DNA of 64,000 nucleotides from contig NZ_CP061714.1 in the NCBI RefSeq assembly GCF_014764385.1, forward strand, positions 992,001 through 1,056,000, written 5' to 3'. A model generated the notes under the pieces. The model was not told where the DNA came from and did no database searches. It saw nothing but the letters and a program-made list of their open reading frames with translations. Position numbers and translations under genes: made by a program. Below, piece by piece: positions 1 through 64,000 of the stretch. Source of the stretch: Luteimonas sp. MC1825. GTDB lineage: Bacteria; Pseudomonadota; Gammaproteobacteria; Xanthomonadales; Xanthomonadaceae. Numbering within the stretch: the stretch's first letter is position 1; each line of letters begins with the position of its first letter.

Positions 1-372
1 GTAGACGAACTTGTCGTCGACGATGCTCACGCCCGAAACCCGCGACAGTGCCGCGGCGGCGTCGCCGTCACCGGTGCGCTCGAAGTCCTCGCGGGTGATG
101 AACGAGGCGACTTCGGCGGTCTGCAGCATCGGTTCGGGAATGTATTCGCCACGCACCTCGACCGCGTCGAGCTGGGCTGGCGTGGAGGCCGCCTGCGCGG
201 CGGCGTCCTGCGTGCCGGCCGCCTGCGCGAGCGTGGCCTGCACGATGGTGGCCTGCGCCGGAATGGCGGCGTCACCGCGTGGCGAGGCGGGCTGCTGGGC
301 CCACGCGACCTGGCAGGCGAGCAGGGTGGTGATCGCGACGGACAGGCCGCTGCGTGACGGAGTGCGTTTCAT
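1..372 (-). CDS. TonB-dependent receptor, N-terminal part (runs off the window start)
   Basis: Only the first 124 codons lie in the window. The protein begins MKRTPSRSGLSVAITTLLAC and has a signal peptide ending near WAQQ. An Ala/Gln-rich linker follows, then VEVRGEYIPEPMLQTAEV, which is the TonB-box / start of plug-domain pattern. ITREDFERTGDGDAAAALSR and VSGVSIVDD fit the plug domain of outer-membrane active transporters, where the periplasmic TonB complex pulls the plug to admit a ligand. The ligand cannot be told. A secreted lipoprotein gene lies just upstream on the same strand (ends at 475), a pairing known from TonB-receptor loci, so the two may work together. The family call is firm; everything beyond the plug is unseen. 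Confidence 0.8.
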   Translation of the reverse strand, partial: MKRTPSRSGLSVAITTLLACQVAWAQQPASPRGDAAIPAQATIVQATLAQAAGTQDAAAQAASTPAQLDAVEVRGEYIPEPMLQTAEVASFITREDFERTGDGDAAAALSRVSGVSIVDDKFVY

Positions 373-417
373 GTAGTGACCTTCGCTGTGCGTTGCCGGT
401 TGCGGCCTGGATGGAAC

Positions 418-444
418 GCGGGGCGGCCGTCATGGCCGCCCCGC
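418..444 (-). terminator. Strong GC hairpin between lipoprotein and TonB receptor
   Basis: An 11-bp perfect inverted repeat (GCGGGGCGGCC and its complement) surrounds a 5-base loop, just after the stop of the lipoprotein gene and before the receptor start. No U-run follows, so it may be a weak terminator or a stabilising/attenuating hairpin that sets the ratio of the two products. Confidence 0.5.
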
Positions 445-474
445 GCCGAAGTGATGCCGTGTCGCATCAGTCCG

Positions 475-1938
475 TCAGCAGGACGTGTCGGCCGTCAGGC
501 CGCAGGTCCAGCCCTGCCACCAGGTGTCGCCGGCGTTGCGCACGCCGCCGATGTAATCGACCTGCTGGAAATGGCTGTCGACCGAAGTCAGGCCCTGGAA
601 TGCCGCGACCGCGCTTTCGTTGGCGCCGTTGACGAACACGTTGGCCAGGGTCGAGGTGCCGACCGAGTTGCCGGTGCCGGAGGTGAACGCCGCCTCGGCG
701 CGCGCGTCGGCGAACGGGGTGGGGCAGGAGAAGAACACCGAGCCGAACGTGCCGGTGGTGTTTTCGTCGGAGATGCTCAGGCACTGCAGGGCGGCGCCGG
801 TGCCGCCGGCGGGGCGGGTGACCACGGTGTTGTAGAACGCAGCCTGCGTGCCCTGGTTGAGGGTGATCGCGGCACCGCCGCCGGCGCGGCCGACGTAGGT
901 GAAGTTGGCCACCTTCGGGTTCGAGTAGGGCTCGCGACGGATGCTCGACCACTCGTTCATGCGGTCGCCGCCGGTGGCGCGCTGGATGACGATGCCGTAC
1001 TGCAGCGCGCCGTTCCAGCCGGTGTCGGTGTCGAGGCTGTCGTCGTCGGCGCCGGTGACCACGATGTAGCGGCCGTTCACCGTGCCGCCGAACCATTCGA
1101 TGCCGTCATCGGAGCTGTTGTGCACCTGCACGTACTCGAACACCGTGCCGTCGCCGACGCCACCGAGGGTAATGCCGTTGAGCTCGTTGTTGGGCGTGAC
1201 CTCGAAGCCGGAATGCTTGACGCGCAGGTACTTGACGATGCCGCTGTTGTCGCGCGGCGCGTTGCCGCCGTAGAAGCCGTCGGTGCCCTCGATGGTCGCC
1301 TGGCATTCCGGCGTGCCGGAGACCGTCGTGCCCGGGCAGGCGTTGATCGGCGCGCGGCCGAGCAGCACCAGGCCGCCCCACAGGCCGATCGAGTTGGCGT
1401 TGGTCTGGCCCTCGATGTCGGCGCGTGCAGTGAGGGTGATCGGCTTGGTGGCCGTGCCCTGGGCGTAGATCTGCGAGCCGCGGTTGACGACCAGCAGGTC
1501 GGCGCCGGCGGAGCCGTACAGGGTCACGCCAGGCTCGATGGTCAGCACGCCTTCCTGGGCGCCGGCGGCTTCGTTGTTGATGTCGCCGCCCTGGTCGTCG
1601 CCGACCGCGACGCGGCCGCTGATGGCGTAGACGGTACCGTCGCGCTCCGGGACCAGCAGGTTGCCGACGATGCGCTCGGGCAGGCGGCAGGCGCGCAGCG
1701 AGCCCTCGGCGACGGTGCCGATGTTGGTGAAGCCGGTCGGGCAGTCCGCGGCGGGGCCACCGGTGGGCGGCGGCGGCGGAGGCGTGGTCGGCGGCGGCGG
1801 CGGGGCAGTCGGCGGCGGCGGCGGGAATGCGCCCTCACCCGGTGACGCGACGCGGTCGGCACCGCCTCCGCAGGCGCTGAGCGCGAGCACTGCGCCGAAA
1901 GTCGTGAGTAGGGCCTTGGACGTGTGGCGCATGGACAT
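475..1938 (-). CDS. Secreted lipoprotein with beta-helix-like repeats, next to a TonB receptor
   Basis: 487 residues. The start MSMRHTSKALL was chosen because GGAG lies 8 bases upstream. The lipobox LSACGGG shows a lipid-anchored protein. A Pro-rich tether (runs of PPPPP, residues about 38-60) leads into a folded region. Inside it, patterns such as LTIEPGVTLYGSAGADLLVV, NSIGLWGGLVLLGRAPI, NNELNGITLGGVGDGTVFEY and GIEWFGGTVNGRYIV look like turns of a right-handed beta helix. Proteins of this kind occur beside TonB-dependent receptors in other Gram-negatives, where their job is not established; a ligand-capture role at the outer membrane is inference. It is transcribed towards the receptor and separated from it by a strong hairpin. 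Confidence 0.7.
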   Translation of the reverse strand: MSMRHTSKALLTTFGAVLALSACGGGADRVASPGEGAFPPPPPTAPPPPPTTPPPPPPTGGPAADCPTGFTNIGTVAEGSLRACRLPERIVGNLLVPERDGTVYAISGRVAVGDDQGGDINNEAAGAQEGVLTIEPGVTLYGSAGADLLVVNRGSQIYAQGTATKPITLTARADIEGQTNANSIGLWGGLVLLGRAPINACPGTTVSGTPECQATIEGTDGFYGGNAPRDNSGIVKYLRVKHSGFEVTPNNELNGITLGGVGDGTVFEYVQVHNSSDDGIEWFGGTVNGRYIVVTGADDDSLDTDTGWNGALQYGIVIQRATGGDRMNEWSSIRREPYSNPKVANFTYVGRAGGGAAITLNQGTQAAFYNTVVTRPAGGTGAALQCLSISDENTTGTFGSVFFSCPTPFADARAEAAFTSGTGNSVGTSTLANVFVNGANESAVAAFQGLTSVDSHFQQVDYIGGVRNAGDTWWQGWTCGLTADTSC

Positions 1939-2185
1939 CGGTTCTCTCCGGAAGGGTGGTGACTGCTGGCGAAGACAGGCAGGTGTGGCGGCGTGCCTTG
2001 TCTCGCGGTTCGCCGCGCCGCTGCGGGGCGGACGTATCGGAGGCCACGATAGGGAGCGTCGATGACAGCTTTCTTGCAGTGGTGCGACATGTGCACGCCG
2101 GCGGCGTGTCATCGGTGTCATCGCACCGTCACACTGGCGCGGCCTGCTTGCAGCCCATCGCCACGAACCCCTGCAGGAACCGCTC

Positions 2186-3037
2186 ATGGACACACCCGTC
2201 GTCGACGCCGCCCTCGTGCAGTGGCTGCTGGATCGCGTGCGTTCCGGCGCTTCGCCGGACGAGGTGCTCGGCGACATGGTCGGGCGCGGCTGGGACGGCG
2301 ACGCGGCCGCGGTGGCGATCGAGGACGCGATGCGCCGCCATCTCGACGCGCACGCGCTCGATCACGGGCTGCCGCTGCCGCAGAAGGTGCCGTCGCCGAT
2401 CGTCTTGAACGGACCGTCGCTCATCGATGCCGGCGACCGCGAGGTCGCGGTGCTGGCCCACCTGCTGCATCCGCGCGTGGTGGTGTTCGGCGGCGTGCTT
2501 TCGGGTGACGAATGCGATGCGCTGGTGGCGCTTGGCCGCGAACGGCTTGCGCCCTCGCCGGTGTTCGATCCGGAGACCGGCGCGGACCAGGCGCACCCGG
2601 CGCGTACCAGCGAAGGCATGTTCTTCCGGCGCGGCGAGAACGCGCTGTGTGCGCGCATCGAGCAGCGCCTGGCGGCACTGGTCGACTGGCCGCTCGAACA
2701 TGGCGAAGGGCTGCAGCTGCTGCGCTACGGCCCGGGTGCCGAGTACCGCCCGCATTACGACTATTTCGATCCCGCCACCCCGGGCGCGCACGTGGCGCTG
2801 GCGCGCGGTGGCCAGCGCGTGGCGTCGATCGTGATGTACCTCAACACCCCGGCACGCGGCGGCGCGACCACGTTTCCCGACGCGCGCTTCGAAGTCGCCG
2901 CGGTGAAGGGCAACGCGGTGTTTTTCGCCTACGATCGGCCGCACCCGATGACAGGGACGCTGCATGGCGGCGCGCCGGTGGTCGAAGGCGAGAAGTGGGT
3001 GGCGACCAAATGGTTGCGGATCGGCCACCACGCGTGA
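2186..3037 (+). CDS. 2OG-Fe(II) oxygenase, prolyl 4-hydroxylase type
   Basis: 283 residues; start preceded by AGGA at a good distance. The C-terminal half is a 2-oxoglutarate/iron oxygenase. The iron triad reads as H190 and D192 in RPHYDYFD plus H260 in GTLHGG, and K270 in EGEKWVATKW would bind 2-oxoglutarate, as in the prolyl 4-hydroxylase alpha-subunit family. MYLNTPARGGATTFPD and KGNAVFFAYD are typical core strands. Residues 1-60 form a separate helical region (LVQWLLDRVRSGASPDEVLG) of unknown role. Such enzymes hydroxylate protein or peptide substrates; the target is unknown. Transcribed alone and divergently from the lipoprotein gene. Confidence 0.85.
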   Translation: MDTPVVDAALVQWLLDRVRSGASPDEVLGDMVGRGWDGDAAAVAIEDAMRRHLDAHALDHGLPLPQKVPSPIVLNGPSLIDAGDREVAVLAHLLHPRVVVFGGVLSGDECDALVALGRERLAPSPVFDPETGADQAHPARTSEGMFFRRGENALCARIEQRLAALVDWPLEHGEGLQLLRYGPGAEYRPHYDYFDPATPGAHVALARGGQRVASIVMYLNTPARGGATTFPDARFEVAAVKGNAVFFAYDRPHPMTGTLHGGAPVVEGEKWVATKWLRIGHHA

Positions 3038-3178
3038 GGTCGCTTGACCGCCTGTCGGCGGAACAATGCCGTCCATCGGCGCAAGCAGGGGTTGTCATAA
3101 GGGTGTAACCCACTGCGGACGCGGACATAGTGTCATCGGGTGCATTCATCCGATGCGCTGCGGCGCGGGAGCACCATC

Positions 3179-3862
3179 ATGCAACGCACTGCGATTCCAC
3201 TTTTCCTCGCGCTGGCCCTGCCGTTCGCCTCCGCCCACGCCGCGCAGCAGGTCCACACCTTCGTGCTCGACCTCGATGCCGACGGCCACATCACCCGGCT
3301 CGCGCCGCATGGCGCCGTGCCCGGTGCGGTGACCGACGCGCTCGCCGACGAGATCCGCGCCTGGGTGTTCCATCCGGGGCCGGTCGACCAGGCGGGCGCG
3401 GCCGCCCGTACCTATCTGCGCGTGGTCGTGGATGACGCGCATGGCGAACCCGGCGGCTACAGCGTGGTGTCGGCGACCACCGGCCCGGCGCTCGCCGCGA
3501 CCACCGCGCCGGAGTATCCGATGCGCGACCAGCTCGCCGGCCACGAGGGCATGGTGGTGCTGAAGCTCGAGGTCGATGCCGGCGGCAACGTGCGCGCGGC
3601 CGACGTGCACGCGGCCACCGGCTCGGTGTCGCGGGCGATGGCCACCGCTGCGGTGAATGCATCACGCCAGTGGCGCTTTGCCACCGAAGGGGTGGGCGGC
3701 GCGTCCGTGGCGGCAACGCTGCTGTGGCCTGTGTGTTACCTCGGCGCCCATTCGACGCCGGAGGCCTGCAGCTGGACCGGGCCGGACGACCAGCGCTTTT
3801 CCAGCAAGACGGTGCTGCCGCTTGATCCGCGGGTCACGCTGGTGTCGCAGGCCTCGCGCTGA
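3179..3862 (+). CDS. Exported protein with TonB C-terminal domain
   Basis: 227 residues from MQRTAIPLFLALALPFASA, chosen because GGGAGC lies 7 bases upstream and because it gives a clean signal peptide. Residues about 115-185 carry the TonB C-terminal pattern: PEYPMRDQLAGHEGMVVLKL, then VDAGGNVRAADVHAATGS and MATAAVNASRQWRF. Unlike true TonB it has no proline-rich spacer and no retained N-terminal membrane anchor, so it is probably a soluble periplasmic relative rather than an energy transducer for the receptors in this window. It converges on nth. Confidence 0.7.
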   Translation: MQRTAIPLFLALALPFASAHAAQQVHTFVLDLDADGHITRLAPHGAVPGAVTDALADEIRAWVFHPGPVDQAGAAARTYLRVVVDDAHGEPGGYSVVSATTGPALAATTAPEYPMRDQLAGHEGMVVLKLEVDAGGNVRAADVHAATGSVSRAMATAAVNASRQWRFATEGVGGASVAATLLWPVCYLGAHSTPEACSWTGPDDQRFSSKTVLPLDPRVTLVSQASR

Positions 3863-3883
3863 GCCCGCGCTGGCGCTAGCCCT

Positions 3884-4528
3884 TCATCCGGCGATCCCAG
3901 GCGTCTTGTCCGGATACGTGCACAGGTCGCGCAGCACGCAGGCCGGGCATTCCGGCCGGCGTGCCTTGCACACGTAGCGGCCGTGCAGGATCAGCCAGTG
4001 GTGGGCGTCGTGCAGGTAGTCGCGTGGCACGCGGCGCAGCAACCGGTCTTCGACCGCGCGCACGTCCTTGCCCTGCGCGAGCCCGGTGCGGTTGGACACG
4101 CGGAAGATGTGCGTGTCGACCGCCATCGTCGGCTCGCCGAATGCGGTGTTGAGCACCACGTTGGCGGTCTTGCGGCCGACGCCGGGCAGCGCTTCGAGTT
4201 CTTCGCGCGTGCGCGGCACCTCGCCGCCATGGCGCTCCAGCAGCAGCCGCGCCATCGCCGCGACGTTCGCGGCCTTGGCGTTGAACAGGCCGATGGTGTT
4301 GATGAACGGCTTCAGGCCATCCTCGCCGAGCGCGGCGATCGCGGCAGGCGTGTTGGCCACCGGGAACAGCCGCCGCGTGGCCTTGTTGACGCCGACGTCG
4401 GTGGCCTGCGCCGACAGCGTCACCGCGACCAGCAGTTCGTAGGGCGTGGTGAACTCGAGCTCGGTGGCCGGCGTCGGGTTGAGTTCCTTCAGCCGCGCGA
4501 ACATCTCGCCGACCGCCGCGTTGGGCAT
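3884..4528 (-). CDS. nth: Endonuclease III (DNA glycosylase/AP lyase)
   Basis: 214 residues, close to the 211 of the E. coli enzyme. It removes oxidised pyrimidines in base-excision repair. The helix-hairpin-helix LPGVGRKTANVVLNTAFG contains the catalytic Lys, and AVDTHIFRVSNR the catalytic Asp. The C-terminal 4Fe-4S cluster reads as C-x6-C-x2-C-x5-C in CKARRPECPACVLRDLC. MPNAAVGEMF fits the family start. The gene is last of a three-gene minus-strand run (enoyl-CoA hydratase, small unknown, nth) with a 26-base gap before it. Confidence 0.95.
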   Translation of the reverse strand: MPNAAVGEMFARLKELNPTPATELEFTTPYELLVAVTLSAQATDVGVNKATRRLFPVANTPAAIAALGEDGLKPFINTIGLFNAKAANVAAMARLLLERHGGEVPRTREELEALPGVGRKTANVVLNTAFGEPTMAVDTHIFRVSNRTGLAQGKDVRAVEDRLLRRVPRDYLHDAHHWLILHGRYVCKARRPECPACVLRDLCTYPDKTPGIAG

Positions 4529-4554
4529 GACGCGGCCGCGACGCTCCGGAGGGC

Positions 4555-4983
4555 TCACGGCTTGCCCGCCATGCGGGCACGGGCGCGCGCCAGTGCCGCG
4601 GCCGCGGCGGCGGGAAGTGCGGGCGGCGACGCCGGCAGCGTGCCGGCGCCCGTCGTTGTCGAAGACGCGGCAGGCAGGTCCGCCGATGGCGCGCCGGTCG
4701 CGGGTGGCGCGGCGCGCGCGGCCTTGCGCGCGGCGGCGCGGCGCGCGAGCCGGGCGACACGCGCCAGGTAACGCTCGCGCGCGGCCCAGGCGACGAGCAG
4801 GCGGTCGCGCGCCGCGGCGAGTTCGGCGTTTTCGTCGTTGGACAGCGCGGCGCACGGGGTGAACCGGGCCAGGCCGGCTTCGATGGCGGCATCCAGATCG
4901 TCGCCACGCACCAGCCGCAACAGCGCGCGCGCAGCCACCGCGGGGCCGCGCGGATCGCTCTCGTCGCCTGCGCCCGCCGCCAC
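4555..4983 (-). CDS. Small Ala/Arg-rich protein of unknown function, upstream of nth
   Basis: 142 residues from a GTG start preceded by GAGG; it begins 8 bases after the enoyl-CoA hydratase stop, so translation is probably coupled. An N-terminal part (AVAARALLRLVRGDDLDAAI) leads to NDENAELAAARDRLLVAWAA and a basic helix RERYLARVARLARRAAARKA, then an Ala/Pro/Ser-rich tail. There is a single Cys and no membrane segment. The basic helix recalls the C-terminal tail of RnfB/RsxB proteins, and in E. coli nth ends the rsx operon, so it may be a remnant of an rnf-type gene; this is only a guess. Confidence 0.5.
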   Translation of the reverse strand: MAAGAGDESDPRGPAVAARALLRLVRGDDLDAAIEAGLARFTPCAALSNDENAELAAARDRLLVAWAARERYLARVARLARRAAARKAARAAPPATGAPSADLPAASSTTTGAGTLPASPPALPAAAAAALARARARMAGKP

Positions 4984-4991
4984 GCCGTGCC

Positions 4992-5774
4992 TCAGCGGTT
5001 TTCGAACGCCGGCTTGCGGCGCTCGAGGAAGGCGGTCATGCCCTCGCGGGCGTCGCCGGTGGAGAACACCAGGCCGAACTGCGCGCTCTCGTATTCCAGG
5101 CCGTCATCGATCGCGCACTCGCCGCCGACATGGATGGCATCGAGGATGGCGCGCATCGCCAGCGGTGCGCCGGTGGCGAGCCTTGTTGCGAATTGCATGG
5201 TCTCGGCCTCCAGTTCGGCCGCCGGTACCACGCGGTTCACCAGGCCCAGCGCCAGCGCGCGTGCGGCATCGACCGGCGCGCCGCCGAGGGTGAGTTCGAG
5301 CGCGGCGGCGCGGCCGGACAGGCGCAACAGGCGCTGGGTACCGCCGAAACCGGGCAGCAGGCCCAGCGTGACCTCGGGCAGGCCGAGCTTGGCCGTGTCG
5401 GCGGCGATGCGCAGGTGGCAGCACATCGCCAGTTCCAGGCCGCCGCCCAGCGCAAAGCCGTTGACCATGGCCACGACCGGCTTGGGCATGCGTTCGATGC
5501 GCCGCATCAGGCGCTGGCCGACCAGCGAGAACTCGCGGGCCTCGACCGCGCTCAGCGCCGCCATCTCGGCGATGTCGGCGCCGGCGACGAACGCCTTGGC
5601 GCCACTGCCGGTCAGCACCACGGCGCGCACGCCGGGATCGGCGGCCGCGCTGTCGAAGGCGCCATGCAACGCCTCCATGGTGGCGCGGTTCAGCGCATTC
5701 AGTTTTTCCGGGCGGTTCACGGAAATCACGCGCACGGCGCCGTGGTCGGAGGTCAGCAGCAGGGAATCGGTCAT
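4992..5774 (-). CDS. Enoyl-CoA hydratase/crotonase family
   Basis: 260 residues, the usual length. It would add water across trans-2-enoyl-CoA in fatty-acid beta-oxidation. NRPEKLNALNRATMEAL is the family N-terminus, GAKAFVAGADIAEM the CoA/oxyanion-hole segment, and the two catalytic glutamates are E114 (GGGLELAMCC) and E134 (GLPEVTLGLLPGFGGTQRL). Both Glu present favours a true hydratase over an isomerase. It heads the operon with the small unknown gene and nth, an odd pairing of lipid breakdown and DNA repair. Confidence 0.9.
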   Translation of the reverse strand: MTDSLLLTSDHGAVRVISVNRPEKLNALNRATMEALHGAFDSAAADPGVRAVVLTGSGAKAFVAGADIAEMAALSAVEAREFSLVGQRLMRRIERMPKPVVAMVNGFALGGGLELAMCCHLRIAADTAKLGLPEVTLGLLPGFGGTQRLLRLSGRAAALELTLGGAPVDAARALALGLVNRVVPAAELEAETMQFATRLATGAPLAMRAILDAIHVGGECAIDDGLEYESAQFGLVFSTGDAREGMTAFLERRKPAFENR

Positions 5775-5958
5775 GCGGGGTCTCTGGCAGCGGCGCGGCG
5801 GGCGTGGGAACTCGGCGCCGCAGGCGTGGTCGGATCGGAAGGTCGTCAGTGGCGGTTAAGCACTGTGGCCAGTATCCTACCGTGTCCAACCGGGCGGCCA
5901 GACCGCCCCGGCTTGTTTCGGACCCCACCCAGTTTCGCAATCCCGGAGAGTCCCCAGA

Positions 5959-6669
5959 ATGAAGTTGCGCTTGCTTGCTGCCGCCATCGCGGCCTTTACC
6001 CTGGTCGCGGGCACCGCCGCCGCGCAGGACACCACCTCCGAGAAGGGGAAGCTGAGCTACGCGATCGGCTACAACACCGGCGCCGAACTTGCCGACCTCA
6101 CCGCGCGTGGCGAAGCGGTCGACGTCAACACCGTCATCAAGGCGCTGCAGGACGGCTACGCGAAGAAGGAGCCGACCGTCGGCGTCGACCAGCTGCGCGT
6201 GGCCGTGGAAAACATGCAGAAGCGCCAGCAGGCCAAGATGGAGGCGGAATTCGCCAAGCTGAGCTCCGCCAACAAGACCGCGAGCGACGCGTTCCTGGCC
6301 CAGAACAAGTCCAAGGCAGGCGTGAAGGAACTCCCGGGCGGCGTGCAGTACCGCGTCATCGAGGCCGGCAACGGCGCCAAGCCCACCCAGGCGAGCGACG
6401 TGCAGCTGACCTACAAGGGTTCGCTGCCCGACGGCACCGTCCTGGTCGACACCAGCCAGGTGGCGGCCGGCCAGACGCCGGGCCCGGTGGCCCTGAAGGT
6501 GAGCCAGGTGCCGCTGGACGGCCTGCGCGAGGCGCTGCTGCAGATGCCGTCGGGCGCGCGCTGGGAAGTCGTGATCCCGGGCAACAAGGCCTACGGCAGC
6601 GACATGCGTGCCGGCCGCATGGCCAACCAGGCGGTCGTGTTCGACGTCAAGCTGGTCAGCGTCAAGTAA
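5959..6669 (+). CDS. Periplasmic FKBP-type peptidyl-prolyl isomerase (FkpA/Mip-like)
   Basis: 236 residues. A signal peptide (MKLRLLAAAIAAFTLVAGTA) precedes a helical dimerisation domain typical of FkpA/Mip: KLSYAIGYNTGAELADL with a long helix to about residue 120. The C-terminal FKBP domain begins at VKELPGGVQYRVIEAG; VQLTYKGSLPDGTVLVDTS and MPSGARWEVVIPGNKAYGS are its core. The usual VHYTG, GTEFDSS and G-W-x-E segments are altered (here VQLTYKG and PLDGLREALL), so catalytic activity may be low and a chaperone role possible. GGAGAG precedes the start. A hairpin follows the gene. Confidence 0.85.
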   Translation: MKLRLLAAAIAAFTLVAGTAAAQDTTSEKGKLSYAIGYNTGAELADLTARGEAVDVNTVIKALQDGYAKKEPTVGVDQLRVAVENMQKRQQAKMEAEFAKLSSANKTASDAFLAQNKSKAGVKELPGGVQYRVIEAGNGAKPTQASDVQLTYKGSLPDGTVLVDTSQVAAGQTPGPVALKVSQVPLDGLREALLQMPSGARWEVVIPGNKAYGSDMRAGRMANQAVVFDVKLVSVK

Positions 6670-6733
6670 GCGCCACGGGGCGGCGACGCCCCGGCGGCAA
6701 CAGGCGCGGCCCAGCAGGCTGCGCGGTGAACCT

Positions 6734-6763
6734 GGACGCGCCGGCCTTCGAGCCGGCGCGTCC
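6734..6763 (+). terminator. 12-bp GC hairpin after the FKBP gene
   Basis: A perfect 12-bp stem (GGACGCGCCGGC with complement) and a 6-base loop lie 65 bases after the FKBP stop. No T-run follows, which is common for terminators in GC-rich genomes, so function is likely but not proven. Confidence 0.5.
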
Positions 6764-6812
6764 GCATGTGGGCCGCGCGGATCCGCGCAGCCCGCGCCTT
6801 CCGGAACCCCCG

Positions 6813-6998
6813 ATGACCACCGCCTTCCGTGCCGTCCTCAGTCCCTGCACCGGCGTCTGCACGATGGCCGACGACGGCTATTGCGACGGCTGCCACCGCA
6901 GCGGCCACGAGATCGCCGCGTGGCTGGCGATGGGCGACGACGAACGCCTCCGCATGATGGAAGACGTGCTGCCCGCGCGCGAGGCGCGCCGCGGCTGA
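6813..6998 (+). CDS. DUF1289 small Cys-rich protein
   Basis: 61 residues. The pattern SPCTGVCTMADDGYCDGCHR with four cysteines, followed by EIAAWLAMGDDERLRMM, is the signature of the DUF1289 family, a likely small metal-binding fold of unknown role. The stop overlaps the start of the NUDIX gene (TGATG), so the two are translationally coupled. No strong Shine-Dalgarno sequence is seen before this ATG. Confidence 0.8.
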   Translation: MTTAFRAVLSPCTGVCTMADDGYCDGCHRSGHEIAAWLAMGDDERLRMMEDVLPAREARRG

Positions 6999-7630
6999 TG
7001 GAGGCCGCCTTCGCCGATGCCCTGCTGCAGGCGGCGCTCAATCCGCCTGGCGTGGTGCCGGCGGGGCCCGCCTGGAACCTCCACGACCTGCATGACCTGC
7101 TGCCCGCCGACGCGCGCCTGGTCGATGCCGCCGTGCTGGTGCCGCTGATCGGCGATGCCGATACCGGCGTCATCCTCACCCGTCGCCACGACGGGCTGCG
7201 CCATCACGCGGGCCAGGTCAGTTTCCCGGGTGGTCGGGTGGATCCTGGCGACGATGGGCCGGTGGCGGCCGCGCTGCGCGAGGCGGAGGAGGAGATCGGC
7301 CTGGCACCGGCACAGGCGCGCGTGCTCGGCTATCTCGATCCCCTGGCCACCGTGACCGGCTTCCGCGTGCTGCCGGTGGTGGCGCGCATCCCGGCAGGCT
7401 TCGAACCACGACCCCGGCCGGGCGAGGTGGCCGATGTGTTCGAGGTACCGCTGGACTGGCTGATGGCGCCGGAGAACCTCGACAGCATCGCCATCGAGTT
7501 CGCGGGCCGCGCGCGCGAGGTGTTCGAATACCGCCGCCACCAGCGGGCGCCCGAGCAGCGCATCTGGGGCGCGACAGCGTCCATCCTGTACAACCTGCGG
7601 CAACGCCTGCAGGCCGCCGGAGGCCGGTGA
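6998..7630 (+). CDS. NUDIX hydrolase, CoA pyrophosphatase type
   Basis: 210 residues. The extended motif VSFPGGRVDPGDDGPVAAAL followed by REAEEEIGL is the NUDIX box, with Asp in place of the first Glu as often seen in the NudL (UPF0035) group; TRRHDGLRHHAGQVSFPGG is typical of CoA-diphosphatases, which cleave CoA to phosphopantetheine and 3',5'-ADP. It starts inside the stop of the DUF1289 gene and its own stop overlaps the sulfurtransferase start, making a tight operon. Substrate is inferred from the family. Confidence 0.85.
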   Translation: MEAAFADALLQAALNPPGVVPAGPAWNLHDLHDLLPADARLVDAAVLVPLIGDADTGVILTRRHDGLRHHAGQVSFPGGRVDPGDDGPVAAALREAEEEIGLAPAQARVLGYLDPLATVTGFRVLPVVARIPAGFEPRPRPGEVADVFEVPLDWLMAPENLDSIAIEFAGRAREVFEYRRHQRAPEQRIWGATASILYNLRQRLQAAGGR

Positions 7631-8499
7631 TGAATCCGCATGAGACCTGGACCACCCTGGTATCGCCGACGCAACTGGCCGCCCGCCTGGGCACGCCCGG
7701 ACTCGTCGTCCTCGATGCGCGCTTTGCGCTCGCCACGGCCTCCGGTGCCGGCTCGGGCGAGGCGGACTGGCGCGTGGCGCATGTCCCGGGTGCGCACTAC
7801 GCGCATCTCGAACGCGATCTGTCGGGCGCGCATGCGCCGGGCGCGGGCCGGCATCCGTGGCCGGGCGAGGCGGCATTTGCGCGCACGTTGGCCGGGTGGG
7901 GTATTGCCGGAGACAGCCAGGTGGTCGTTTACGACGCCGCCGACGGGGCGTTCGCCGCGCGCGCGTGGTGCCTGCTGCGCCTGGCCGGGCATGCGGCGGT
8001 GGCGGTGCTCGATGGCGGCCTGGCCGCGTGGCGCGCGCAGGACCTGCCGCTCGATGCCGCCTCCCCCCTCGTTCCGCAGTCGGTGGCGCAGCCGCTGGCC
8101 TTTGACCGCAGCCGACTGTTCGATGCCGCGCGCGTGCAGGCGCATCTTGCGGAGGGCGGCCTGCTGCTCGATGCCCGCGCCGGCGAACGCTACCGCGGCG
8201 AAGTGGAGCCCATCGACCGCGTGGCCGGCCACGTGCCGGGCGCACGCTCGCGGCCCTACGCGGCCAACCTCGAGGACGGGCGCTTCAAGTCGTCCAAGCG
8301 ACTTGCGAGCGAGTTCTCCACGCTGCTCGACGGACGCCCGCCGGGCGACGTGGTGGCGATGTGCGGGTCCGGCGTGACGGCCTGCCACCATCTCCTGGCC
8401 ATGGCGCATGCCGGGCTTGATGGAGCCGGGCTCTACACCGGCTCATGGAGCGGCTGGATCGAGGATCCCGCGCGGCCGGTGGCCACCGGTTCCGGTTGA
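7630..8499 (+). CDS. sseA: Thiosulfate/3-mercaptopyruvate sulfurtransferase (two rhodanese domains)
   Basis: 289 residues from the ATG that overlaps the NUDIX stop. Two rhodanese domains are visible: an inactive first one (LVVLDARFALAT, VPGAHYAHLERDLSG) and a catalytic second one (GGLLLDARAGERYRGEVEPI, then the loop AMCGSGVTACHH). The loop reads CGSGVTA, the form found in mercaptopyruvate sulfurtransferases, rather than the CRKGVTA of thiosulfate sulfurtransferases, so transfer of sulfur from 3-mercaptopyruvate is favoured. The end lies 3 bases from the convergent enoyl-CoA isomerase gene. Confidence 0.88.
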   Translation: MNPHETWTTLVSPTQLAARLGTPGLVVLDARFALATASGAGSGEADWRVAHVPGAHYAHLERDLSGAHAPGAGRHPWPGEAAFARTLAGWGIAGDSQVVVYDAADGAFAARAWCLLRLAGHAAVAVLDGGLAAWRAQDLPLDAASPLVPQSVAQPLAFDRSRLFDAARVQAHLAEGGLLLDARAGERYRGEVEPIDRVAGHVPGARSRPYAANLEDGRFKSSKRLASEFSTLLDGRPPGDVVAMCGSGVTACHHLLAMAHAGLDGAGLYTGSWSGWIEDPARPVATGSG

Positions 8500-8502
8500 G
8501 CG

Positions 8503-9267
8503 TCACTTCTTGCCGAGGCGCTCCACCAGCGCTCGCAACCCTGCCTGGGTGTCGGGCGCGTACCAGTCTTCGATGAAGCGATCGAGACCGATGTGTTCCG
8601 GTTCCAGCGCCGCGAGCAGGTCGGCGCGGGCGATCGCGCGCGTGCGCAGCACCGGATCGCGCGGCAGCTGCAGCAGCGCTTCGAGCCACGCGCGGGCGCG
8701 CACCACGACCTCGTCGATCTCCGCCAGTTCGTCGACCAGCCCGATCGCCAGCGCGCGCTCCGATTCCACCAGTTCGCCGCCCACCAGCAGCCGCTCGGCG
8801 CGGTTGACGCCGACCGCGCGGCGCAGCAGGCGCTGGATGCCCTCCGGCGCCACCAGCCCCACCTGGGTCTCGTTGAGGCCGATGCGGTACCCGCCGCTCG
8901 CCATCACCCGGTAGTCGCAGCACAGCGCGAGCACGCAGCCGCCGGCGGGCGCGTGCCCGGCCAGCGCCGCGGCGACCGGCACCGGCGACAGCGCGAGCGC
9001 GCGGGCCGCGGCGAAGAACTCCGTCCACGCGGCGCCAACTTCGTCCGGCGACTGCAGCGACATCAGGTACGGCACGTCGAGGCCGGCGGAGAACACCTTC
9101 GGTCCACCCGACAGCACGATGCCGGCCGCGCCCGCGGCCACGGCCGCCGGCACCGCGTCCGCGATCGCCCGGCAGAGCTCGGGGTTCAGCGCATTGACCG
9201 GCGCGCGCGCAAGCCGCAGTTCGATGATGGCGCCGTCGTGGCGGATGGTGTCGATGATGGCCGGCAT
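8503..9267 (-). CDS. Delta3-delta2-enoyl-CoA isomerase-like crotonase
   Basis: 254 residues of the crotonase fold. GHAPAGGCVLALCCDYRVMA and YRIGLNETQVGLVAPEGIQ closely resemble mitochondrial-type enoyl-CoA isomerases, in which the single catalytic Glu lies in the NET segment and the first hydratase Glu is missing, as here (GGCVLAL rather than GGGLEL). It would move 3-double bonds to position 2 during breakdown of unsaturated fatty acids, complementing the hydratase at 4992-5774. Single gene, divergent from the copper chaperone. Confidence 0.8.
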   Translation of the reverse strand: MPAIIDTIRHDGAIIELRLARAPVNALNPELCRAIADAVPAAVAAGAAGIVLSGGPKVFSAGLDVPYLMSLQSPDEVGAAWTEFFAAARALALSPVPVAAALAGHAPAGGCVLALCCDYRVMASGGYRIGLNETQVGLVAPEGIQRLLRRAVGVNRAERLLVGGELVESERALAIGLVDELAEIDEVVVRARAWLEALLQLPRDPVLRTRAIARADLLAALEPEHIGLDRFIEDWYAPDTQAGLRALVERLGKK

Positions 9268-9307
9268 GCGGATGCTCGTAAGCGGATCGGGCCGATATCA
9301 TAGGCAC

Positions 9308-9766
9308 ATGGACAAGATGCTTCGCTCCCTGCCGCTTGCGCTCGCGCTGCTCGCACTGGCCCCCTCGGCGGCCGCGCAGGACGCCGCCGCCGGCTGCCTG
9401 CCGCGCGTGGTCGACGGCTGGCTGCGGCCGCCACCGGTGCCGATGCCGATGCTGGCCGGCTTCGCGCGCATCGTGAATCCCTGTGCGACCGCGGTGCAGG
9501 TCGTTGCGGCCTCGGGCGCCGGATTCGGCCGTGTCGAGATCCACGAGACCACGCTGGCCGACGGCGTGAGCCGCATGCGCGCGGTGCCGTCGCTTGCGAT
9601 CGCCGCGGGTGGCGAGGCCGTGCTGGAGCCCGGGGGCCTGCACCTCATGCTGATGCGTCCGGTCGCCACCCCGGCTGCCGGCCAACGCGCGGTGCTGCGG
9701 TTCGTGCTCGCCGACGGCCGCACCATCGAGGGCGCATTCGAGGTGAGGTCTCCCCGCGCACGCTGA
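9308..9766 (+). CDS. Periplasmic copper chaperone, PCu(A)C family
   Basis: 152 residues with a signal peptide (MDKMLRSLPLALALLALAPS). The copper motif H-x10-M-x21-H-x-M is exact: H79, M90, H112 and M114. Proteins of this kind carry Cu(I) in the periplasm, often to the CuA site of cytochrome oxidase. Start chosen at the ATG giving the signal peptide; 40 bases separate it from the divergent isomerase gene. Nothing in the neighbourhood is a cytochrome oxidase gene. Confidence 0.88.
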   Translation: MDKMLRSLPLALALLALAPSAAAQDAAAGCLPRVVDGWLRPPPVPMPMLAGFARIVNPCATAVQVVAASGAGFGRVEIHETTLADGVSRMRAVPSLAIAAGGEAVLEPGGLHLMLMRPVATPAAGQRAVLRFVLADGRTIEGAFEVRSPRAR

Positions 9767-10133
9767 GCGGGCCGGTGGCGGGCAGCGCGAAGGGCCGAAG
9801 TACCGGTCGCCTGCATGCGCCTGTGCGGATGTGGAACACGTCGCCGGCCGCCGCCGGGCCGCCGTTGCCCGCGCCATGGCGCGCTCCGGGCAGCCTGCGC
9901 CCCCGGCTTCTGCGCGCCGCCTGCCAGCGCGTGCTGCAGGAATGAAACGTATTGCCTGCGCTGGCTCGCCCGTGGCCATGCCTGCGGTCCAGGCGCCGCG
10001 TAAAAAATCACTGGAATCAGTTGCTTGCATCTCCTTTCCGGAGTTGGCATCGATCCTGCAAAGGATGATCCGTGGCGCCATCCACGCGGACCTCCCCACG
10101 CGAGACGGCGCGACATCCCCCAAGGAGAACGAG
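9767..10133. other. Intergenic region upstream of the amyloid-like operon
   Basis: 367 bases without a credible gene; codon patterns are poor and no start with a ribosome site opens a plausible protein. It holds a 12-bp palindrome GCGCCATGGCGC (9871-9882), an AT-rich patch GTAAAAAATCACTGG near 10000, and a -24/-12 promoter at 10045-10060. Enhancer sites for the sigma-54 activator encoded at 14195 are expected here but cannot be pinned down. Confidence 0.6.
10045..10060 (+). promoter_or_regulatory. Sigma-54 (-24/-12) promoter of the amyloid-like operon
   Basis: TGGCATCGATCCTGCA matches the consensus TGGCACG-N4-TTGCW at 13 of 16 positions counting the free ones, with GG and GC separated by exactly 10 bases. 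It lies 73 bases before the first gene and the operon ends with a sigma-54 activator gene that keeps the GAFTGA motif. Start of transcription is expected near 10071. Confidence 0.75.
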
Positions 10134-11060
10134 ATGCGCATCCGTAAGAGCATGATGGCCGTGGCGGTGTTGTTGGGTATCGGCATGACGGCGCCGGGTT
10201 GGGCCCAGGACCAGACCGAAACCGGCCGCGGCGACAACAACGCGACGAACGAAGAAGACAACAGCAGCGGTGACAACCGCGACCACGCCGATGCCGCATT
10301 GGGCCTTGGCATGTCGAATGCCTCGGCAGCCAACGCCAGCACCGCGACCACCGAGGTCAACAGTTCGTTCAACAGCAACCGCGCGATCGCCAAGACCTAC
10401 CTCGAAGGCACGGTGACCGGCAACCTCATCTTCGGCATCGGCAACAGTGCCAGCAACAGCGGCGACGCCAGTGGCGCGCGCGGCGGCGATGGCGGCGAAG
10501 GACGCGGCGGGCGCGGCAGCGGCGGCGACGGTGACGGCGGCAACGGCGGCGACAGCGGTGACGGGTATGCCCTCAGCGGACGCGACGGCGATTCCGGCGC
10601 CATCGGCATGAACGGTGCGGGCAGCGATGCGGACTCGGATTCCACGGCCGATTCGCGCGCGCGCGCGCGTGAGCGCGGCGCGGGTGATGCGAGTTCCGAC
10701 TCGTCCGCCACGTCCGACAGCAGCGCGACCGCGGATGCGACCGCCACCGGCGGCGCGACCACGGCCAGCAACGACGGCAGCAGTGGCAACGCGAGCACCA
10801 CGTCCGGCACTGGCGGCAACGGCGGGTCCGGCACCGGCGGCGCGGGCAATGGCGGTGACGGCACCGGCGGCAGCGGCGGCGACGGCGGCAGTGGCGGCAG
10901 TGCCTGGGCCGACGCGGGCTCGTTCGACATGTCCAACTCGATGGATGGCACGGCCAATGCCGCTGCGGGGCTGATGGTGATGGCGCAGAACAGCGGCGCC
11001 TCCTCGTTGATCCAGCAGGGCGTGACGGTGCAGGCCAACCTCAGCGTGGGCGGTCCGTGA
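10134..11060 (+). CDS. Secreted low-complexity Gly/Asp/Ser/Asn-rich protein, likely amyloid-type subunit
   Basis: 308 residues; AAGGAG lies 6 bases before the start. After a signal peptide (to about WAQ, residue 24) come an acidic Asn/Asp stretch, a segment STATTEVNSSFNSNRAIAKT and EGTVTGN (about 69-97), two glycine-rich blocks (about 115-165 and 225-256) separated by an Asp/Ser-rich acidic block, and a C-terminal motif at 275-303: NAAAGLMVMAQNSG then LIQQGVTVQANL. That motif recurs in the next gene. The composition and the downstream export genes suggest a subunit of a Fap-like functional amyloid, but it is not clearly related to Pseudomonas FapC by eye and lacks its CxxC. Subunit role is inference. 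Confidence 0.6.
   Translation: MRIRKSMMAVAVLLGIGMTAPGWAQDQTETGRGDNNATNEEDNSSGDNRDHADAALGLGMSNASAANASTATTEVNSSFNSNRAIAKTYLEGTVTGNLIFGIGNSASNSGDASGARGGDGGEGRGGRGSGGDGDGGNGGDSGDGYALSGRDGDSGAIGMNGAGSDADSDSTADSRARARERGAGDASSDSSATSDSSATADATATGGATTASNDGSSGNASTTSGTGGNGGSGTGGAGNGGDGTGGSGGDGGSGGSAWADAGSFDMSNSMDGTANAAAGLMVMAQNSGASSLIQQGVTVQANLSVGGP
10478..10905 (+). repeat. GGC-rich degenerate tandem repeats inside the subunit gene
   Basis: Two clusters, about 10478-10560 and 10805-10905, are built from imperfect 6-9 base units such as GGCGGCGAC, GGCGGCAAC and GGCACC, encoding Gly-Gly-Asp/Asn/Ser/Thr. Such units can change copy number by slippage and would alter subunit length without a frameshift. Confidence 0.6.
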
Positions 11061-11134
11061 CCTGAGCGTCTGACCGGATGTGTGCGCCGCGGCATGTCCG
11101 CGGCGCACCCGCGCTGCGCCCAGGAGCAACCGCC

Positions 11135-11479
11135 ATGCCTGCTATCGCGATCTTGATCATGGCCGGCGCCGTTGCGCTGGCGTCACCGGCGCCGGATACG
11201 GCTGCCGTGGCCGGCCTCGGGCCGGTTGTCAGTGGGGACGCGCTGCAGATGCAATCGGGCAACGTCGGCCTGGATCCGGGCATCCTGGTCGAAGTCGACA
11301 ACGCCGGCACCGTGACCGGCAACGTCGCACACGACAACGTGACCGGCCAGAACGTGGTCGGTGGCGGCGCGTTCGGCAATGCCGCGGGCATCAGCACCGT
11401 GATCCAGAACAGCGGCAACAACGTGCTCATCCAGAACGGCACCGCGGTGAACGTGCAGTTCGGCGGACCGGCCCCGTGA
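11135..11479 (+). CDS. Small secreted protein sharing the amyloid-subunit C-terminal motif
   Basis: 114 residues from MPAIAILIMAGAVALASP, with CAGGAG 8-13 bases upstream and a short signal peptide. Residues 56-62 (NAGTVTG) echo the EGTVTGN of the preceding protein, and residues 82-109 (NAAGISTVIQNSG then LIQNGTAVNVQF) repeat its C-terminal motif almost position by position. It has no Cys in the mature part. By position and size it could be a nucleator or minor fibre component (FapB-like role), which is inference. Its stop overlaps the GTG of the protease gene. Confidence 0.65.
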   Translation: MPAIAILIMAGAVALASPAPDTAAVAGLGPVVSGDALQMQSGNVGLDPGILVEVDNAGTVTGNVAHDNVTGQNVVGGGAFGNAAGISTVIQNSGNNVLIQNGTAVNVQFGGPAP

Positions 11480-12183
11480 CGCCGCGCCTGGCCGCGCCGT
11501 GCCTCGTGCTGGCCGTCGCCGGCCTGCTGCAGGCGGCCGCACCGTGCGGCGCCAGCGGTTCACCTGCCGAGATCCGCGTACCCAACGGCGGCAGTTACGC
11601 AATTCGCGTCACCAGCCTCAAGGAGGCGCGCTACCGCACCACCATCCGCCAGCAATACGACTTCAGCTGCGGCTCCGCGGCGGTGGCCACGCTGCTCACC
11701 TACCAGTACGGCCAGCCGGTTGGCGAGGCCGACGTGTTCAAGGCGATGTACGCGCGCGGCGACCAGGCGCGCATCCGTCGCGAGGGTTTTTCACTGCTGG
11801 ACATGCGCGAGTACCTGCAGGCGCGCGGCTACGAGGCGGACGGCTTCGAACTGCCGCTCGACAAGCTGCTGGAAGAGGGCCTGCCGGCGATCATCCTGAT
11901 CAACGACCGCGGCTACCGCCACTTCGTGGTGGTCAAGGGCATGCGCGACGGGCGCGTGCTGCTCGGCGACCCGGCGCGTGGCACGCGGTTGCTCAAGCGT
12001 GGCGACCTCGAGCGGCTGTGGGACAACCGGGTGTTGTTCGTCGTGCACAACCGCCGCGAGCTCGCGGCATTCAACGCTTCACGCGACTGGCGCGCCGCGC
12101 CATTGGCGCCCATCGCCCTGGCCGTGCAGCGGCAGGGACTTCAGGACGTGGTGCTGAGCCGCCGCGGACCGGGGGATATCTGA
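11476..12183 (+). CDS. fapD: Exported C39-family cysteine protease, FapD-like
   Basis: 235 residues from a GTG overlapping the preceding stop (GTGA). A signal peptide precedes the C39 papain-like domain: catalytic C65 in RQQYDFSCGSAAVATLLTYQ, H149 in DRGYRHFVVVKG and D165 in LLGDPARG. Free-standing periplasmic C39 proteases of this shape are found in Fap operons, where FapD is needed for export of the amyloid subunits; C39 domains otherwise cut leader peptides in ABC exporters, which is excluded here by the absence of an ABC transporter. It sits between subunit-like genes and the outer-membrane channel, as in fap clusters. Confidence 0.75.
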   Translation: MTPRLAAPCLVLAVAGLLQAAAPCGASGSPAEIRVPNGGSYAIRVTSLKEARYRTTIRQQYDFSCGSAAVATLLTYQYGQPVGEADVFKAMYARGDQARIRREGFSLLDMREYLQARGYEADGFELPLDKLLEEGLPAIILINDRGYRHFVVVKGMRDGRVLLGDPARGTRLLKRGDLERLWDNRVLFVVHNRRELAAFNASRDWRAAPLAPIALAVQRQGLQDVVLSRRGPGDI

Positions 12184-12185
12184 CC

Positions 12186-12701
12186 ATGAAGACGTTCTCG
12201 ACGAAACGCTGGATGTGGCATCTGCTGGTCACCGGGCTGCTTGCGGCCGGGGCGGTCGGCTGGTCGGCGCCCGCGGCATCGGCCGATGGCCTGCCGGCGG
12301 GCTGGACGCCGGTTGATGCGGACCGCCTGGCCACCCTGCGCGGAGGCTACGTGCTGCCGGGCGGGATGCTGGTGTCCTTCGGGTTCGAGCGCCAGGCGTG
12401 GGTCAACGGCGAGCTGGTGTCGTCGCTGCGCATCGAGGTCCCGGACGTGGCCAACATCACCGCGGCGCAGACGGATGAACTCGCGCGGCTGCGCGATACC
12501 CAGCTGGTGCAGGTGGGCGCGGGCAACGTGTTCGAGCCCGGCGTCGGCGCGGGGCTCGTGCTGCAGAACACGCTGGACGGCGCCGACATCCGCGTCATGA
12601 CCACGATCGAGGCGGGCACGACCGCGCTGGGAATGTTGCAGGCGGCCAATTTCGCCGACGCCATGGGCATGGCCGGCATCGGCGCCATCGGTACACCGTG
12701 A
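12186..12701 (+). CDS. Secreted accessory protein of the amyloid-like locus (FapE-like position)
   Basis: 171 residues, starting 2 bases after the protease stop. It has a signal peptide with a basic start (MKTFSTKRWMWHLLVTGLLA). The mature part contains DADRLATLRGGYVLPGGMLV, SFGFERQAWVNGELVSSLRI, a helix ITAAQTDELARLRDTQLV and GLVLQNTLDGADIRVMTTIE. The last weakly resembles the QNSG...LIQ motif of the two subunit-like proteins. The order subunits, protease, this gene, channel corresponds to fapE in Pseudomonas. Function unknown; a minor component or export factor is inferred from position. Confidence 0.6.
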   Translation: MKTFSTKRWMWHLLVTGLLAAGAVGWSAPAASADGLPAGWTPVDADRLATLRGGYVLPGGMLVSFGFERQAWVNGELVSSLRIEVPDVANITAAQTDELARLRDTQLVQVGAGNVFEPGVGAGLVLQNTLDGADIRVMTTIEAGTTALGMLQAANFADAMGMAGIGAIGTP

Positions 12702-12721
12702 GCCAACGGGGAGCGCAAGGC

Positions 12722-14089
12722 ATGGAGATGCGGATCGGGAGCGGGGCGCTGCCGCGCCGCCGCGGTGTTGTCCTGAGTTGGGCGATTTCACTGGCGCTGG
12801 TGCCGGTGCTGTCCGCGCGCGCAGGCGAGCCACTGCCTGTTGGCCAGGACGATGCCCGGCTGTCGGCACTCGAAGCGCGCGTCGAGGCCCAGGCGCGCGA
12901 AATCGAGGCCTTGCGCACGCAGGTGATGCACCAGCAGGCGGCCTGGGACGCGGCGACATCGGGCGTGGATGCGCTGGCCCTGGATGACTTCCGTGCCCGC
13001 GGCCCGGCCGGCCAGGCGGCGCCGGCGGGTGCGGCCGGGGACGCGATGGCAGCGCGCGGCGACGCACCGGGCGACACGCGCGTGGGCCAGGCGCCGGAAA
13101 CCTACGACCGGCCCCCCGAGGTGGCGCAGATCTTCGACCAGCCCGGCGTGCTGACGCCGAAGGGCAAGCTGATCCTCGAGCCCTCGCTGCAGACCGGCTA
13201 TTACGCCAACGACCGCGTGGCGTTGATCGGGTACACGATCATCCCGGCGATCCTCATCGGCCTGATCGACGTGCGCCAGGTGAAGACCACCAGCGTGACC
13301 GCCACCCTCGGTGCGCGCTACGGCCTGGGCAAGCGCTTCGAGGTGGAAGCGCGGGTGCCGTATGTCTACATCAAGGGCGACACCGTCAGCCGCGAGATCT
13401 TCACCGGCACCGCGCAGGACAGCGTGTTCACCTCCGACGGCCGCGGCGTGGGCGACATCGAGCTGAGCGCGCGCTACCAGCTGGCCAACCGCGGCCCCGA
13501 GCACCCGTACTACGTGCTGTGGCTGCGCTACAAGACGCGCACCGGCAAGGACCTGTTCGACGTGGTCACCGACTGCGTGACGCGCTGCGTGTCCAACGCC
13601 ACCGGCACCGGCCTGCCGCTGGAACTGCCGACCGGCAGCGGTTTCGCCGCCGTGCAGCCCGGCGTGACCTGGGTGTTCGCCTCCGACCCGGTGGTGTTCT
13701 TCGGCAGCCTGAGCTACCTGCACAACTTCGCGCGCGACGACCTCTCGCGGACCGTGCTGAGTGGCGCGCCGGAGGGATTCCCGCAGACCACCACGGAGTT
13801 CATCGGCGAGATCGATCCCGGCGACGTCCTCGGCTTCAACATCGGCATGGGCCTGGCGCTCAACGAGAAGGCCGCGATCAGCATCGGCTACGACCACAAC
13901 ATCATCGGCCGCGCGCGCCAGAACGGCAGCGACATGCCGGGCTCGGTGCGCATCGTGCTGGGCACGTTGCTGCTCGGCGCGACCTACCGCCTCAATGACC
14001 GCACCAGCCTGAACTTCGCGCTGGGCGCCGGCCTCACCCGTGATACGCCCGACCTGTCGCTCGTGGTGCGCGTACCCGTCGCGTTCTAG
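12722..14089 (+). CDS. fapF: Outer-membrane beta-barrel secretion channel, FapF-like
   Basis: 455 residues from ATG 12722; GTG 12698, which overlaps the previous stop, is an alternative. A signal peptide with basic PRRRG start is followed by a coiled coil at about 43-75 (DARLSALEARVEAQAREIEA), a Gly/Ala/Pro linker to about 125, the conserved PPEVAQIFDQPGVLTPKGKL and then a barrel built of alternating strands up to the terminal Phe (VVRVPVAF), the usual outer-membrane signature. FapF has this same build: N-terminal helical/coiled region that gates a beta-barrel pore exporting unfolded subunits. A metabolite-type outer-membrane transporter is the alternative, less likely given the neighbours. 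Confidence 0.72.
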   Translation: MEMRIGSGALPRRRGVVLSWAISLALVPVLSARAGEPLPVGQDDARLSALEARVEAQAREIEALRTQVMHQQAAWDAATSGVDALALDDFRARGPAGQAAPAGAAGDAMAARGDAPGDTRVGQAPETYDRPPEVAQIFDQPGVLTPKGKLILEPSLQTGYYANDRVALIGYTIIPAILIGLIDVRQVKTTSVTATLGARYGLGKRFEVEARVPYVYIKGDTVSREIFTGTAQDSVFTSDGRGVGDIELSARYQLANRGPEHPYYVLWLRYKTRTGKDLFDVVTDCVTRCVSNATGTGLPLELPTGSGFAAVQPGVTWVFASDPVVFFGSLSYLHNFARDDLSRTVLSGAPEGFPQTTTEFIGEIDPGDVLGFNIGMGLALNEKAAISIGYDHNIIGRARQNGSDMPGSVRIVLGTLLLGATYRLNDRTSLNFALGAGLTRDTPDLSLVVRVPVAF

Positions 14090-14194
14090 GCCCGTGACGT
14101 TTCCCCGGCCATGTCCGGTCGCGCGCGGGGCGTGCGTTGACTGCTGTGGACCGGAACGAGGCGTGACCCGGGGGGGCGGGAACGGAGCGACTGC

Positions 14195-15583
14195 ATGCCG
14201 AAAAGCGCGGAGGTGCGCGAGATTCTCCATTGGGTGGTCGCAGGGCGCGATGGCGACCATGCCTTCCCGGCGGGCGTGGTGGAGCGGGGATGGCAACCGC
14301 GACTGGTGACCGAGGCCGACCAGGTGCTCGGACTCCTGGCCGGCGCGAGCCCGCGCTGCCAGGTCGGGCTGATCGACCTGCGCGACTGCGACCGCCTCGG
14401 CGAGCGCGGGTTCGGCCACATCCTGCCGGCGCTTGCCTGCGGCGGGGTGGGCTGGGTGGCGGGGATCTCCTCGGGCCAGCTACGCATGGATCGCATCCGG
14501 CGGCTGGTGCTCGACCACTGCCACGACTACGTGGTACTGCCCTGCCACGACGACCTGCTGGCCATGGTGCTTGGCCATGCCTATGGCATGGCGGGGCTGG
14601 GCGACTGCGGCGGGGTCGGCCAGCCGGTGGCACCGCGCCCGGAAGGCATGATCGGCGACAGCCCGGCGATGCAGGCGCTGTACCGGCGCCTGCAGCGTGC
14701 GGCGATGACCGACGCGCCGGTGTTCATCAGCGGCGAGACCGGTACCGGCAAGGAACTGGCCGCCTCGGCCATCCATCGCCATTCATCGCGCCACGCCGGC
14801 CCGCTGGTCGTCATCAACTGCGGAGCGATTCCAGAGAGCCTGGTGCAGTCGGAGCTGTTCGGCTTCGAGCGCGGCGCGTTCACCGGTGCCAACCAGCGCA
14901 AGCTGGGACGCATCGAGCTCGCCCATGGCGGCACGCTGTTCCTGGACGAGATCGGCGACCTGCCATTGGAGTCCCAGGCGTCGCTGCTGCGTTTCCTCGA
15001 GCAGGGCACGCTGCAGCGCCTCGGGGGCCACGACGACATCCCCACCGATGCGCGGATCATCTGCGCGACACACGTCGACCTGGTAGCGGCGGTCGCCGCC
15101 GGGCGCTTCCGCGAGGACCTCTACCACCGCCTGCGCGTGATCGAGCTGGACATGCCGCCACTGCGTGAACGCGGCGCCGACATCGCGCTGCTCGCCGGCT
15201 GGGCGCTGGTGCGCCACGGCCGCGAAGGCGGCGGCCGCACCCGCGGTTTCAGCCGCGATGCACTGCGCGCGCTGCACGACCATGCCTGGCCGGGCAACGT
15301 GCGCGAACTCGTCAACCGCGTGCGCCAGGCCGTGGTGATGGCCGAGGGTCCCAGGATCAGCGCCCGCGACCTGCGCCTGGACAGCAGGGCATACGAACCG
15401 ACGACCCTGTCGGAGGCGCGCTCGGAGGGCGAGCGCATGGCGATCGAGCGCGCGCTGTTGCGCAATGGCCACCACCTGCAGGCCGCGGCGCGCGACTTGG
15501 CGATTTCCCGGGTCACGCTGTATCGGCTGATGATCCGCCATGGCCTGCGCGGCAGCAGGCTCGACGCCGCCGGAACCGGCTGA
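14195..15583 (+). CDS. Sigma-54-dependent transcriptional activator (VpsR-like)
   Basis: 462 residues. Residues 1-145 form a receiver-like domain without a clear phospho-Asp pocket (LIDLRDCDRLGERGFGHIL), recalling VpsR-type regulators that respond to c-di-GMP. The AAA+ domain follows at about 150-390: Walker A GETGTGKE, the sigma-54 contact loop FERGAFTGAN, Walker B TLFLDEIGDLP and arginine-finger segment FREDLYHRLRV. A Fis-type helix-turn-helix ends the protein (LQAAARDLAISRVTLYRLM). GAFTGA is intact, so contact with sigma-54 is expected. Position after the channel gene and the promoter at 10045 suggest it switches on this operon. Confidence 0.85.
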   Translation: MPKSAEVREILHWVVAGRDGDHAFPAGVVERGWQPRLVTEADQVLGLLAGASPRCQVGLIDLRDCDRLGERGFGHILPALACGGVGWVAGISSGQLRMDRIRRLVLDHCHDYVVLPCHDDLLAMVLGHAYGMAGLGDCGGVGQPVAPRPEGMIGDSPAMQALYRRLQRAAMTDAPVFISGETGTGKELAASAIHRHSSRHAGPLVVINCGAIPESLVQSELFGFERGAFTGANQRKLGRIELAHGGTLFLDEIGDLPLESQASLLRFLEQGTLQRLGGHDDIPTDARIICATHVDLVAAVAAGRFREDLYHRLRVIELDMPPLRERGADIALLAGWALVRHGREGGGRTRGFSRDALRALHDHAWPGNVRELVNRVRQAVVMAEGPRISARDLRLDSRAYEPTTLSEARSEGERMAIERALLRNGHHLQAAARDLAISRVTLYRLMIRHGLRGSRLDAAGTG

Positions 15584-15593
15584 CGCAGGCGCG

Positions 15594-16009
15594 TCAGCCG
15601 CCGGCGACGCTGCGCACGCCTTCGGGGAGCGCCGTGGGCCGGCCGCTTGCGCGCAGCACCCACACCATCACCACGTGCCCGTCGGCGTGCAGCACGCGGC
15701 CGTCGGCACTGGTGATGCGGTGGCCCAGGGTGACGCTGCTGCTGCCCACGCGGTCCGCCGTCAACTCGACCACGATCGACGACGGATAGGGAATCGGCTG
15801 GCGGTAGTTCATCTGCACCGCCGCGAGCAGCGGCGCGACCGCGTCGGTCACCCATTCCTCGCCCAAGGTCTCGAACCAGCGGATCCGCGCCTCTTCGAGA
15901 TAGGTCATGAAGTTGGAGTTGTTGACGTGGTTGAAGGCGTCCAGGTCGCGCCAGCGCAGTTCGATGGGCATGCGGTGGAGCAGCTTGCCGTGTTCTCCGG
16001 GAGCGTGGG

Positions 16010-16013
<4 letters not shown>
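15594..16013 (-). CDS. Acyl-CoA thioesterase, hotdog fold (YbgC/4HBT-like)
   Basis: 139 residues. [20 protein letters not shown] followed by EEAR is the 4-hydroxybenzoyl-CoA thioesterase signature, with the catalytic Asp in DLDAFNHVN. Such enzymes hydrolyse acyl-CoA esters; chain preference cannot be read. Its ATG overlaps the uvrA stop by four bases (ATGA), so it is translated as the second gene of a uvrA operon. Confidence 0.85.
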
Positions 16014-18946
<2,933 letters not shown>

Positions 18947-19088
18947 CGGGTGGGGGTCCGGGTGGGGCAGGGGGGGTGGGGCAGGCCGGCAAAGGCAATC
19001 AGGCAGCCTACCGAGCCGGGTATTTGGGGGCAAATCGGCGGATTGCCAGCGCCGGGTGCCGTGGCGGCGCGGCCCGGCCGGCAACAGA

Positions 19089-19114
19089 AAGGGGCCCGGC
19101 GAACCGGGCCCCTT
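19089..19114 (-). terminator. Rho-independent terminator of the subtilisin-like protease gene
   Basis: An 11-bp stem AAGGGGCCCGG / CCGGGCCCCTT with loop CGAA lies 24 bases after the protease stop. On the minus strand it is followed by TTTCTGTT, a modest U-run. Confidence 0.85.
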
Positions 19115-19137
19115 GCTTGCGGCGTGTTACCGGGTGA

Positions 19138-21588
19138 TCAGCGGCGCGCGGTGTAGTTCACCGTGGCCGAATTGCACTCGGTGGTGCCGGCGTTGCAGAC
19201 CTGGTACGTGACCGTGCCGGCGCCTGGCGCGCTGGCGGTGAACGTATCCATGACATAGCCCGTGTTGGCCACCGTCGCCACGGTCACGCCGTTGCGCTTG
19301 ATGTCCACCTGCTCGCCATCGCCGCCGTCCCAGTACAGCGGCACGCGGATGCGCAGCGCCTTGAGGGCGAAGGCGTAGGCGCCGCGCACGTTGGTGGGTG
19401 CCTCGCCCACCGGGCCGCCCACGTAGCTGCCGGTCAGGCTCACGCCGGTCGCCGCCGACCAGCCGTCCAGGCGGACGAACCACTGGCCCGCCTCCGGTGC
19501 CGCGATGGTGCAGGTCTCGTTTGTCCCACCCAGGTACGGGCGGCAATCGTAGGCCGTGTCGGTCGGCAGGCTGCCGCGACGGACGTACAGGTCGGCATCA
19601 CCATTGCTGCCCGCCATCTGGAACTTCAGGTCGGTCGCGCCTGCAGGCACGTCGAGCACGAAGAACAGTTCCTGGCCGGCCGCGATGCTGAGGCCGGACA
19701 CCGTGACGCCGTTCTGGAGCACGGTCGTCGTCGGCGGCTCCGGGCCGTCCTCGTCGTAGGTGCCGGTCAGCGTGTACCCGGCGGATGCCGTGTACGCGTT
19801 CACCCGCACGTGCCACTCGCCGGCCGTGGGAGCCGTGAACGAGCAGAGCTCGGACACCGTGCCACCGGTCCACGGGCGGCACTGCCAGACGGAGTTGGAC
19901 GGGCGCTGGTTGTACTGGACGTAGATGTCCGAGTCACCCGAGGTGCCGGCACCGAGGTTGAACTCCAGCAGGCCCTGGTCGGCGGGCACGTCGAGCACGA
20001 AGTACAGGCTTTCGTTCGCGGTCATGTCCGGCAGGTTGACCGTCACGCCGTTCTCGAGCGGGGTCGGCGGCGGCGGCTCCGGCGGGGCCGGCGGAGCCGG
20101 GGGCAGCGGTTCGTCTCCGGCGGCGACCGCGACGGCAAGGCCGGCGTCGATCATGCTGGCGCACCAGCGCTCCGCGTTGTCACAGCCCGGGATCAGACCG
20201 TTGGCGGCGTAGGCGGTGTTCTCGAGGATCGTCTCGATCTCCGGGGTATCCAGGTCGCCACCGGCCGCTTCCAGCATCAGGGCGATGGTGCCCGCGACGT
20301 GCGGCGAGGCCATCGAGGTACCGGCGTACCAGGCATAGGAATCTTCAGCCTGGCCTTCGAGCCCCGTGTTCAGGGTGGACAGCACCTGGTTGGTGGCGGG
20401 AGTCGAACCGCTGCCGGCAGGCGCGGCCACGTTGATGCGCGGACCGAAGTTGGTGGACGCGTACGGAGTGTTGTTCGGCCCGGTGCCGGCGACCGCGATC
20501 ACGCCGGCGCAACTCGCCGGCGAGAAGCCGGCTACGTCGCCGCTGGAGTTGCCCGCAGCCGCGACCACCGTGGTGCCGTTGGTGATCGCGATGTTGACCG
20601 CATCCTGCATGGCCGTCGGGCACACCGTGGAGCCACCGAGGCTCAGGTTGATGACATGCGCCGGGGTGGGATTGACAGGCACGCCGGGCACCGTGCCACC
20701 GGACGCCCAGACGATGGCGTCGTTGATGTCGGCGAACGTGCCACCGGCATTGCCGAGCACGCGCACGTGCTGCACCTTGGCACCGTGCGCCACGCCGGCG
20801 ACACCGAGGGTGTTGTTGGTGAGCGCGGCCACGGTGCCGGCAACGTGGGTGCCGTGCCAGGAGCTGTCGTACTTGTCGTCCCAGTCGCCTTCGTCGTTCG
20901 GGTTGTTGTCGCGGCCGTCGTTGTCGCGGGCGTTGGCCGGATCGCTGATGAAGTCGTAGCCGGCGATGAACTGCCCGGCCAGGTCGGCGTGGTCCACCTG
21001 TCCCGTGTCGAGCACGGCGATGATGTAGCCGCTGCCGTCCACCGAGTCCCAGGCTTCGACGGCATTCATGCCCTCTCCGCCGCCCTTGTAATGCCACTGC
21101 TGCGGGAACAGCTCGTCATTGGGCGTCATCGCCCGATACATGCGGCCGTTCGGGTCGACCGCACGGACCATCGGGCTCTTCATCAGCTCGATGGTCAGCT
21201 GCTTGAGGCCGTCACGGTCGAGTGCGCGGCTGGTGCGGACCAGCTTGGCGCCGGTCGCCGTGTCGCGGTCGACCGCGATCTGGATGCCAAGGGTCTTGCC
21301 CACGGCCTGGAGGTGGTTGCGGAGCGCGGCCGCGCTGGGCGCGGCACCCTTCTGGAAGCTGATGATGAAGCTGTCATGGGCCTCGTTGGTCGGAGCCTTC
21401 AGGTTGGTTCCATAGGCCAGTGCGGGCTTGGAAAACACCGGCCCCTTGGCGGCCTTGGAGACCTTGGCGCCGCCGCCGAGTGCGGGCTGCCGGCCAGCCG
21501 AGTAAGCCGCGGGTGCTGCGACCAGGGCGGCTGCAATGGCCACCGCGAGCGCGGTCGTTGTCGTGGTGCTGCGAGTGCGTCGTGTCAT
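19138..21588 (-). CDS. Secreted subtilisin-like serine protease (S8) with two PPC domains
   Basis: 816 residues; start preceded by GAGAGGAT. Signal peptide (to about residue 30), an I9-type propeptide (about 60-150, HDSFIISFQKGA to MVRAVDPNG), then the S8 catalytic domain with D194 (AVLDTGQVDH), H245 (WHGTHVAGT), oxyanion N347 (AAAGNSSGD) and S425 (GTSMASPHVAG). A Pro-rich linker leads to two pre-peptidase C-terminal domains (about 510-605 and 625-715; both contain YFVLDVPA or FFVLDVPA and the W/Y-rich C-C loop) and a final fibronectin-like module. PPC domains are usually removed after secretion. Extracellular proteases of this build are abundant in Lysobacter and Xanthomonas. Confidence 0.93.
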   Translation of the reverse strand: MTRRTRSTTTTTALAVAIAAALVAAPAAYSAGRQPALGGGAKVSKAAKGPVFSKPALAYGTNLKAPTNEAHDSFIISFQKGAAPSAAALRNHLQAVGKTLGIQIAVDRDTATGAKLVRTSRALDRDGLKQLTIELMKSPMVRAVDPNGRMYRAMTPNDELFPQQWHYKGGGEGMNAVEAWDSVDGSGYIIAVLDTGQVDHADLAGQFIAGYDFISDPANARDNDGRDNNPNDEGDWDDKYDSSWHGTHVAGTVAALTNNTLGVAGVAHGAKVQHVRVLGNAGGTFADINDAIVWASGGTVPGVPVNPTPAHVINLSLGGSTVCPTAMQDAVNIAITNGTTVVAAAGNSSGDVAGFSPASCAGVIAVAGTGPNNTPYASTNFGPRINVAAPAGSGSTPATNQVLSTLNTGLEGQAEDSYAWYAGTSMASPHVAGTIALMLEAAGGDLDTPEIETILENTAYAANGLIPGCDNAERWCASMIDAGLAVAVAAGDEPLPPAPPAPPEPPPPTPLENGVTVNLPDMTANESLYFVLDVPADQGLLEFNLGAGTSGDSDIYVQYNQRPSNSVWQCRPWTGGTVSELCSFTAPTAGEWHVRVNAYTASAGYTLTGTYDEDGPEPPTTTVLQNGVTVSGLSIAAGQELFFVLDVPAGATDLKFQMAGSNGDADLYVRRGSLPTDTAYDCRPYLGGTNETCTIAAPEAGQWFVRLDGWSAATGVSLTGSYVGGPVGEAPTNVRGAYAFALKALRIRVPLYWDGGDGEQVDIKRNGVTVATVANTGYVMDTFTASAPGAGTVTYQVCNAGTTECNSATVNYTARR

Positions 21589-22121
21589 TTCGATCCTCTC
21601 TCCCTTTAATCGATCCGAGCGCTTTTCACGGCGCCGGCCCTATCCACAGAGTTGCTGTTGCGACCGCAGTGGAACCTGCAGGCCTGCCCGCGGCGCGACG
21701 GCTGGCGTCGGCGGCACGTGAGGGGAGGCCGGAATGGCGGGAGGCGGCTGAACGGGGCCGCAGGGTGGCGTGCGGCGTCGCCGCGGCGGCGGTGGTAGGG
21801 GTGGGCGCCATCGTGGGCGCACGGCCATGTCCGGCCGCGTTGGCGTTGCTCTCGCTGTTCACGAACAGAGGCCCCCCGGTTGTCACACCCCATGCGCAAC
21901 CCGCCTGAACGGATCCGCGCACGCTCCACTTGGCACTTGCCAGTTGCGATGACCCCCTGTAGCCACCGCCACCCGACGCTACTTGATGCGGTACCCCGCA
22001 CGCAACCGTATTTCCTGCATTCAGGTGGATTTGACCCTAACTCCATGAATCCCCTACAATTCCGCTCCTGTCTGCCGCAAAAGGCAACAGAGACCACAAT
22101 AACTACATAGGAAGCTTGGTC
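21589..22121. other. Divergent intergenic region, no gene seen
   Basis: 533 bases between the protease and rplU. Open frames here have no usable start and no family pattern; one frame (about 21750-21908) encodes a hydrophobic stretch but lacks a convincing start. In relatives a polyprenyl synthase gene often faces rplU; it is absent here. The right end holds the rplU promoter (22031-22060). A small palindrome TGGCACTTGCCA is at 21931-21942. Confidence 0.55.
22031..22060 (+). promoter_or_regulatory. Sigma-70 promoter of rplU-rpmA
   Basis: TTGACC (22031-22036), an 18-base spacer and TACAAT (22055-22060) form the best-matched sigma-70 promoter in the window. Transcription would begin near 22067, giving a leader of about 55 bases before rplU. 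Confidence 0.85.
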
Positions 22122-22442
22122 ATGTACGCAGTCCTGGTAACAGGCGGAAAGCAATACCGCGTGATGCAAGGCGAGACGCTCCGCGTCGAGCTGCTTGACG
22201 TCGAGGCGGGCAAGGAGATCACGTTCGACAACGTGCTCATGCTCGGCGACGGTGAAGGCATCAAGATCGGCGACGCCCTCTCCGGCGCCACCGTCACCGC
22301 CACCGTCAAGGCCCACGGCCGCGCCGACAAGGTGCGCATCGTGAAGTTCCGCCGCCGCAAGCACCATCGCAAGCAGATGGGCCACCGGCAGCACTACACC
22401 GAAATCGAGATCACCGGCATCGCCGGTGGCGACAAGAAGTAA
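22122..22442 (+). CDS. rplU: 50S ribosomal protein L21
   Basis: 106 residues, full length. [14 protein letters not shown] is the family start and [20 protein letters not shown] the rRNA-binding L21 signature near the C-terminus. AGGAAG precedes the ATG. First gene of the usual rplU-rpmA pair, driven by the promoter at 22031-22060; 12 bases separate it from rpmA. Confidence 0.97.
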
Positions 22443-22454
22443 GGAGCAGCAGCC

Positions 22455-23881
<1,427 letters not shown>

Positions 23882-24034
23882 GGTGGGCGGGGTGGGAACG
23901 GCAGGAGGGCAAGAGCCAGACCAGACGCGGCTGCCAGCGCGTGACGCATTTGCCCGCCTCGGACAGATCCGGGTAAGTCCGCACAAATCCGTAGCCAAGA
24001 ACGCCCTTGCTCCGACCTTCCGCCCAGCCCACGC

Positions 24035-24060
24035 AAAAAACCCGGCCGGGGCCGGGTTTT
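24035..24060 (-). terminator. Bidirectional terminator between obg and rpsT
   Basis: AAAACCCGGC - CGGG - GCCGGGTTTT is a 10-bp stem with T-runs on both strands, 23 bases after the rpsT stop (minus strand) and also placed to stop transcription from obg. Confidence 0.85.
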
Positions 24061-24083
24061 CAGGGAGCGCCGGTGCAACGGCC

Positions 24084-24353
24084 TCAGGCGGCGGCAAGCG
24101 CCTTGATGCGGGCGTTGATGCGGCTCTTGTGGCGGGCGGCCTTGTTGCGGTGGATCAGGCCACGGGCGCTGAAGCGATCGAGGATCGGCTGCGCGACGTT
24201 GAAGGCCTCGCGGGCGCCGGCGGCATCGTTGGCGTCGAGCGCCTTGAGCACTTTCTTGACGGCGGTGCGCAGCTGCGAACGCTGGCTGTTGTTGCGCAGG
24301 TTGCGCACGACAGCCTGCTTGGCGCGCTTCTTGGAGGACTTGATGTTGGCCAC
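24084..24353 (-). CDS. rpsT: 30S ribosomal protein S20
   Basis: 89 residues. [20 protein letters not shown] and [20 protein letters not shown] are diagnostic. Single-gene unit with its own promoter (24408-24436, minus strand) and terminator. Convergent with obg and divergent from murJ, the usual neighbour. Confidence 0.97.
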
Positions 24354-24407
24354 GATGGGATCCTGGAAACTGGGGTAGAGATGAGTTTGGGGTCGAGCAA
24401 GCAGGAA

Positions 24408-24436
24408 ATTATGGGTGAATCAGGGGCTTGCGTCAA
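24408..24436 (-). promoter_or_regulatory. Sigma-70 promoter of rpsT
   Basis: Read on the minus strand: TTGACG (24436-24431), a 17-base spacer and CATAAT (24413-24408). It lies 55 bases before the rpsT ATG. Confidence 0.82.
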
Positions 24437-24589
24437 CAATGCCTGCCACGCGGGGCTGCGGGCGTGACCGGCTCCGCCCCCGCACCGGGCGTTGACAGCC
24501 CCGATCCCGCCGCGGCCGCGCCCGCGGCCGCTTCGGCAGCCACGCCGGGCGCCCCTGGCCCCGGCGGGCGCGGCCCGCGTGGCGGGCTG

Positions 24590-26131
24590 ATGCGCTCGAC
24601 CGCGGTGTTCAGCGCGATGACCCTGCTGTCGCGGATCGCCGGCTTCGTGCGCGACATGCTGCAGGCCACGCTGTTCGGCACCGGTGGCGCGATGAGCGCG
24701 TTCATCGTCGCCTACCGGATCCCGAACTTCCTGCGTCGCGTGTTCGCGGAGGGTTCGATGGCGATGGCCTTCGTGCCGGTGCTCAACGAGATCAAGGAGC
24801 GCGGTGACCGCGCGGCGCTGAAGGACTTCATCGACCACATGGCCGGCGCGCTGTGCGCCGTGGTGCTGGTGGTCTGCGCCGCCGGCGTGCTGCTGGCGCC
24901 GGTGATCACCGCGCTGTTCACGCCAGGCGCGCTCGACGAGCCGGAAAAGTTCTCGCAGACGGCGATGATGCTGCGGATCACCTTCCCGTACCTGCTGTTC
25001 ATTTCGATGATGGCGCTGGCCGGCTCGGTGCTCAACAGCGAAGGGCGCTTCGCGCTGCCGGCGTTCACACCGGTGCTGCACAACCTGACGATGATCGCCG
25101 CCATGTTCTGGCTCGCGCCGCGCTTCGAGGTGCAGCCGGTAGGCCTGGCCTGGGGCGTGCTGATCGCCGGGTTCCTGCAACTGGTGCTGTTGTGGCCGGC
25201 GCTCGGAAGGCTGGGCCTGCGGCCGCGCCTTCGCCCCGGCTTCCGCCATCCGGACGTGCGTCGGGTCGGCAAGCTGATGCTGCCGACGCTGTTCTCCTCG
25301 TCGGTGGCGCAGGTCAACCTGCTGGTCGGCACGGCGTTCGCTTCGCTGCTGGCCGACGGCAGCCAGGACTGGCTGTACTACTCCGACCGCCTGGTCGAGT
25401 TCCCGCTGGGGCTGTTCGGCGTGGCGCTGGGCACGGTGATCCTGCCGCACCTGTCGCGCCGCCATGCCGCCGAGGACGCGGCCGGTTACAGCCATTCGCT
25501 CGACTGGGCGCTGCGCATGGCGCTGCTGGCCGGCCTGCCGGCGGGGCTCGGGCTGCTGCTGCTGGCCGAGCCGGTGACGGCCACGGTCTACAACTACGGC
25601 GCGTTCACCGCGGTGGACACGCGGATGGCGGCGCTCAGCCTGACCGCCATGAGCATCGGCATCCCGGCCTTCATGCTCAGCAAGGTGCTGGCGCCGGCGT
25701 TCTACGCCCGCCAGGACATGAGGACGCCGATGCGCGCGGCCCTGCTCACGGTCGCCATCAACGTGGCGCTCACCATCGCCTTCACCACGCCGATGTGGCT
25801 GCACGACACGCCCGGCGCGCACGGCGGCATCGCACTCGCCACGGGCCTGGCCGGGGTGGCCAATGCCTGGTTGCTGTGGCGCTACCTGCGGCGCGGCGGC
25901 GTGTACCTGCCGGCGGCCGGCTGGGGCCGGTTCGGCCTGCGGCTGCTGCTGGCGTGCGCCGCGATGGCGGCGGCGGTGCTTGCGATGCGCGCATGGATCG
26001 GTGACTGGACCGCGCTCGCTGGCTGGCAGGCACGCGTCGGCTGGCTGCTGGCGACCATCTCCGCCGGGGCGGCCACCTATGGCCTGGCGCTGCTGGCGCT
26101 TGGCCTGCGCCCCCGCCACCTGCGGCATTGA
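24590..26131 (+). CDS. murJ: Lipid II flippase MurJ (MviN)
   Basis: 513 residues from MRSTAVFSAMTLLSRIAGFV, which matches the E. coli length of 511. Moves the peptidoglycan precursor lipid II across the inner membrane. About 14 hydrophobic segments; the family hallmarks MLQATLFGTGGAMSAFIVAY, RIPNFLRRVFAEGSMAMAFV and FYARQDMRTP are present. The reading frame stays open upstream to a GTG at 24464, which would add 42 Ala/Pro/Gly-rich residues with no family counterpart. Divergent from rpsT. Confidence 0.95.
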   Translation: MRSTAVFSAMTLLSRIAGFVRDMLQATLFGTGGAMSAFIVAYRIPNFLRRVFAEGSMAMAFVPVLNEIKERGDRAALKDFIDHMAGALCAVVLVVCAAGVLLAPVITALFTPGALDEPEKFSQTAMMLRITFPYLLFISMMALAGSVLNSEGRFALPAFTPVLHNLTMIAAMFWLAPRFEVQPVGLAWGVLIAGFLQLVLLWPALGRLGLRPRLRPGFRHPDVRRVGKLMLPTLFSSSVAQVNLLVGTAFASLLADGSQDWLYYSDRLVEFPLGLFGVALGTVILPHLSRRHAAEDAAGYSHSLDWALRMALLAGLPAGLGLLLLAEPVTATVYNYGAFTAVDTRMAALSLTAMSIGIPAFMLSKVLAPAFYARQDMRTPMRAALLTVAINVALTIAFTTPMWLHDTPGAHGGIALATGLAGVANAWLLWRYLRRGGVYLPAAGWGRFGLRLLLACAAMAAAVLAMRAWIGDWTALAGWQARVGWLLATISAGAATYGLALLALGLRPRHLRH

Positions 26132-26154
26132 GGCCGGCGGTGGAGCGCCGCCGT

Positions 26155-26160
26155 TATACT
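26155..26160 (+). promoter_or_regulatory. -10 box for the ribF-ileS-lspA operon
   Basis: TATACT in the context GCCGTTATACTCTGCGG, 62 bases before ribF. No good -35 at 17 bases; the flanks resemble the CCGGTAT-type boxes before ffh, rplS and csrA. Confidence 0.5.
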
Positions 26161-26222
26161 CTGCGGTCGACCCCACGCGGTCGCGGCGCCGGTGGCGGCC
26201 GCACCTCTCCACCCAGGACCCC

Positions 26223-27173
26223 ATGAAGCAGCTGTTCCGCGACGTCGACGGCGGGCCTTTGTGCCGCGAAGGCAGCGTGGCCTGCATTGGCGCCTTCGAC
26301 GGCCTGCACCTCGGCCATCGCGCGCTGCTGCGCCACGCGGCCGGGCGCGCCCGCGCGCTCGGGTTGCCGCTGGTCGCGCTGAGCTTCGAGCCGTTGCCCC
26401 GCGAGTTCTTCGCGCCCGCCGCGCCGCCGCCGCGGCTGGCGCTGCCGCGTGCCAAGTTCGAAGGCCTGTGCGCGCTTGGTGCCGACGCCGTCGGCCTGCT
26501 GCGCTTCAACGCCGGCTTCGCGGCGATGTCGCCGGATGCGTTCGCGGAGTCGGTGCTGGCGCGGCGCCTGGCGGCGCGCGAGGTCTGGGTGGGGCCCGGG
26601 TTCCGCTACGGTCAGCGGCGCGCCGGTGACCTCGACACCCTGCGTGAGGCGGGGCAGCGGCTCGGCTTCGCCGCCGGCGAGATCGCGCCGGTGCTGCTCG
26701 ACGACGAGCGCGTGTCCAGTACCCGCATCCGCGCCGCCCTGACGGCAGGCGACTTCGCCGCCGCCACCCGGCTGCTCGCCCGGCCCTATGCCATCGCCGG
26801 CCGCGTGGTGCGCGGACGCCAGCTCGGCCGCACGCTGGGCTTCCCCACCGCCAACCTGCGCTTCGGCGGCAAGGTGCCGGCGTTGCAGGGCATCTACGCG
26901 ACCCGCGTGCACGGCATCGGTGACCAGCCGTGGCCCTCGGTGTCGAGCTTTGGCACCCGCCCCACCGTGGACGGCGTGGAGCCGCTGCTGGAAGCCCACC
27001 TGTTCGATTTCGACGGCGACCTCTATGGTCGGCGCATCGCGGTCGAGTTCGTGGCGCGCCTGCGCGACGAGGAAAAATACCCCGACCTGCCGACCCTGGT
27101 CGCGCAGATGGATCGCGACGCCACACAGGCGCGCCACATTTTGATGCATACCCCGCAGCGAGCGACCGCGTGA
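26223..27173 (+). CDS. ribF: Bifunctional riboflavin kinase / FMN adenylyltransferase
   Basis: 316 residues. Makes FMN and then FAD from riboflavin. N-terminal adenylyltransferase domain (1-180): [20 protein letters not shown] with the nucleotide-binding HLGH, and [15 protein letters not shown]-terminal kinase domain: [27 protein letters not shown] and [14 protein letters not shown]. The stop overlaps the GTG of ileS, so ribF-ileS-lspA is one unit, an arrangement common in gamma-proteobacteria. Confidence 0.95.
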
Positions 27174-30016
27174 CCGACGACGACAGCCAGCGCTACAAGC
27201 CGACCATCCTCCTGCCCGAGACCGCGTTCCCGATGCGCGGCGACCTGCCCAAGCGGGAGCCGGACACGCTGGCGCGCTGGGAGGCCGAAGGGCTGTACAC
27301 ACGACTGCGCGAGCACGCCGCGGGTCGGCCGAAGTTCGTACTGCACGACGGTCCGCCGTATGCCAATGGGGCCATCCACCTCGGGCATGCGGTCAACAAG
27401 ATCCTCAAGGACATCATCGTCCGCTCGAAGACCGTCGCCGGCTTCGACGCCCCGTACATCCCCGGCTGGGACTGCCACGGGCTGCCGATCGAGATCGCGA
27501 TCGAGAAGAAGCACGGCAAGGTCGGCGCGAAGCTCGATGCCACCGCGTTCCGCCAGGCCTGCCGCGACTACGCGCTGTCCCAGGTCGAACTGCAGATGCG
27601 CGATTTCAAGCGCCTGGGTGTGCTCGGCGATTGGGACAACCCGTACCTCACGCTCGACCCGAAGTTCGAGGCCGACGAGATGCGCGCCCTGGCCAGGGTT
27701 GTCGACAACGGCCACCTGCTGCGCGGCGTGAAGCCGGTCTACTGGTGCTTCGACTGCGGTTCCGCGCTGGCCGAGGCGGAAATCGAATACCAGGACAAGC
27801 AGTCCCCCGCGGTCGACGTGGCGTATCCGGCACGTGATGCTCAGGCGCTGGCGCGGGCCTTCGGCACCGAGGTGCCGGAAGGCGTCGAGATCGCGGTGCC
27901 GATCTGGACCACCACGCCGTGGACGCTGCCGGCATCGCTGGCGGTGGCGCTGGGCGCGGGGCTGGATTACACGCTCGTCGAAGGGCCGGCGCATGGCGGC
28001 CGACGCCGCTGGCTGGTGCTGGCCACGGGGCTCGAGGCCAAGGCGCTTGCACGCTACGGCGTGGACGAGGTGGTCGTGCACGGCCATGCCCCCGGCAGCG
28101 CGCTCGAGGGCCTGCTGCTTGCGCATCCGTTCTACGCCGGGCGCGACATCCCGCTGATCCTCGGCGAGCACGTGACTGCCGACGACGGTACCGGTGCGGT
28201 GCATACCGCCCCAGGGCATGGCCAAGAGGATTTCGTGGCCGCCCGGCACTACGGGCTGGTCGAGAAGTACACGGCGGCGCAGCTCAACCCGGTCGATGGC
28301 CGCGGCGTGTACCTGCCGTCGACGCCGGCGGCGGACGGCGTGGCGCTCGCCGGCACGCACATCTGGAAGGCCAACGACGCCATCATTGAAGTCCTCCGCG
28401 CCAACGGCGCACTGCTCGCGCACGCCGGCCTGCAGCACAGTTACCCGCACTGCTGGCGCCACCGCACGCCGGTCGTGTTCCGCGCCACGCCGCAGTGGTT
28501 CATCTCCATGGACCAGGCGGAGCTGCGCCGCGACGCGCTGGCCGCCATCCAGCGCGTGGAGTGGTTCCCCGCCTGGGGCGAAGCGCGCATCGCCGGCATG
28601 GTCGAGGGCCGCCCGGACTGGACTATCTCGCGCCAGCGCACCTGGGGCGTGCCGATCGCGCTGTTCGTGCATCGCGAGAGCGGCGAGCCGCACCCGCGCT
28701 CCAGCGAACTGATGCGCGCCGCCGCCGACCGCGTCGAGGCGGGCGGCATCGATGCCTGGTACGACCTCGATCCGGCCGAACTGCTGGGCGACGAGGCCGG
28801 TGACTACGACCGCATCACCGACATCCTCGACGTCTGGTTCGATTCCGGCGTGACCCACGAGTGCGTGCTGGCGGCGCGCGGCATCGGCAAGCCGGCCGAC
28901 CTGTACCTGGAAGGCTCGGACCAGCATCGCGGCTGGTTCCAGTCGTCGCTGCTCACCGGCATCGCGATCGACGGCGCCGCGCCGTACCGGCAATGCCTGA
29001 CCCACGGCTTCACGGTCGACGAGAACGGCCGCAAGATGTCGAAGTCGCTCGGCAACGGCATCGAGCCGCAGGAAATCATGAAGACGCTGGGCGCGGACAT
29101 CCTGCGCCTGTGGATCGCGTCGGCCGACTACAGCAACGAGATGTCGCTGTCCAAGGAGATCCTCAAGCGCAACGCCGACGCCTACCGCCGCATCCGCAAC
29201 ACCGCGCGCTTCCTGCTCGGCAACCTGCATGGCTTCGACCCGGTGCGCGACCTGCGCCCGCTGGACGACATGGTGGCGCTGGACCGCTGGATCGTGCACC
29301 GCGCGTGGGAAGTGCAGGAGAAGATCGTGGCCGCGTACGCGCGCTACGACTTCGCGGAAATCATCCAGGCCCTGCTCAATTTCTGCAGCGTCGACCTGGG
29401 CTCGCTGTACCTCGACGTCACCAAGGACCGGCTGTACACCATGCCGGAAGACTCGCGCGGCCGCCGCAGCGCGCAGAGCGCGATGTACCGCATCACCGAG
29501 GCCTTCGTGCGCTGGATCGCGCCGGTGCTGGCGTTCACCGCCGACGAGATGTGGAGCCACCTGCCCGGCGCGCGCGAGGACAACGTGCTGTTCGCCACCT
29601 GGTACGACGGCCTTGCGCCGATGGCCGACGATGCGCCGATGTCGGCGCGCGCGTTCGACGAACTGCTGCGCCTGCGAGAGCAGGTCTCCAAGGTGCTCGA
29701 GCCGATGCGCGCCAGCGGCGTGATCGGCGCCGCGCTGGAAGCCGAGATCACGCTCGCCTGCGGCGTTGCCGACCAGAACCGGCTGTCGCCGCTGCTCGAC
29801 GAGCTGCGTTTCCTGCTGATCAGCGGTGATGTCGCACTGGTGGTCGACGACGGCGCCACCGACATCGGCGTCAGTGCGACGCCCACCAGCAAGCCCAAGT
29901 GCGTCCGCTGCTGGCAACACCGCGGCGACATCGGCAGCGTCGCCGCGCATCCGCTGCTGTGCACGCGCTGCGCCGGCAACGTCGACGGCAACGCGGAGGA
30001 TCGCCAATGGTTCTGA
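27170..30016 (+). CDS. ileS: Isoleucyl-tRNA synthetase
   Basis: 948 residues from a GTG that overlaps the ribF stop. Class I synthetase: HIGH as IHLGHA in [21 protein letters not shown] as [10 protein letters not shown], editing domain between ([31 protein letters not shown]). The C-terminal zinc finger [13 protein letters not shown] ... CTRC marks the bacterial type that is sensitive to mupirocin-like inhibitors. Downstream lspA starts 10 bases inside this gene. Confidence 0.97.
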
Positions 30017-30504
30017 AGCCCGCACGCAACGCGCTGCCATGGCTGCTGCTGTCGGCGCTGGTGATCGTGCTCGACCAGCTGAGCAAGCAGTGGGTGCTCA
30101 CCAGCCTTCCGGAGTACACGGCCATTCCGGTGGTCGAAGGGTTCTGGAACTGGTACCGCACCTACAACACCGGCGCGGCGTTCAGCTTCCTGTCCGATGC
30201 CGGCGGCTGGCAGAAGTGGTTCTTCAGCATCCTGGCCTTCGGCATCAGCGGCCTGCTGGCGGTATGGCTGTCGCGCACCCCGCGCGGCGACTGGCGCACG
30301 GCGCTGCCGTTCGCGCTGGTCATCGGCGGCGCGATCGGCAACGTCATCGACCGGCTGGTGCATGGCCATGTCATCGATTTCATCCAGTGGCACTGGCGCG
30401 GCCATTTCTGGCCCGCATTCAACATCGCCGATGCCGCGATCGTGGGCGGCGCGATCGGCATCGCCCTGTTCGGGCTGCTCGCCCCGAAGGCAACGACCCC
30501 CTGA
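30007..30504 (+). CDS. lspA: Lipoprotein signal peptidase (signal peptidase II)
   Basis: 165 residues, four membrane segments. Cuts the signal peptide of lipoproteins after lipid attachment at the lipobox Cys, such as the lipoprotein at 475-1938. Catalytic aspartates are D124 (HGHVIDFI) and D142 (FNIADAAI). Strong GGAGGA before the ATG, which lies inside the end of ileS. Confidence 0.96.
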
Positions 30505-30547
30505 CGGCGCCCCTGCCGCGCAGGGGGAAGGGTCACGTTCGCGGCGG

Positions 30548-30553
30548 TACAAT
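30548..30553 (+). promoter_or_regulatory. -10 box placed for a leaderless ispH transcript
   Basis: TACAAT ends 6 bases before the ispH ATG, so transcription would start at or beside the A of the start codon. No Shine-Dalgarno sequence is present. A -35 match is weak. Confidence 0.5.
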
Positions 30554-30559
30554 GGCGGC

Positions 30560-31510
30560 ATGGATATCGTGCTCGCCAACCCCCGTGGTTTCTGCGCCGG
30601 CGTGGACCGCGCCATCGAAATCGTCAAGCGTGCCATCGAGACGCTCGGCGCGCCGATCTACGTCCGCCACGAGGTGGTGCACAACCGCTACGTGGTCGAC
30701 GACCTGAAAAAGCGGGGTGCCATCTTCGTCGAGGAGCTCGACGAGGTGCCCGATGGCAACACCGTGATCTTCAGCGCCCACGGCGTCTCGCAGGCGGTGC
30801 GCCAGGAAGCCGACCGGCGCGGCCTGAAGGTGTTCGACGCCACCTGTCCGCTGGTGACCAAGGTGCACCTCGAGGTCGCGCGCCAATGCCGCGCCGGGCG
30901 CGACGTGGTGCTGATCGGCCATGCGGGTCATCCGGAGGTCGAAGGCACCATGGGCCAGTGGAACAGGGAGCGCGGCAGCGGGCGCATCTACCTGGTCGAA
31001 GACGTCGCCGACGCCGCCGTGCTCGAGGTCTCGCAGCCCGGAAACCTGGCCTACACCACGCAGACCACGCTGTCGGTGGACGACACCCGCAGCGTCATCG
31101 AGGCCCTGCGCCTGCGCTTCCCGGCGATCCAGGGGCCGAAGAACGACGACATCTGCTACGCCACCCAGAACCGCCAGGATGCCGTGCGCGCGCTGGCGTC
31201 GCAGTGCGACCTGGTGCTGGTGGTCGGTTCGCCGAACAGCTCGAATTCCAACCGCCTGCGCGAACTCGCCGAACGCGACGGCGTCGAGGCCTACCTGATC
31301 GACGGTGCCGACGAGATCGACGTGCGCTGGGTCGAGGGTCGCCGCCACATCGGCGTGACCGCGGGCGCGTCGGCGCCCGACGTGCTGGTCGAAGGCGTGC
31401 TGGCGCGGCTGCGCGAGCTCGGCGCCCAGGGCATCCGCGAACTGTCCGGCGAGCCGGAGAACATGGTGTTCGCCCTGCCCAAGGAGCTGCGCCTGCGGCT
31501 GGTGGAGTAG
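30560..31510 (+). CDS. ispH: 4-hydroxy-3-methylbut-2-enyl diphosphate reductase
   Basis: 316 residues. Last step of the MEP pathway to IPP and DMAPP. Three cluster cysteines are in [23 protein letters not shown] and [20 protein letters not shown] binds the substrate phosphate. In many proteobacteria ispH follows lspA, as here, 55 bases downstream. A bidirectional terminator follows. Confidence 0.97.
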
Positions 31511-31553
31511 GGCGCGCAACCGGGCCTCCCCGGCGTAGCCTGGCTCGCGCAAC

Positions 31554-31581
31554 AAAAAGGCCGCCCGAAGGCGGCCTTTTT
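31554..31581 (+). terminator. Bidirectional terminator after ispH
   Basis: AAAAAGGCCGCC - CGAA - GGCGGCCTTTTT, a 12-bp stem with T-runs on both strands. It ends ispH transcripts and also those of the minus-strand tRNA-Thr. Confidence 0.93.
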
Positions 31582-31588
31582 GCGTCAC

Positions 31589-31664
31589 TGGTGCCGGAAA
31601 TAGGAATCGAACCTACGACCTACGCATTACGAATGCGCCGCTCTACCAACTGAGCTATTCCGGC
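31589..31664 (-). tRNA. tRNA-Thr (anticodon CGU)
   Basis: 76 bases on the minus strand with encoded CCA. Acceptor GCCGGAA pairs with TTCCGGC; D-arm GCTCAGTTGGTAGAGC; anticodon stem-loop GCGCA-TTCGTAA-TGCGT gives CGU, reading ACG; T-arm GTAGGTTCGATTCCTAT. Confidence 0.95.
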
Positions 31665-31788
31665 GTGGCCGCGCATTGTAGGGCGTGCGGACGCATGCGG
31701 TCAAAGCGCGTCTATCGCGGCGCCGCGTCTCGCCCGGCGCGACCGGTGGCCGCTATCCTGCGCCCTCTCCATCACCCACGGGATGTCC

Positions 31789-33171
31789 ATGGCCAAGGCG
31801 CGCACCGCCTACGTCTGCACCGAATGCGGCGCCGATTCCAGCAAGTGGCAGGGCCAGTGCGGCGCCTGCGGGGCCTGGGACACTGTGTCGGAGATCGTGC
31901 TGGAGTCGGCCTCCGCGGCCAAGGCGTCGTCGCCCGCGCGCCGCGGCGGCTGGGCCGGCAAGGTCGAAGCGCCGCAGGTCACCGCGCTGAAGGATGTGCG
32001 CCACCACGAGGACGAGCGCGTCTCGACCGGCATCGGCGAATTCGACCGCGTGCTCGGCGGCGGACTGGTGGAAGGCGCTGTGGTGCTGGTGGGTGGCGAT
32101 CCCGGCATCGGCAAGTCCACTCTGCTGCTGCAGGCCATGGCCAGCATGTCGGCCACGCTGCCGGGGCTGTATGTGACTGGCGAGGAGTCGCTGGCCCAGG
32201 TGGCCGGCCGCGCCGCGCGCCTCGGCCTGCCGCTCGATGGCCTGAGCGCCCTGGCAGAAACCGGCGTGGAAAACATCCTCGGCCATGCCGCCAAGCTGCG
32301 GCCCCGGGTGATCGTTGCCGACTCGGTGCAGACGCTGTGGACGGAATCGATGACCGCCGCGCCCGGATCGGTCGGGCAGGTGCGCGAGTCGGCGGCGCGC
32401 CTGGTGCGCTACGCCAAGGAAACCGGCACCGCCGTATTCCTGGTCGGCCATGTCACCAAGGAGGGCGGCATCGCCGGCCCGCGCGTGCTCGAGCACATGG
32501 TCGACGCGGTGCTGTACTTCGAGGGCGACAGCGGCAGCCGTTTCCGGGTGCTGCGCGCGTTCAAGAACCGCTTCGGCGCCGTCAACGAGCTTGGCGTGTT
32601 CGCGATGGGCGACAAGGGGCTGAAGGAAGTACCGAACCCGTCCGCGATCTTCCTGTCGGGCGCGACGCGCCAGCCCGGGAGCTGCGTGATGGTCACGCGC
32701 GAAGGCACGCGGCCGCTGCTGGTCGAGGTGCAGGCGCTGGTCGACGCCTCGCCGCTGTCCAATCCGCGGCGCGTGGCGGTGGGCCTGGAGCAGAACCGGC
32801 TGGCGATGCTGCTGGCGGTCCTGCACCGGCACGGCGGCGTCATGGTCGGCGACCAGGACGTGTTCGTGAACGTGGTCGGCGGCATCCGCGTGCAGGAGAC
32901 CGCGGCCGACCTGCCGGTGCTGCTGGCCGTGCTGTCGTCGCTGCGCGACCAGCCCTTGGCGGACAAGACCATCGCGTTCGGCGAGGTCGGACTGTCGGGC
33001 GAGATCCGCCCGGTGCCCAACGGCGAGGAGCGCCTCAAGGAAGCCGCCACGCACGGCTTCAAGCGCGCGATCGTGCCCAAGGCCAACGCGCCGCGGGCGG
33101 GTGCCTACAAGGGTATGGAGGTGGTGGCCGTGGAGCGCCTGTCGGACGCGATCAGCGCCGCGTCGGACTAG
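31789..33171 (+). CDS. radA: DNA repair protein RadA (branch-migration ATPase)
   Basis: 460 residues from MAKARTAYVCTECGA; an ATG two codons upstream (31783) is equally possible. N-terminal C4 zinc finger (CTECG and CGACG), RecA-like ATPase with Walker A GGDPGIGKST, the RadA-specific KNRFG motif (FKNRFGAVNELGVF), and a Lon-protease-like C-terminal domain (VGLSGEIRPVPNGEERL). Processes recombination intermediates together with RecA, encoded further on. Confidence 0.96.
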   Translation: MAKARTAYVCTECGADSSKWQGQCGACGAWDTVSEIVLESASAAKASSPARRGGWAGKVEAPQVTALKDVRHHEDERVSTGIGEFDRVLGGGLVEGAVVLVGGDPGIGKSTLLLQAMASMSATLPGLYVTGEESLAQVAGRAARLGLPLDGLSALAETGVENILGHAAKLRPRVIVADSVQTLWTESMTAAPGSVGQVRESAARLVRYAKETGTAVFLVGHVTKEGGIAGPRVLEHMVDAVLYFEGDSGSRFRVLRAFKNRFGAVNELGVFAMGDKGLKEVPNPSAIFLSGATRQPGSCVMVTREGTRPLLVEVQALVDASPLSNPRRVAVGLEQNRLAMLLAVLHRHGGVMVGDQDVFVNVVGGIRVQETAADLPVLLAVLSSLRDQPLADKTIAFGEVGLSGEIRPVPNGEERLKEAATHGFKRAIVPKANAPRAGAYKGMEVVAVERLSDAISAASD

Positions 33172-33183
33172 GCTGCCCCGGCA

Positions 33184-33975
33184 TCAACCCCGGCCGAGCA
33201 CCATCTCCAGCACGAACTTGCTGCCAAAGAACGCCAGCACCAGCAGAACCATCGCCGCAAGGGTCCAGCGCACGGCGATCGCCCCGCGCCAGCCGCGCCG
33301 CCAGCGGCCGACCAGCAGCGCGCCAAAGGCCAGCCACGACAGCACGCTCAGCACCGACTTGTGCACCAGGTGCTGGGCGAAGAGATCGTCCACGAACACC
33401 AGCCCGGTGAGCAGCGTGGCAGTGAGCAGCACGAAGCCGACGCCGATGGTGCGGAACAACAGGGTTTCCAGTTCCACCATCGGCGGCAGCACGCGCAGCC
33501 AGCCGTGGAATTCGCGTCGGCGCAGGCTGCGCTCCTGCAGCCACAGCATGACCGCCAGCACCGCGGCCACGGCGAGCGTGGCGTAGGCGAGCAGCGCGGA
33601 ACCGGCGTGCATGCGCAGCGGAAGCGAAAGCCGCGCGCCGCCGGCGTTGTCGCCATGCTGGCTGGCCCAGGCCAGCAGCGAGGCCATCGCGATCGGGAAC
33701 ACCACTACGCCCAGCGCCGCCATCCGCCCGCGAGCGCCGTACCCGGTCGTCAGCGCCGCCATGCCGAGCCCGACCAACGACAGCGCGGCATGGAAATGCA
33801 GGTCGACGCCAGCGGCGGCATGCCAGTCGATCGCGTGCGCGACGGCGTGCGCGATCACCGCCGCAGCCGCGAACGGCAGCCAGCCGCGTCCCACGGACGG
33901 ACCCCGGCGCAGGGCGCGTACCAGCAGCGCGGTCGCAAGGGCGTACAGCAGGGCCGCGATGAGAATCGATGTCAT
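33184..33975 (-). CDS. Inner-membrane CcsA/YpjD-type cytochrome c assembly family protein
   Basis: 263 residues with about eight membrane segments. The conserved core SLPLRMHAGSALLAYATLAV, VELETLLFRTIGVGFVLLT and FAQHLVHKSVLSVLSWLAFG with its spaced His residues is that of the CcsA/CcmC-like YpjD family, found next to ffh in many proteobacteria. True role unclear; haem handling is inferred from the family. Start set at MTSILIAALL; TACACT lies 6 bases upstream with no Shine-Dalgarno, so the mRNA may be leaderless. Divergent from ffh. Confidence 0.85.
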   Translation of the reverse strand: MTSILIAALLYALATALLVRALRRGPSVGRGWLPFAAAAVIAHAVAHAIDWHAAAGVDLHFHAALSLVGLGMAALTTGYGARGRMAALGVVVFPIAMASLLAWASQHGDNAGGARLSLPLRMHAGSALLAYATLAVAAVLAVMLWLQERSLRRREFHGWLRVLPPMVELETLLFRTIGVGFVLLTATLLTGLVFVDDLFAQHLVHKSVLSVLSWLAFGALLVGRWRRGWRGAIAVRWTLAAMVLLVLAFFGSKFVLEMVLGRG

Positions 33976-33981
33976 CGCACA

Positions 33982-33987
33982 AGTGTA
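33982..33987 (-). promoter_or_regulatory. -10 box for a leaderless YpjD-family transcript
   Basis: TACACT on the minus strand ends 6 bases before the ATG at 33975, the same spacing as at ispH. No convincing -35. Confidence 0.4.
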
Positions 33988-34017
33988 GGCCAATCATGGC
34001 CGCCCGCAGGGTGCCGG

Positions 34018-34023
34018 TATACT
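34018..34023 (+). promoter_or_regulatory. Extended -10 box of ffh
   Basis: TATACT within TGCCGGTATACTGGCCGGC, 31 bases before the ffh ATG. The flanks GCCGG/CCGGC form an inverted repeat around the box, as before rplS. Confidence 0.6.
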
Positions 34024-34054
34024 GGCCGGCCCTCCCGTTGCGCGGTCGCATTCC

Positions 34055-35422
34055 ATGTTCGAGTCCCTCACCCAGCGCCTGTCCGGCACCATCGAGCGCC
34101 TGCGTGGCCGTGGACGGCTGACCGAGGAGAACATCCGCGAAGCCACCCGCGAAGTGCGCATCGCGCTGCTCGAGGCCGACGTCGCGCTGCCGGTGGTGCA
34201 GGCGCTGATCGAACGCATCAAGGTGCGCGCGGTCGGCCAGGAAGTCCTGAAGTCGCTGACCCCGGGCCAGGCGCTGATCAAGGTCGTGCGCGACGAGCTC
34301 ACCACGGTGATGGGCGCGCAGGCATCCGACCTCAACCTCAACGTGCCCGCGCCGGCGGTGGTGCTGATGGCCGGCCTGCAGGGCGCGGGCAAGACCACGA
34401 CCGTCGGCAAGCTCGCCAAGCTGTTGAAGGAAAAGCGCAAGAAGAAGGTGATGGTGGTCAGTGCCGACGTCTACCGTCCGGCCGCGATCGAACAGCTGAA
34501 GACGCTGGCCGAACAGGTCGACGTGCGCTTCTTCGCATCCGACGCCTCGCAGAAGCCCGTGGACATCGTGCGCGCCGCGATCGACGACGCGCGGAAATCC
34601 TTCATCGATGTGCTGCTGGTCGATACCGCGGGCCGGCTTGCGATCGACGAAGCGATGATGGCCGAGATCAAGGCCCTGCACGCCGCCGTCAACCCGGTCG
34701 AGACCCTGTTCGTGGTCGATGCGATGACCGGCCAGGACGCGGCCAACACCGCCAAGGCCTTCAGCGAAGCGCTGCCGCTGACCGGCGTGGTGCTCACCAA
34801 GACCGATGGCGACGCGCGCGGCGGCGCCGCGCTCAGCGTGCGCTACATCACCGGCAAGCCGATCAAGTTCATCGGCACCGGCGAGAAGGTCGACGGCCTG
34901 GACGTGTTCCACCCGGACCGCATCGCCAGCCGCATCCTCGACATGGGCGACGTGCTGTCCTTGGTCGAGCAGGTGGAAGGCCAGGTCGACAAGGACAAGG
35001 CGCAGAAGCTCGCCGAGAAGGTCGCCAAGGGCAAGAAGTTCGACCTCAACGACATGCGCGACCAGCTCGAGCAGATGCAGGGCATGGGCGGCATCCATGG
35101 CCTGATGGACAAGCTCCCGGGCATGGCCAAGATTTCCGACGAGGTCAAGAACCAGGTCACCGGCCGCGAAGTGCCGCGCATGGTCGCGATCATCGGTTCG
35201 ATGACCAAGAAGGAACGCCGCAACCCGGCCCTGCTCAACGGCTCGCGCCGCAAGCGCATCGCCGCGGGTTCCGGCGTGACGCCTGCCGACGTCAACAAGC
35301 TGATGAAGCAGTACCAGCAGATGGAAAAGATGATGGCCAAGCTGGGCCGCGGCGGCATGAAGGGCATGATGCGCGGCCTGCAGGGCATGATGGGCGGCCG
35401 CGGCGCGATGCCGTTCCGCTGA
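34055..35422 (+). CDS. ffh: Signal recognition particle protein Ffh (SRP54)
   Basis: 455 residues. Targets nascent membrane proteins to the translocon with 4.5S RNA and FtsY. NG domain with G1 GLQGAGKTT, DTAGRLAIDE, and TKTDGDARGGAALS; methionine-rich M domain from about 325 (MRDQLEQMQGMGGIHGLMDK, RGLQGMMGGRGAMPF). Divergent from the YpjD-family gene, followed after 22 bases by a class IV aminotransferase. Confidence 0.97.
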   Translation: MFESLTQRLSGTIERLRGRGRLTEENIREATREVRIALLEADVALPVVQALIERIKVRAVGQEVLKSLTPGQALIKVVRDELTTVMGAQASDLNLNVPAPAVVLMAGLQGAGKTTTVGKLAKLLKEKRKKKVMVVSADVYRPAAIEQLKTLAEQVDVRFFASDASQKPVDIVRAAIDDARKSFIDVLLVDTAGRLAIDEAMMAEIKALHAAVNPVETLFVVDAMTGQDAANTAKAFSEALPLTGVVLTKTDGDARGGAALSVRYITGKPIKFIGTGEKVDGLDVFHPDRIASRILDMGDVLSLVEQVEGQVDKDKAQKLAEKVAKGKKFDLNDMRDQLEQMQGMGGIHGLMDKLPGMAKISDEVKNQVTGREVPRMVAIIGSMTKKERRNPALLNGSRRKRIAAGSGVTPADVNKLMKQYQQMEKMMAKLGRGGMKGMMRGLQGMMGGRGAMPFR

Positions 35423-35444
35423 GGCCGGCGCTGCAGCCAGCCTG

Positions 35445-36197
35445 ATGGACGCGCCGGCGCACCCCGGGCACTTCACCACCTTCCAGGTGCGCGAAGGCGC
35501 GGTGCGCGGGCTTGACCTGCACCTCGCGCGCCTTGAAGGTGCGACCCGTTCAATGTTCGGCTACAGCCTGGATCTTGCGGGCTTGCGCAGCCGGATCCGG
35601 GAGGCGATTGCCGGCGACGCCGCGCAGGCCTGCACCGTGCGTGTAGTGGTCGCAGGTGCGCAGGGCGCACGCGTGCAAGGTGCTGCCGATGCCGGTGATG
35701 CACCGATGACCCGCATCGAGATCGAAGGTCCGCGTGAACCCGGCGCCCACGCACTGCGCCTGCGGTCGCGGTGCCTGCAGCGCGTCGATCCGCACCTCAA
35801 GCACCTCGCCATCGCGCCCCAACTGGACGCGCGAAGGGAAGCGCAGGCGGAGGGCTTCGACGATGCGCTCCTGGTCGACCGCGGCGGGCTGGTGGCGGAA
35901 GGCAGCTTCTGGAATATCGGCTTCGGCGGCCGTGCCGGCATCACCTGGCCCGTCGCCCCCGCGCTGCGCGGCGTGAGCGAACGCCTGCTGCAGGCGCGCC
36001 TGGCGGCACGGGGCGTCGTGCAGCAGGCCATGCCGGTGCGGCTGGATGCGCTGGGCGCGTTCGATTTCGCGTTCGCGACCAACTCGCGCGGGTTGCAGGA
36101 GATCGGGTCGATCGATGGCCATGCCTTCCGCGGCGATCCAGGATCGGCCGCCGGCGTGCGCGCCGCTTTCGCGACCATTGCCTGGCAGGTGGTCTGA
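35445..36197 (+). CDS. Class IV aminotransferase (aminodeoxychorismate lyase / branched-chain type fold)
   Basis: 250 residues. PLP enzyme of fold type IV: the Schiff-base Lys fits DPHLKHLAIAPQL and the PLP-phosphate segment GLVAEGSFWNIGF; FDFAFATNSRGLQEI is the late conserved loop. Length and the lack of the usual PabC pattern leave the reaction open: a 4-amino-4-deoxychorismate lyase or a D-amino-acid or branched-chain aminotransferase. Likely cotranscribed with ffh. Confidence 0.75.
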   Translation: MDAPAHPGHFTTFQVREGAVRGLDLHLARLEGATRSMFGYSLDLAGLRSRIREAIAGDAAQACTVRVVVAGAQGARVQGAADAGDAPMTRIEIEGPREPGAHALRLRSRCLQRVDPHLKHLAIAPQLDARREAQAEGFDDALLVDRGGLVAEGSFWNIGFGGRAGITWPVAPALRGVSERLLQARLAARGVVQQAMPVRLDALGAFDFAFATNSRGLQEIGSIDGHAFRGDPGSAAGVRAAFATIAWQVV

Positions 36198-36239
36198 AAC
36201 CGGCCGGAGGGGGCGCTTCCTCCCCGCCGGGCATTCCGC

Positions 36240-36245
36240 TACAAT
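36240..36245 (+). promoter_or_regulatory. -10 box of the rpsP operon
   Basis: TACAAT in TCCGCTACAATTCGCC, 48 bases before rpsP. TTCCTC at 36217 is a weak -35 at 17 bases. Confidence 0.6.
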
Positions 36246-36293
36246 TCGCCGCTTACCTCGCCACCCTGGCGACTGGGCAACACGGAAACCACC

Positions 36294-36563
36294 ATGGTCA
36301 AGATCCGCCTCACCCGCGGCGGCGCCAAGAAGCGCCCCTTCTACCACATCATCGTCACCGACTCGCGCAGCGCGCGCGACGGCCGCAACATCGAGCGCGT
36401 GGGTTACTACAACCCCGTCGCCACCGGCGCCGAGTCACGCGTGGTGCTCGATACCGCCCGGGTCGACCATTGGGTCGGGCAGGGTGCGCAGATGACCGAC
36501 AAGGTCCGCAACCTGTACCGCGAGGCGCAGGCTCCGGCCACCGCAGCGGCTCCGGCCGCCTGA
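36294..36563 (+). CDS. rpsP: 30S ribosomal protein S16
   Basis: 89 residues. [20 protein letters not shown] and [16 protein letters not shown] are diagnostic. First gene of the conserved rpsP-rimM-trmD-rplS run; 37 bases to rimM. The C-terminal Ala/Pro tail is longer than in E. coli S16. Confidence 0.97.
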
Positions 36564-36600
36564 CGCGCGGGCCGCGCCCCGCGCGCGGCCCATTTCCGCA

Positions 36601-37113
36601 ATGGACGTCACCGGGCGCCGCATCCTGCTGGGCAGGGTCCACGGCGCCTTCGGCGTGCGTGGCGAGCTGAAACTCGAGTCCTTCACCGAGCCGGCGCGCG
36701 CGATCCTCGGCTACCAGCCGTGGACCCTGCGCGATGCGCAGGGCGCCGAGCGCGTGGCCGAGGGCGCCACTGGCCGCGAGACGGCGAAGGGCCTGGTCGC
36801 ACGACTGCCCGGCATCGAGGACCGTGACGCCGCCGAGGCACTGCGCGGCACCGAGGTCTGGGTGGCACGCGAATCGCTGCCGCCGCCCGCACCCGGCGAG
36901 TACTACTGGGTCGACCTCGAAGGCCTGCGCGTGCACAACGTCGACGGCAGCGATTTCGGCACGGTGTCGCACCTGTTCTCCACCGGCGCCAACGATGTGC
37001 TGGTCGCACGCGGCGACCGCGAGCGGATGATTCCGTTCGTGGTGCCTGACTACGTCGTGTCGATCGATTTCGACGCCGGCCTGGTCACCGTCGACTGGGA
37101 TCCCGGGTTCTAG
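36601..37113 (+). CDS. rimM: Ribosome maturation factor RimM
   Basis: 170 residues. Helps 30S head assembly through binding S19. The N-terminal barrel begins [20 protein letters not shown]; the PRC-type C-terminal domain has [20 protein letters not shown] and [16 protein letters not shown]. Lies between rpsP and trmD in the usual order. Confidence 0.95.
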
Positions 37114-37137
37114 GGCAACCCGGAACCCGCAGCCGCC

Positions 37138-37917
37138 ATGCGCATCGACGTCGTCAGCCTGTTTCCCGAGTTCGTCACCCAGGTCGCGGGCCACGGCGTG
37201 GTCGGGCGTGCGGGCGAGCGTGGACTGCTGTCGGTGCACGGCTGGAACCCGCGTGATTTCGCCGAAGGCAGCTACCGCCGCGTCGACGACCGCCCGTTCG
37301 GCGGTGGCCCGGGCATGGTGATGATGGTCGAGCCGTTGCGCACGGCGCTGGCCGCCGCGCGGGCCGCGGCACCGCAGCCGGCGCGCGTGGTCTACCTCAG
37401 TCCCCAGGGCAGGCCGTTCGACCAGGCCCGCGCGCGCGCGCTGGCGCTGGAGCCGCGCCTGGTGCTGCTGTGTGGCCGCTACGAGGGCGTCGACGAGCGC
37501 CTGCTGGCCGCCGAGGTGGACGAGGAACTGTCGATCGGCGACTACGTGCTCTCGGGCGGTGAGCTCGCCGCGGCGGTCGTGGTCGACGCGGTGGCCAGGC
37601 TGCTGCCGGGCGCGCTCAACGATGTCGAGTCCGCGGCGCAGGACAGTTTCGAGCCTTCAACAGACGGCACTGGCCCCTTGCTGCTGGACTGCCCGCACTA
37701 CACGCGGCCGCTGGAGCATGCCTACGGCGCGGTGCCGCCGGTGCTGCTGTCCGGCAACCACGCCGCGATCGCCCGCTGGCGCCGCCAGCAGGCGCTCGGC
37801 CGCACCTGGCAGCGCCGCCCGGACCTGATCGACCGCGGCGCCCTGTCCCGGGCTGATGCACGATTGCTGGACGAATTCCTCGCCACCGCGGGTGACCCGT
37901 CGCAGGAAGCCCCGTAA
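37138..37917 (+). CDS. trmD: tRNA (guanine-N1)-methyltransferase
   Basis: 259 residues. Makes m1G37, which prevents frameshifting. SPOUT-family trefoil knot: [31 protein letters not shown] and [14 protein letters not shown] bind S-adenosylmethionine; [14 protein letters not shown] and [10 protein letters not shown] are also conserved. 24 bases after rimM. Confidence 0.97.
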
Positions 37918-37946
37918 GCCCCTAGCGCGCAAGGGAAAGTTGCCGG

Positions 37947-37952
37947 TATAAT
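37947..37952 (+). promoter_or_regulatory. Extended -10 box of rplS
   Basis: A perfect TATAAT inside TTGCCGGTATAATGTCCGGC, whose arms GCCGG/CCGGC are inverted repeats. It gives rplS its own promoter with a leader of about 95 bases, separate from rpsP-rimM-trmD. Confidence 0.7.
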
Positions 37953-38052
37953 GTCCGGCTTAGCTGCAAACACGCCAAGACGCGGGTCCACGTGCACTCG
38001 CGCTACAACACGCCCCCAAGGGGCACTACCAACAGGCAAGCGAAGACCCACC

Positions 38053-38475
38053 ATGAACAAGCCCTCGATCAACACGCTGCTGCAGAACTTCGAAGCCGAG
38101 CAGACCACGCGCCAGCTGCCGGACTTCGGTCCCGGCGACACCGTCATCGTCAACGTCAAGGTGAAGGAAGGCAACCGCGAGCGCGTCCAGGCCTATGAAG
38201 GCGTGGTCATCGCCAAGAAGAACGCCGGCCTGAACTCCGCGTTCACCGTGCGCAAGATCTCCCACGGCTTCGGCGTCGAGCGCGTGTTCCAGAGCCACAG
38301 CCTGATGATCGATTCGGTGCAGGTGAAGCGCCGTGGCGCGGTGCGCGCCGGCAAGCTGTACTACCTGCGTGGCCTGCAGGGCAAGAAGGCGCGCATCCGC
38401 GAGGATCTCGCCGGCAACGCCAAGGCCAAGGCCGCCGCGCAGGCCGCCGCCGCGGCCGAGTCGTCCGCCGAGTAA
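38053..38475 (+). CDS. rplS: 50S ribosomal protein L19
   Basis: 140 residues. [20 protein letters not shown] and [19 protein letters not shown] are diagnostic. An Ala-rich tail ([17 protein letters not shown]) extends it beyond the E. coli protein of 115. Last of the rpsP operon but with its own promoter and a terminator after it. Confidence 0.97.
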
Positions 38476-38501
38476 GCGGCTGCCGCAAGGCGCGACCCAC
38501 G

Positions 38502-38524
38502 ACGGCCACCGCAAGGTGGCCGTT
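38502..38524 (+). terminator. Terminator after rplS
   Basis: ACGGCCACC - GCAA - GGTGGCCGT hairpin followed by TCGCGTTT, 26 bases after the stop. Confidence 0.75.
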
Positions 38525-38550
38525 CGCGTTTGCGGCGCTAGAATCCGCGG

Positions 38551-38976
38551 ATGCCTGCAACGACCGCTCCCACTGCCAGCGCCGGTGTTCCTGCGTCGAT
38601 ACGCATCGACGTCTGGCTGTGGGCTGCGCGTTTCTTCCGGACGCGCACGCTGGCTCGCCAGGCGGTCGAACACGGCAAGGTCGAGCTCGGTGGGCAGCGG
38701 CCCAAGGCCTCGCGCGCGGTGCGGGTAGGCGACCGCCTGCGCATCGCCCGCGGCGAAGAGGTGTTCGTGGTCGAGGTGGCGGCGTTGACGGACTCGCGCG
38801 GTCCCGCTCCGGTCGCCCAGGCCCTGTACCGCGAGGACGAGGCGTCACTGAAGGCGCGCGACGAGGCGCGCCTTGCACGCCGCGACGCGCAGGCCGGTTA
38901 CCGCGCGCCGGAGCATCGCCCCGACAAGCGCGCGCGCCGGCTGATCAGGGCGCTTGGCGACATCGACCTGAGCTGA
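38551..38976 (+). CDS. hslR: Ribosome-associated heat shock protein Hsp15 (S4 domain)
   Basis: 141 residues. An S4 RNA-binding domain starts at IRIDVWLWAARFFRTRTLAR and runs through EHGKVELGGQRPKASRAV; a basic tail (DEARLARRDAQAGYRAPE, RPDKRARRLIRAL) follows, as in Hsp15. It rescues stalled 50S subunits carrying peptidyl-tRNA after heat shock. Single gene, 26 bases after the rplS terminator. Confidence 0.9.
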   Translation: MPATTAPTASAGVPASIRIDVWLWAARFFRTRTLARQAVEHGKVELGGQRPKASRAVRVGDRLRIARGEEVFVVEVAALTDSRGPAPVAQALYREDEASLKARDEARLARRDAQAGYRAPEHRPDKRARRLIRALGDIDLS

Positions 38977-39011
38977 GCTGCAGCAACGCCACTGGCGCGC
39001 CGGCAACCCGT

Positions 39012-39617
39012 CTATTTCCGCCCGAACAGCCCGCCGAGCCTTGCGAGGTCGCCAAGGCCGAGCTGGCCGTCGCCGTCCTGGTCGAGCACCGCGCCAAGCA
39101 GGCCGCCACCAAGCCCGCCTTCCTGGCGGATCTGCTGCTGCTCCTGGCCGAGCATGTCGCCCAGCGCTGCGGCGCCGTCATTCTGTTGCGCCTGCCCGGA
39201 GGACATCGCGCGTTTGGCGAGGTAGGCCATCACGATCGGCGCGAGCATCTTCAGCAGCTGCCCGGCCGTGCCCTGGCCGAGGCCGGTGGCCTGGGCCACG
39301 CCCGCTTCGGCACGCTGCTGGCCGCCACCGAAGATGTGGCCGAGGATCGCGCCGCCCTGGCCGGCTCCGCCGCTGCCGAGGACCGCGCCCAGCACGCTGC
39401 CGATGTCCATGCCCGCGTGGTCCTTCTGCAGCGCGCCGTACAGCGCCTGCGCACCCTGCGGTTGGCTGGCATTGCGGCCAAGGGCACCGAGCAGCAGGGG
39501 CAGGGCCGCGTTGATCGCACCGGAGGCCTGTGACGGGGTAAGGCCCAACTGCTGGGCGAGCTGCTGAGCAGGTGCGCCCTGCAGCTGCGCAAGGAGGTCG
39601 TCGGTCAACATCGCCAT
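39012..39617 (-). CDS. DUF937 family protein with an EF-hand-like loop
   Basis: 201 residues; AGGAG lies before the ATG. The N-terminal part (LLAQLQGAPAQQLAQQLGLT, ASGAINAALPLLLGALGRNA) and the Gly-rich middle match DUF937, a family linked to YidB-like proteins of unknown role. Residues 179-190 (DQDGDGQLGLGD) fit the 12-residue calcium loop with acidic residues at positions 1, 3, 5 and 12. No signal peptide. Downstream of mutS on the same strand but with its own ribosome site. Confidence 0.8.
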   Translation of the reverse strand: MAMLTDDLLAQLQGAPAQQLAQQLGLTPSQASGAINAALPLLLGALGRNASQPQGAQALYGALQKDHAGMDIGSVLGAVLGSGGAGQGGAILGHIFGGGQQRAEAGVAQATGLGQGTAGQLLKMLAPIVMAYLAKRAMSSGQAQQNDGAAALGDMLGQEQQQIRQEGGLGGGLLGAVLDQDGDGQLGLGDLARLGGLFGRK

Positions 39618-39712
39618 GAGGGCATCTCCTGTGTGTGCCCCGGATCGTACGCTTCCGATCGGCCGTCGACAGCACGGATCGGCGCGCGGTCAGCCCGCGG
39701 CCAGACCCTCGT

Positions 39713-42298
39713 TCACCCCAGCGCCTTCAACCTGTACAGCGCTTCCAGCGCCTGCTTCGGCGTGAGGTCGTCGGGATCGATGCCGGCGAGCGCATCAAGC
39801 GCCGCCGACGCAGGCGAGAACAGGCCGAACTGCTGCGGTGCGTCCAGCGTCTCGGCCGACAGCGGCGGCGACGCGACATGGCCATGCCGTTCGAGTTCCG
39901 CCAGGCGCGCCCGCGCCTGGCGCAGCACCGGCTTGGGCAGGCCGGCCAGCGCGGCCACCTGCAGGCCGAAGCTGCGGTCGGCGGGGCCGTCCTTGACCGC
40001 GTGCATGAACACCAGGCTCTCGGCGCCGTCCCTGTCACGGTGCTCCACCGCGTCCAGGTGCACGTTGGCGATGCCACTGCCGGGTTCGGCCAACGCGGTG
40101 AGCTCGAAGTAGTGGGTGGCAAACAGCGTGTAGCAGCGGTTGTGCGCGGCCAGGTGGCGCGCGCAGGCATCGGCGAGCGCCAGTCCGTCGTAGGTCGAGG
40201 TGCCGCGGCCGATCTCGTCCATCAGCACCAGCGATTGCGCGCTGGCGTGGTGCAGGATGTAGCTGGTCTCGCTCATCTCCACCATGAAGGTCGACTGGCC
40301 GCGGGCCAGGTCATCCCCGGCGCCGATGCGGGTGAGGATGCGGTCGATCGGGCCGATCCGCGCCGCGCGCGCCGGCACGAAGCTGCCGATGTAGGCCAGC
40401 AGCACGATCAGCGCGTTCTGGCGCATGTAGGTGCTCTTGCCGCCCATGTTCGGGCCGGTGATCACCAGCATGCGGCGATCGGCGTGCAGGTCGAGGTCGT
40501 TGGGTTCGAATGGTGCGTCGCGGACCGCCTCGACCACCGGGTGGCGCCCGCGTTCGACCTCGAGGCAGGCGTCCTCGACCAGCTCGGGTCGCGCCCAGTC
40601 GAGCGCCACTGCACGCTCGGCCAGGCAGGCGAGCACGTCGAGCTCGCCCAGCGCGGCGGCACAGCGCTTGAGCGACTCGAGGTCGGTGTTGAGGGTATCC
40701 AGCAGTTCTTCGTACAGCAGCCGTTCGCGCGCCAGGGCGCGTTCGCGCGCGGACAGCACCTTGTCCTCGAACGCCTTCAGTTCCTCGGTGATGTAACGCT
40801 CGGCGCCGGTCAGCGTCTGCCGGCGGCTGTAGTGCGTCGGCACCTTGGCAGCGTGCGACTTGCCGATCTCGATGAAGTAGCCGTGCACGCGGTTGTAGCC
40901 GACCTTGAGCGTGGCGATGCCGCTGGCCTCGCGCTCGCGCAGTTCCAGGTCGACCAGGAACTGGTCGGCGTGTGTGGACAGGCGGCGCAGCTCGGCGAGC
41001 TCCGCGTCGTGGCCATCGGCGAACACGCCGCCGTCGCGGGCCAGCACCGGCGGCTGCTCGACCAGCGCCGTGGCCAGCAGCGCGGCCTGCCCGGCGTGTT
41101 CGCCGAGGCCGGCAACCAGCGCTGCGAGGCGCGGCGAATCGAGCGGCGCCAGCATCGTGCGCAACTCCGGCAGCATGGCGAGCGCGTCGCGCAGCGTGCC
41201 GAGGTCGCGCGGGCGCGCCGAGCGCAGCGCGATGCGCGACAGGATGCGCTCCACGTCGCCGAGCGCGCGGAAGCGCTCGCGCAGGTCGCGTTCTATGCCG
41301 CTGGCGAGCAGCGCCGCCACCGCGTGCTGGCGCTCGCCGACCACACCACGGTCGCGCAGCGGACGGTGCAGCCAGCGGCGCAGCATGCGGCCGCCCATCG
41401 GAGTCACCGTTCTGTCGAGCACGCCCAGCAGCGTGTGTTTCTGTTCACCGTCGACGCGGGTGTCGAGTTCGAGGTGGCGACGCGTTGCGGCGTTCATCGC
41501 GATCGCGCCGTCGCTGGATTCGACCGCGATCGCGGTCAAGTGCGGCAGGCGCTGCTTCTGGGTCTCCTCGACGTAGCCGAGCAGGGCACCCGCGGCGGCG
41601 ATCGCCAGCGGGCGGTCCTGGATGCCGAACGCCGACAGGTCGTGCAGCGCGAAGAACCGCAGCAGCTGGCGGCGCCCGGCGTCGGCGTCGAACAGCCATG
41701 GCGCGCGCCGGCGCAGACCGATGCGGGTCGTCGCGAAGGCCGGCCAGCCGTCGTCGTCGGGGAGCAGGAGTTCGGCGGGGTCGAGGCGCGCCAGTTCGGC
41801 CTCGAGCGCGTCATCGCCGGCGACTTCGTTGACCAGGAAGCGGCCGGCCGCGAGGTCTGCCCACGCCAGGCCGTAGCCGGCCTTGCCGCGCGCCACCGCC
41901 AGCAGCAGCGTGTCGCGACGCTCGCTCAGCAGCGCCTCGTCGGTGAGGGTGCCGGGAGTGACGATGCGCACCACCTTGCGCTCCACCAGGCCCTTGCTGG
42001 TGGCGGGGTCGCCGACCTGCTCGCAGATCGCCACCGACTCGCCCAGCGCCACCAGTCGCGCCAGGTAGCCCTCGGCCGCGTGGTAGGGCACGCCCGCCAT
42101 CGGAATCGGCTGCCCGGCGGACGACCCGCGCTGGGTCAGGGTGATGTCGAGCAGCTTCGCCGCCTTGCGGGCGTCGTCGTGGAACAGCTCGTAGAAGTCG
42201 CCCATGCGGAAGAACATCAGCACGTCGGCATGCTCCGCCTTGGCGGCGAAGAACTGCTTCATGAGGGGCGTGTGTTCCGGCGTTGCTTCCGACTTCAT
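39713..42298 (-). CDS. mutS: DNA mismatch repair protein MutS
   Basis: 861 residues. The mismatch-contact motif is F-Y-E in [20 protein letters not shown]; the ATPase has Walker [34 protein letters not shown] with the Walker B Asp-Glu, and the GRGTSTYDG signature followed by [28 protein letters not shown] was chosen as start, with AGGA just upstream. The C-terminal region ends with a short beta-clamp/tetramer tail ([16 protein letters not shown]). Usual length is about 855. Confidence 0.97.
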
Positions 42299-42332
42299 GG
42301 GGTCCTGGTATCCGCTGCTGTCCGGGCTTGCA

Positions 42333-43787
42333 TCAGCGCTGCCTGAGCTGCACCACGCCGGGTGGCTCCGGAAGGTCGTCGGTCGCCACCACCACGCGGT
42401 TGCGTCCATTGCGCTTGGCGGCGTACATGGCCGCGTCCGCGCGGGCAAGGATGCGCTCGTAGTCGGGGTGCCCATCCTGCAGCGCGAGGCCGATGCTCGC
42501 GGTCAACATCAGGGTTTCACCGTCGGACAGTGCCACCGGTGCGCCCGCGACGCAGCTGCGCAGGCCCTCGGCGATCGCCAGCGCCTCGGAGGCTCCCACC
42601 GAGCCAAGCACCACCACGAACTCCTCGCCGCCGTACCGGAACAGGTAGTCGCTGCCGCGCGTGTTCTGCACCAGCAGCGCGGCGACCTGCTGCAGGGCGC
42701 GATCACCGACCTCGTGGCCGTGGCTGTCGTTGATCACCTTGAAGTGGTCGAGGTCGATCATCAACACCGCGAACGTCCGGCCGGTGTTGGCCTGCAGCTG
42801 GATCTCGCGGCGCAGGACGGTCGGCAGGAAGCGCCGGTTGAGCAGTCGCGTGAGCGCGTCGCGGCCGGACTCGAGGTCGCCGATGCCGTCGAACATCATC
42901 GTGAGCAGGTTGCGGATCGCGGCGACGACCGCGCGCGTCTCGTCGACCAGCGCGCGCCGCAGCGCCGGGTTCCCCGCCTGCGGCAGGCCATCACGCAGGC
43001 CCGTGTCGACGGCCTCGACCAGTTCGGCCACGCGCCGTGTCTCCGGCGTCTCGCCGAAACTGGCCATGCCCTTGTGCGTGAACCACAGGCCGAACTCGGA
43101 ACGCGACAGCAGCAGCGGTGCCGCTGCCGGCGGCTGCTCCAGGCTCAGCGCGTACAGCAGGGTGTTCTCCCAGGCCAGCAGCAGCGCGCGCTGGCGTTCG
43201 CGCTCGGTGCCGACGTTCTGGATCAGCGAGAACAGCCGGTAGGAGGCGTCGATGGTGCCGGCCTGCTCGCGCGAGATGTCATAGGCGCGGGTCATGGCCT
43301 CCAGGGCCAGGTCGATGAGCGCGTCCACGCCGACGATCGCCTCGATGACGGCGTCGGCGTGACCCGCCGCGCCGGCCTTCCGGATCGCTGCCTGCAGCTC
43401 GCCCTTCAACAGGCGTGCACCGCGGCCCACCAGGTCCACGGGAATGCCGATCCGCGCGTGCACCAGCCCCACCGTCTCCTGGGTGGCGGCCACGGCATCG
43501 ACGTCGTCGGGCCCGGCGCCGAGCAGTTCCAGCAGCCAGCGTTGCAGCGACGGCTTCAGCCGGTCGCGGACCTGGTCCGGGGACAGGAACCGCGCAGCGC
43601 GGGGGTCGTCGAGCATTTCGCCGTAGAAGTGGTCGGCCAGCATCGGGGCCGCCGCCGAAGCGGCGTCGCTGAACAGGAGGCGCGCGCCGGGGGTGATCGC
43701 GGCGAGCGCCAGGCGCCAGTGCGCGGCAAGCCGGGGATCGTGCACGCGTGTGCGCTCGGCAACGGCCGGGAGGGGGTGGGTATCCAT
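42333..43787 (-). CDS. Globin-coupled diguanylate cyclase (DosC-like oxygen sensor)
   Basis: 484 residues. Residues 20-175 are a sensor globin: distal Tyr55 (ADHFYGEML) and proximal His110 in [20 protein letters not shown], the same arrangement as E. coli DosC. A helical middle domain (about 180-300) links it to the GGDEF domain, whose active site reads GGEEF (386-390) with [20 protein letters not shown]. The inhibitory site RGSD (377-380) stands exactly five residues before, so product inhibition by c-di-GMP is expected. Haem-bound oxygen would control c-di-GMP synthesis. Start MDTHPLPAV chosen; a -10-like CACAAT lies 7 bases before it. Confidence 0.92.
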
Positions 43788-44043
43788 GGCCGGTATTGTG
43801 GACCAGTCGCGATCCGGGACGCCTCGTCGGGGCGATCGGGGCCCTGCAGGCAGCGGGTTTCCCGCATCCGCCGGCCACATACGCATGCGTCCGGAAATGT
43901 GCTAGCGTCGCGCCAAGGCTGCGATACCGCAGCGTCAGGTCCGTCCCCCACGCTGGCCTGGCGCGCAACCGGCATGGACTCCATGCCGGCGGTCGCATCC
44001 GTGTCGATGATGCTCATCCAACATCCGGTTAGGGGGACACCCA

Positions 44044-46647
44044 ATGGTCCAAGGCCACCCGCGGCGCCACGCGCTCGCGACAGCTGTTTTCGCGGTACTT
44101 GCTTCAATGCCCATCGCACAGGTGGCCCGTGCACAGGATGCCCCGGCGACCAGGCCGACGGCTGACGAGCCCACCACCCTGTCGACCATGACGGTCACCG
44201 CGCAGAAGCGCGAGGAAGCCCTGCAGGACGTGCCGATCGTCATCAACGTCATCGACGAGCAGCTGCTGCTCGACACCGGCGTGCGTGACATCAAGGACCT
44301 CCAGGTCCTCGTGCCCGGGCTCACAGTCACCAGCACGCAAAGCGCGGCGCAGACCACCGCGCGCATCCGCGGCATCGGCACCGTCGGCGACAACGCCGGC
44401 CTGGAGTCGTCGGTCGGCATCGTGATCGACGGCGTGTACCGCTCGCGCAACAGTGTCGGCTTCGGCGACCTCGGCGAGGTGGAGCGCATCGAGGTGCTCA
44501 AGGGGCCGCAGGGCACGGTGTTCGGCAAGAACACCTCGGCGGGCGTGATCAACGTCATCACCCGCAAGCCGAGCTACTCGCAGAGCGCGGAAGCCGAGAT
44601 CACCGCGGGCAACTTCGGACTGCTCGGCGTGTCCGGTGCCTACAACGACGCGTTGGCCGAAAACGCGGCATTCCGCATCTTCGCGGCCAAGCGCAAGCGC
44701 GACGGCGTCGACGACGTCCGCGTCGGTGCCGGCCCGCGCAAGGAAACCGACGACGGCGACCAGAACTACCACACGGTCCGCGGCCAACTGTTCCTCGAGC
44801 CCAGCGACACGGTCGACATCAACCTGGTGGCGGACTACAGCAGCCGCGAAGAGAACTGCTGCGTCACGGTCACCACCCAGCGCGGACCCACCGCGGCCAT
44901 CATCAACGCGCTGACCCCGGGCGGCGAGGGCGTGATCCCGGTGGCGGACCCCGAGCGGCGCCTGGCGTACAGCAACCGGCCCACCTCGCAGGACCTGAAG
45001 GACAAGGGCGTGTCGGCGCAGGTCGACTGGAACACCCCGTGGGCGAACAACGCCACGTTCTCCTCGATCACCGCGTTCCGCGACTGGCAGGCGATCAATG
45101 GCCTCGATTTCGACTACAGCGCGGCGGACATCCTGTACCGCGCCCCCGACGACAACGAGTCCCTGACGCGCTTCGAAACCTTCAGCCAGGAGCTGCGCCT
45201 GACCGGCTCGACCGACCGCGTCGACTGGATGGTGGGCCTGTTCTATTCGGACGAGGACCTGACGCGCAATGATTCGTACCGCTTCGGCAGTGCCTACGAG
45301 CCGTACCTGTCGACCCTGGTCGGCAGCCAGGTGCTGGCGGGCGTCGCGGCGCAGCTGGCGCCGCTGGGGCTGACCGTCAACCAGGCCAACCCGGCGACGT
45401 TCCTGTCGCAGGTCAGCGGCCGGCCCTTCGGGACCAACTTCACCGGCCTCGGCGCGCTCGACCGCCACGACCAGAATGCGCGCAGCACCGCCATCTTCAG
45501 CAACAACACCTTCCGCGCCACGGACGCGCTGGATTTCACCGTGGGCCTGCGCTACACACACGAAAAGAAGGAGCTGGATTCGGCGTACAGCAACCCGAGC
45601 GGCAGCGTGGGCTGTGGCGCGGCATTGGCCAACCCGGCAGCCCGCGTCGGCGGGGCGCTGGCGGCGCGGATCAACGGCTTCGCCAGCCTGCCGCCCGCGC
45701 TCCAGGCGCAGCTGCTGGCGGGCCTGGTGCCGGCGGTCGCGCCCGACGTGATCGGCTTCATGTGCCTGCCCTGGGCGAATGCGGCCCACAACGGCCGCAA
45801 CGTGTCGCAGTCGCGGACCGAGAAGGAATGGTCGGGTACGTTCAAGGCCGCCTACGACTGGACCGACGAGGTCATGACCTACGTGTCGGTGGCACGCGGC
45901 TACAAGGGCGGCGGCTTCAACCTCGACCGCGTGCAGTCTTCCAACGGCCTGTCCAGCGGCGTCCGGGGCATCACTCCGGTGGACGACACCTCGTTCCCCG
46001 GCGAGTTCGTCAACAGCTTCGAGCTCGGCATGAAGACCGACTGGGCCGGCGGCAACCTGCTGTTCAATGCGGCGCTCTTCTACCAGGACTACAAGGACTT
46101 CCAGCTCAACAGCTTCCTGGGCACGAGCTTCGTGGTGCGCTCGATCCCGGAAGTGGTGTCGATGGGCTTCGAGGCCGACATGATGTGGCAGACCTCGGTG
46201 CCCGGCCTGATGCTGCAGGGTGGCCTGACCTACGCCGAAACCGAGTACGGCGACGACCTGCTGCCCGATGCCGACCTGGCGCTGCTGCCCGGCAACCAGA
46301 TGAGCTTCGCGCCCAAATGGTCGGGCAACGCGTCGGTGACGTACGAATGGGGCTTCGGCGCCAACCACATCGGCCGCTTCAACATCGGCGCCAAGTACAT
46401 GTCGGAGTACAACACCGGCTCCGACCTCGATGTGCAGAAGTTGCAGGACGGCTACGCGCTGGTGAATGCCCGCCTGGGCTTTGGCAGCCAGAACCGGCGC
46501 TGGCTGGTCGAGCTGTGGGGCCAGAACCTCACCGACGAGACCTACAAGCAGGTCGGCATCGACGCGCCGATCCAGGCCGGTTCGTGGAATGCCTTCCTCG
46601 GCGCGCCGCGCACCTATGGCGTGACCCTGCGGTTCAACTACTTCTGA
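44044..46647 (+). CDS. TonB-dependent receptor
   Basis: 867 residues; AGGGGGA precedes the ATG. Signal peptide, TonB box region (TLSTMTVTAQKREEALQDVP), plug domain (LLLDTGVRDIKDLQVLVPGL, RIRGIGTVGDNAGLESSVGI, KGPQGTVFGKNTSAGVINVI) and a 22-strand barrel ending in RTYGVTLRFNYF with the terminal Phe. The MTVTAQKREE form is typical of sphingomonad/xanthomonad receptors for iron chelates or plant-derived compounds; the ligand is not readable. Alone, closed by a strong terminator. A 9-bp inverted repeat (43969-43989) is in its leader. Confidence 0.93.
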   Translation: MVQGHPRRHALATAVFAVLASMPIAQVARAQDAPATRPTADEPTTLSTMTVTAQKREEALQDVPIVINVIDEQLLLDTGVRDIKDLQVLVPGLTVTSTQSAAQTTARIRGIGTVGDNAGLESSVGIVIDGVYRSRNSVGFGDLGEVERIEVLKGPQGTVFGKNTSAGVINVITRKPSYSQSAEAEITAGNFGLLGVSGAYNDALAENAAFRIFAAKRKRDGVDDVRVGAGPRKETDDGDQNYHTVRGQLFLEPSDTVDINLVADYSSREENCCVTVTTQRGPTAAIINALTPGGEGVIPVADPERRLAYSNRPTSQDLKDKGVSAQVDWNTPWANNATFSSITAFRDWQAINGLDFDYSAADILYRAPDDNESLTRFETFSQELRLTGSTDRVDWMVGLFYSDEDLTRNDSYRFGSAYEPYLSTLVGSQVLAGVAAQLAPLGLTVNQANPATFLSQVSGRPFGTNFTGLGALDRHDQNARSTAIFSNNTFRATDALDFTVGLRYTHEKKELDSAYSNPSGSVGCGAALANPAARVGGALAARINGFASLPPALQAQLLAGLVPAVAPDVIGFMCLPWANAAHNGRNVSQSRTEKEWSGTFKAAYDWTDEVMTYVSVARGYKGGGFNLDRVQSSNGLSSGVRGITPVDDTSFPGEFVNSFELGMKTDWAGGNLLFNAALFYQDYKDFQLNSFLGTSFVVRSIPEVVSMGFEADMMWQTSVPGLMLQGGLTYAETEYGDDLLPDADLALLPGNQMSFAPKWSGNASVTYEWGFGANHIGRFNIGAKYMSEYNTGSDLDVQKLQDGYALVNARLGFGSQNRRWLVELWGQNLTDETYKQVGIDAPIQAGSWNAFLGAPRTYGVTLRFNYF

Positions 46648-46670
46648 ACCCCGCGGCATCGTGACACTGG

Positions 46671-46698
46671 AACGGCCCGCTTCGGCGGGCCGTTTCTG
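46671..46698 (+). terminator. Rho-independent terminator after the TonB receptor
   Basis: AACGGCCCGC - TTCG - GCGGGCCGTT hairpin followed by TCTGTT, 24 bases after the stop. Confidence 0.9.
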
Positions 46699-46841
46699 TT
46701 GGGCGCCGGGTGCCAAGGCCCTCGAGGACGATGTCAAGGAGGAGGCATCGGCCGCCAGGCGGATGCCGGGGGACAGAAGCCGGCGCGACAAGCGCGGTGG
46801 GCAGGGACGATACTGCTCGCTTTCCACATGGTGAAAACGCA

Positions 46842-47336
46842 ATGGATGTTCCCGGTGACGCCCTGCTGGCCAACCTTGCGCAGGCCCTTGGCGCGCGCCT
46901 CGAAGCCGCGCGCGACAGGCTGGTGACGGCGGAGAGCTGCACCGGGGGCTGGATCGCCAAGACGGTGACCGATGTCGCCGGCTCCTCGTCGTGGTTCGAC
47001 TGCGGGCTCGCCGCGTACAGCTACGAGGCCAAGCAGGCGCTGCTCGGCGTGCGCGCGCAGACGCTCGAAGAGCAGGGCGCCGTGAGCCGCGACACCGCCA
47101 TCGAGATGGTGTCCGGCGCGCTGGTGCATTCCGGTGCGTCGGTGGCGGTCGCGGTCACCGGCATCGCCGGGCCTGGCGGCGGCACCGACGACAAGCCGGT
47201 GGGGACGGTGTGGATCGCCTGGAAGCGTCGCGGCGGCTATCCGCATGCCGAGCTGTTCCACTTCGACGGCGACCGCGACGCGGTGCGCCGGCAGACGGTC
47301 GGCGAGGCGCTGCGCGGCCTCGAACGCCTGCTGTGA
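46842..47336 (+). CDS. CinA C-terminal domain protein (nicotinamide-nucleotide amidase type)
   Basis: 164 residues, a stand-alone PncC/CinA C-terminal domain. [39 protein letters not shown] and [20 protein letters not shown] are diagnostic. Such enzymes deamidate nicotinamide mononucleotide back to the NAD route. Closely followed (16 bases) by the UbiB-type kinase. In some Gram-positive bacteria cinA is joined to recA; here it lies two genes upstream of lexA-recA. Confidence 0.92.
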
Positions 47337-47352
47337 ACAGGCGGAGCACAGG

Positions 47353-49038
47353 ATGATGTGGGAGCGGTTGGCCGGCGTGCGTGACCTGGGGCGGCTGCAG
47401 GAGATCGCCAGCGTCCTCGTGCGCCACGGATTCGGCGACCTCGTCCGCCGCAGTGGCCTGGCGGGCGCGCTGGAGCGGGCAGGACGCCTGCTGCGTTGGG
47501 AACATGTGCAGGAGCGCCACGCCTTGCGCCCGCCGGAGCGCCTGCGCTGCGCGCTGCAGGAACTGGGCCCGACGTTCGTCAAGCTCGGCCAGGTGCTGTC
47601 GACGCGCGTGGACCTGCTGCCGCCGGACTGGATCGCCGAGCTCAGCCGGCTGCAGAACGAGGTGCCGGCGCTGCCCTGGGAGACGGTGCGGCCGCAGCTG
47701 GTCGAGGATCTCGGCGCCGAACCCGAAGCGGTGTTCGCGCGCGTCGAACAGGTCCCCGTGGCCGCCGCATCGCTGGCCCAGGCGCACCGGGCCTGGCTAC
47801 ACGATGGCACCGCAGTCATCCTCAAGGTGCGCCGGCCCGGCATCACCGACACCATCGAGGCAGACCTGCGGCTGCTCGCGCGGCTGGTGGTGATCGTGGA
47901 GTCCCAGGTCCCCGACCTGCGCCGCTATCGCCCGGTGGAGGTGGTGCGCCAGTTTCGCGAGTCGCTGCGGCGCGAACTGGACTTCGCGGCCGAGTGCCGC
48001 CACGCCGAGCGCATCGCCGCGAGCTTCGCCGACAACCCTTGCGTGGTGGTGCCGCGCGTGTACTGGCAGTGGACCAGCGAGCGGCTCAACGTGCAGGACT
48101 TCATCGACGGCATCCCCGCCGGGGACCTGGCAGCGGTGGACGCGGCCGGACTCGACCGCGCCGCGCTGGCGCGCGCCGGCACCGGCATCGTGCTGAAGAT
48201 GGTGCTGGAGGACGGCCTGTTCCACGCCGATCCGCACCCCGGGAACATCTTCTTCCTGCGCTCCGGCGCCATCGCGCTGATCGATTTCGGGATGGTCGGG
48301 CACCTCGGCGAGCGACGCAGGCTGGAAATCGCGCGCCTGCTGCACGGCATGGTCGTGCAGGACGACGAGGCGGTGGCCGACATCCTGCTCGACTGGAGCG
48401 ACGGCGGCGAGGTCGACGAAGACCGCCTGCAGGCCGTCACGTCGGTGCTGGTCGACCGCTATCGTGGCGTGCCGCTGAAGGACCTGCGGATGGGCACCAT
48501 GCTGTCGGATGCCGCCGGCCTGCTGCGCCAGCATGGCCTGGTGCTGCCGCCGGACCTGGCGCTGGTGGTCAAGGCGTTCCTGACCCTGGAAGGCTTTGCG
48601 CGCCAGCTCGACCCCGATTTCGACATGGCCAGCGAGGCCAAGCCGTGGCTGGAGCGCGTGATGCTGCGGCGCTACGCACCTTCGATGCTCGCCCGGCGTG
48701 GTCGCCGCGGACTGGCCGGACTGGTGGAGTTGGGCGCCGAACTGCCGCGCGACCTTCGCCGGCTGGTGCGTGCGGCGCGCGGCGGCCGGGTGGGCGCGCG
48801 GATCGATGTGCCGGAGCTGAAGCCCTTTGGTGACCAGGTCGACCGCGCCGCCAGCCGGCTCACGATCGGCGTGATCACCGCGGCGCTGATCATCGGCTCG
48901 TCGATCGTCATGAACAGCGTCGGCGGCGGCGTGGGCAATCGCGGACTCATGGCGCTGGGCGTGCTGGGCTTCGTCGGCGCGGCCGCCGCCGGGGTCTGGA
49001 TCGTCTATTCGATCTGGAAGGGCAGCCACCACCGTTGA
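47353..49038 (+). CDS. ABC1/AarF/UbiB-type atypical kinase, membrane protein
   Basis: 561 residues. The ABC1 kinase-like core is clear: LGPTFVKLGQVLSTRVDLLP (the KxGQ motif), VILKVRRPG (Walker-like Lys), ESLRRELDFAAECRHAERI, the catalytic HADPHPGNIFF and the metal-binding IALIDFGMVGH. Two membrane segments close the protein (LTIGVITAALIIGSSIVMNS, GLMALGVLGFVGAAAAGVWI), as in UbiB, which supports ubiquinone synthesis. No other ubi genes are nearby, so it may be a second UbiB-like kinase. Sits between cinA and lexA. Confidence 0.88.
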   Translation: MMWERLAGVRDLGRLQEIASVLVRHGFGDLVRRSGLAGALERAGRLLRWEHVQERHALRPPERLRCALQELGPTFVKLGQVLSTRVDLLPPDWIAELSRLQNEVPALPWETVRPQLVEDLGAEPEAVFARVEQVPVAAASLAQAHRAWLHDGTAVILKVRRPGITDTIEADLRLLARLVVIVESQVPDLRRYRPVEVVRQFRESLRRELDFAAECRHAERIAASFADNPCVVVPRVYWQWTSERLNVQDFIDGIPAGDLAAVDAAGLDRAALARAGTGIVLKMVLEDGLFHADPHPGNIFFLRSGAIALIDFGMVGHLGERRRLEIARLLHGMVVQDDEAVADILLDWSDGGEVDEDRLQAVTSVLVDRYRGVPLKDLRMGTMLSDAAGLLRQHGLVLPPDLALVVKAFLTLEGFARQLDPDFDMASEAKPWLERVMLRRYAPSMLARRGRRGLAGLVELGAELPRDLRRLVRAARGGRVGARIDVPELKPFGDQVDRAASRLTIGVITAALIIGSSIVMNSVGGGVGNRGLMALGVLGFVGAAAAGVWIVYSIWKGSHHR

Positions 49039-49067
49039 TCCGCGGGTGGCGTTGACGGCGCCGGGAG

Positions 49068-49086
49068 TTAGTAGTAATACTACTAA
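49068..49086 (+). promoter_or_regulatory. LexA operator (SOS box) of lexA
   Basis: TTAGTAGTAATACTACTAA is a perfect 19-base palindrome of the TTAG-N6-TACTA type known for the LexA of xanthomonads. It ends 2 bases before the lexA ATG and covers the expected -10 region; a -35-like TTGACG lies at 49052-49057. Confidence 0.93.
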
Positions 49087-49088
49087 CC

Positions 49089-49727
49089 ATGCAACTGACC
49101 GACACCCAGCAGTCCATCCTTGCCCTCATCGCCGAGCGCATCGCCGAGGAAGGCGTGCCGCCCTCCCAGGCGGAAATCGCCCGCGCCTTCGGCTTCAGCA
49201 GCGTGCGCGCCGCGCAGTACCACCTGGAAGCCCTCGAGGCCGCAGGTGCGATCGAGCGGGTGCCGGGCCGTGCGCGCGGCATTCGCGTGCTGCAGGCGGC
49301 GCGGCCGGCGCAAGGCGCGTTGCCGCTGGCCGGCAACGCCGATGTCCTGGAACTGCCCGTGCTCGGCCAGGTGGCCGCCGGCCTGCCGATCGGCGCCGAC
49401 ATCGGCAGCGAGCAGGTGGTGCTGATGGACCGGGCGTTCTTCTCGCCGGCACCGGACTACCTGCTGCGCGTGCGCGGCGACTCGATGCGCGACGAGGGCA
49501 TCTTCGACGGCGACCTGATCGGCGTGCACCGCACCAGCGACGCGCGCTCGGGCCAGATCGTCATCGCCCGCATCGACGACACGATCACCGTCAAGCTGCT
49601 CAAGATCGGCCGCGACCGCATCCGCCTGCTGCCGCGCAACCCGGACTACGCGCCGATCGAGGTCGAGCCGGGGCAGGAGTTCGCCATCGAAGGCCTGTAT
49701 TGCGGGCTGGTGAGGCCCAACCGGTGA
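49089..49727 (+). CDS. lexA: LexA repressor
   Basis: 212 residues. The N-terminal winged helix (QAEIARAFGFSSVRAAQYHL) binds the SOS box; self-cleavage would occur at A97-G98 (GQVAAGLPIGAD) using S132 (RVRGDSMRDEGIFDGDL) and K169 (ITVKLLKIG). There is no Shine-Dalgarno sequence; the operator reaches to 2 bases before the ATG, so the mRNA may be leaderless. Autoregulated through that operator; recA follows 189 bases downstream. Confidence 0.97.
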   Translation: MQLTDTQQSILALIAERIAEEGVPPSQAEIARAFGFSSVRAAQYHLEALEAAGAIERVPGRARGIRVLQAARPAQGALPLAGNADVLELPVLGQVAAGLPIGADIGSEQVVLMDRAFFSPAPDYLLRVRGDSMRDEGIFDGDLIGVHRTSDARSGQIVIARIDDTITVKLLKIGRDRIRLLPRNPDYAPIEVEPGQEFAIEGLYCGLVRPNR

Positions 49728-49916
49728 GCCTGTGCCGTGACCCGCGCGCGCCGATCCCCGGTGGCGGCGTTTTCCCACCGCGCAGCCGGGCCATGGCTGC
49801 TGCCGGTATCCGGCGTGGCCGGCTAGTTTCGATTCCCCGCGTCGAAGTCGCAGCCCCTGCGACCGGCCGCGGACACACTGCACACATCCCGAATACCTGA
49901 TCCGAGGACGACCACG

Positions 49917-51002
<1,086 letters not shown>

Positions 51003-51019
51003 CGGCCTCGCACGGCAGC

Positions 51020-51541
51020 GTGAGCCAGGACAGCCAGGCTCCGGGTGAGGACGATCGCGGCGGCAAGCGCCGCCGTCGCCCGGACCCCACGCCGGTGCAG
51101 CGGGCGCTGGGGCTGCTGGTTCGCCGCGAGCATTCGCGCAAGGAGTTGCGCCGCAAGCTGGAAGCGCGCGGTGTCGCGGACGACGAGGCCGAGGTGGCCA
51201 TCGAGCGCATGGTCGAGGGCGGCTGGCAGGACGATCGCCGGTTCGCGATCAGCCTGGCGCGGATGCGCGTGTCCACGGGTTACGGACCGCTGCGCATCCG
51301 TGCCGAGCTGGGGACCCATGGCCTGGCGGACGAGGTGATCGAGGCCGCCTTCGCCGACCTGGCGGAAAGTGGCGACGACGACTGGTTGGCCGGTGCCCGC
51401 AGGCTGGTCGGCCGTCGGCTGGGTCCGATCCGAGAGGACGACCTGGTGCAGCGGCGCAAGGCGGCCGAATTGTTGTTCCGGCGGGGCTTTGGCGGCGATA
51501 CGGTACGCGCCGCGACCGCGTTCGACCCCGACGACGACTGA
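51020..51541 (+). CDS. recX: RecA regulator RecX
   Basis: 173 residues from a GTG start. Binds the RecA filament and limits its activity. Three helical RecX repeats are visible: [40 protein letters not shown] with [20 protein letters not shown], and [16 protein letters not shown]. Directly follows recA, as in most proteobacteria. Confidence 0.93.
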
Positions 51542-51690
51542 ACCCGTGCGGTGGGCCGGGGTGCTGCGACCCTCGTGCGGCCTGCTAACCTAGCGGCATC
51601 GGAACGCCACCGGATGTCGCCTTCGCGCGCTGCGCGGAGCTTGCGGCACCCGGTGCGGTGCCGCCCCCCAGCCCGCAAGCACCAGCGCAG

Positions 51691-54345
<2,655 letters not shown>

Positions 54346-54396
54346 AAAGCGGCGTGCCATGACCTATGACCTACATGTGCGGGCCTGTTCGGCCGG

Positions 54397-54402
54397 TATC
54401 AT
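54397..54402 (+). promoter_or_regulatory. -10 box of csrA
   Basis: TATCAT in GGCCGGTATCATGATTGGGC, about 95 bases before csrA. The CCGGTAT context is the same as before ffh and rplS. Confidence 0.5.
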
Positions 54403-54459
54403 GATTGGGCTACGTGAACCATCTTGGATGCGGTGACGACGTCACGGCTCCTCAGTCGA

Positions 54460-54490
54460 CCCGGCCATCTGGATGGCCGGGACATGGAGT
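54460..54490 (+). promoter_or_regulatory. csrA leader hairpin with GGA sites, candidate CsrA autoregulatory site
   Basis: A 9-bp stem CCCGGCCAT / ATGGCCGGG closes over loop CTGG, so a GGA lies at the loop edge (54471-54473). A second GGA sits at the ribosome site (54486-54489, GGAG), 9 bases before the ATG, and a third at 54426-54428. CsrA binds GGA in hairpin loops, so it could block its own translation. Confidence 0.5.
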
Positions 54491-54497
54491 TCCCTAC

Positions 54498-54701
54498 ATG
54501 TTGATTTTGACCAGGCGGGTCGGTGAGACGCTGATGATCGGTGATTCGGTCACCGTGACGGTGCTGGGCGTCAAGGGCAACCAGGTCCGCATCGGCATCA
54601 CCGCGCCGAAGGATGTCTCGGTGCACCGCGAAGAGATCTACCAGCGGATCCACGGCGGCGAGGGCGCGGCCGGGAGTGAAGTCGAGGGCGATGCCGATTG
54701 A
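54498..54701 (+). CDS. csrA: Carbon storage regulator CsrA/RsmA
   Basis: 67 residues. RNA-binding dimer that controls translation of many mRNAs in motility, biofilm and carbon use. [20 protein letters not shown] is the family start, and [10 protein letters not shown] holds the RNA-contact Arg near residue 44. GGAG precedes the ATG. In Xanthomonas relatives RsmA controls virulence and biofilm. Followed by a terminator and two tRNAs. Confidence 0.97.
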
Positions 54702-54740
54702 TGTTTGCCGGCTGCGCTGCAAGCCGGTATCCTTCGCTCC

Positions 54741-54764
54741 CACGCCGGCCTGAAGGCCGGCGTG
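54741..54764 (+). terminator. Terminator after csrA
   Basis: CACGCCGGCC - TGAA - GGCCGGCGTG hairpin followed by GTGTTT, 40 bases after csrA and 12 before tRNA-Ser. A TATCCT box (54728-54733) just before it may be the tRNA promoter. Confidence 0.75.
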
Positions 54765-54776
54765 GTGTTTCATCCC

Positions 54777-54869
54777 GGAGAGTTGCCCGAGTGGCCGAAG
54801 GGGCTCCCCTGCTAAGGGAGTATGGGGCTTAAAACTCCATCGAGGGTTCGAATCCCTCACTCTCCGCCA
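54777..54869 (+). tRNA. tRNA-Ser (anticodon GCU)
   Basis: 93 bases with encoded CCA. Acceptor GGAGAGT pairs with ACTCTCC; anticodon stem-loop CTCCC-CTGCTAA-GGGAG gives GCU, reading AGC/AGU. The long variable arm (TATGGGGCTTAAAACTCCATC) is typical of tRNA-Ser; T-arm GAGGGTTCGAATCCCTC. Confidence 0.95.
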
Positions 54870-54921
54870 GCTTCAAAGCGTTGACGAAGTTGGCGTGTTG
54901 CTGCAAAATTCCGCTTCTAGC

Positions 54922-54998
54922 GCGCCCGTAGCTCAGCTGGATAGAGCACCAGGCTACGAACTTGGGGGTCGGAGGTTCGAATCCTTCCGGGCGCACCA
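54922..54998 (+). tRNA. tRNA-Arg (anticodon ACG)
   Basis: 77 bases with encoded CCA. Acceptor GCGCCCG pairs with CGGGCGC; D-arm GCTCAGCTGGATAGAGC; anticodon stem-loop CCAGG-CTACGAA-CTTGG gives ACG, read as inosine after modification; T-arm GGAGGTTCGAATCCTTC. Confidence 0.95.
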
Positions 54999-55009
54999 TA
55001 TGATGCAAA

Positions 55010-55035
55010 AACGCCAGCGGCTTGCCGCTGGCGTT
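55010..55035 (+). terminator. Terminator after tRNA-Arg
   Basis: AACGCCAGCGG - CTTG - CCGCTGGCGTT, an 11-bp stem followed by CTTGTTT. Confidence 0.88.
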
Positions 55036-55206
55036 CTTGTTTCCGCGGCCGGGTGACTGTCTGCAACTCCTGAATGATCCCGATTGCCACTCGCCAAGTG
55101 TGATTGGGGTCGCGTTCTCACGCGATCTTCATCGCTAACCTGCGCCGGCGGTTCAATCACTCACGCACGGCGAACAGGGGCGCTGCTGCAAACTTCGGAG
55201 CTCTAC

Positions 55207-57033
55207 ATGCGCCCATTATCGCCTTTACAAGGTCGTTGCCCGTTATCAGGCTTACCGGAAACCTCGATCCTCGCCAACCTGCACCATGCTGCACCTGACG
55301 CGCCAGAGACACAGCGCGAACGCTCCACCCGCCGGCCACGCGCACTCGCCGCCCTCGCCGCAACACCACTTCTCCTGGCCTTCGTGGCCGCCCCGGCCTT
55401 CGCCGCGGAATGGTTCGTATCCCCCACCGGCAATGACAGCAGCGGCAATGGCAGCATCGGCTCGCCGTTCCGTACCGTGAAGCGCGTGCTTTCCACGACC
55501 AATGGCGTGGTTTCCGCCGGCGATACGGTCACGCTTCGCGGTGGCGGCACCTACAACGAATGCGACGTGCGCCTGCGCAAGCCGATGACGCTGCGCTCCT
55601 ACCCCGGCGAACGCGCGCACATCCATTGCGACGTGAACACCCCCGACAGCGTCACCATCCAGATCGATCCGGGTGCCTCGGGCAGCCGCCTCAGCAACCT
55701 GGAGATCAGTGGCGGGCGCTACTACGCCGTGATGCTGCAGACCAGCTGGTACCAGGGCGGTCCGGCCAGCAACAAGGGCGCCGAGAACGTGGTGCTTGAA
55801 GACCTGCTGATCCGCGATACCGGCCGTGACGGCATCAAGGTCACCCCGAAGTCCAACAACGCGACCATCCGTCGCGTCGAGATCCGCAACACCGGCAAGA
55901 TGTACCCGGCTGGCACGTCGCCGGATGCGATGAACGCCGACGGCATCGACAACGTCAATGGCTCCGGCATGCTGGTCGAGGACAGCTATATCCACGACAT
56001 CGCCACCACCGGCCTGTACTTCAAGGGCGGCGCGGCGGACGTGGTGGTGCAGCGCAACCGCATCGAGAACACCGGCATGGCGGGCATCCTGGTGGGCTTC
56101 GACACCAGCACCGAGTTCTTCGACCTGCAGCTCAATCCGCAGTACTACGAGTCGATCCGCGGCACCGTTCGCAACAACGTGGTCCGCAACACGCAGTACG
56201 CGGGCATCGGGCTCTATGCGGCGAAGGATGCGCTGGTCGCGAACAACACCATCGTCAACGCGGCGCGCAAGGGCCACGGCGCCCTGTACTTCGGCGTGCC
56301 GTTCCAGGACTGGGACCCGTTGGCGGGCCGCCCGTCGAGCGTCAACCCGCGGCTGGTCAACAACCTGGTCATCCAGGACGGCGGGAACTGCATCGACATC
56401 CGCTACAGCGGCGAGCTGGGCGGACTGTCCGGGCTCAGCGGCTCGGCCAACTCCAACTACAACGGCTTCCACAATGCCAATTGCACGTTCCGTGACTCGC
56501 GCCCGGGCAGTGGCCTTGCGACGGCGGGAACGCTGGGGCAGTGGCGGTCCGCGACCGGCCAGGACGCCAACAGCAAGCTGGCCGCGTTCTCGGTAAGCGC
56601 GACCGGCCACCTGCCCGCAGGCAGCCCGGCGATCGGTGCCGGCACCCCGCTGGCCCAGGTGCTGAATGACATCGACAAGGACATCCGTGGCGCCACCTAT
56701 GACATCGGTGCCGACCAGGTCACGGCGGGCACGACGCCGCCGCCGACCAACCCGCCGCCGACGACCCCGCCGCGCCGGCATCGCATCAAGTCGCCAGCGG
56801 TCGACCTTCCGCCGGTTGCCTCGCCGCCGCGCCCGCGGGTGGATGGTCCGGTCAATGGCGGCCGGCCGCCGGTACGCACCCCTGCGCGTCCGGGTGTCAC
56901 CGGCGCGCGGTTGACCACGGGCCAGCCGGCCACGGCGGACGCCGACGTGGTGATCACCTCGCCAGCCGCGGCTGCATGGAAGCAGCTGGGCAGCTGGGTC
57001 GACGGCGCGAAGCAGAAGCTCTCCGCCAACTGA
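55207..57033 (+). CDS. Secreted right-handed beta-helix protein at the exopolysaccharide locus
   Basis: 608 residues; GGAG 6 bases before the ATG supports this start. The hydrophobic signal segment (ALAALAATPLLLAFVAAPAF) comes only after a 45-residue basic N-terminal part, unusually long. Residues about 70-440 show repeated beta-helix turns: VVLEDLLIRDTGRDGIKV, ATIRRVEIRNTGKMYP, MLVEDSYIHDIATTGLYF, VVVQRNRIENTGMAGILV, VRNNVVRNTQYAGIGLYA and ALVANNTIVNAARKG. The tail is Pro-rich and disordered and has no PEP-CTERM anchor. This fold is common in polysaccharide lyases and epimerases, so it may trim or modify the polymer of the adjacent locus; enzymatic residues are not identifiable. Confidence 0.75.
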   Translation: MRPLSPLQGRCPLSGLPETSILANLHHAAPDAPETQRERSTRRPRALAALAATPLLLAFVAAPAFAAEWFVSPTGNDSSGNGSIGSPFRTVKRVLSTTNGVVSAGDTVTLRGGGTYNECDVRLRKPMTLRSYPGERAHIHCDVNTPDSVTIQIDPGASGSRLSNLEISGGRYYAVMLQTSWYQGGPASNKGAENVVLEDLLIRDTGRDGIKVTPKSNNATIRRVEIRNTGKMYPAGTSPDAMNADGIDNVNGSGMLVEDSYIHDIATTGLYFKGGAADVVVQRNRIENTGMAGILVGFDTSTEFFDLQLNPQYYESIRGTVRNNVVRNTQYAGIGLYAAKDALVANNTIVNAARKGHGALYFGVPFQDWDPLAGRPSSVNPRLVNNLVIQDGGNCIDIRYSGELGGLSGLSGSANSNYNGFHNANCTFRDSRPGSGLATAGTLGQWRSATGQDANSKLAAFSVSATGHLPAGSPAIGAGTPLAQVLNDIDKDIRGATYDIGADQVTAGTTPPPTNPPPTTPPRRHRIKSPAVDLPPVASPPRPRVDGPVNGGRPPVRTPARPGVTGARLTTGQPATADADVVITSPAAAAWKQLGSWVDGAKQKLSAN

Positions 57034-57245
57034 GCACTACCTGGCTGCCGCCCGTCATGGGCGGCAGCCAGGCCGCGGTCGCGGGGCTCCACTCCGCGCG
57101 GCCTGGCCCCCCGGTTCCTTTTGGCCGGTTTGCATCGTGATCCGAGTTTCTCTGGATGGGCGTCGCCATGCGCTGCCCACGTCCAGTGATCGCGATGGCG
57201 AACGGGGGTCGGCATGTTGTCGTTCAAGTGCAAAGGGCGAGGCCG

Positions 57246-58640
57246 GTGATCCGGGCCTTCGGCGGGCGTGCCCACCGCCTCGTGCGCATCCAGTGGCTGC
57301 TCGAGTCGCTGGCCCTGCTGCTCGCCTCGGTGGCGGCGATCTGCCTGCGCTTTTCCGATGATCCGGACGGCCGCAGCCTGCACCTGGCCATGGTCCCGTT
57401 TCCGGCGATCCTGGTACCGATGTACGTCACCATGGCGATGGCGGCATTCGGGCTCTACCAGTCCCACGTACGGCACAATCCTTCCGAACTCGTGCTTCGC
57501 ATGCTGCTGGCGTTCGCGTTCGGCGGCGTCGGCCTGCTGGTGACCTATTACGCGGTGCCGCAGACCTACATGGGTCGAGGGCTGCTGTCGATCACCCTCG
57601 CACTCGGCTTCGTCTCCGTCGCCGCGCTCCGCTGGGGGGCGCGCAGCCTGACGGGTGGCCAGGCCTACAAGCGGCGCGTCCTGGTGTATGGCGCCGGCGA
57701 ACAGGCCGACCTCATCAACCGCCGCATGCGCCGGCGGGCTGACCGGCAGGCATTCTGCGTGGTCGGCTTCGTGCCGGCCCCCGGCCAGCGGGTCGTGGTC
57801 GCCGAGGACCTGCTCGTGCGCACCATGCTCGACCTTCCCTCGCTGACCCGCGAGATGGGCGTGCAGGAGATCGTCGTGGCCCCGGATGAGCGTCGCGGCG
57901 GCCTGCCGATGGAGGACATCCTGGCCTGCGCGCAGCGCGGTATCTCGGTGGTGAACATCCCGATGTTCTTCGAGCGCGAGGCGGGCATGATCAAGCTCGA
58001 GGCAGCCGACCCGTCCTCGCTGGTGTTCTCCGGAGGCTTCGACCATTCGCTGATGCGGCGGCTGAGCAAGCGCAGCTTCGACCTGGCTGCCGCCACCGCG
58101 CTGCTCCTGGTCGCGTGGCCGGCCATGCTGCTGGTGGCGGCGGCCGTGCGCATCGAGGGCGGCGGGCCGGTGCTCTACCGGCAGATGCGCGTGGGCGAGG
58201 GTGGACGCAGCTTCGAACTGGCCAAGTTCCGCAGCATGCGCACCGACGCCGAAGGCGACGGCGTGGCGCGATGGGCGAGCCGCGACGACAACCGCACCAC
58301 GCGCGTGGGCCGCTTCATCCGCAAGACGCGCCTGGACGAGCTGCCGCAACTGTTCAACGTGCTGGCCGGCGACATGAGCTTCGTCGGGCCGCGCCCGGAG
58401 CGCCCGCAGTTCGTGCAGCAGCTCAACGGCGAGATCCGCTACTACAACGTGCGCCACTCGGTGAAGCCGGGGCTTACCGGCTGGGCGCAGTTGCGCTATC
58501 CGTATGGCGCATCGGTCAGCGACGCGCAGGAAAAGCTCAAGTTCGACCTTTTCTACGTCAAGAACCAGGGGCTCGTGTTCGATTTCATGATCCTGCTGCA
58601 GACGGTCGAGGTCGTCCTGTTCAGGCGGGGTGCGCGCTAG
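57246..58640 (+). CDS. Sugar-phosphate transferase initiating exopolysaccharide (exosortase-A-locus type)
   Basis: 464 residues from a GTG with AGGGCGAGG upstream; IRAFGGRAHRLVRIQWLLES matches the usual family start. In-frame ATGs at 57156, 57168 and 57195 are alternatives. Four N-terminal membrane segments, a CoA-binding-like middle (VLVYGAGEQADLINRRM), one more segment and the C-terminal bacterial sugar transferase domain: KRSFDLAAATALLLVAWPAM, GPVLYRQMRVGEGGRSFELA, KFRSMRTDAEGDG, RLDELPQLFNVLAGDMSFVG and PRPERPQF. It transfers a sugar phosphate to undecaprenyl phosphate. The architecture is that of the PEP-CTERM-system-associated transferases rather than GumD/WcaJ. Confidence 0.85.
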   Translation: MIRAFGGRAHRLVRIQWLLESLALLLASVAAICLRFSDDPDGRSLHLAMVPFPAILVPMYVTMAMAAFGLYQSHVRHNPSELVLRMLLAFAFGGVGLLVTYYAVPQTYMGRGLLSITLALGFVSVAALRWGARSLTGGQAYKRRVLVYGAGEQADLINRRMRRRADRQAFCVVGFVPAPGQRVVVAEDLLVRTMLDLPSLTREMGVQEIVVAPDERRGGLPMEDILACAQRGISVVNIPMFFEREAGMIKLEAADPSSLVFSGGFDHSLMRRLSKRSFDLAAATALLLVAWPAMLLVAAAVRIEGGGPVLYRQMRVGEGGRSFELAKFRSMRTDAEGDGVARWASRDDNRTTRVGRFIRKTRLDELPQLFNVLAGDMSFVGPRPERPQFVQQLNGEIRYYNVRHSVKPGLTGWAQLRYPYGASVSDAQEKLKFDLFYVKNQGLVFDFMILLQTVEVVLFRRGAR

Positions 58641-58687
58641 GCCGGCCGTCCGCCGCCGTGGATTCCGTTACCTGATCGACCCCTTCC

Positions 58688-58966
58688 ATGGATGATCCAG
58701 TGAGCCAGTACGAATCCCGCATCCGCGCCTTCATCGACGAGAACTTCCCGCCCGCCGGCCCGGGCGGGCCGCCCGCCGCGGAGGTCAGCCTGCTGGAATC
58801 GGGCGTCATCGATTCCATGGGGGTGTTGCTGCTGGTGACCTGGCTGGAGCAGGAGTTCGGCCTCATGGTCGACGACGATGAAGTGCTGCCGGACAACCTC
58901 GACAGCATCGCCGCCATCGACGCTTTCGTCGCGCGCAAGCTCCTGGAGATGGAGCTGTCCGAGTGA
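58688..58966 (+). CDS. Acyl carrier protein of the exopolysaccharide locus
   Basis: 92 residues. Four-helix carrier with the phosphopantetheine Ser43 in LLESGVIDSMGVLLLVTWLE. Acidic, as expected. Its stop overlaps the GTG of the acyl-CoA ligase, so it is almost certainly the partner that receives the acyl group. ACP plus ligase pairs are a known part of exosortase-A loci; what is acylated is not known. Confidence 0.85.
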   Translation: MDDPVSQYESRIRAFIDENFPPAGPGGPPAAEVSLLESGVIDSMGVLLLVTWLEQEFGLMVDDDEVLPDNLDSIAAIDAFVARKLLEMELSE

Positions 58967-60534
58967 CGGCACGTTGCGAGCGCTGGCTGGCGCGGGCGGC
59001 CGCGCAGCACCCGGGCAAGACGGCCGTCGTGCGTGGCGGTCGCCGGGTCGACTACGCCACGCTGCACGCCGAAAGCGAGCGCTTCGCCGCCGCGCTGGCC
59101 GGACATGCGGCACTGGGCGACGGCCAGCGCTGCGTGGTGTTCCTGGAGAACTCGGTCGAGGCCGCGGTCGGCGTGTTCGGCACCCTGCGCGCCGGTGGCG
59201 TGTTCTCGGTGATCAATCCCACCACCAAGGCGGACAAGCTCGCGTTCGTGCTCGCCGACTGCGGAGCGACGGTCCTGCTGACCCAGGCCAGCCTGCTGCC
59301 GGTGGCCCGGTCCGCCGCGGCGCGTGCGCCCAGCGTGCGTTGCATCGTGGTGGTCGACGGCGATGGCGACGGCATGAATGGCGGGGTCATCGCATACCGG
59401 CGCTTCCTCGCCGCGGCTGATCCGGGGCGCCTGCCGCTCCAGGTCGGCATCGATACCGACCTGGCCATGCTGGTGTACACCTCGGGTTCGACCGGCAACC
59501 CCAAGGGCGTGATGATGACCCACGCCAACGTCCGCTTCGCCGCCACGTCCATCACCAGCTACCTCCAGGCCAGCCACGACGACGTCGTGCTAAGCGTGCT
59601 TCCGCTCGCGTTCGACTACGGCCTCTACCAGTTGCTGATGTGCGTCAAGCTGGGCGCGACGCTGGTGCTCGAGACGTCCTTCGCGTTCCCGCAGAAGGTG
59701 CTGCCGCTGCTGGCCACCGAGCGGGTGACCGCATTCCCGCTGGTGCCGACGATGGCGGCGCTGATCGTGCAGCTGCGCAACTTCGACCCTGCCTGGGCCG
59801 CCAGCGTGCGCTACCTCACCAATACCGCCGCCGCGCTGCCGCCGGCGCACATCCGCAGGTTGCAGGACCTGTTCCCGGCCGCGCGGGTGTACTCCATGTA
59901 CGGAATGACCGAGTCCAAGCGCTGCACGTGGCTGCCGCCGGAAGAACTGGCGCGACGCCCGGACAGTGTCGGCATCGCCATTCCCGGCACCCAGGCCTGG
60001 GTGGCCGACGACGCCGGGCGGCCGTTGCCCGCCGGCGAGGTCGGCGAGCTGGTGGTGCGCGGCGGCCACGTGATGCAGGGCTACTGGAACAACGCCGAAG
60101 CCACCGCGCGCGCGCTGCGGCCCGGCCGCTACCCGTGGGAGCGCGTGCTGCACACCGGCGACCTGTTCCGCACGGATGCCGAGGGATTCCTGTACTTCGT
60201 CGGCCGCAAGGACGACATCCTCAAGTCCCGCGGCGAGAAGGTCAGCCCCAAGGAAGTGGAGAACGTGCTCTACGCCATGCACGGGGTCCGCGAGGCCGCC
60301 CTGGTCGGTGTCCCCGACCCGGTGCTCGGCCACGCGCTCAAGGCGCTGCTGGTGGTCGACGATCCCGGCCTGGACGCGCGCGCGGTGATCGCGCACTGCC
60401 GCGCCCACCTCGAGGAGTTCATGGTGCCGCGCACCGTGGAGTTCCGCGAGTCGCTGCCCAAGACCGGCACCGGCAAGATCCGGCGCAGTGAACTCCAGGC
60501 CGAAGCCGAGGGCCGCGAAGCCGCCGAAGCCTGA
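58963..60534 (+). CDS. AMP-forming acyl-CoA ligase (exosortase-A-locus type)
   Basis: 523 residues from a GTG overlapping the ACP stop. Adenylate-forming fold: LVYTSGSTGNPKGVMMTHAN (P-loop), VYSMYGMTESKRCTWLP, HTGDLFRTDAEGFLYFVGRK (A7/A8 region) and the catalytic Lys in PKTGTGKIRRSEL. It would activate a carboxylic acid and load the ACP. Substrate unknown. The gene ends 21 bases from the convergent asparagine-synthase-like gene. Confidence 0.88.
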   Translation: MTARCERWLARAAAQHPGKTAVVRGGRRVDYATLHAESERFAAALAGHAALGDGQRCVVFLENSVEAAVGVFGTLRAGGVFSVINPTTKADKLAFVLADCGATVLLTQASLLPVARSAAARAPSVRCIVVVDGDGDGMNGGVIAYRRFLAAADPGRLPLQVGIDTDLAMLVYTSGSTGNPKGVMMTHANVRFAATSITSYLQASHDDVVLSVLPLAFDYGLYQLLMCVKLGATLVLETSFAFPQKVLPLLATERVTAFPLVPTMAALIVQLRNFDPAWAASVRYLTNTAAALPPAHIRRLQDLFPAARVYSMYGMTESKRCTWLPPEELARRPDSVGIAIPGTQAWVADDAGRPLPAGEVGELVVRGGHVMQGYWNNAEATARALRPGRYPWERVLHTGDLFRTDAEGFLYFVGRKDDILKSRGEKVSPKEVENVLYAMHGVREAALVGVPDPVLGHALKALLVVDDPGLDARAVIAHCRAHLEEFMVPRTVEFRESLPKTGTGKIRRSELQAEAEGREAAEA

Positions 60535-60555
60535 GTCGACGCCGGCGGACCGGGT

Positions 60556-62523
60556 TCAGGCCAGGGCGATGCCCGCCGCCTCATGCCGCCGTCCGGCCGG
60601 CGCGTGGATGCCCTGCAGCAGGCGCGCCGACAGGATGCCGACGAACGCCTGGTTGTCCGCGAAGCTGGCGGCCTTGCCGGCGCGGGCCTTCGCGTACAGG
60701 CGTGACACGGCGGCGGCGTCGAACATGCCGTCGGCGCGGATCGCATCGGGATCGAAGGCTTCGGCCACGTAGTCGAGCGGCTGTCCGTCGACGAAGAAGC
60801 AGTCGCTGTCCGGCGCGCGGTAGGGTTGCTTGGTGCGACGCAGGATATCGGCGGGCAGGAGGCCGGCCAGTGCCTTGCGCAGCACATGCTTCTCCGACAG
60901 GCCGTGCAGCTTCCACTGTGGCGGGAGGCGGTTGGCGAACTCGACCAGGGTGTGGTCGAGGAAGGGATAGCGGCCCTCGATGGATGCCGCCATCGCCGCG
61001 CGATCGCCTTGGCTGGCCAACAGGTATCCGGCGAGCAGCGTCTTGGCTTCCACGTACTGGTCGCGCGCCAGCGGAGCCCAGCGCATGACGCGCGCCGGCA
61101 GGCGCGACTCGACCAGCGCCAGCGGGTCGAAGCCGGCGACCGCGGCGCGCAAGTCCGGCGCGAGGAACCTCAGCGCGCGCGCCGACGTGGTCCAACGCGG
61201 CACATGCGCGAACACCGGCCGGTCGATGTGCTGCATGCCCTGTCCGAAGAATTCCGCCGCGAACGCGGGGCTCGACGCTGGCGAGGTGGCGAGGTAGCCG
61301 TACAGGCGCCCGAGCAGGCGCGGACGTACCGCGGAGTGCGGCTGGCGTGCCCAGAAGCGGCGCACCTTCGCCTCCTTGAACAGGTCGTAGCCGGCGAAGA
61401 CCTCGTCGGCGCCTTCGCCGGTCAGTACCACGCGATACCCCTGGCGGCGCACCTCATCGGCAAGCCGCATCAGTGGCACGCCCGCGGTGCGCAGCACCGG
61501 GGTCTCGGCGTGCGCGATGAAGCGCGGGAATGCCTGGCCGATATCGCCCGCCGCGACCTGCAGCGTGGTGTGGTCCGTGCCCAGGTGCCGGAACATCGCC
61601 TGCTGGTGCGGGGATTCGTCGAACTCGCGCTGCGCGAACGCCACCGAGAACGTGCGCAGCGGCGTGCTGGTGGCAGTGCGCACCAGGGCGGCGATGCCCG
61701 AGGAGTCCAGGCCTCCGCTGAGGTAGGCGCCGACCGGGACATCGGCGCGCAGCTGCAGGCGGACAGCGTCCACCAGCCGCTCGCGCAGTTCGCCCGCGGC
61801 CTGGTCGATGTCGCGCCAGGGCCGGGCCGTGTCGCAGGCGTCGGGGAAGCTCCAGTCCCAGTAGCGGTGCAGGCGCTCGCGGCCGTCGGCCTCGACGGCC
61901 AGCATGTGGCCCGGCGGCAGCGTGGACACGCCGTGCCACACGGTGTCGGGGTCCATGGGGGCCCACAGCGTCAGCGCCTGCGCGAGGCCCATCGGGTCCA
62001 GGCGCGCGTGCCCGGGCAGCGCGGCGAACAGCGCCTTGACCTCGGAGGCGAACCACAGTGCGCCGCGCGCACGGGTGTAGTACAGCGGGCGGATGCCGAG
62101 GCGGTCGCGCGCAAGCACAAGCCGGCGCCGGGCGCCGTCCCAGAGGGCGATGGAAAACTGGCCGTTGAGGTGATCGACGAAGGCATCGCCGTGGTGCTGG
62201 TACAGGTGCACGATCACTTCCGTGTCCGAACGCGTGTGGAACTCGTGGCCCTGCGCCTCCAGCCGCGCGCGCAACTCGATGAAGTTGAAGATCTCGCCGT
62301 TGAACACCGTCCACACCCGGGCGTCCGGACTGGCCATCGGCTGGGCGCCGGTGGCGAGGTCGATGATCGCAAGCCGTGCGTGCGCCAGGCCGACCCCTTC
62401 GTCGACGTGGAAGCCGTAGCCGTCGGGGCCGCGATGGGCGAGGGTGGTGATCATCGAGGCCAGCACGGCGCGCGCGTCCTGCGCGGCAATGCCGGATCCG
62501 AGGTAGCCGGCCAGGCCGCACAT
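60556..62523 (-). CDS. Asparagine-synthetase-like amidotransferase (exosortase-A-locus type)
   Basis: 655 residues. N-terminal glutaminase with catalytic Cys2 (MCGLAGYLGSG) and NGEIFNF, RSDTEVIVHLYQHHGDAFVD; C-terminal synthetase domain with the PPi loop YLSGGLDSSGIAAL and LTGEGADEVFAGYDLFKEA. Many asparagine-synthetase-like proteins in exopolysaccharide loci are thought to amidate uronic acids or other sugar acids rather than make asparagine. It lies 2 bases downstream of the J-domain gene in a minus-strand unit with the deacetylase. Confidence 0.88.
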   Translation of the reverse strand: MCGLAGYLGSGIAAQDARAVLASMITTLAHRGPDGYGFHVDEGVGLAHARLAIIDLATGAQPMASPDARVWTVFNGEIFNFIELRARLEAQGHEFHTRSDTEVIVHLYQHHGDAFVDHLNGQFSIALWDGARRRLVLARDRLGIRPLYYTRARGALWFASEVKALFAALPGHARLDPMGLAQALTLWAPMDPDTVWHGVSTLPPGHMLAVEADGRERLHRYWDWSFPDACDTARPWRDIDQAAGELRERLVDAVRLQLRADVPVGAYLSGGLDSSGIAALVRTATSTPLRTFSVAFAQREFDESPHQQAMFRHLGTDHTTLQVAAGDIGQAFPRFIAHAETPVLRTAGVPLMRLADEVRRQGYRVVLTGEGADEVFAGYDLFKEAKVRRFWARQPHSAVRPRLLGRLYGYLATSPASSPAFAAEFFGQGMQHIDRPVFAHVPRWTTSARALRFLAPDLRAAVAGFDPLALVESRLPARVMRWAPLARDQYVEAKTLLAGYLLASQGDRAAMAASIEGRYPFLDHTLVEFANRLPPQWKLHGLSEKHVLRKALAGLLPADILRRTKQPYRAPDSDCFFVDGQPLDYVAEAFDPDAIRADGMFDAAAVSRLYAKARAGKAASFADNQAFVGILSARLLQGIHAPAGRRHEAAGIALA

Positions 62524-62525
62524 GC

Positions 62526-63311
62526 TCAATCGTCCCCGTGGGCCTGGGGCGCGACAGCGGTACGCGCGAGGGCGTGGTCGGGGCAGGCGCGGGGTGGCGC
62601 CGCGGCCGCGCGTCCGGCGGCGCCCTTGGCCTCGGGCTGCGGCCGCTGCGTGGCGACAGGCAGGGGATACAGGGGTGCGCTGTACCAGTCCGACAGGCGC
62701 CCGCACTCGAAATACACCCAGGACGGGCCGTAGACCCAGTGCGAATCGCTGGCGTCGCGCGCCACGGGTTCACCGAGCAGGGCCGTGACGGTGCGACGGT
62801 CCATGCCGGGCTGCAGGCGGACCCTCGCGGACACGTCCGCCGGCGGTGCCGCCGCTGGTGCATCGAGTGACGGCGCGGCCCTCTCGCCGGAGGCCGGCAA
62901 CCAGTGCCATGACGCGCCGGCCACGACCAGCAGCGTCAGCAGCGTGCGCATCCAGACGGCACGCCTGGACGCCGACCCTGGCGCCCGCACCGCCGGGCTG
63001 GTGGCCGCGGGTGGCCCGCCGGCAGGCATGCCCCGGCTGCCACCCCGTCGCGGCGCCGCGGCCCGCGTCGCGGAGGTGCCGGGGGGCGGCTCGCCCGGCA
63101 GGCGGCCGTGCTCGCGGTGGAAGTCCAGCACGGCGGCGTAGCCCACGTTCAGCGCGATGAGCCTGGCCGGGTCGCGTGCCGCCGTGGAGGGGCGGTCCGG
63201 ATGCAGTTCCGCGACCCGCCGGCGATACGCCCGTTTGAAGACCTCCAGCGTGCAGGGTGGCGAGATGCCGAGTTCGGCATACAGCCTCGCGAAGTCCGTG
63301 GCGTGGTTCAT
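62526..63311 (-). CDS. J-domain membrane protein with a BamE-like C-terminal segment
   Basis: 261 residues from MNHATDFARLYAELGISPPC. A J-domain at 1-68 keeps the HPD signature (VAELHPDRPS), so it could stimulate a DnaK-type chaperone in the cytoplasm. A Pro/Ala/Gly linker and one membrane segment follow (about 120-138, WMRTLLTLLVVAGASWHWL). The outside part contains VRLQPGMDRRTVTALLGEP and DSHWVYGPSWVYFECGRLSD, a pattern like SmpA/BamE. The combination is unusual. Between deacetylase and amidotransferase, 16 and 2 bases away, so one operon. Confidence 0.75.
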   Translation of the reverse strand: MNHATDFARLYAELGISPPCTLEVFKRAYRRRVAELHPDRPSTAARDPARLIALNVGYAAVLDFHREHGRLPGEPPPGTSATRAAAPRRGGSRGMPAGGPPAATSPAVRAPGSASRRAVWMRTLLTLLVVAGASWHWLPASGERAAPSLDAPAAAPPADVSARVRLQPGMDRRTVTALLGEPVARDASDSHWVYGPSWVYFECGRLSDWYSAPLYPLPVATQRPQPEAKGAAGRAAAAPPRACPDHALARTAVAPQAHGDD

Positions 63312-63327
63312 CGCCGGGCCGGCGGCG

Positions 63328-64000
63328 TCACGCGGCCAGATGCCGGCAGAACATCTGCGGAAGCTGCACCATTGCCCGGAACAGGTCCTGGCCGGTGTCC
63401 TCGGACACCGGCACGCGCTGCAGGTCCAGGGGTGCCGACGAAGCGCGGGCAACGCCGCCGTAGAAGGAAAAGGCCTGCGCCACCCCGGCGGCACCGAGCA
63501 GCCGCATCGTCTCGTTGTCGAACGCGGTGGGGCCGCCGACCGGATAGGCGAAGTGCGTCATGTCGATTCCGAGCTCCTCCCGCAGGCGCAGGGCGCAGCC
63601 CTCGATCTCCGCACGCTGGTCGTCGAGCGCGAGGCTCGACAGGATCGGATGGTTCACCGTGTGCCCACCGATGGTCATGCCGGCACGGGCCAGGGCGCGG
63701 ACCATGTCCCAGTCCATCCACTGGCCCTCGACCGTCTCCGGGGCCTCGAGGCCGGTCTCGTCGGCAAGCCGGGCGCGGAACGGGACCGTCTGCCCCGAGG
63801 GCAGGTCCTTGTAGATGGCGAGGATGCGCCGTATCACCGCTTCACGGTGCTGGCCGAGGATGATCGGCCCGGGAATCCACGGCGACAGGTCGAGCGCGGC
63901 GCTGGCACTTTCCCGCACCTGCATCGCGATCGCGTCCCACCACGGCAGGAGATTGCGGTCGATGAAGCCGGTGGCGATGAAGAATGCCGCGGGGACGCGA
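63328..64000 (-). CDS. Polysaccharide deacetylase, NodB family (C-terminal part, runs off the window)
   Basis: The last 224 residues are visible. VPAAFFIATGFIDRNLLPWW is the NodB core strand, GMTIGGHTVNHPILSSLALD the metal-binding His-x3-His motif, and THFAYPVGGPTAFDNETM the substrate-side strand. Long insert between the first two. The catalytic Asp would lie upstream, outside the window. It removes acetyl or N-acetyl groups from the polymer; exosortase-A loci commonly carry such a gene. First of the minus-strand trio. Confidence 0.85.
   Translation of the reverse strand, partial: RVPAAFFIATGFIDRNLLPWWDAIAMQVRESASAALDLSPWIPGPIILGQHREAVIRRILAIYKDLPSGQTVPFRARLADETGLEAPETVEGQWMDWDMVRALARAGMTIGGHTVNHPILSSLALDDQRAEIEGCALRLREELGIDMTHFAYPVGGPTAFDNETMRLLGAAGVAQAFSFYGGVARASSAPLDLQRVPVSEDTGQDLFRAMVQLPQMFCRHLAA

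Follow-up and report, generated by a model that had tools for sequence, protein, structure and literature searches.

In the curli system (CsgA/CsgG), Gln/Asn-rich repeats leave through an outer-membrane pore. The Fil system, whose host is Acinetobacter, is described in NCBIfam (FilB/FilC) as a "putative pilus system" and associates a C39 protease and a FapF-like channel with exported proteins. In C39 double-glycine export, which includes bacteriocins, microcins and the cyanobacterial EbfG with PteB, a leader ending in GG is read by a C39 peptidase; such leaders have a hydrophobic residue at -12, L at -7, a hydrophobic residue at -4 and GG (or GA) at -2/-1. In Synechococcus, this kind of export serves biofilm formation (PMC4997328).

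Fap (functional amyloid in Pseudomonas, fapABCDEF) places amyloid fibres on the cell surface, and its genes follow the order subunits-protease-E-channel. The C38A mutation of FapD from Pseudomonas was reported to abolish FapC secretion (PMC5557850). The literature of 2017-2018 still described the substrate of this protease as unclear; by 2025, FapE and FapF were the proteins it was "thought to" process (PMC5557850, PMC6173800, PMC12822426). Of the published FapC and FapB, about 94% are reported to have exactly three repeats (PMC12392863). FapA is dispensable in published systems, fapA being often missing (PMC3792158), and RpoN is reported as a fap activator in P. fluorescens (PMC8202526).

The window, i.e., the whole stretch of 64,000 nucleotides from Luteimonas sp. 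MC1825 that was analysed, carries six consecutive genes on its + strand (10134-15583). These genes, identified as open reading frames, encode P1, P2, C39, E, F and a sigma-54 activator, and are separated by 74, -4, 2, 20 and 105 nt. Their order and the builds of their products agree with the initial annotation, as does a fap-like layout, the D-E-F core and the gene order being those of Fap. Judging from its sequence, the cluster is probably a sister lineage of Fap that would export a new fibre subunit, with the C39 protease processing P2 and E. Alternative starts are possible for P2 (11078, the retained start at 11135 having AGGAG 8 nt upstream) and for F (12698).

Table 1. Features of the cluster, in window coordinates
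Feature	Position	Strand	Evidence or remark
Sigma-54 (-24/-12) promoter, TTGGCATCGATCCTGCAA	10044..10061	+	GG-N10-GC; GG 88 nt ahead of P1 start
P1, secreted protein rich in Gly/Ser/Asp/Asn and candidate major fibre subunit	10134..11060	+	308 aa
Q/N module, C-terminus of P1, AAGLMVMAQNSGASSLIQQGVTVQANL	10962..11042	+	many invariant columns in 20 P1
11-bp stem-loop, P1-P2 gap	11082..11108	+	z -2.7, dinucleotide shuffles
P2, small secreted protein, candidate minor subunit or nucleator	11135..11479	+	114 aa
Degenerate double-glycine leader of P2, VSGDALQMQSGN	11228..11263	+	GN in place of GG
Q/N module of P2, AFGNAAGISTVIQNSGNNVLIQNGTAVNVQF	11369..11461	+	profile comparison with P1 module
FapD-like C39 cysteine protease, presumably periplasmic	11476..12183	+	Pfam PF03412, E 3.7e-20
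E, FapE-like secreted protein	12186..12701	+	NCBIfam FapE, E 0.003
Double-glycine leader of E, VDADRLATLRGG	12312..12347	+	predicted C39 cut after 12347
F, FapF-like outer-membrane channel	12722..14089	+	predicted coiled coil, linker, beta-barrel, C-terminal Phe
Leader-like motif LDDFRARG, F linker	12980..13003	+	linker variable apart from R91 and G94, both invariant across 20 F
VpsR-domain sigma-54 activator, candidate regulator	14195..15583	+	PF00158, E 2.5e-67; PF20161, E 3.4e-12

The gene set is observed directly in many genomes. C39, E and F are found in all of 32 related loci (L052-L083), and all five genes from P1 to F are called in 27 of them, P1 being uncalled in three and P2 in two. 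Among 80 loci from named genomes, 78 have the full set, and the remaining two are truncated at contig ends; 66 of the 80 carry the five genes in order on a single strand, and the channel is on the opposite strand in 12 loci, which come from Burkholderia, Paraburkholderia and Ralstonia records. This conservation in both sets argues against a chance cluster. Upstream of P1, where FapA would sit, the Pfam scan identifies a PCu(A)C copper chaperone gene. The NCBIfam FapA profile is silent across the genome, a weak negative since it detects only one of five relatives picked for having canonical fap; with this poor sensitivity, the absence of FapA noted earlier holds in that none is found in its place.

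The cluster is present in 41 of 198 Lysobacteraceae genomes. Fourteen of these 41 also hold a second, approximately 30%-identical channel, with canonical fap in the 8 inspected. The cluster is also found in Rhodanobacteraceae, Burkholderiaceae and Oxalobacteraceae, and the genera concerned include Luteimonas, Lysobacter, Pseudoxanthomonas, Rhodanobacter and Cupriavidus. Of the Lysobacteraceae version with a new subunit that had been suggested, the divergent subunits stand and the restriction to this family does not. The sixth gene does encode a sigma-54 activator, as first annotated, but among the 32 related loci only those of the same genus (five: L052, L072-L075) have it next to the cluster, the other 27 lacking it there; it was therefore rejected as a constant component.

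The channel and the protease are both related to Fap proteins. F scores 145 bits against NCBIfam FapF (E 2e-42) and 41 bits against FilC, far under the NCBI equivalog cut-offs of 700 and 630 bits, respectively. Its matches to the solved FapF chains 5o67, 5o65 and 5o68 (E 6e-33 to 3e-31) are the only ones below E 0.03 in the PDB, and its last residue is Phe, as had been stated. In a tree of channels, in which no row is identified as Pseudomonas, 34 Luteimonas-type rows lie on one side of a branch supported at 100/99, and the repeat-bearing rows lie elsewhere; the channel therefore falls in a clade of its own, outside the FapF clade of repeat-bearing loci. Databases often name F "acetate kinase". 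The protease scores 130 bits with FapD (E 6.5e-38), far under the equivalog cut-off of 330, and 121 bits with FilB, so that the margin is small. For neither protein does any of the non-Fap families tested match better. The residues C65, H149 and D165 previously assigned to a free C39 protease are invariant, together with Q59, in 18 aligned C39 proteins.

The third secreted protein of the initial annotation, E, is a putative FapE counterpart, with a weak profile match: NCBIfam FapE matches only one of 25 members. Alignment of E with canonical FapE by hhalign gives a probability of 87 (E 3.9e-6) over 32 aa only, for a pair compared without a control. Pfam gives only chance-level matches for the 25 E, and the AF2 model (pLDDT 76) has no PDB match at E <= 0.001. 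In the putative leader of E, L48, R52, G53 and G54 are invariant in 25 E, and RGG is found in 33/33. In the model, a short helix (45-51) precedes GG, with modest confidence (about 66).

In the window, E conforms to the C39 leader consensus, whereas P2, with GN, departs from it. This GN is shared with one close relative (G532), and RGG is found in 10 of 12 Luteimonas P2 leaders; Luteimonas padinae is among the relatives with GG. In all 78 complete loci, a set that overlaps in species the one used for the matrices below, the best leader site ends in GG in both E and P2. With a leader matrix derived from E, 30/31 P2 have a site scoring beyond the 99th shuffle percentile, vs 0/30 P1 and 1/33 C39; reciprocally, 32/33 E have one with the matrix from P2. 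Canonical FapE is reached by the E matrix in 6/14 cases and by the P2 matrix in 1/14, and canonical FapB/C in 1/33 (without GG) and 0/33. The R and G of the motif are invariant in 11 diverse canonical FapE. In place of the GG or GA that a C39 enzyme would require, canonical FapE has G-K or G-R. A related pattern, L...R[AG].G, chosen after the alignment was viewed, occurs within residues 51-140 of 30/33 F vs 1% of shuffles. Altogether, the leaders of E and P2 look like C39 cut sites, which suggests an answer to the question of what the protease cuts. According to PMC5557850, no FapE peptides were recovered from Pseudomonas within approximately the first 70 residues. This start would lie somewhat beyond the prediction from the leader motif. 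A search for Pseudomonas FapE through one FapE relative returned 11 proteins, none named Pseudomonas.

The two putative subunits are less easily assigned. Mature P1 contains 24% Gly, 15% Ser, 15% Ala, 10% Asp and 8% Asn, in line with the Gly/Asp/Ser/Asn-rich composition first described, and neither P1 nor P2 has a cysteine, hence no CxxC, as also annotated. Both were described as secreted low-complexity proteins; secretion is retained for the two, and P2 is not really of low complexity. Neither matches Pfam, the NCBIfam scan of P1 gives no relevant match, and AF2 predicts no structure for P1 (pLDDT 39). NCBIfam FapB weakly matches 4 of 25 P2 orthologues (best E 3.7e-4) and none of six P2 rescanned individually.

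A Gln/Asn-rich module closes both P1 and P2, with one copy per protein in the Luteimonas-type cluster, and the two modules match each other (hhalign probability 91, E 1.3e-6). The subunits of relatives L140 and L146 have four copies; against NCBIfam FapB, one four-copy subunit reaches 1.5e-4 and two others 0.023 and 0.081. A set of 158 modules chosen by pattern, one being dropped for a gap, is colinear with the FapB/C repeat and beats 100/100 column shuffles, with a weak absolute score (probability 29, E 6e-4). P1 modules alone have no similarity to this repeat in profile comparison, and single P1 or P2 are not clearly above shuffles (P2 reaches 9.4 bits, the best shuffle 8.8). A match of the P2 profile to the repeat (probability 25) was set aside, a shuffled P1 control reaching 23. 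The canonical repeat profile finds none of the 78 complete loci, and NCBIfam FapC matches nothing in this genome, vs all five canonical-fap relatives. The reported divergence of the subunits from FapC is thus borne out; the reported lack of obvious FapC repeats applies to the canonical repeat and has to be amended for the divergent repeat-like module that ends P1 and P2.

Conserved regulatory signals surround P1. A sigma-54 site lies at -75 to -95, a range set after the P1 upstreams had been viewed, in 20 of 25 P1 upstreams (five are without it) vs 8/226 other upstreams and 122/5000 mononucleotide shuffles, and the genome encodes RpoN. The P1-P2 gap is structured in 23/26 loci (z < -2, mononucleotide shuffles being the only control); six of these hairpins, rescored with dinucleotide shuffles, give z from -2.4 to -5.0. 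This resembles Fap, where some canonical loci have a sigma-54-like promoter and hairpins are seen after fapC, the presumed major subunit gene. The conserved promoter and the hairpin suggest that P1 is the major subunit.

From these features, we infer leader cleavage, a secretion route, roles for P1, P2 and E, and amyloid fibre formation. Sigma-54 RNA polymerase would transcribe P1-P2-C39-E-F, in Luteimonas probably driven by the adjoining VpsR-type activator, and the hairpin would favour the P1 message, so that P1 is proposed as the major product. P1, P2, E, the protease and the channel would cross the inner membrane via Sec. In the periplasm, C39 would read the E/P2 leader (hydrophobic at -12, L at -7, M/L/I at -4, R at -3, GG) and remove it, and it may bind or cut the related motif in the channel linker. 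This would depart from other C39 double-glycine export in that the peptidase is free, without an ABC exporter, the leader lies behind a Sec-type signal, and a beta-barrel is the presumed exit. The FapF-like channel would export P1 and P2 unfolded, and their C-terminal modules would assemble into an amyloid-like surface fibre carrying a long hydrophilic Gly/Asp/Ser-rich part, with P2 probably nucleating it and E anchoring it. The passage of Gln/Asn-rich repeats through an outer-membrane pore recalls curli as a working idea only, the Pfam and NCBIfam scans naming no curli family.

The cluster could instead be a diverged canonical Fap, P2 being FapB and P1 FapC, with no new mechanism. It shares with Fap the FapD-type C39, the FapF-type channel with its C-terminal Phe, the putative FapE counterpart and the identical D-E-F core and order; a lack of fapA is common in canonical fap (PMC3792158), and the weak FapB matches and a module that remotely recalls the FapB/C repeat point the same way. 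However, the channel clade is separate with full support, two channels coexist in 14/41 genomes, the canonical repeat is found in 0/78 loci, and FapC is silent here while matching 5/5 canonical relatives. Furthermore, one (or four) Gln/Asn-rich modules replace the three repeats of about 94% of published FapC/FapB (PMC12392863), and P2 bears a true GG leader, whereas the matrices find none with GG in canonical FapB/C. This makes such a reading unlikely. It seems equally improbable that the product is non-amyloid, namely a flexible, glycine-rich adhesin or matrix protein of the cell surface; the related Fil systems may be such a case. P1 is indeed mostly Gly/Ser/Ala/Asp without predicted structure, each P1 of the Luteimonas-type family has a single module, and the FilB score of the protease nearly equals its FapD score. 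Yet the conserved Q/N-rich module is common to P1 and P2 and reaches four copies in some relatives, a putative FapE counterpart is present, and the channel is much nearer FapF than FilC. The E and P2 profiles match nothing in the Fil-like loci L127-L130.

The leader itself might be a docking site and not a cut site, C39 chaperoning its substrates to the channel like the C39-like domains of some type I secretion systems. The GN of the window's P2, the G-K or G-R of canonical FapE and the channel linker, which retains R..G and not GG, would suit this proposal. It remains doubtful in view of the invariant catalytic triad and of the FapD C38A mutation, which stops FapC secretion in Pseudomonas (PMC5557850). 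The reading retained as probable is that of a Fap sister lineage with leader processing.

A broader proposal can be put forward tentatively: FapD-class C39 proteases that are free in the periplasm might serve a general two-step export route of Gram-negative bacteria, in which Sec is followed by the reading of a double-glycine leader that licenses passage through a FapF-class channel. Its substrates would be P2, FapE, FapA, the FapF linker and Sec proteins encoded beside Fil-like channels. The presence of C39-type leaders on two products of the same operon makes the question of the FapD substrate directly testable by mass spectrometry. The lineage, which spans many environmental genera, departs from the three repeats per subunit reported as nearly universal. 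If the general route is true, published screens requiring the FapB/C repeat would have missed a whole fibre lineage. If fibres form, this lineage would represent a second natural amyloid design using the same kind of export machine.

The initial annotation had described the cluster (see table) as a divergent Fap-type functional amyloid export system with neither a FapA chaperone nor obvious FapC repeats. Its six-gene layout is right, and its Fap-type interpretation largely stands. Because the repeat test and the channel-clade test both fail, the cluster is not to be filed as canonical Fap. Its 2.9 Mb single-contig genome contains one Pfam C39 match and one FapF-like channel match, both in the cluster. 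NCBIfam FapC has no match in this genome, while it matched all five relatives picked for having canonical fap; NCBIfam FapA has none either, but matched only one of these five. A PCu(A)C copper chaperone gene (9308-9766) lies directly upstream; of the five same-genus loci, four (L052, L072-L074) also have this gene beside the cluster.

Genes of the cluster (window coordinates) and four-copy module proteins of two relatives (coordinates of their fetched loci)
Feature	Position	Strand	Gap to next gene (nt)
P1, secreted candidate fibre subunit	10134-11060	+	74
P2, secreted candidate fibre subunit	11135-11479	+	-4
C39, FapD-like protease	11476-12183	+	2
E, FapE-like protein	12186-12701	+	20
F, FapF-like channel	12722-14089	+	105
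Sigma-54 activator	14195-15583	+	
Four-copy module protein, locus L140, near C39 and P2 genes	258-1163		
Four-copy module protein, locus L140, near C39 and P2 genes	3721-4644		
Four-copy module protein, locus L146, near C39 and P2 genes	1593-2504		

The protease matches Pfam Peptidase_C39 (E 3.7e-20), NCBIfam FapD (E 6.5e-38, 130 bits for a cut-off of 330) and NCBIfam FilB (E 5e-35, 121 bits). The channel matches NCBIfam FapF (E 2e-42, 145 bits for a cut-off of 700) and FilC (E 1e-10). A profile of 20 F sequences retrieved the solved FapF structures 5o67, 5o65 and 5o68 (E 6e-33 to 3e-31, about 326 positions) and no other solved entry below E 0.03. The named close relatives of F belong to Luteimonas. 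Public records call relatives of F acetate kinase, SlyX family protein or autotransporter, the first of which looks like a misannotation. NCBIfam FapE matches protein E at E 0.003 (residues 43-75) and one of 25 family members; the AF2 model of E (pLDDT 76) places, with modest confidence, a short helix directly before the GG. For P1 and P2 of the window, Pfam gave no match at E 1 and NCBIfam a single one, below its threshold. The AF2 model of P1 is unstructured.

A channel match was found in 76 of 198 Lysobacteraceae genomes. The window-type channel (above 400 bits; 57-70% identity in relatives) occurs in 41 of them, 14 of which carry both types, and 35 genomes have only a type with about 30% identity. 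This latter corresponds to canonical fap, with repeat-bearing FapB/C beside C39, FapE and FapF, in 14 of 15 fetched loci (L037-L051, including eight of the 14 double-channel genomes; the exception is L050). In a tree of 67 channels, labelled by profile matches to the P1 or P2 module (a weak match for L131), 34 window-type rows lie on one side of a branch with support 100/99, found in 100% of 200 bootstrap trees, and 23 repeat-bearing rows lie elsewhere; the remaining 10 rows are of other kinds, several branches among the other rows are long, and none of the rows is known to be Pseudomonas.

A search of named genomes gave 452 stretches with a channel relative. The best 80, which overlap in species with the first set of loci, include Luteimonas, Lysobacter, Pseudoxanthomonas, Rhodanobacter, Dyella, Luteibacter, Frateuria and Fulvimonas as well as Paraburkholderia, Burkholderia, Ralstonia, Cupriavidus, Pandoraea and Janthinobacterium. 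The P1 module, P2, C39, E and F are all present in 78 of these 80, the other two being cut by contig ends, and the FapB/C repeat profile, that of the canonical subunits, matched none of the 78 complete loci. In 66 loci the five genes share a single strand and an identical order; in 12, from Burkholderia, Paraburkholderia and Ralstonia records, F is on the strand opposite P1-P2-C39-E (L195, L205, L209, L211, L213, L215, L217, L219, L220, L222, L223 and L232). Among 52 Luteimonas genomes, 12 carry P2.

P1 and P2 share one Gln/Asn-rich C-terminal module (hhalign probability 91, E 1.3e-6; six controls at probability 0.9 or less), which reads AAGIMV.AQNSG..SLIQQGVTVQANL in P1 and GAF.NA.GI.TVIQNSG.NVLIQN..VNVQF in P2. 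Secreted proteins of about 300 aa in two relatives (see table) carry four copies. Columns 2-27 of the module profile align in register with columns 2-27 of the FapB/C repeat (probability 29, E 6e-4), better than all of 100 column shuffles (best 0.0019), whereas P1 modules alone gave no match to the repeat. NCBIfam FapB matches one four-copy subunit at 1.5e-4 and the other two at 0.023 and 0.081; it also matches four of 25 P2 (best 3.7e-4), with no match when six P2 were rescanned singly. From these profile comparisons, the module and the FapB/C repeat are probably remotely homologous.

A clear leader motif lies between the Sec-type signal and the mature part of E and P2, as L..[LMYQ]RGG[DEATQ] or L..[MLIQ]RGG[FYM]. 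RGG is found in all 33 E, window included, and in all 30 P2 called in L052-L083, the relatives of the cluster. A weight matrix of the E site detects a site scoring beyond the 99th percentile of shuffled sequences in 30/31 P2, 0/30 P1, 1/33 C39 and 5/33 F; reciprocally, the P2 matrix finds one in 32/33 E (the one missed being a wrongly called short start) and 4/33 F. On canonical proteins, the E matrix gives 6/14 FapE and 1/33 FapB/C, and the P2 matrix 1/14 and 0/33. In the second set, GG ends the best-scoring site of 78/78 E and 78/78 P2. Double-glycine leaders of C39 peptidases have a hydrophobic residue at -12, L at -7 and a hydrophobic residue at -4 before GG, and the E and P2 leaders share this spacing. 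C39 peptidases are reported to cleave at GG or GA (PMC9746304, PMC4997328). RGG is present in 10 of 12 Luteimonas P2. The window P2 departs from it, with SGN at the leader; since the same change is found in the P2 of a close relative (G532), a sequencing slip is unlikely. In the Luteimonas group, the P2 signal peptide (11135-11190) has no Lys/Arg ahead of its hydrophobic core, if translation starts at 11135.

Related motifs occur in other proteins. Eleven diverse canonical FapE carry L...RG[KR] with invariant R and G, and the match between canonical FapE and window-type E is restricted to 32 residues around this motif (a comparison without a control for that pair). In the F linker, which otherwise varies, all of 20 sequences keep R91 and G94, and L...R[AG].G, a pattern chosen from the same data, is found in 30 of 33 linkers versus 1% of shuffled ones. 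As the R..G motif is kept there, the linker may serve either for docking or as a weaker site. Processing of FapE, and possibly of the FapF linker, was reported (PMC5557850); the motif agrees with this and supplies a concrete sequence for it. An LSD.DYA.M.SG-like stretch resembling a C39 leader occurs in six of nine pattern-recognised FapA of canonical loci (L037, L042-L045, L047). In loci with a C39 protease and a FapF relative that is Fil-like or unplaced (L127-L130, L138, L148, L149, L151), the signal of several exported neighbours is closely followed by a stretch resembling a leader, e.g., LSDNQLDQMTAG (L138) and MNEAQMDKITAG (L148), with low matrix scores.

Upstream of P1, 20 of 25 loci have a GG-N10-GC site (score of at least 8) at 75-95 nt, a range set after inspecting the sites; such a site occurs in 8 of 226 upstream regions of other genes and in 122 of 5000 shuffled sequences. 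RpoN is present in the genome. The five loci in which this sigma-54 site is absent (L053, L056, L057, L059, L078) have in common a block, approximately GTGAC..GCGTC then CCCCTGGGC, that is perhaps a different promoter. A similar sigma-54 site lies 45-50 nt upstream of FapA in 6 of 15 canonical-type loci; in the others there is none or it was measured from another gene. The fetched stretches of L037-L051 also include a sigma-54 activator, often on the opposite strand. The P1-P2 gap holds a hairpin (z < -2 in 23 of 26 loci; -2.7 in the window), and the fapC-fapD gap of canonical-type loci is likewise structured (z < -2 in 12 of 15), which suggests that P1 would be the abundant subunit.

Taken from sequence, the likely mechanism would begin with Sec export, followed by C39 trimming of E and P2 and by export of P1 and P2 through F; the exported modules would then assemble and be anchored by E. 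According to a 2018 review (PMC6173800), fapD and fapF are neighbours in five further phyla. Searches of open-licence papers found no description of the window-type lineage. Published surveys were filtered on the FapB/C repeat, with three repeats in about 94% (PMC12392863, PMC12822426), so the window-type lineage would probably be missing from them. The cluster probably works like Fap; it would form a sister lineage in which the fibre subunit is new and the leader signal clear.
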